12,830 nucleotides of DNA from Candidatus Parcubacteria bacterium (GTDB lineage: Bacteria > Patescibacteriota > Patescibacteriia > PEXW01). The position numbers and the translations under genes were made by a program. Of this stretch, positions 1-12,830 are shown piece by piece (position 1 is the first letter of the stretch; each line of letters opens with the position of its first letter). The DNA is taken from NCBI GenBank assembly GCA_003597955.1, contig QZJU01000009.1, positions 1-12,830 on the forward strand, written 5' to 3'. The notes under the pieces are model-generated. The model did no database searches, was not told the origin of the DNA, and worked only from the letters and a program-made list of their open reading frames with translations.

Positions 1-1510
1 GATAGTTTATCCGCGCCGCTTTGAAAAAGCCCGAACGATCAAAGTCTTCGTTTTGACTAAAAAATTTTTCAACCAGCTTTGCTTTAGCTTTACTGTTTGC
101 CGTCAAATCGCCATGGCCGTAATAAACCGTACGGCCGGCCCAGCCGGGCAAACGATTGCTGTCAAAAGGTCGGGCCAGGACCACGGCGTCAGGCGCGGAA
201 TTTTTTTTAAACCATTCGTACCCGGCAATAATATTTTTGGAAATCGTGACTGGTTCCTGGTTTACGGAGTTGAACCAGAGATCACGGCCCAAATGGTAAA
301 GGCTGGTCACCAAAGCCAGCATCACGGCAAAAGTCAGGCCCAGACTGGCCAGAGAAATTTTTACCAGAGAACTGCTTAATCGGCTTTTAAGATACTTAAC
401 CAATCTGCCTAAACCAAAAACCGCCAAAACCACCAAAGGAATCAACCAGCCTTCCTGCATCCGGCGCTGATAGGGAAAATACGGCAAATACAAAAGCAAC
501 GGCACAATGCCGGCCCAGGCTAAAATTATTTGCGCCCGGCTGGTTTGGATTTTAAAAACTTTTGAAAGTCCGAGCGCCGCAAAAATTATTGGTATTAAAA
601 ACGCCGGTAAATACCACCAAGGCGCCGGGGAAACCGTATGGTTTTGATTAAGCCAACCTTGCAGGGCTGGCTGACTTTGGAAGCTAATTCGGATAATGCC
701 CATGGCTAAAACCCCTGGCCAAACCGTTAAAAACGCGGATTTAATGAAAAAAGCACTGGGTCTTAAAGACTTATCCACAGCCCATTTTATCCCCAGCCAA
801 GCCGTTAAAATTCCGGCAAAAAGGAACACATCGTACGGGTGAATTACGGCCAATAGCAGCACCAAACCCGCCGATGCTTTTGTATACTTCAGATCGCGGT
901 TTTCCAGGCCTTTTTCAAAAATCAGCAAACTGCCCAAAAGCAGACAAAGGGCCATTAAAAAAAGCGGATTATGGTAAACCGTTAAAAACGGCGAGGATTC
1001 CGGCACCCACATATCCACAGGGATGGCAATGTGCTCAATGGCCCAGGTCAGGTCTTTAATTGGAATAAAAACGCCAAAACCCGTGATAAACATCAGGCTG
1101 CCTACGGTTAACATTCTTAGGCGCGGATTAAGAATTACGCCGGCGATGAATTTATAAGTTAAATAAATAAATAAAACCCCAAAGCCAATCCGCGCCAGCT
1201 GATATATGAGAGGGGTAGAAAGGCTCAAGAGGTTTGCCAGCTGGCCTAATAAAAACCATTGAGGCGTAAACACGGTGGGCGTCTGCGCCTCTGAACTGTA
1301 CAAATTCCGGCCGACCACTTGGTTTTGGCGGCCCTGCTCGATAAAAGAATAGTAAACCGAGACATCGCCGGGTGTTAAGTGATGAATGCCGGTATACACT
1401 CTTAATTGCGGGGTCTTAACTGCATTCACAAAATACGGCAGGCTGGTAATGGCCACAATGATCGCGCTTAGGCAAAATAAAAAAATTTTTTCTTTAGGTT
1501 CAAGTTTCAT
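1..1510 (-). CDS. Large multi-span membrane protein, probable GT-C-type glycosyltransferase (3' end cut by window)
   Basis: An open frame of 503 codons begins at ATG 1510-1508 and stays open to base 1, so the C-terminus is missing. The protein starts with a transmembrane segment (about residues 9-29) followed by a loop with an acidic residue (D49 in LTPGD) and then many hydrophobic segments up to about residue 408. This is the layout of GT-C enzymes, which take sugars from polyprenyl-phosphate donors outside the membrane. Other visible motifs are HPYDV (224-228) and YQRRMQEG (347-354). After the last span comes a soluble part with YEWFKKN (431-437) and YYGHGDLT (463-470). The start overlaps the stop of the upstream GT2 gene by 4 bp (ATGA), which implies translational coupling. 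I see no Shine-Dalgarno site. The exact family is not recognised. A GT-C role is inferred from topology and neighbours. Confidence 0.8.
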   Translation of the reverse strand, partial: MKLEPKEKIFLFCLSAIIVAITSLPYFVNAVKTPQLRVYTGIHHLTPGDVSVYYSFIEQGRQNQVVGRNLYSSEAQTPTVFTPQWFLLGQLANLLSLSTPLIYQLARIGFGVLFIYLTYKFIAGVILNPRLRMLTVGSLMFITGFGVFIPIKDLTWAIEHIAIPVDMWVPESSPFLTVYHNPLFLMALCLLLGSLLIFEKGLENRDLKYTKASAGLVLLLAVIHPYDVFLFAGILTAWLGIKWAVDKSLRPSAFFIKSAFLTVWPGVLAMGIIRISFQSQPALQGWLNQNHTVSPAPWWYLPAFLIPIIFAALGLSKVFKIQTSRAQIILAWAGIVPLLLYLPYFPYQRRMQEGWLIPLVVLAVFGLGRLVKYLKSRLSSSLVKISLASLGLTFAVMLALVTSLYHLGRDLWFNSVNQEPVTISKNIIAGYEWFKKNSAPDAVVLARPFDSNRLPGWAGRTVYYGHGDLTANSKAKAKLVEKFFSQNEDFDRSGFFKAARINY

Positions 1511-2241
1511 AAAAGTCTGCCGGTCAATGAGCGCCAACGCAGGCCGATGAGCGAAAAAATATAATCAATGATGGTTTTAAAAACCTTGACTTTGCTTTTT
1601 CTGGCCCCGGGGCGCGTTTCAACCCAAGTGACTGGAATTTCAATTATTTTTAATTTTTTTCTTTCGGCCAAAAATAATAATTCGGTGTCAAAAAACCAAT
1701 TGTTGTCTTTGATTAACGGCAATAATTTTATGGCCAAAGTTTTTTTAATGGCTTTAAAACCGCACTGGGCATCTTTGGCTTTTAAACCAATGATCAGCTT
1801 GGTCAAGATATTATAGCCGATTGAGGTGATGCTCCGACCCAATGACCTTTCCACTTTCGCGCCTTTGGCATAACGCGAACCAATGGCGATGTCCGCGCCC
1901 TGTTTGGCCACCGCGTCAATTGTGGGCTTGACCGCATCGAGAGCGACGGCCAGATCCACATCCATATACAAAGCAATGTCAAAATCCAAATTCAGCCAGG
2001 CCTGCCTTAAAGCATAGCCGCGACCTTTGATGGGCAAACGATAATAATCTAAATTCTGATACTGCTTTTGCAAACCCGAAACCACGGCTGAAGTTTCATC
2101 GGTTGAGGCATTGTCAACCACCACCAATTTCCAAATATACTCTGATAAATTTTTCTGCGCGATTTTTTTCAGATTTTCAATCGACCAGGCTAAAACCTTG
2201 GCTTCATTGTAGGCGGGCAGCAAAAGCGCGATTTTTTTCAT
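1507..2241 (-). CDS. GT2 family polyprenyl-phosphate sugar synthase (dolichyl-phosphate mannose/glucose synthase-like)
   Basis: This 244-residue protein has the full GT-A fold signature of the DPM1/Alg5-like branch of GT2. It shows PAYNEA (9-14) at the nucleotide-binding start, VVDNASTDET (41-50), a canonical DxD-type metal/nucleotide-sugar site MDVD (93-96), GSRY (121-124), CGFKA (160-164) and WFFDTELL (182-189). Family members move mannose or glucose from GDP- or UDP-sugar to a polyprenyl phosphate at the cytoplasmic face. It has no C-terminal membrane anchor, so it resembles the soluble or peripheral class. Its ATG overlaps the stop of the Gpi18-like gene by 4 bp, and its own stop overlaps the next gene by 4 bp. 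It probably supplies lipid-linked sugar to the membrane transferases around it. The sugar cannot be read from sequence. Confidence 0.93.
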   Translation of the reverse strand: MKKIALLLPAYNEAKVLAWSIENLKKIAQKNLSEYIWKLVVVDNASTDETSAVVSGLQKQYQNLDYYRLPIKGRGYALRQAWLNLDFDIALYMDVDLAVALDAVKPTIDAVAKQGADIAIGSRYAKGAKVERSLGRSITSIGYNILTKLIIGLKAKDAQCGFKAIKKTLAIKLLPLIKDNNWFFDTELLFLAERKKLKIIEIPVTWVETRPGARKSKVKVFKTIIDYIFSLIGLRWRSLTGRLL

Positions 2242-3515
2242 ATAGGTTCCCGTTTTTTAGCCATTTGACTGTACCAGGTAATGGTCAAAATGAAAACCAG
2301 TAAATTTACGATGGCCACGAATAGCGACCCGCCCCAGAAATTCTCCAGGCGTCGGCCTTCGTGCTGACTTAAAATTATGAAGACTGCGATTAGGTTCCAG
2401 AGAAAGGTTAAAGACAAAATCCCAAAAAGCCAACGGACTTTTTTTAGGGCCGGCAGAATCGGGATCAGCAAGGCGAAAATCGGAAATAAATACCTTTCAT
2501 GCATTTCCGTGGGCAACATAAAAAAAGCGAAAGCCAAAAACGCCGCGGCTAGCCACAGGCCGGTTTCGGTTTTCACCCGATTTCGAAACCACAAAGCAAA
2601 AACCACGGCGGCGAAAAACAATAGAAAACCGATAGTAATAAGCTGCAGGCCCAGAAACACTTGGGTGTCGGATTTGGTTATCCAATAACCGCCGGAAAAA
2701 AGCCACCAAAAATTAAAAGCGTTTGCGGAAACAAATTTGTAAGTCCCGGGTGAAGTAAAAATTACGGCAAAAACATCAGCGGCTTTACCGGCCAGGAAAA
2801 ACGGCAAAGAAAGCAGGCTCACGGTTCCAGCGCCAACCCAAAACGCTTTAAACATGGTCTTGATGCTGGAATTTTTGTAAATTTCGTAAAACAAAAGTGG
2901 CAATAGCACGATGCTCTGCATTTTAATGAAAAAAGCCAGGGTGAAAACCGCCGTTGCCCACAAATACTTCTTTTTTGTCATCAACCAGACGCACAAAACC
3001 ATAAAAAAGGTGTTGATGCTGTCAATCTGCCCCCAGCCAGCTGATTCAAAAATGACTGCTGGGTGGAAGGCGTATATGCCGGCTGCGACCAAGGCCCATT
3101 TATCCCCAAACTTTTTCCTGACCAGCCAAGCCAAAAAACCGGCGAGTAATAAATCAAACAGGATCGCCGGGGTTTTGTAAATTATTGAGGCCACGGGCGT
3201 TAAGACGGTGCCAAGAGGTTCAAATTGGCTATGAACCGATTCTAAAAACCACAAAACATACATATAGGGCGGGAGATAGTTTGGTCTTGCCACATTAAAA
3301 AACCAAGGATGATCTACTGAATGTTCATATACATTCGTTAGACCGTTGTGATGAGCGCTATAGCCCCATAATTGAAACAGCAAGGTATCGCCTTTTCCCT
3401 CCAGGGTTTTTTGGGGCGCTAGGGCAAACCTAAAAATCCCCGCGGCTATCACGATTAAACACAGTAAAATTTTGAAATTGCTTCGGGTTTGAATGGCTGA
3501 ATTTTGCAAAACCAT
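2238..3515 (-). CDS. Gpi18-like GT-C mannosyltransferase, polytopic membrane protein
   Basis: The 425 residues are mostly hydrophobic spans. An acidic first-loop site lies at GKGDTLLFQLW (40-50, D43), where GT-C enzymes place their catalytic acid. The motif HPAVIFESAGWGQIDS (151-166), with WGQIDS at 161-166, and HERYLFP (339-345) are hallmarks I associate with the Gpi18-related mannosyltransferase group (COG5542) and with related Alg6/Alg8-type folds. Such enzymes use polyprenyl-phosphate-linked mannose or glucose as donor on the outer membrane face. The gene lies 15 bp after the GT39-like gene and overlaps the following GT2 gene by 4 bp, so donor-making and donor-using enzymes are translated together. 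No Shine-Dalgarno site is visible upstream of the ATG. Acceptor and sugar are unknown. Confidence 0.85.
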   Translation of the reverse strand: MVLQNSAIQTRSNFKILLCLIVIAAGIFRFALAPQKTLEGKGDTLLFQLWGYSAHHNGLTNVYEHSVDHPWFFNVARPNYLPPYMYVLWFLESVHSQFEPLGTVLTPVASIIYKTPAILFDLLLAGFLAWLVRKKFGDKWALVAAGIYAFHPAVIFESAGWGQIDSINTFFMVLCVWLMTKKKYLWATAVFTLAFFIKMQSIVLLPLLFYEIYKNSSIKTMFKAFWVGAGTVSLLSLPFFLAGKAADVFAVIFTSPGTYKFVSANAFNFWWLFSGGYWITKSDTQVFLGLQLITIGFLLFFAAVVFALWFRNRVKTETGLWLAAAFLAFAFFMLPTEMHERYLFPIFALLIPILPALKKVRWLFGILSLTFLWNLIAVFIILSQHEGRRLENFWGGSLFVAIVNLLVFILTITWYSQMAKKREPI

Positions 3516-3530
3516 AAATTTACTAATTTC

Positions 3531-5087
3531 CTAATCGGCAGAAATAATCCAAGCTAAATTGTAGCGGTCCAAAATTTTAATTGGAATCTTTTCCAAAAGC
3601 CGGTTGCCTAGGGGCTGTGCCGTGGCTACTTCCACATAAATAATGCCTGGGTTTTGAGTTTTGCACTCACTATACCGGCAAAAAACATAGCGGCCGAGGC
3701 GCGTGGTTCGATACCAGCCTTTAGAATTTGTTTCAAAAATATGTTCGCTTTGGACTTTAGCCGGATCCCAAGGCTTAAAAAGCATAAAAAATATCTGGGG
3801 CTGATTCAGGTTGTCATCAACTACTCTGATTTCTGAAGCATTGGGATATTTCTCTTCCAAAACCTTTACCACCCTGCCAATTTCCGGCAAAAATGTCGGA
3901 TTAACCCAAGCAAAAGTTTTGTTAATAAAGTATGCAGGCTGCCAAAAAATAAATAAACCCATGGCCGCGCAAGCCAAGCAGCCGCTGACCGCGAGCGGAA
4001 GAACGAAAAGTCTTTTTCTTTCGATGGCAAAAATTTTGAAGAAATTGACCAAGCCCCAGGCGCCCACAATCTGCAAAGGGCCCAAAAGCAAAATTGCTCG
4101 AGTCTGGCTGGGATTAAAATCCGTCAGAATTGAAGGCAAAATCGAAAAACCCAACCACAAGCCCAAGAGCCACTGAACCGGTTTGGGTATATGAAACTTT
4201 TTGGCGGTCATAAAAAAGAGCGGGATACCAAAAAAGACCATGAGCCAATCCAAAGGTCCGGCGGTTAAATGCCCTAGCAGCCATTCAAAGGGATTTAAAT
4301 ACGAACCAAAATTCAAAAACAAATTCCAAAACCAGTTAGGCTCGCCAAAAACTGAAATTTCATTGAACCTGCCAGCGTCGGTAAAATTTTGAATTTGCCA
4401 AAAAGCCAGCGGGATTAGCAACAAAATGCCCATTGCCACAGCCCAAATTAACCAATGACGATGTTGAAGAATTCTTCGCCAGAAAACAACTGCCAGGATT
4501 ACAATCATGGCCGGAATAAATAATTTTGAGACTGGGTAGCCGTATAAGCCAGTCACCCAGGCGATGCTGGTTAGGAAAAAATATGCCGGCTTGTTATCCA
4601 ACGCCCGCAAAAAAGCAGCCAAGCCTATGCAAAACAGGGCTGTCGCCCAAATGGCCTCATGGCCATAACGGCTGAAGGTCAAATGCCAAGGCGAAACCGC
4701 TAGCACAAAACCAGTCACGCAGGCGACTTTCCAGGATTGGCTAAGCTTAAACGCAATATAAATGACCGCGACAACCGTTAGGATACCAGCAATGGCTGAC
4801 GGAAGCCGTCCGGCCAGCGGGCTGGGCCCGAGGAGCGCAACAAAGGGCATGGCAGCGTAAGCCGAGATTGCCGAGGCGTTGTCGCGCTCTTTACCAAAGG
4901 CTTCCAAAGTTAGAGGCCACCGATTGCCATGTTGGTCGTGTCCGGTTTTTAAAAGACTGTAAGCTTCGTAAACACGATCAGCCTCATCTTGATTTACGCC
5001 ATAAGGCAAGCCGTTCAAGTTTACCAAACGCAAAAGCACCGCGACCAGAATTATCGTAAAAAAAATTATTTTTTTTTGGGTGGTCAT
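3531..5087 (-). CDS. GT39/ArnT-like polyprenyl-phosphate-dependent glycosyltransferase, membrane protein
   Basis: This 518-residue protein has an N-terminal span (about 6-22), then the first-loop acidic pair NQDEA (33-37; D34, E35) typical of the PMT/ArnT (GT39) branch of GT-C. R95 with LPSAIAG (96-102) and SPWHLTFSRYGHEA (133-146) are also patterns of that branch. Many hydrophobic spans follow to about residue 390. A soluble C-terminal region of roughly 120 residues ends the protein, as in other long ArnT-like enzymes. The family transfers a sugar from a polyprenyl-phosphate donor to lipid, glycan or protein on the outer face. The start overlaps the upstream GT2 stop by 4 bp (ATGA 5087-5084). 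The stop is TAG, 15 bp before the next start. The acceptor cannot be deduced. Confidence 0.88.
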   Translation of the reverse strand: MTTQKKIIFFTIILVAVLLRLVNLNGLPYGVNQDEADRVYEAYSLLKTGHDQHGNRWPLTLEAFGKERDNASAISAYAAMPFVALLGPSPLAGRLPSAIAGILTVVAVIYIAFKLSQSWKVACVTGFVLAVSPWHLTFSRYGHEAIWATALFCIGLAAFLRALDNKPAYFFLTSIAWVTGLYGYPVSKLFIPAMIVILAVVFWRRILQHRHWLIWAVAMGILLLIPLAFWQIQNFTDAGRFNEISVFGEPNWFWNLFLNFGSYLNPFEWLLGHLTAGPLDWLMVFFGIPLFFMTAKKFHIPKPVQWLLGLWLGFSILPSILTDFNPSQTRAILLLGPLQIVGAWGLVNFFKIFAIERKRLFVLPLAVSGCLACAAMGLFIFWQPAYFINKTFAWVNPTFLPEIGRVVKVLEEKYPNASEIRVVDDNLNQPQIFFMLFKPWDPAKVQSEHIFETNSKGWYRTTRLGRYVFCRYSECKTQNPGIIYVEVATAQPLGNRLLEKIPIKILDRYNLAWIISAD

Positions 5088-5866
5088 GTGGCTGACAAAA
5101 CCGAGTTTTTTGAAAATTTTTGACTGGGCCGCAACCGAAGGCGCGCCAAAAGATATTCAGCCAATGCGCGTAAAATTCCCAAACCATATTTAACCCCCGC
5201 AAAAAAACCGACTGTGTGGGCATCTTTAAAATACCGGGTGGGTATCGGCACCTCTCGAATCCGAAAACCGCAAATCTTAAGTTGAATAATCATTTCCGTA
5301 TCAAAAACAAAATCATTGCTGTTTTTTTTAAATGGTACAGTCTCTAAAACTTTTCGGCTGTAGGCGCGAAATCCCGAATGATATTCGCTCAAGCGCAAAC
5401 CCAAAACTAAGTTTTCTATGGCGGTTAAAAAAACATTGGCAATCCTTTTCCACCAAGGCATACCGCCCTTTTTGGCGCCCCCGCGCCAGAGCATGCGCGA
5501 ACCAAAAACCACATCGCTTTCGCCGCGCAAAATCGGCAAAACCATTTCCGGCACCAGCACGGGGTCATATTGGTGATCAGGGTGGATCATAATAATCACA
5601 TCAGCACCACGTTTTAAAGCTTCTGCATAACAAGTTTTTTGGTTGCCGCCATAGCCCAGATTTTTTTCATGCACGGTCGGATGTAAACCAAGCGTTTTGG
5701 CCTTGGCTACCGTGTTGTCTGAGCTGGCGTCATCAACCAAAACTATTTCATCAACCCAGTCATTGGGAATGTCATTAACCGTTTTCTCTAGAGTTTTTTC
5801 TGCTTCAAAAGCCGGCAAAACCGCAATTATCTTGTGCTGATCGCGCACACTCTTTAAGTTCCACAT
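5084..5866 (-). CDS. GT2 family polyprenyl-phosphate sugar synthase with HPDHQ in place of a canonical DxD
   Basis: The 260 residues show the GT2 dolichyl-phosphate sugar synthase pattern: LPAFEAEKTL (17-26), VLVDDASSDNT (42-52), NLGYGGNQ (69-76), IHPDHQYDP (94-102), GSRM (122-125), YHSGFRAYS (162-170) and NDFVFDTEM (184-192). At the metal site the usual D-x-D is HPDHQ (95-99), a variant found in some bacterial members of the branch. It shares only the general fold with the other GT2 in this operon, so the two probably make different carrier-linked sugars or act on different carriers. The gene starts 44 bp after the MptB-like gene, the widest gap in the operon. A TATAAAAT stretch about 10 bp before the ATG could be an internal -10 element, but I see no good -35. 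It overlaps the GT39-like gene by 4 bp. Confidence 0.92.
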   Translation of the reverse strand: MWNLKSVRDQHKIIAVLPAFEAEKTLEKTVNDIPNDWVDEIVLVDDASSDNTVAKAKTLGLHPTVHEKNLGYGGNQKTCYAEALKRGADVIIMIHPDHQYDPVLVPEMVLPILRGESDVVFGSRMLWRGGAKKGGMPWWKRIANVFLTAIENLVLGLRLSEYHSGFRAYSRKVLETVPFKKNSNDFVFDTEMIIQLKICGFRIREVPIPTRYFKDAHTVGFFAGVKYGLGILRALAEYLLARLRLRPSQKFSKNSVLSAT

Positions 5867-5910
5867 ATGCTGTATTTTATAGGAAATCCGCTCAAAAAAC
5901 TAATTGGACT

Positions 5911-7158
5911 TCAAATAAACAGATTTTCAAAAAACACCAAACAGGCCCAAAAAATCGGGATTATGCCGACCCAGCGCAGAGCTGGCTTTTTGGGCAAAAT
6001 CAAAGCCATGGGCCAAAGCCAGAGCAAATACCAAGCCTGCACATAGCTTGAAGCAAAAAATAAGTAAGTCGCTAATATAAAGAGGGTGGCATGGGCAATT
6101 TCCAAGCGCTGATTTTTTATTCGTCGCAAGAGGTATAAAAATATGCCCGCAAAAATAACCCAGCCAGTCACTCGAGCGAAAATTTCTGGGTTTTGGGCGG
6201 TACCGCCAAACAGATACGAGCCGTAAAACAGAATCGATTGGGGGAAAAATATGGGCGGGTAAAATAGCCCGTTTTGTTGGCTTAAGCCTCGGAATGTTTC
6301 GGGCCCAAACCAAAAGGGCGCGAAGCTTATGAGTAAGATAAAAAAAATCACCCAAAGATATTTCCAAACTCGAAAGTTTGGATTAAAATTTTTAAAATTC
6401 AGCAAAAGGCCGGGTAAAACCAAAATCGGTATGTATTTTAAAATAATGCCCAAGGCCACGGCCACGGCTGACTTAATCGGCTTAGCCAACCAATAAATTG
6501 CCAACACTAAAGCCAAACCAATAAAAACATCGTTATGGGCGTCGGCCACGGCTTCGACTAACACAATCGGACTCCAAGCAAAAAGCGCGGCCAGGCTGGG
6601 GCCAGACTTTTTCGCGATGACCGCTGCGGTTAACAAAACCGCCAGCAGACCGAAAATTTTATAAATAAAAATTATTAAATCCGCTTTTAAAGTCAGAAAG
6701 CCGATGCCCTTGGCCAACAACTGCCAAAGCGGGCCATAGGCGCTGGGCCAGGCTTGCCAAGCTGGATCCACCAACTGCAAAATCGTGTCATTGCCCAAGG
6801 TATTTGGCGTCAAAACATAGGGATTGCCCAAAGCCGCGACTTTTACATTCGCCACATAGGCAAAAATGTCTCCGGCAAAAACGCTTAAAGTCAGCAAAAA
6901 GGGCGCGGCTAAAATTCCGCTGACTAAAAGCACTCTTTTAAAACTAATTTCAAAGCCGGCTTTGACTTTAAGAAATAACCAAATATATAGGAGCGCGGCC
7001 AGCGCCCAGCCCGTGATTTTTAAAACCAAAGCAAGATTTTCGGGCAAGCCCCAAAGCAAGCTTGTAAATTTTCCAGACAAGGCAATAGCGCTGGCCGCGG
7101 TCAGGCCTAGGCCCAAGCCCCAAAAATTCAAAGGGAAACTATTCGCCTTGCCATTCAT
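5911..7158 (-). CDS. MptA/MptB-like alpha-1,6-mannosyltransferase, GT-C membrane protein
   Basis: This 415-residue protein is almost wholly transmembrane segments. After two or three spans comes GDIFAYVANVKVAALGNPY (96-114), in which D97 would be the first-loop catalytic acid. WPSAYGPLW (137-145) and DAHNDVFIGL (206-215) follow. This set resembles the MptA/MptB-type polyprenol-phosphomannose-dependent mannosyltransferases, known from mycobacterial lipomannan synthesis, though the bacterium here is clearly not an actinobacterium. The likely role is extending a mannose-containing surface glycan on the outer membrane face. The start is supported by a near-perfect Shine-Dalgarno sequence 9 nt upstream, inside the end of the preceding gene, which it overlaps by 20 bp. 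There is no other Met near the N-terminus. The specificity is inference. Confidence 0.83.
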   Translation of the reverse strand: MNGKANSFPLNFWGLGLGLTAASAIALSGKFTSLLWGLPENLALVLKITGWALAALLYIWLFLKVKAGFEISFKRVLLVSGILAAPFLLTLSVFAGDIFAYVANVKVAALGNPYVLTPNTLGNDTILQLVDPAWQAWPSAYGPLWQLLAKGIGFLTLKADLIIFIYKIFGLLAVLLTAAVIAKKSGPSLAALFAWSPIVLVEAVADAHNDVFIGLALVLAIYWLAKPIKSAVAVALGIILKYIPILVLPGLLLNFKNFNPNFRVWKYLWVIFFILLISFAPFWFGPETFRGLSQQNGLFYPPIFFPQSILFYGSYLFGGTAQNPEIFARVTGWVIFAGIFLYLLRRIKNQRLEIAHATLFILATYLFFASSYVQAWYLLWLWPMALILPKKPALRWVGIIPIFWACLVFFENLFI

Positions 7159-8731
7159 ATATCCAAACCTCCTTGTCTTCGTAAGCCAGATTAACGCCGG
7201 GGGTGTTTTTTACATTTTCGTGCATTTCCGTGTGATCTTTTTCAATCAAGATCCAGCGGGTGTTAAACATTTCAAAAACCTCACCCAAATTTTCCCGCCT
7301 TTCGCCCAGAGTGGTCTTGGCCCATGCCCAGTACCTGGCCTGGTCTTGCCGGTACAAAAAAGTCGGGTCCAGGCCGGCAATATAGGCGTTAACCGTATTG
7401 TAATAAAACAAGACCGGAAAATCGTCCCAGTCGCTGTGAAAAACCACTTCACCCGGCTGGGAATGCTCGGCCAGCCAGGTGGCGGACGCTTGGTAGTGCG
7501 TGGCGTTGATGCCGGAATTTAAATTGTCATAATTGGCTTTTTGATCGCGCCAGATTACCAAAGGCAAACTGATTAGAAAATAAGCGATCAACGCCGCGCT
7601 GATTATTTTGTGGGTTTTGGCTTGGGTTTTTAAAAAAACTTTAAGTTTTTGCCAAGCCTCTGAACTAACGGCCTCGTGCAGCATGGTCGCGGCGGACAGC
7701 GCCAAAAATGGCACGGCGTATTCAACATAGCGCCGCGACTTAAGGGTAAAAACCGAAAAAAACACAGCCAGCCAAAACATGGTCCAGCCCCTGACCGTCG
7801 AACGCCGGAGGTTGTTCAGATAAAAAATCACCGCCAAAACAAATGGCGCAACCACGACGATGTTGTTGCCGATAAAATCCGTGAAGCCATAGGGATACCA
7901 CTCCCCGCCCACGCCGATTATCTTCCGGTAATTAACCAAGCCGATTTGCACGGCTTGTTCCCAGATAAAATTAAAAGTGTTGGGAAAAAACGGATTTAGA
8001 AGCAAGCCGACCGCCGCGCCTGACAAAACGCATAAAAACACCTGCAAGGGCTGGTATTTTTTTAAACCCGGCCAATTCCACCAAGGCCGGGGCAACAAGG
8101 GTTTTAAAATTCCAGGCTGGTTTTGGCGTTGAAAAAAATCGTACGCCAGGTTTACTAATAAAAAAATGCCGGCCGCCGCGATTAAGACCAAAAACCCGCC
8201 GTACAATAAAACAAAAAACCAGGCGATTAAAAAGGTTGCCAATTTTTTCTTGGCAAACATCAGCCAAATGCCGATTAGCAGGGTGGCCAATGAAAGACTG
8301 GGTGCCTTGGCCAAGCTTATCCGAAAAGTAAAGGGTGTCGCCGCCAATAGTACCAAAGCCCAAACCAAGACATGCCGCAAGCCCTGTTTTATCAAAAACC
8401 AAGCCGCTACTGTAATTAATAAAGCCGCAAAAAACACCGTGGCCAATTTAATGCCAGCTAATGGATCCAAAAGCCGGACAAATGGGATTAAGGCTACATG
8501 ATAAAGCCAATGCTGATCAATGTAGTGCTGGCCCAAAGTCGTGAATGGCAACCACGGAAACTCCCTGACTGCCCCCTGCTGGCTGGTCAAGACGCCGAGA
8601 CGCGCATGATAAAAAGAATCCGGGTCGGCGAAAATCGCGTTGTTTTGTAAGACAAAAAATACCCCAAAAGAAACCACAAAAACCCCAAAAAGCAAAAATA
8701 ATTTTTCATTCTGCCTGACAAAGCTGGACAT
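7139..8731 (-). CDS. STT3-like GT-C membrane protein with C-terminal soluble domain; first gene of the glycosylation operon
   Basis: The 530 residues comprise an N-terminal span (about 11-29), a first outer loop ADPDSFYHARLG (35-46; D36, D38, H42) and DQHWLYH (72-78). Further hydrophobic spans run to about residue 393, followed by a soluble C-terminal domain. The first-loop D-x-D...H pattern resembles the DPYYHLR region of archaeal and bacterial oligosaccharyltransferases (STT3/AglB/PglB). The canonical WWDYG is absent. At the same place, just past the last span, there is SDWDDFP (433-439), followed by GLDPTFLY (453-460). Family assignment is therefore tentative: an STT3-like or other GT-C enzyme acting on lipid-linked sugar at the outer face. 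It is preceded by a probable promoter and overlaps the MptB-like gene by 20 bp. No Shine-Dalgarno site precedes the ATG. Confidence 0.82.
   Translation of the reverse strand: MSSFVRQNEKLFLLFGVFVVSFGVFFVLQNNAIFADPDSFYHARLGVLTSQQGAVREFPWLPFTTLGQHYIDQHWLYHVALIPFVRLLDPLAGIKLATVFFAALLITVAAWFLIKQGLRHVLVWALVLLAATPFTFRISLAKAPSLSLATLLIGIWLMFAKKKLATFLIAWFFVLLYGGFLVLIAAAGIFLLVNLAYDFFQRQNQPGILKPLLPRPWWNWPGLKKYQPLQVFLCVLSGAAVGLLLNPFFPNTFNFIWEQAVQIGLVNYRKIIGVGGEWYPYGFTDFIGNNIVVVAPFVLAVIFYLNNLRRSTVRGWTMFWLAVFFSVFTLKSRRYVEYAVPFLALSAATMLHEAVSSEAWQKLKVFLKTQAKTHKIISAALIAYFLISLPLVIWRDQKANYDNLNSGINATHYQASATWLAEHSQPGEVVFHSDWDDFPVLFYYNTVNAYIAGLDPTFLYRQDQARYWAWAKTTLGERRENLGEVFEMFNTRWILIEKDHTEMHENVKNTPGVNLAYEDKEVWIYEWQGE
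7168..7174 (-). promoter_or_regulatory. Strong Shine-Dalgarno site for the MptB-like gene
   Basis: On the minus strand AAGGAGG lies 9 nt before ATG 7158-7156. It is embedded in the last codons of the upstream 530-residue gene. It fixes the start of the MptB-like gene and is the only perfect Shine-Dalgarno match I see in the operon. The other starts rely on coupling or weak signals. Confidence 0.8.
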
Positions 8732-8737
8732 AATTTA

Positions 8738-8766
8738 AGTATATAGGTTTTGGCTTTAATTGTAGA
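8738..8766 (-). promoter_or_regulatory. Probable sigma-70-type promoter of the glycosylation operon, possibly leaderless
   Basis: Read on the minus strand, TCTACA (8766-8761) and TATACT (8743-8738) are separated by 17 bp. They match 4 of 6 and 5 of 6 consensus positions. The -10 element ends only 6 nt before the ATG of the 530-residue gene, so transcription would begin at or next to the start codon. This fits the absence of a ribosome-binding site there. Confidence 0.4.
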
Positions 8767-8777
8767 CTACACTACAA
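8760..8777. repeat. Short palindrome overlapping the operon's -35 region (candidate operator)
   Basis: TTGTAG (8760-8765) and CTACAA (8772-8777) are inverted copies 6 bp apart. Nested within them, TGTAGACTACA (8761-8771) is a perfect 11-bp palindrome. It covers the proposed -35 element, where a dimeric repressor could bind. No regulator gene is in the window. Confidence 0.35.
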
Positions 8778-8863
8778 ATTACTAATGGGTACGAATATAC
8801 GAATTATTTTTTTATATATTACTTTGTCGCATTCGTAAATTAGTAATGATTCGTACATTCGTA
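8778..8863. repeat. Inverted cluster of TACGAAT/ATTCGTA 7-mers with ATTACTAAT arms
   Basis: TACGAAT occurs at 8790-8796 and 8798-8804. Its reverse complement ATTCGTA occurs at 8831-8837, 8849-8855 and 8857-8863. ATTACTAAT (8778-8786) is also mirrored by ATTAGTAAT (8839-8847). The two sides can pair as a 9-bp plus 7-bp stem with a 3/1 internal loop and a 34-nt A/T-rich loop (8797-8830). The rest of this gap (8732-8932) is A/T-rich and has no coding potential that I can see. Confidence 0.65.
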
Positions 8864-8871
8864 GACTTCTT

Positions 8872-8913
8872 AAAAAGCCCTCCCCGCCAAGCATGGCTGT
8901 GGGGAAGGCTTTT
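8872..8913 (-). terminator. Intrinsic terminator of the phosphoglucose/phosphomannose isomerase gene
   Basis: Arms AAAAGCCCTCCCC (8873-8885) and GGGGAAGGCTTTT (8901-8913) pair at 12 of 13 positions. The loop holds a second small hairpin, GCCA-AGCA-TGGC (8886-8897). Read on the minus strand, the stem ends in GGGCTTTTT. It lies about 20 bp past the isomerase stop codon and separates that gene from the glycosylation operon. Confidence 0.85.
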
Positions 8914-8932
8914 ACAAAAACCAGATTAGAAT

Positions 8933-9997
8933 TTAATGTCCGAGCTTGTGTTTGAAATAATTAACCCACTTAATGTCCGCGGGATTAATGTGGTATTGCA
9001 AGCCCAGGCCCAGGGTTAAATTTCCACCAAAAATTAAGAGTTCGATCGCTTGAGACAGCCGGGTCTTAGCGCGGGCTTTATACTCCACAACCTTTGCGCC
9101 GTTTCTTTGAATTATTTCTTTGGTCAAGCGCATCCGCTTTTGAATCCGCGGGGCATACAAACTGGAATTTAGTATTAAAAAGGTCGTGTTTCGGATGTTT
9201 TGTTTGGGGTGAGTTAAGCCTTCCATCAAGTGGTGATTCAGTTCTGGAACGGCAAACCAAGTGGCAAAGGTTTTAGCGGTTTCGTTTAATTGGTTGGCAA
9301 TGACATGGGCGGCGCCGCTCAAGTGTTCAGCTCCAGCGACTAAAACCGCGCGCTGGAGTAATTTCTGGCTCATTTTCGCCGCCGGGCTCGAGGCAACGCC
9401 CAAGTTCATTTGTCTGCCGATTTTTTTCGTGAATGCGAGCGTCTCTTGAATTTCCTTGCTGCCTAGCTCCAAAAGCCCGGTTTTTTGCAAAAGCCCGATT
9501 AAGCCAAAAACCGCATAACCCAAACCGATTCGAGGCTGATCCGAGGGATTATGAACTGGCCTAAAAATATAGCTTGGGATTTTATGGGTTTTGGCGATGT
9601 TGGCCAAGCTTCCGCCAGCGCAAATCACTAACAGCTTGGCTTTGGCTTTTTTTGCAAACTTATACGCGGCCAACGTTTCTTCGGTCGTGCCCGAATAGCT
9701 AGCTAAAATCACCAGAGTTTCAGAATCAACCCAGGCAGGCAGTTTATAATCATTAATAATGATAATCGGTGCTTTCAGGCTTTCGGCGCAGGCGCTTAAA
9801 ACCACATGTGCACCCAAAGCAGAGCCGCCCATACCGGCCAAAACCACGCGCTTTACCTTAATAAACTTCGGCAGGCGCAGACGACGGGTTTCGACAAAGG
9901 CTTGCTGGGCCTGGTCGGGAAAGCTATTGACCGACTCAAAAACTCTTTTCGTGTCGTACTTTTTTAAAAGCGGTGAAAACAGCAATTTCATGCTCAT
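8933..9997 (-). CDS. Bifunctional phosphoglucose/phosphomannose isomerase (SIS domain)
   Basis: The enzyme interconverts glucose-6-phosphate or mannose-6-phosphate with fructose-6-phosphate in the cytoplasm. The 354-residue protein has the twin SIS-domain layout of the archaeal/bacterial PGI/PMI family. It shows GMGGSA (55-60), SYSGTTEETL (100-109), QPRIGLGY (154-161), NETAK (238-242) and PELNHH (251-256). E239 and H255 are 16 residues apart, the same spacing as the catalytic Glu and His I recall for the Pyrobaculum enzyme (E203, H219). Length is close to the family norm. A terminator follows 20 bp after the stop, so it is transcribed apart from the glycosylation operon. By role it could supply mannose-6-phosphate for GDP-mannose and the lipid-linked sugars used there. 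A second ATG at 9991-9989 is a better-placed start than 9997. Confidence 0.93.
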   Translation of the reverse strand: MSMKLLFSPLLKKYDTKRVFESVNSFPDQAQQAFVETRRLRLPKFIKVKRVVLAGMGGSALGAHVVLSACAESLKAPIIIINDYKLPAWVDSETLVILASYSGTTEETLAAYKFAKKAKAKLLVICAGGSLANIAKTHKIPSYIFRPVHNPSDQPRIGLGYAVFGLIGLLQKTGLLELGSKEIQETLAFTKKIGRQMNLGVASSPAAKMSQKLLQRAVLVAGAEHLSGAAHVIANQLNETAKTFATWFAVPELNHHLMEGLTHPKQNIRNTTFLILNSSLYAPRIQKRMRLTKEIIQRNGAKVVEYKARAKTRLSQAIELLIFGGNLTLGLGLQYHINPADIKWVNYFKHKLGH

Positions 9998-9998
9998 A

Positions 9999-10002
9999 CC
10001 CT
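9999..10002 (-). promoter_or_regulatory. Weak Shine-Dalgarno AGGG favouring the second ATG of the isomerase gene
   Basis: AGGG on the minus strand is 1 nt from the ATG at 9997 but 7 nt from the in-frame ATG at 9991-9989. The spacing supports the second, giving a 352-residue protein that starts MKLLFSPL. Confidence 0.4.
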
Positions 10003-10048
10003 ATCGCGGATTGTTTTTTTTGGCAAGGTGCTCGGTGTACCACTCCCC

Positions 10049-10061
10049 ATTCGTAATTCGC
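10049..10061. repeat. Outlying ATTCGTA repeat copy with an adjoining degenerate copy
   Basis: ATTCGTA (10049-10055) is followed directly by ATTCGCA (10055-10061, sharing one base), which differs at one position. This is the 7-mer seen five times in the 8778-8863 cluster, here in the next intergenic gap upstream of the isomerase gene. Confidence 0.5.
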
Positions 10062-10076
10062 AGACTCCAAAAATCA

Positions 10077-10187
10077 TTGACCCCGCACCACTTTCCAAAA
10101 TAAATCTTAATAATCCCTTTGGATATTAATTGAATTAAATATCCAACGCACAAATTTATGTTTTTATGGAAAGTGGTGCGGGGTTGA
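10077..10187. mobile_element. MITE-like element with 17-bp perfect terminal inverted repeats and TTGA direct repeats
   Basis: CCCCGCACCACTTTCCA (10081-10097) and TGGAAAGTGGTGCGGGG (10167-10183) are perfect inverted repeats bounding a 103-bp unit. TTGA lies immediately outside both ends (10077-10080 and 10184-10187), as a target-site duplication would. The 69-bp core is only about 20% GC by count and has no coding capacity. The right-hand TTGA forms part of the -35 box of the yebC promoter. The alternative reading is an 18-bp dyad used as a regulator site, because the flanking A and T also pair. No transposase is in the window. Confidence 0.55.
10121..10144. repeat. Inner A/T-rich palindrome in the core of the MITE-like element
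   Basis: GGATATT (10121-10127) and AATATCC (10138-10144) are perfect inverted arms around a 10-bp loop. With the outer 17-bp arms, the element can fold as one long nested hairpin. Confidence 0.6.
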
Positions 10188-10212
10188 CTTGAAATGCATT
10201 TTTAAGTATAAT
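10184..10212 (+). promoter_or_regulatory. Sigma-70-type promoter of the yebC-ruvC-GT4 operon
   Basis: TTGACT (10184-10189) and TATAAT (10207-10212) are separated by exactly 17 bp, a near-perfect housekeeping promoter. Transcription should start about 10219, leaving a leader of roughly 40 nt before the yebC ATG. That leader shows no Shine-Dalgarno site. The -35 box begins at the first base after the right terminal repeat of the MITE-like element. Confidence 0.82.
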
Positions 10213-10261
10213 TATTACACTTTAATTTGGGTTTAATTATTCTTGTTAAAGCTCTTTCAAC

Positions 10262-10987
10262 ATGTCTGGGCATTCAAAATGGTCAACCATCAAAAGGCAA
10301 AAAGGCGCGACTGACGCAAAGCGCGCCGTACTTTTCACCAAGCTCGGTCACGCCATTACCGCTTCCGCGCGCCAGGGCGGCGCCGATCCGGAAACGAATT
10401 TCCGCTTGCGTTTGGCGATTGAAAAGGCGCGGGCGGCTAACATGCCGAATGAAAATGTTGACCGCGCCGTCAGGCGCGGCTTGGGCGCTGATACCGGCTT
10501 GCAGCTCGAGGAAATTTTATATGAGGGTTTTGGGCCTGGCGGGTCTGCCCTTTTAATCCAAGCGATTACCAACAATCGAAACCGCACGGTTGGCGAAATC
10601 CGCGCGCTCTTAGGAAAACACGAAGGCAGTTTGGGCGGCGCGAATAGCGTGGCCTGGCAATTTGAAAACAGGGGTGTTGTCAGAATTGAGGCGGAAAGCT
10701 TGCGGGGCTTGGACAAAGAAAAAATCATCTTAGAAGCGATTGAGGCCGGAGCCGAAGATGTGCAAGATTCGGCTGAGGGCTTGGCCATTATCGCGCCGAC
10801 GGATAAATTGGCCGGCATGCAAAAATTCTTTTCTGACCGCCAAATCACCGTGGCTTCGGCGGATACGGAATTTGTGGCCAAGCAAAATCTAAAATTAAAC
10901 GACGCTGACGCAGAAAAACTCCATAACTTGATGGAGGCCTTGGAAAATCATGAGGATGTTTCAGCGGTATGGACCAATGCCGGTTGA
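10262..10987 (+). CDS. yebC: YebC/TACO1 family protein
   Basis: The 241-residue protein opens with the family hallmark MSGHSKWSTIKRQK and continues with the three-domain YebC layout: ARQGGADPETNFRLRLAIEKA (37-57), NMPNENVDRAVRRG (60-73), YEGFGPGG (88-95), NNRNRTVGEIR (104-114) and GSLGGANSVAWQF (122-134). The length is normal. YebC/TACO1 proteins are reported both as transcription regulators and as translation factors that relieve ribosome stalling, for example on proline-rich stretches. Which role applies here cannot be read from sequence. It is first in an operon with ruvC, a pairing common in bacteria. The strong promoter lies upstream. The ATG has no Shine-Dalgarno site, but the conserved N-terminus makes the start secure. 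Confidence 0.97.
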   Translation: MSGHSKWSTIKRQKGATDAKRAVLFTKLGHAITASARQGGADPETNFRLRLAIEKARAANMPNENVDRAVRRGLGADTGLQLEEILYEGFGPGGSALLIQAITNNRNRTVGEIRALLGKHEGSLGGANSVAWQFENRGVVRIEAESLRGLDKEKIILEAIEAGAEDVQDSAEGLAIIAPTDKLAGMQKFFSDRQITVASADTEFVAKQNLKLNDADAEKLHNLMEALENHEDVSAVWTNAG

Positions 10988-11465
10988 GCCAAAAACTATT
11001 TTAGGAATTGACCCGGGTTTCGGCCGGGTCGGCTGGGGGGTAATTAAATTTGTTTCAAATTCTTTAAAATTCGAGGCTTGTGGGACGATTGAAACCACCA
11101 ATCAAACCGCGTTTGTTGGCCGGCTCAAGCGTATCCGCACGGGTTTGATCGAAATTATAAAAAAATACCAACCTGACCTGGCTGGCGTGGAAAGACTGTT
11201 TTTTTCCAAAAACATCAAAACCGCCATGCAGGTTAGCGAAGCTCGGGGGATCATCCTGCTTACCCTGGCCGACAAAAAAATAAAAATCTTTGAATGCACG
11301 CCCCAAGCCGTAAAGCAGGCGCTCGTCGCTTATGGCCGGGCGGAAAAACTTCAAATTCAGCGTATGGTAAAAACCCTTTTAAAACTGCCGGTGATTCCAA
11401 AGCCAGACGACGCGGCCGACGCTTTGGCGATTGCAATTACCACGGCCTTTGAGCGAAAGACATGA
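10977..11465 (+). CDS. ruvC: Holliday junction endonuclease RuvC
   Basis: RuvC is the dimeric nuclease that resolves four-way DNA junctions at the end of homologous recombination. From the Met at 10977 the protein is 162 residues, the family's usual size. It keeps all four acidic catalytic residues: D12 in ILGIDPGFGRVGWG, E72 in VERLFF, and D145 and D148 in DDAADALA. The frame extends upstream to ATG 10950 (171 residues). That start has GGAGG 12 nt before it (10933-10937) but adds a non-conserved leader, so I prefer 10977, which overlaps the yebC stop by 11 bp. The partners ruvA and ruvB are not adjacent. Its stop overlaps the GT4 start by 4 bp. Confidence 0.96.
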   Translation: MPVEPKTILGIDPGFGRVGWGVIKFVSNSLKFEACGTIETTNQTAFVGRLKRIRTGLIEIIKKYQPDLAGVERLFFSKNIKTAMQVSEARGIILLTLADKKIKIFECTPQAVKQALVAYGRAEKLQIQRMVKTLLKLPVIPKPDDAADALAIAITTAFERKT

Positions 11466-12733
11466 AACACATTGCCCTTATTAATGTGCACTGCGACCCT
11501 TTGGAACAACTCGGTTCGGCGGAAGCCGGCGGACAAAATGTTTATGTTTTTCACCTGGCCAAGGCTTTGGGCAAACTTGGTTATCATGTGGATGTTTTTT
11601 CTCGCCTGAATTCGCGACTGAAAAAAGAACGGGTCAGACTGACCAAACACGTTCAATTCATTCGCTTGCGCGCTGGTCACCGACACTTCATTCCGAAAAA
11701 CCGTTTAGGCCCTCTTCTGCCGGAATTCATCAGTAATTTTTTGGCTTGGCAAAAAGCCAAAAACGCTAAATACGACCTTTTGCACTCCCACTATTGGGAA
11801 GCGGGCTGGGTTACCTTGCAGCTAAAATATATTTTGCGCTTGCCCCAGCTCCACACTTTTCACTCTTTGGGGATCATGCGCTACAACGCGCTAAAGGGCT
11901 ATCGCGAACAAAGTTTGAATACCGCCGAAATCCGACACCGCATTTCCGTGGAAAAAGAAATTACCCAAAAAGCCAATTGCATAGTCAGCACCAGCCCCTA
12001 TGAGCGCGAATACTTGGAAAAACATTACTGCTGCCATCCGGATAAAATTCGCGTGGTGCCGTGCGGCGTGGATTTAATCCGTTTTAAACCAGTTGACCGC
12101 TGGCAAGCCAGAAAAAAAATCAAGGCGAGTCCCGACGAAAAAATCATTCTTTACACCGGCCGGATTGAATGGCGCAAGGGCATTGGAACCTTGATTATTG
12201 CGGTCGCCAAGCTTTTTAAACACCATCCGGAACTTCGTAAAAAAGTGCGGCTTTATATTGTAGGCGGAAACTTAGGCCGCCGGGCCGAGCCTGAAGTCAG
12301 GGACGAAATCCGGCGCTTAAAAGATGTCTGCCGGGAATACAAAATCCGCGACCGCGTGGAATTCACGGGCGCGGTCCAACAGGAAAGGCTGCATTACTAT
12401 TACTCGGCGGCAAATGTTTGCGTGATCCCCTCTTATTATGAACCTTTTGGCATGGTGCCTTTGGAAGCCATGGCTTGCAAAGTGCCGGTCATTGCTTCAG
12501 ACACCGGGGGCCTGCCCTACAGCGTCCGGGATGGCAAATCTGGAATTTTGGTACCAGTCCGTAATCCGGGCGCCATTTCCAACCAACTTTACAAAACCCT
12601 GACTGATAAGGAATTTTCTGAAAAATTAGTCAGGGGCGGAAGGGAATTAGTCAAAACCACCTTTAGCTGGAAAATCATCGCCAAGCAAGTGGCGCACGCT
12701 TATGAGCGGGTGCTGGAGAAAAATAAAAAATAA
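11462..12733 (+). CDS. GT4 family glycosyltransferase (MshA / sucrose-phosphate-synthase-like)
   Basis: This 423-residue soluble GT-B enzyme has two Rossmann-like halves. The N-terminal half shows the acceptor/loop motif EAGGQNVYVFHLAKALG (21-37) and LLHSHYWEAG (106-115). The C-terminal half shows YTGRIEWRKG (231-240; R234 and K239 contact the donor phosphate in relatives) and the nucleotide-sugar E-x7-E signature EPFGMVPLE (327-335), followed by VIASDTGGLP (343-352). The GGQNVYV start is typical of the branch holding MshA, sucrose-phosphate synthase and related retaining enzymes. The acceptor is unknown. It overlaps ruvC by 4 bp (ATGA), so it is translated with a recombination gene. A terminator follows 10 bp after the stop. 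A role in cell-surface or storage sugar synthesis is an inference. Confidence 0.93.
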   Translation: MKHIALINVHCDPLEQLGSAEAGGQNVYVFHLAKALGKLGYHVDVFSRLNSRLKKERVRLTKHVQFIRLRAGHRHFIPKNRLGPLLPEFISNFLAWQKAKNAKYDLLHSHYWEAGWVTLQLKYILRLPQLHTFHSLGIMRYNALKGYREQSLNTAEIRHRISVEKEITQKANCIVSTSPYEREYLEKHYCCHPDKIRVVPCGVDLIRFKPVDRWQARKKIKASPDEKIILYTGRIEWRKGIGTLIIAVAKLFKHHPELRKKVRLYIVGGNLGRRAEPEVRDEIRRLKDVCREYKIRDRVEFTGAVQQERLHYYYSAANVCVIPSYYEPFGMVPLEAMACKVPVIASDTGGLPYSVRDGKSGILVPVRNPGAISNQLYKTLTDKEFSEKLVRGGRELVKTTFSWKIIAKQVAHAYERVLEKNKK

Positions 12734-12743
12734 ATGACCTACT

Positions 12744-12781
12744 CCCCGGATTCCGCTTCGCTGCATCCGGGGTTTCTTTTT
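12744..12781 (+). terminator. Intrinsic terminator of the yebC-ruvC-GT4 operon
   Basis: Perfect arms CCCCGGAT (12744-12751) and ATCCGGGG (12765-12772) enclose a 13-nt loop and are followed by TTTCTTTTT (12773-12781). A further inverted pair, ATGACC (12734-12739) and GGTCAT (12784-12789), flanks the whole structure. Confidence 0.9.
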
Positions 12782-12830
12782 GGGGTCATGAGGCCTCGTC
12801 GGTTAAGGGGGTAAATGATTATTTGAAGAG
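12782..12830 (+). other. Right-edge sequence with ribosome-binding-like stretch, no confirmed gene
   Basis: AAGGGGG (12805-12811) resembles a ribosome-binding site. The nearby ATG (12815) meets a stop after three codons. A TTG at 12823 stays open to the edge, but with too few codons to judge. I see nothing else here. Confidence 0.2.

Follow-up and report, generated by a model that had tools for sequence, protein, structure and literature searches.

A seven-gene operon of GT-C and GT2 glycosyltransferases with a constant, predicted STT3-fold gene in a Parcubacteria genome and its relatives

Background

What would a Patescibacteria cell assemble with an operon in which five membrane glycosyltransferases stand in a row with two soluble ones, and is such a set of genes fixed or does it vary between lineages? 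The question was raised by a stretch of 12,830 nucleotides (the window, i.e., the whole stretch of DNA that was analyzed), in which an initial annotation had recognized a dense run of lipid-linked-sugar enzymes. The Patescibacteria that have been cultivated grow attached to other microbes (PMC12206443), so that their surface glycans are likely to bear on contact, on phages, and on host range.

Methods

A set of 80 named loci was fetched with a profile of the first gene of the operon (gene A), so that all of them contain A by selection. Among the lineages covered, which we take to be GTDB class ABY1, are Kerfeldbacteria, Buchananbacteria, Kuenenbacteria, Uhrbacteria, Falkowbacteria, Komeilibacteria, and Magasanikbacteria. 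The glycosylation genes following A (the cassette) were counted by script, and these counts are approximate, as the script halts at some chance reverse ORFs; for instance, L132 was miscounted as empty due to a chance reverse-strand ORF and has in fact GT2 and G-type genes. The conserved motifs of A were placed by sequence or motif.

Results

Seven consecutive minus-strand ORFs, A to G, span positions 8731..2 of the window. The lipid-linked-sugar operon of seven same-strand genes with junctions of -20 to +44 bp was confirmed as initially annotated (A/B -20, B/C +44, C/D -4, D/E +15, and E/F -4 bp). Taking the ATG at 1510 as the start of G gives an F/G junction of -4 bp, and taking the upstream TTG at 1537 gives -31 bp; the ATG at 1510 forms an ATGA overlap with the stop codon of F, one of three in the operon. 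Five of the seven products are polytopic membrane proteins with 9–11 segments each (crude hydropathy), while the remaining two are GT2 enzymes. The last gene, G, is truncated by the window edge. Bases 1–99 of contig C12 are the exact reverse complement of window positions 1–99, and in the joined frame G terminates at C12:209, which leaves 16 bp to a convergent multi-TM DUF2079 gene (L003, contig C12:226-2151; PF09852, E 6.8e-48). The join of the window's contig (C15) with C12 itself rests on this 99-bp overlap and is supported by relatives showing the same gene order. Extending the contig beyond the window edge, as had been proposed, completed G; given the join, the operon is complete.

At the other end, the operon is preceded by pgi, which encodes a bifunctional phosphoglucose/phosphomannose isomerase-like protein (8933..9997, minus strand; NF006425 E 4.8e-71, yet below its cut-off, and PF10432 over cut-off). 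A likely intrinsic terminator of pgi, AAAGCCTTCCCC...GGGGAGGGCTTTTT (8871..8913, minus strand), was read directly in the sequence and is not in the scan list; it is a hairpin with T's behind it (8913-8871) and separates pgi from the operon. A consensus scan placed a promoter-like site (TCTACA-17-TATACT, 8738..8766, minus strand) directly upstream of the start codon of A. Since the hairpin with its T's closes pgi and the promoter-like site lies right before A, the operon probably begins at A. The site is a candidate by consensus alone, and the leader would be very short or absent; the -10-like hexamer, some 7 bases ahead of the start codon (window 8731-8766), suggests a leaderless transcript.

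Farther out in this left frame lie the divergent genes yebC and ruvC (10262..11465, plus strand), which we presume to be correctly named from their sequences and which recur in relatives. A GT4 glycosyltransferase gene (11462-12733) overlaps ruvC by 4 bp and is closest to MshA/sucrose-phosphate-synthase models, under their cut-offs. Beyond the DUF2079 gene, contig C12 (L003) encodes small T4SS_pilin-family proteins with three TM segments (2230-4012; PF18895), and one T4SS_pilin-family protein beside the locus has a peptidoglycan-binding domain. In relatives, small three-TM genes form tandem arrays with up to eight members; the Pfam identity applies to the copies of the window's genome. A nucleotidyl transferase (PF00483; galU-like) is encoded further along the same contig as DUF2079. 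None of the seven operon genes is a Wzx/Wzy flippase or polymerase by Pfam, which agrees with the initial annotation; Wzx-type, Wzy_C, and GtrA genes are present in the genome outside the locus, with the Wzx/Wzy copies on other contigs.

Gene A (7139..8731, minus strand; 530 aa) is the constant gene of the locus and encodes a divergent STT3-fold GT-C enzyme. Its AlphaFold model (pLDDT 95.4) has STT3 (8pn9) as best VIA match (Z 27.4, rmsd 4.4, 480 residues aligned), followed by PMT (about 21), DPY19 (20.1), and ArnT (19.3), and Foldseek matched it to STT3 with an E-value of about 3e-9. The best fold matches (STT3, AglB, PglB) cover nearly the whole chain including the C-terminal domain, while the mycobacterial enzymes AftA, AftD, EmbB, and PimE also match at lower Z. 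The initial label "STT3-like" was thus upheld by comparing the predicted fold with solved structures. The likeness is seen by structure only: A has no match to the STT3 Pfam model PF02516 at E ≤ 1, a sequence search of A against the PDB retrieved no STT3, and the single marginal Pfam match (Glyco_transf_22) is confined to the window protein among 51 homologues. Canonical STT3 was discarded as an explanation, as PF02516 gives no match in the window's own genome and few, mostly sub-cut-off ones in the phylum (46 of 380 Patescibacteria genomes at E ≤ 0.001, 16 over cut-off, nearly all partial among the matches listed).

Oligosaccharyltransferases are recognized by two DXD motifs, TIXE/SVSE, and WWDYG (PMC8342417), as well as a pyrophosphate-binding Arg (PMC7226087). 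Invariant in the 51 homologues of A are D38, Y41, H42, H78, R137, L140, K142, E277, R334, W435, G453, and D455. The first DXD, on EL1, is present as D36-P-D38 (D36 in 48/51, D38 in 51/51), and an invariant acidic residue on EL1 is also found in G (D58, 37 homologues). The second DXD/DXE is absent; the stretch assigned to EL2 from the sequence is R137-x-x-L140-x-K142, and across the 51 homologues columns 142–149 lack any conserved acidic residue. Placed by motif, GVGGE277 may correspond to TIXE/SVSE and R334 to the TM Arg; E277 and R334 are invariant in the 51. WWDYG is not intact and is replaced, by motif placement, with SDWDDFP (W435 in 51/51, D436 in 44/51). D72-x-H74-x3-H78 is invariant or nearly so in the family and could still bind a metal. 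DPY19 has an STT3-type variable module and is active without a metal site (PMC10154233), so that A could function without the second DXD.

Gene G (window 1..1510, then C12 to base 209, minus strand; start ATG 1510, TTG 1537 possible) is a second STT3-fold GT-C gene. Family searches of G gave no convincing family, with no match to the STT3 Pfam model, and the initial annotation had left it unassigned; its standing as a GT-C enzyme holds, and the STT3 fold is now assigned by its model (pLDDT 92.3 over 512 aa), with yeast STT3 (8agc) as best VIA match (Z 22.4, rmsd 5.0, 430 residues aligned), the mycobacterial enzymes AftA, AftD, EmbB, and PimE at lower Z, and a profile match to STT3 8i9p (E 0.0012). 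Both membrane proteins that were folded, A and G, are therefore GT-C, their models matching STT3, ArnT, PMT, Emb, and AftD. A and G are related only at the profile level, in their C-terminal halves (97% probability), and D compares with A at 36% probability; simple tandem duplication was rejected for the window on these grounds, as the initial annotation had argued from differing motifs.

The remaining membrane proteins are more unequal in their assignment. D (3531..5087, minus strand; 518 aa) is a PMT_2 (GT39/ArnT-like) GT-C enzyme (PF13231, 32.5 bits, cut-off 26.1), and in the alignment its first external loop carries an NQDEA motif. E (2238..3515, minus strand; 425 aa) is ALG3/GT87/PMT_2-like, with PF13231 (29.6 bits) and PF05208 (26.4 bits) over cut-off and PF09594 just under. 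Each of the two exceeds at least one GT-C Pfam cut-off, as their initial assignment would predict. B (5911..7158, minus strand; 415 aa) matches no family in Pfam (E ≤ 1) or NCBIfam (E ≤ 0.1), and the MptA/MptB label given to it initially found no profile support. Its one link is to the E family (hhalign, 97% probability, E 2e-11, with small alignments), and by this profile comparison B is a probable GT-C enzyme related to E.

The soluble GT2 proteins are C (5084..5866, minus strand; 260 aa) and F (1507..2241, minus strand; 244 aa), matching PF00535 (E 1.8e-19 and 1.7e-22 for the two). By sequence they resemble dolichol/polyprenyl-phosphate-sugar synthases, in line with the carrier-charging role initially predicted: dolichol-P-mannose synthase 5mlz is the best PDB match of both C (E 8.9e-9) and F (E 5.1e-16), and the NCBIfam models nearest to the two, none of which comes close to its cut-off, include AglJ and PpgS, the best matches of C. 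The initial annotation had further taken GT2/GT-C overlaps as a sign of matched donor-maker/donor-user pairs. Adjacency was discarded as evidence because cassette interiors hold little else, and fusions were used instead: four loci carry an F-type GT2 in fusion with a G-type GT-C, namely L131, L133, L134, and L121 (the last from the same region of the genome as L072), which directly supports the pairing of F with G. The pairing of C with D is not exclusive, as C precedes D in the window and in the close relative G003, while in G027 a C homologue (63% identical) precedes a G-type gene.

In G003, a member of the same family and the nearest usable relative, the order is A-B-(GT2, DUF2142, third membrane protein)-C-D-D-D-E-F-G, and a methyltransferase gene follows A. 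Identities to the window are 66% for A, 44% for B, 79% for C, 42–45% for D, 51% for E, 64% for F, and 43% for G; the 79% of C against the 42–45% of D, together with the triplication of D, fits a conserved donor and diversifying transferases. The gene order, whose conservation in relatives the initial annotation had singled out for checking, thus holds in G003 with insertions and a triplicated D, but class-wide the constant elements are only A, its address, and, in many cases, F/G-type genes.

Of the 57 genomes searched in the family and class, 31 contained A, as did 24 of a phylum-wide sample of 285, where weaker matches are partial. In most of the 80 loci its address is ruvC-yebC-(pgi)-A, facing DUF2079/T4SS-pilin genes; among the 69 loci that could be assessed, ruvC and/or yebC lie upstream in 51 and pgi in 34. 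Where the script found a locus end (51 loci), it lies at convergent DUF2079 or small three-TM genes in 47. The recurrence across the class argues that the arrangement is not due to chance. Within this frame the cassette has 0–8 glycosylation genes by script count; G-type genes occur in about half of the loci with a recognizable end (24/51, likewise by script), an F-type GT2 lies directly 3' of A in 22 loci, and nine of the 51 loci by script, about eight after correction, have no cassette genes, so that A must there take its donor from elsewhere. In a quick tree of A, Kerfeldbacteria, Kuenenbacteria, and most Buchananbacteria group largely by lineage, and the window falls within a 25-row Kerfeldbacteria-rich clade. 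The loci thus have A as the constant gene, a G-type gene that often closes them, and an interior that varies by lineage; there is, in our judgement, an even chance that this is a glycosylation hotspot of the class. The DUF2079 gene forms the right border in about 30 loci.

Discussion

The reading that we favor, though only half persuaded of it, is that polyprenyl-phosphate sugars are consumed step by step on the outer side of the membrane, with A as the constant step and the cassette varying the rest. In the direction of chemistry that we infer, C and F would load single sugars onto polyprenyl phosphate, the presumed carrier, in the cytoplasm, the charged carriers would be flipped (a GtrA-type gene lies elsewhere in the genome), and the five GT-C enzymes would spend them at the outer face, one sugar per step. 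A, presumably the initiator, would most likely catalyze a step common to all, e.g., transfer to an acceptor that may be a surface protein or a lipid, G would use the donor made by F, and B, D, and E would add lineage-specific sugars; swapping the cassette between fixed neighbors would then alter the surface glycan. Counted against this scheme are the best fold matches of A, which are to enzymes transferring oligosaccharides and not monosaccharides as DPY19 and PMT do, the roughly eight cassette-less loci, and the assignment of B by profile comparison. The claim of a complete pathway found no support in our analysis.

The main rival, which we consider rather unlikely, is that A is a true, divergent oligosaccharyltransferase, for which the cassette and enzymes elsewhere would build a lipid-linked oligosaccharide to be transferred en bloc to surface or pilin proteins. 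The near full-length match to STT3, AglB, and PglB would speak for it, as would the possibility to place DPD, GVGGE277, R334, and a DW435D-type motif on the EL1 DXD, TIXE/SVSE, R404, and WWDYG, respectively, the Wzx-type flippase genes in the genome, and the T4SS_pilin-family genes adjoining the locus. The A family, however, has no second DXD, a broken WWDYG, and no PF02516 match, cassettes are missing from about eight loci, and the GT-C and GT2 content suggests stepwise extracytoplasmic transfer; the genome's Wzx-type, Wzy_C, and GtrA genes outside the locus are compatible with stepwise and en bloc transfer alike. A narrower form of the stepwise reading, possible albeit doubtful, makes A a protein-modifying single-sugar transferase like DPY19/PMT, with the other GT-C enzymes extending the sugar or using other acceptors. 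The metal-free DPY19, its STT3-type module (PMC10154233), its Z-score with A and that of PMT, as well as the missing second DXD are consistent with this, and a monosaccharide donor would come from the F-type GT2 that follows A in 22 loci, but STT3 outscores DPY19 and D72-x-H74-x3-H78 might still bind metal.

An envelope lipoglycan or polysaccharide pathway with a lipid acceptor, as in mycobacterial mannan/arabinan synthesis, appears somewhat improbable: AftA, AftD, EmbB, and PimE match both A and G, and GT4 and phosphosugar isomerase genes adjoin the operon, yet STT3 and other protein-modifying enzymes score higher. Returning to A as a protein-modifying enzyme, we regard it as possible, if doubtful, that it founds an undescribed STT3-fold family glycosylating surface proteins in this Patescibacteria class with an altered metal site, in which D72-x-H74-x3-H78 (EL1) perhaps replaces the second DXD. 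If true, this would be a general, diversifying protein-glycosylation system with a swappable cassette in ultrasmall bacteria without recognizable STT3.

Among known systems, STT3/AglB/PglB share with A and G the predicted fold over nearly the full chain and the EL1 acidic motif, and A may also have the TIXE Glu and the TM Arg as well as part of WWD; in contrast, A lacks the second DXD, has a degenerate WWDYG, and escapes PF02516, and the genes of A and G lie in a single operon together with GT2 and further GT-C genes. The DPY19 C-mannosyltransferase and the PMT O-mannosyltransferases have the GT-C fold and use polyprenyl-phosphate monosaccharides, DPY19 without metal ligands, but A scores lower against them than against STT3. 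The mycobacterial Emb/Aft/PimE pathway likewise has several GT-C enzymes working at the outer face with polyprenyl-phosphate sugar donors, although these are of other families and in another taxon. Capsule and O-antigen loci have fixed flanks and a variable interior. The present locus resembles them in its conserved frame and variable glycosyltransferase cassette, and differs in having no Wzx/Wzy, a GT-C and GT2 interior, and an STT3-fold constant gene. The enzyme classes are already known; we found no description of this locus in the open-licence PMC literature, nor of the divergent STT3-fold families, the hotspot architecture, or the F+G-type fusion, which does not in itself prove novelty.

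The class-wide address, with its turnover around a constant A, may serve as a marker for surface diversification, and A is a defined enzyme for testing protein glycosylation in a phylum whose PF02516 matches are mostly partial and sub-cut-off. Variation in copy number was also seen among the loci. Tandem copies of A, unaccompanied by other cassette genes, occur in L099, L104, L120, L157, and L067, and G-type genes form tandem pairs or triplets in L065, L086, L102, L111, and L158. Methyltransferase-like cassette genes occur in L059 (2274-2909), L060, L061, and L078, the one in L059 being Pfam-confirmed.
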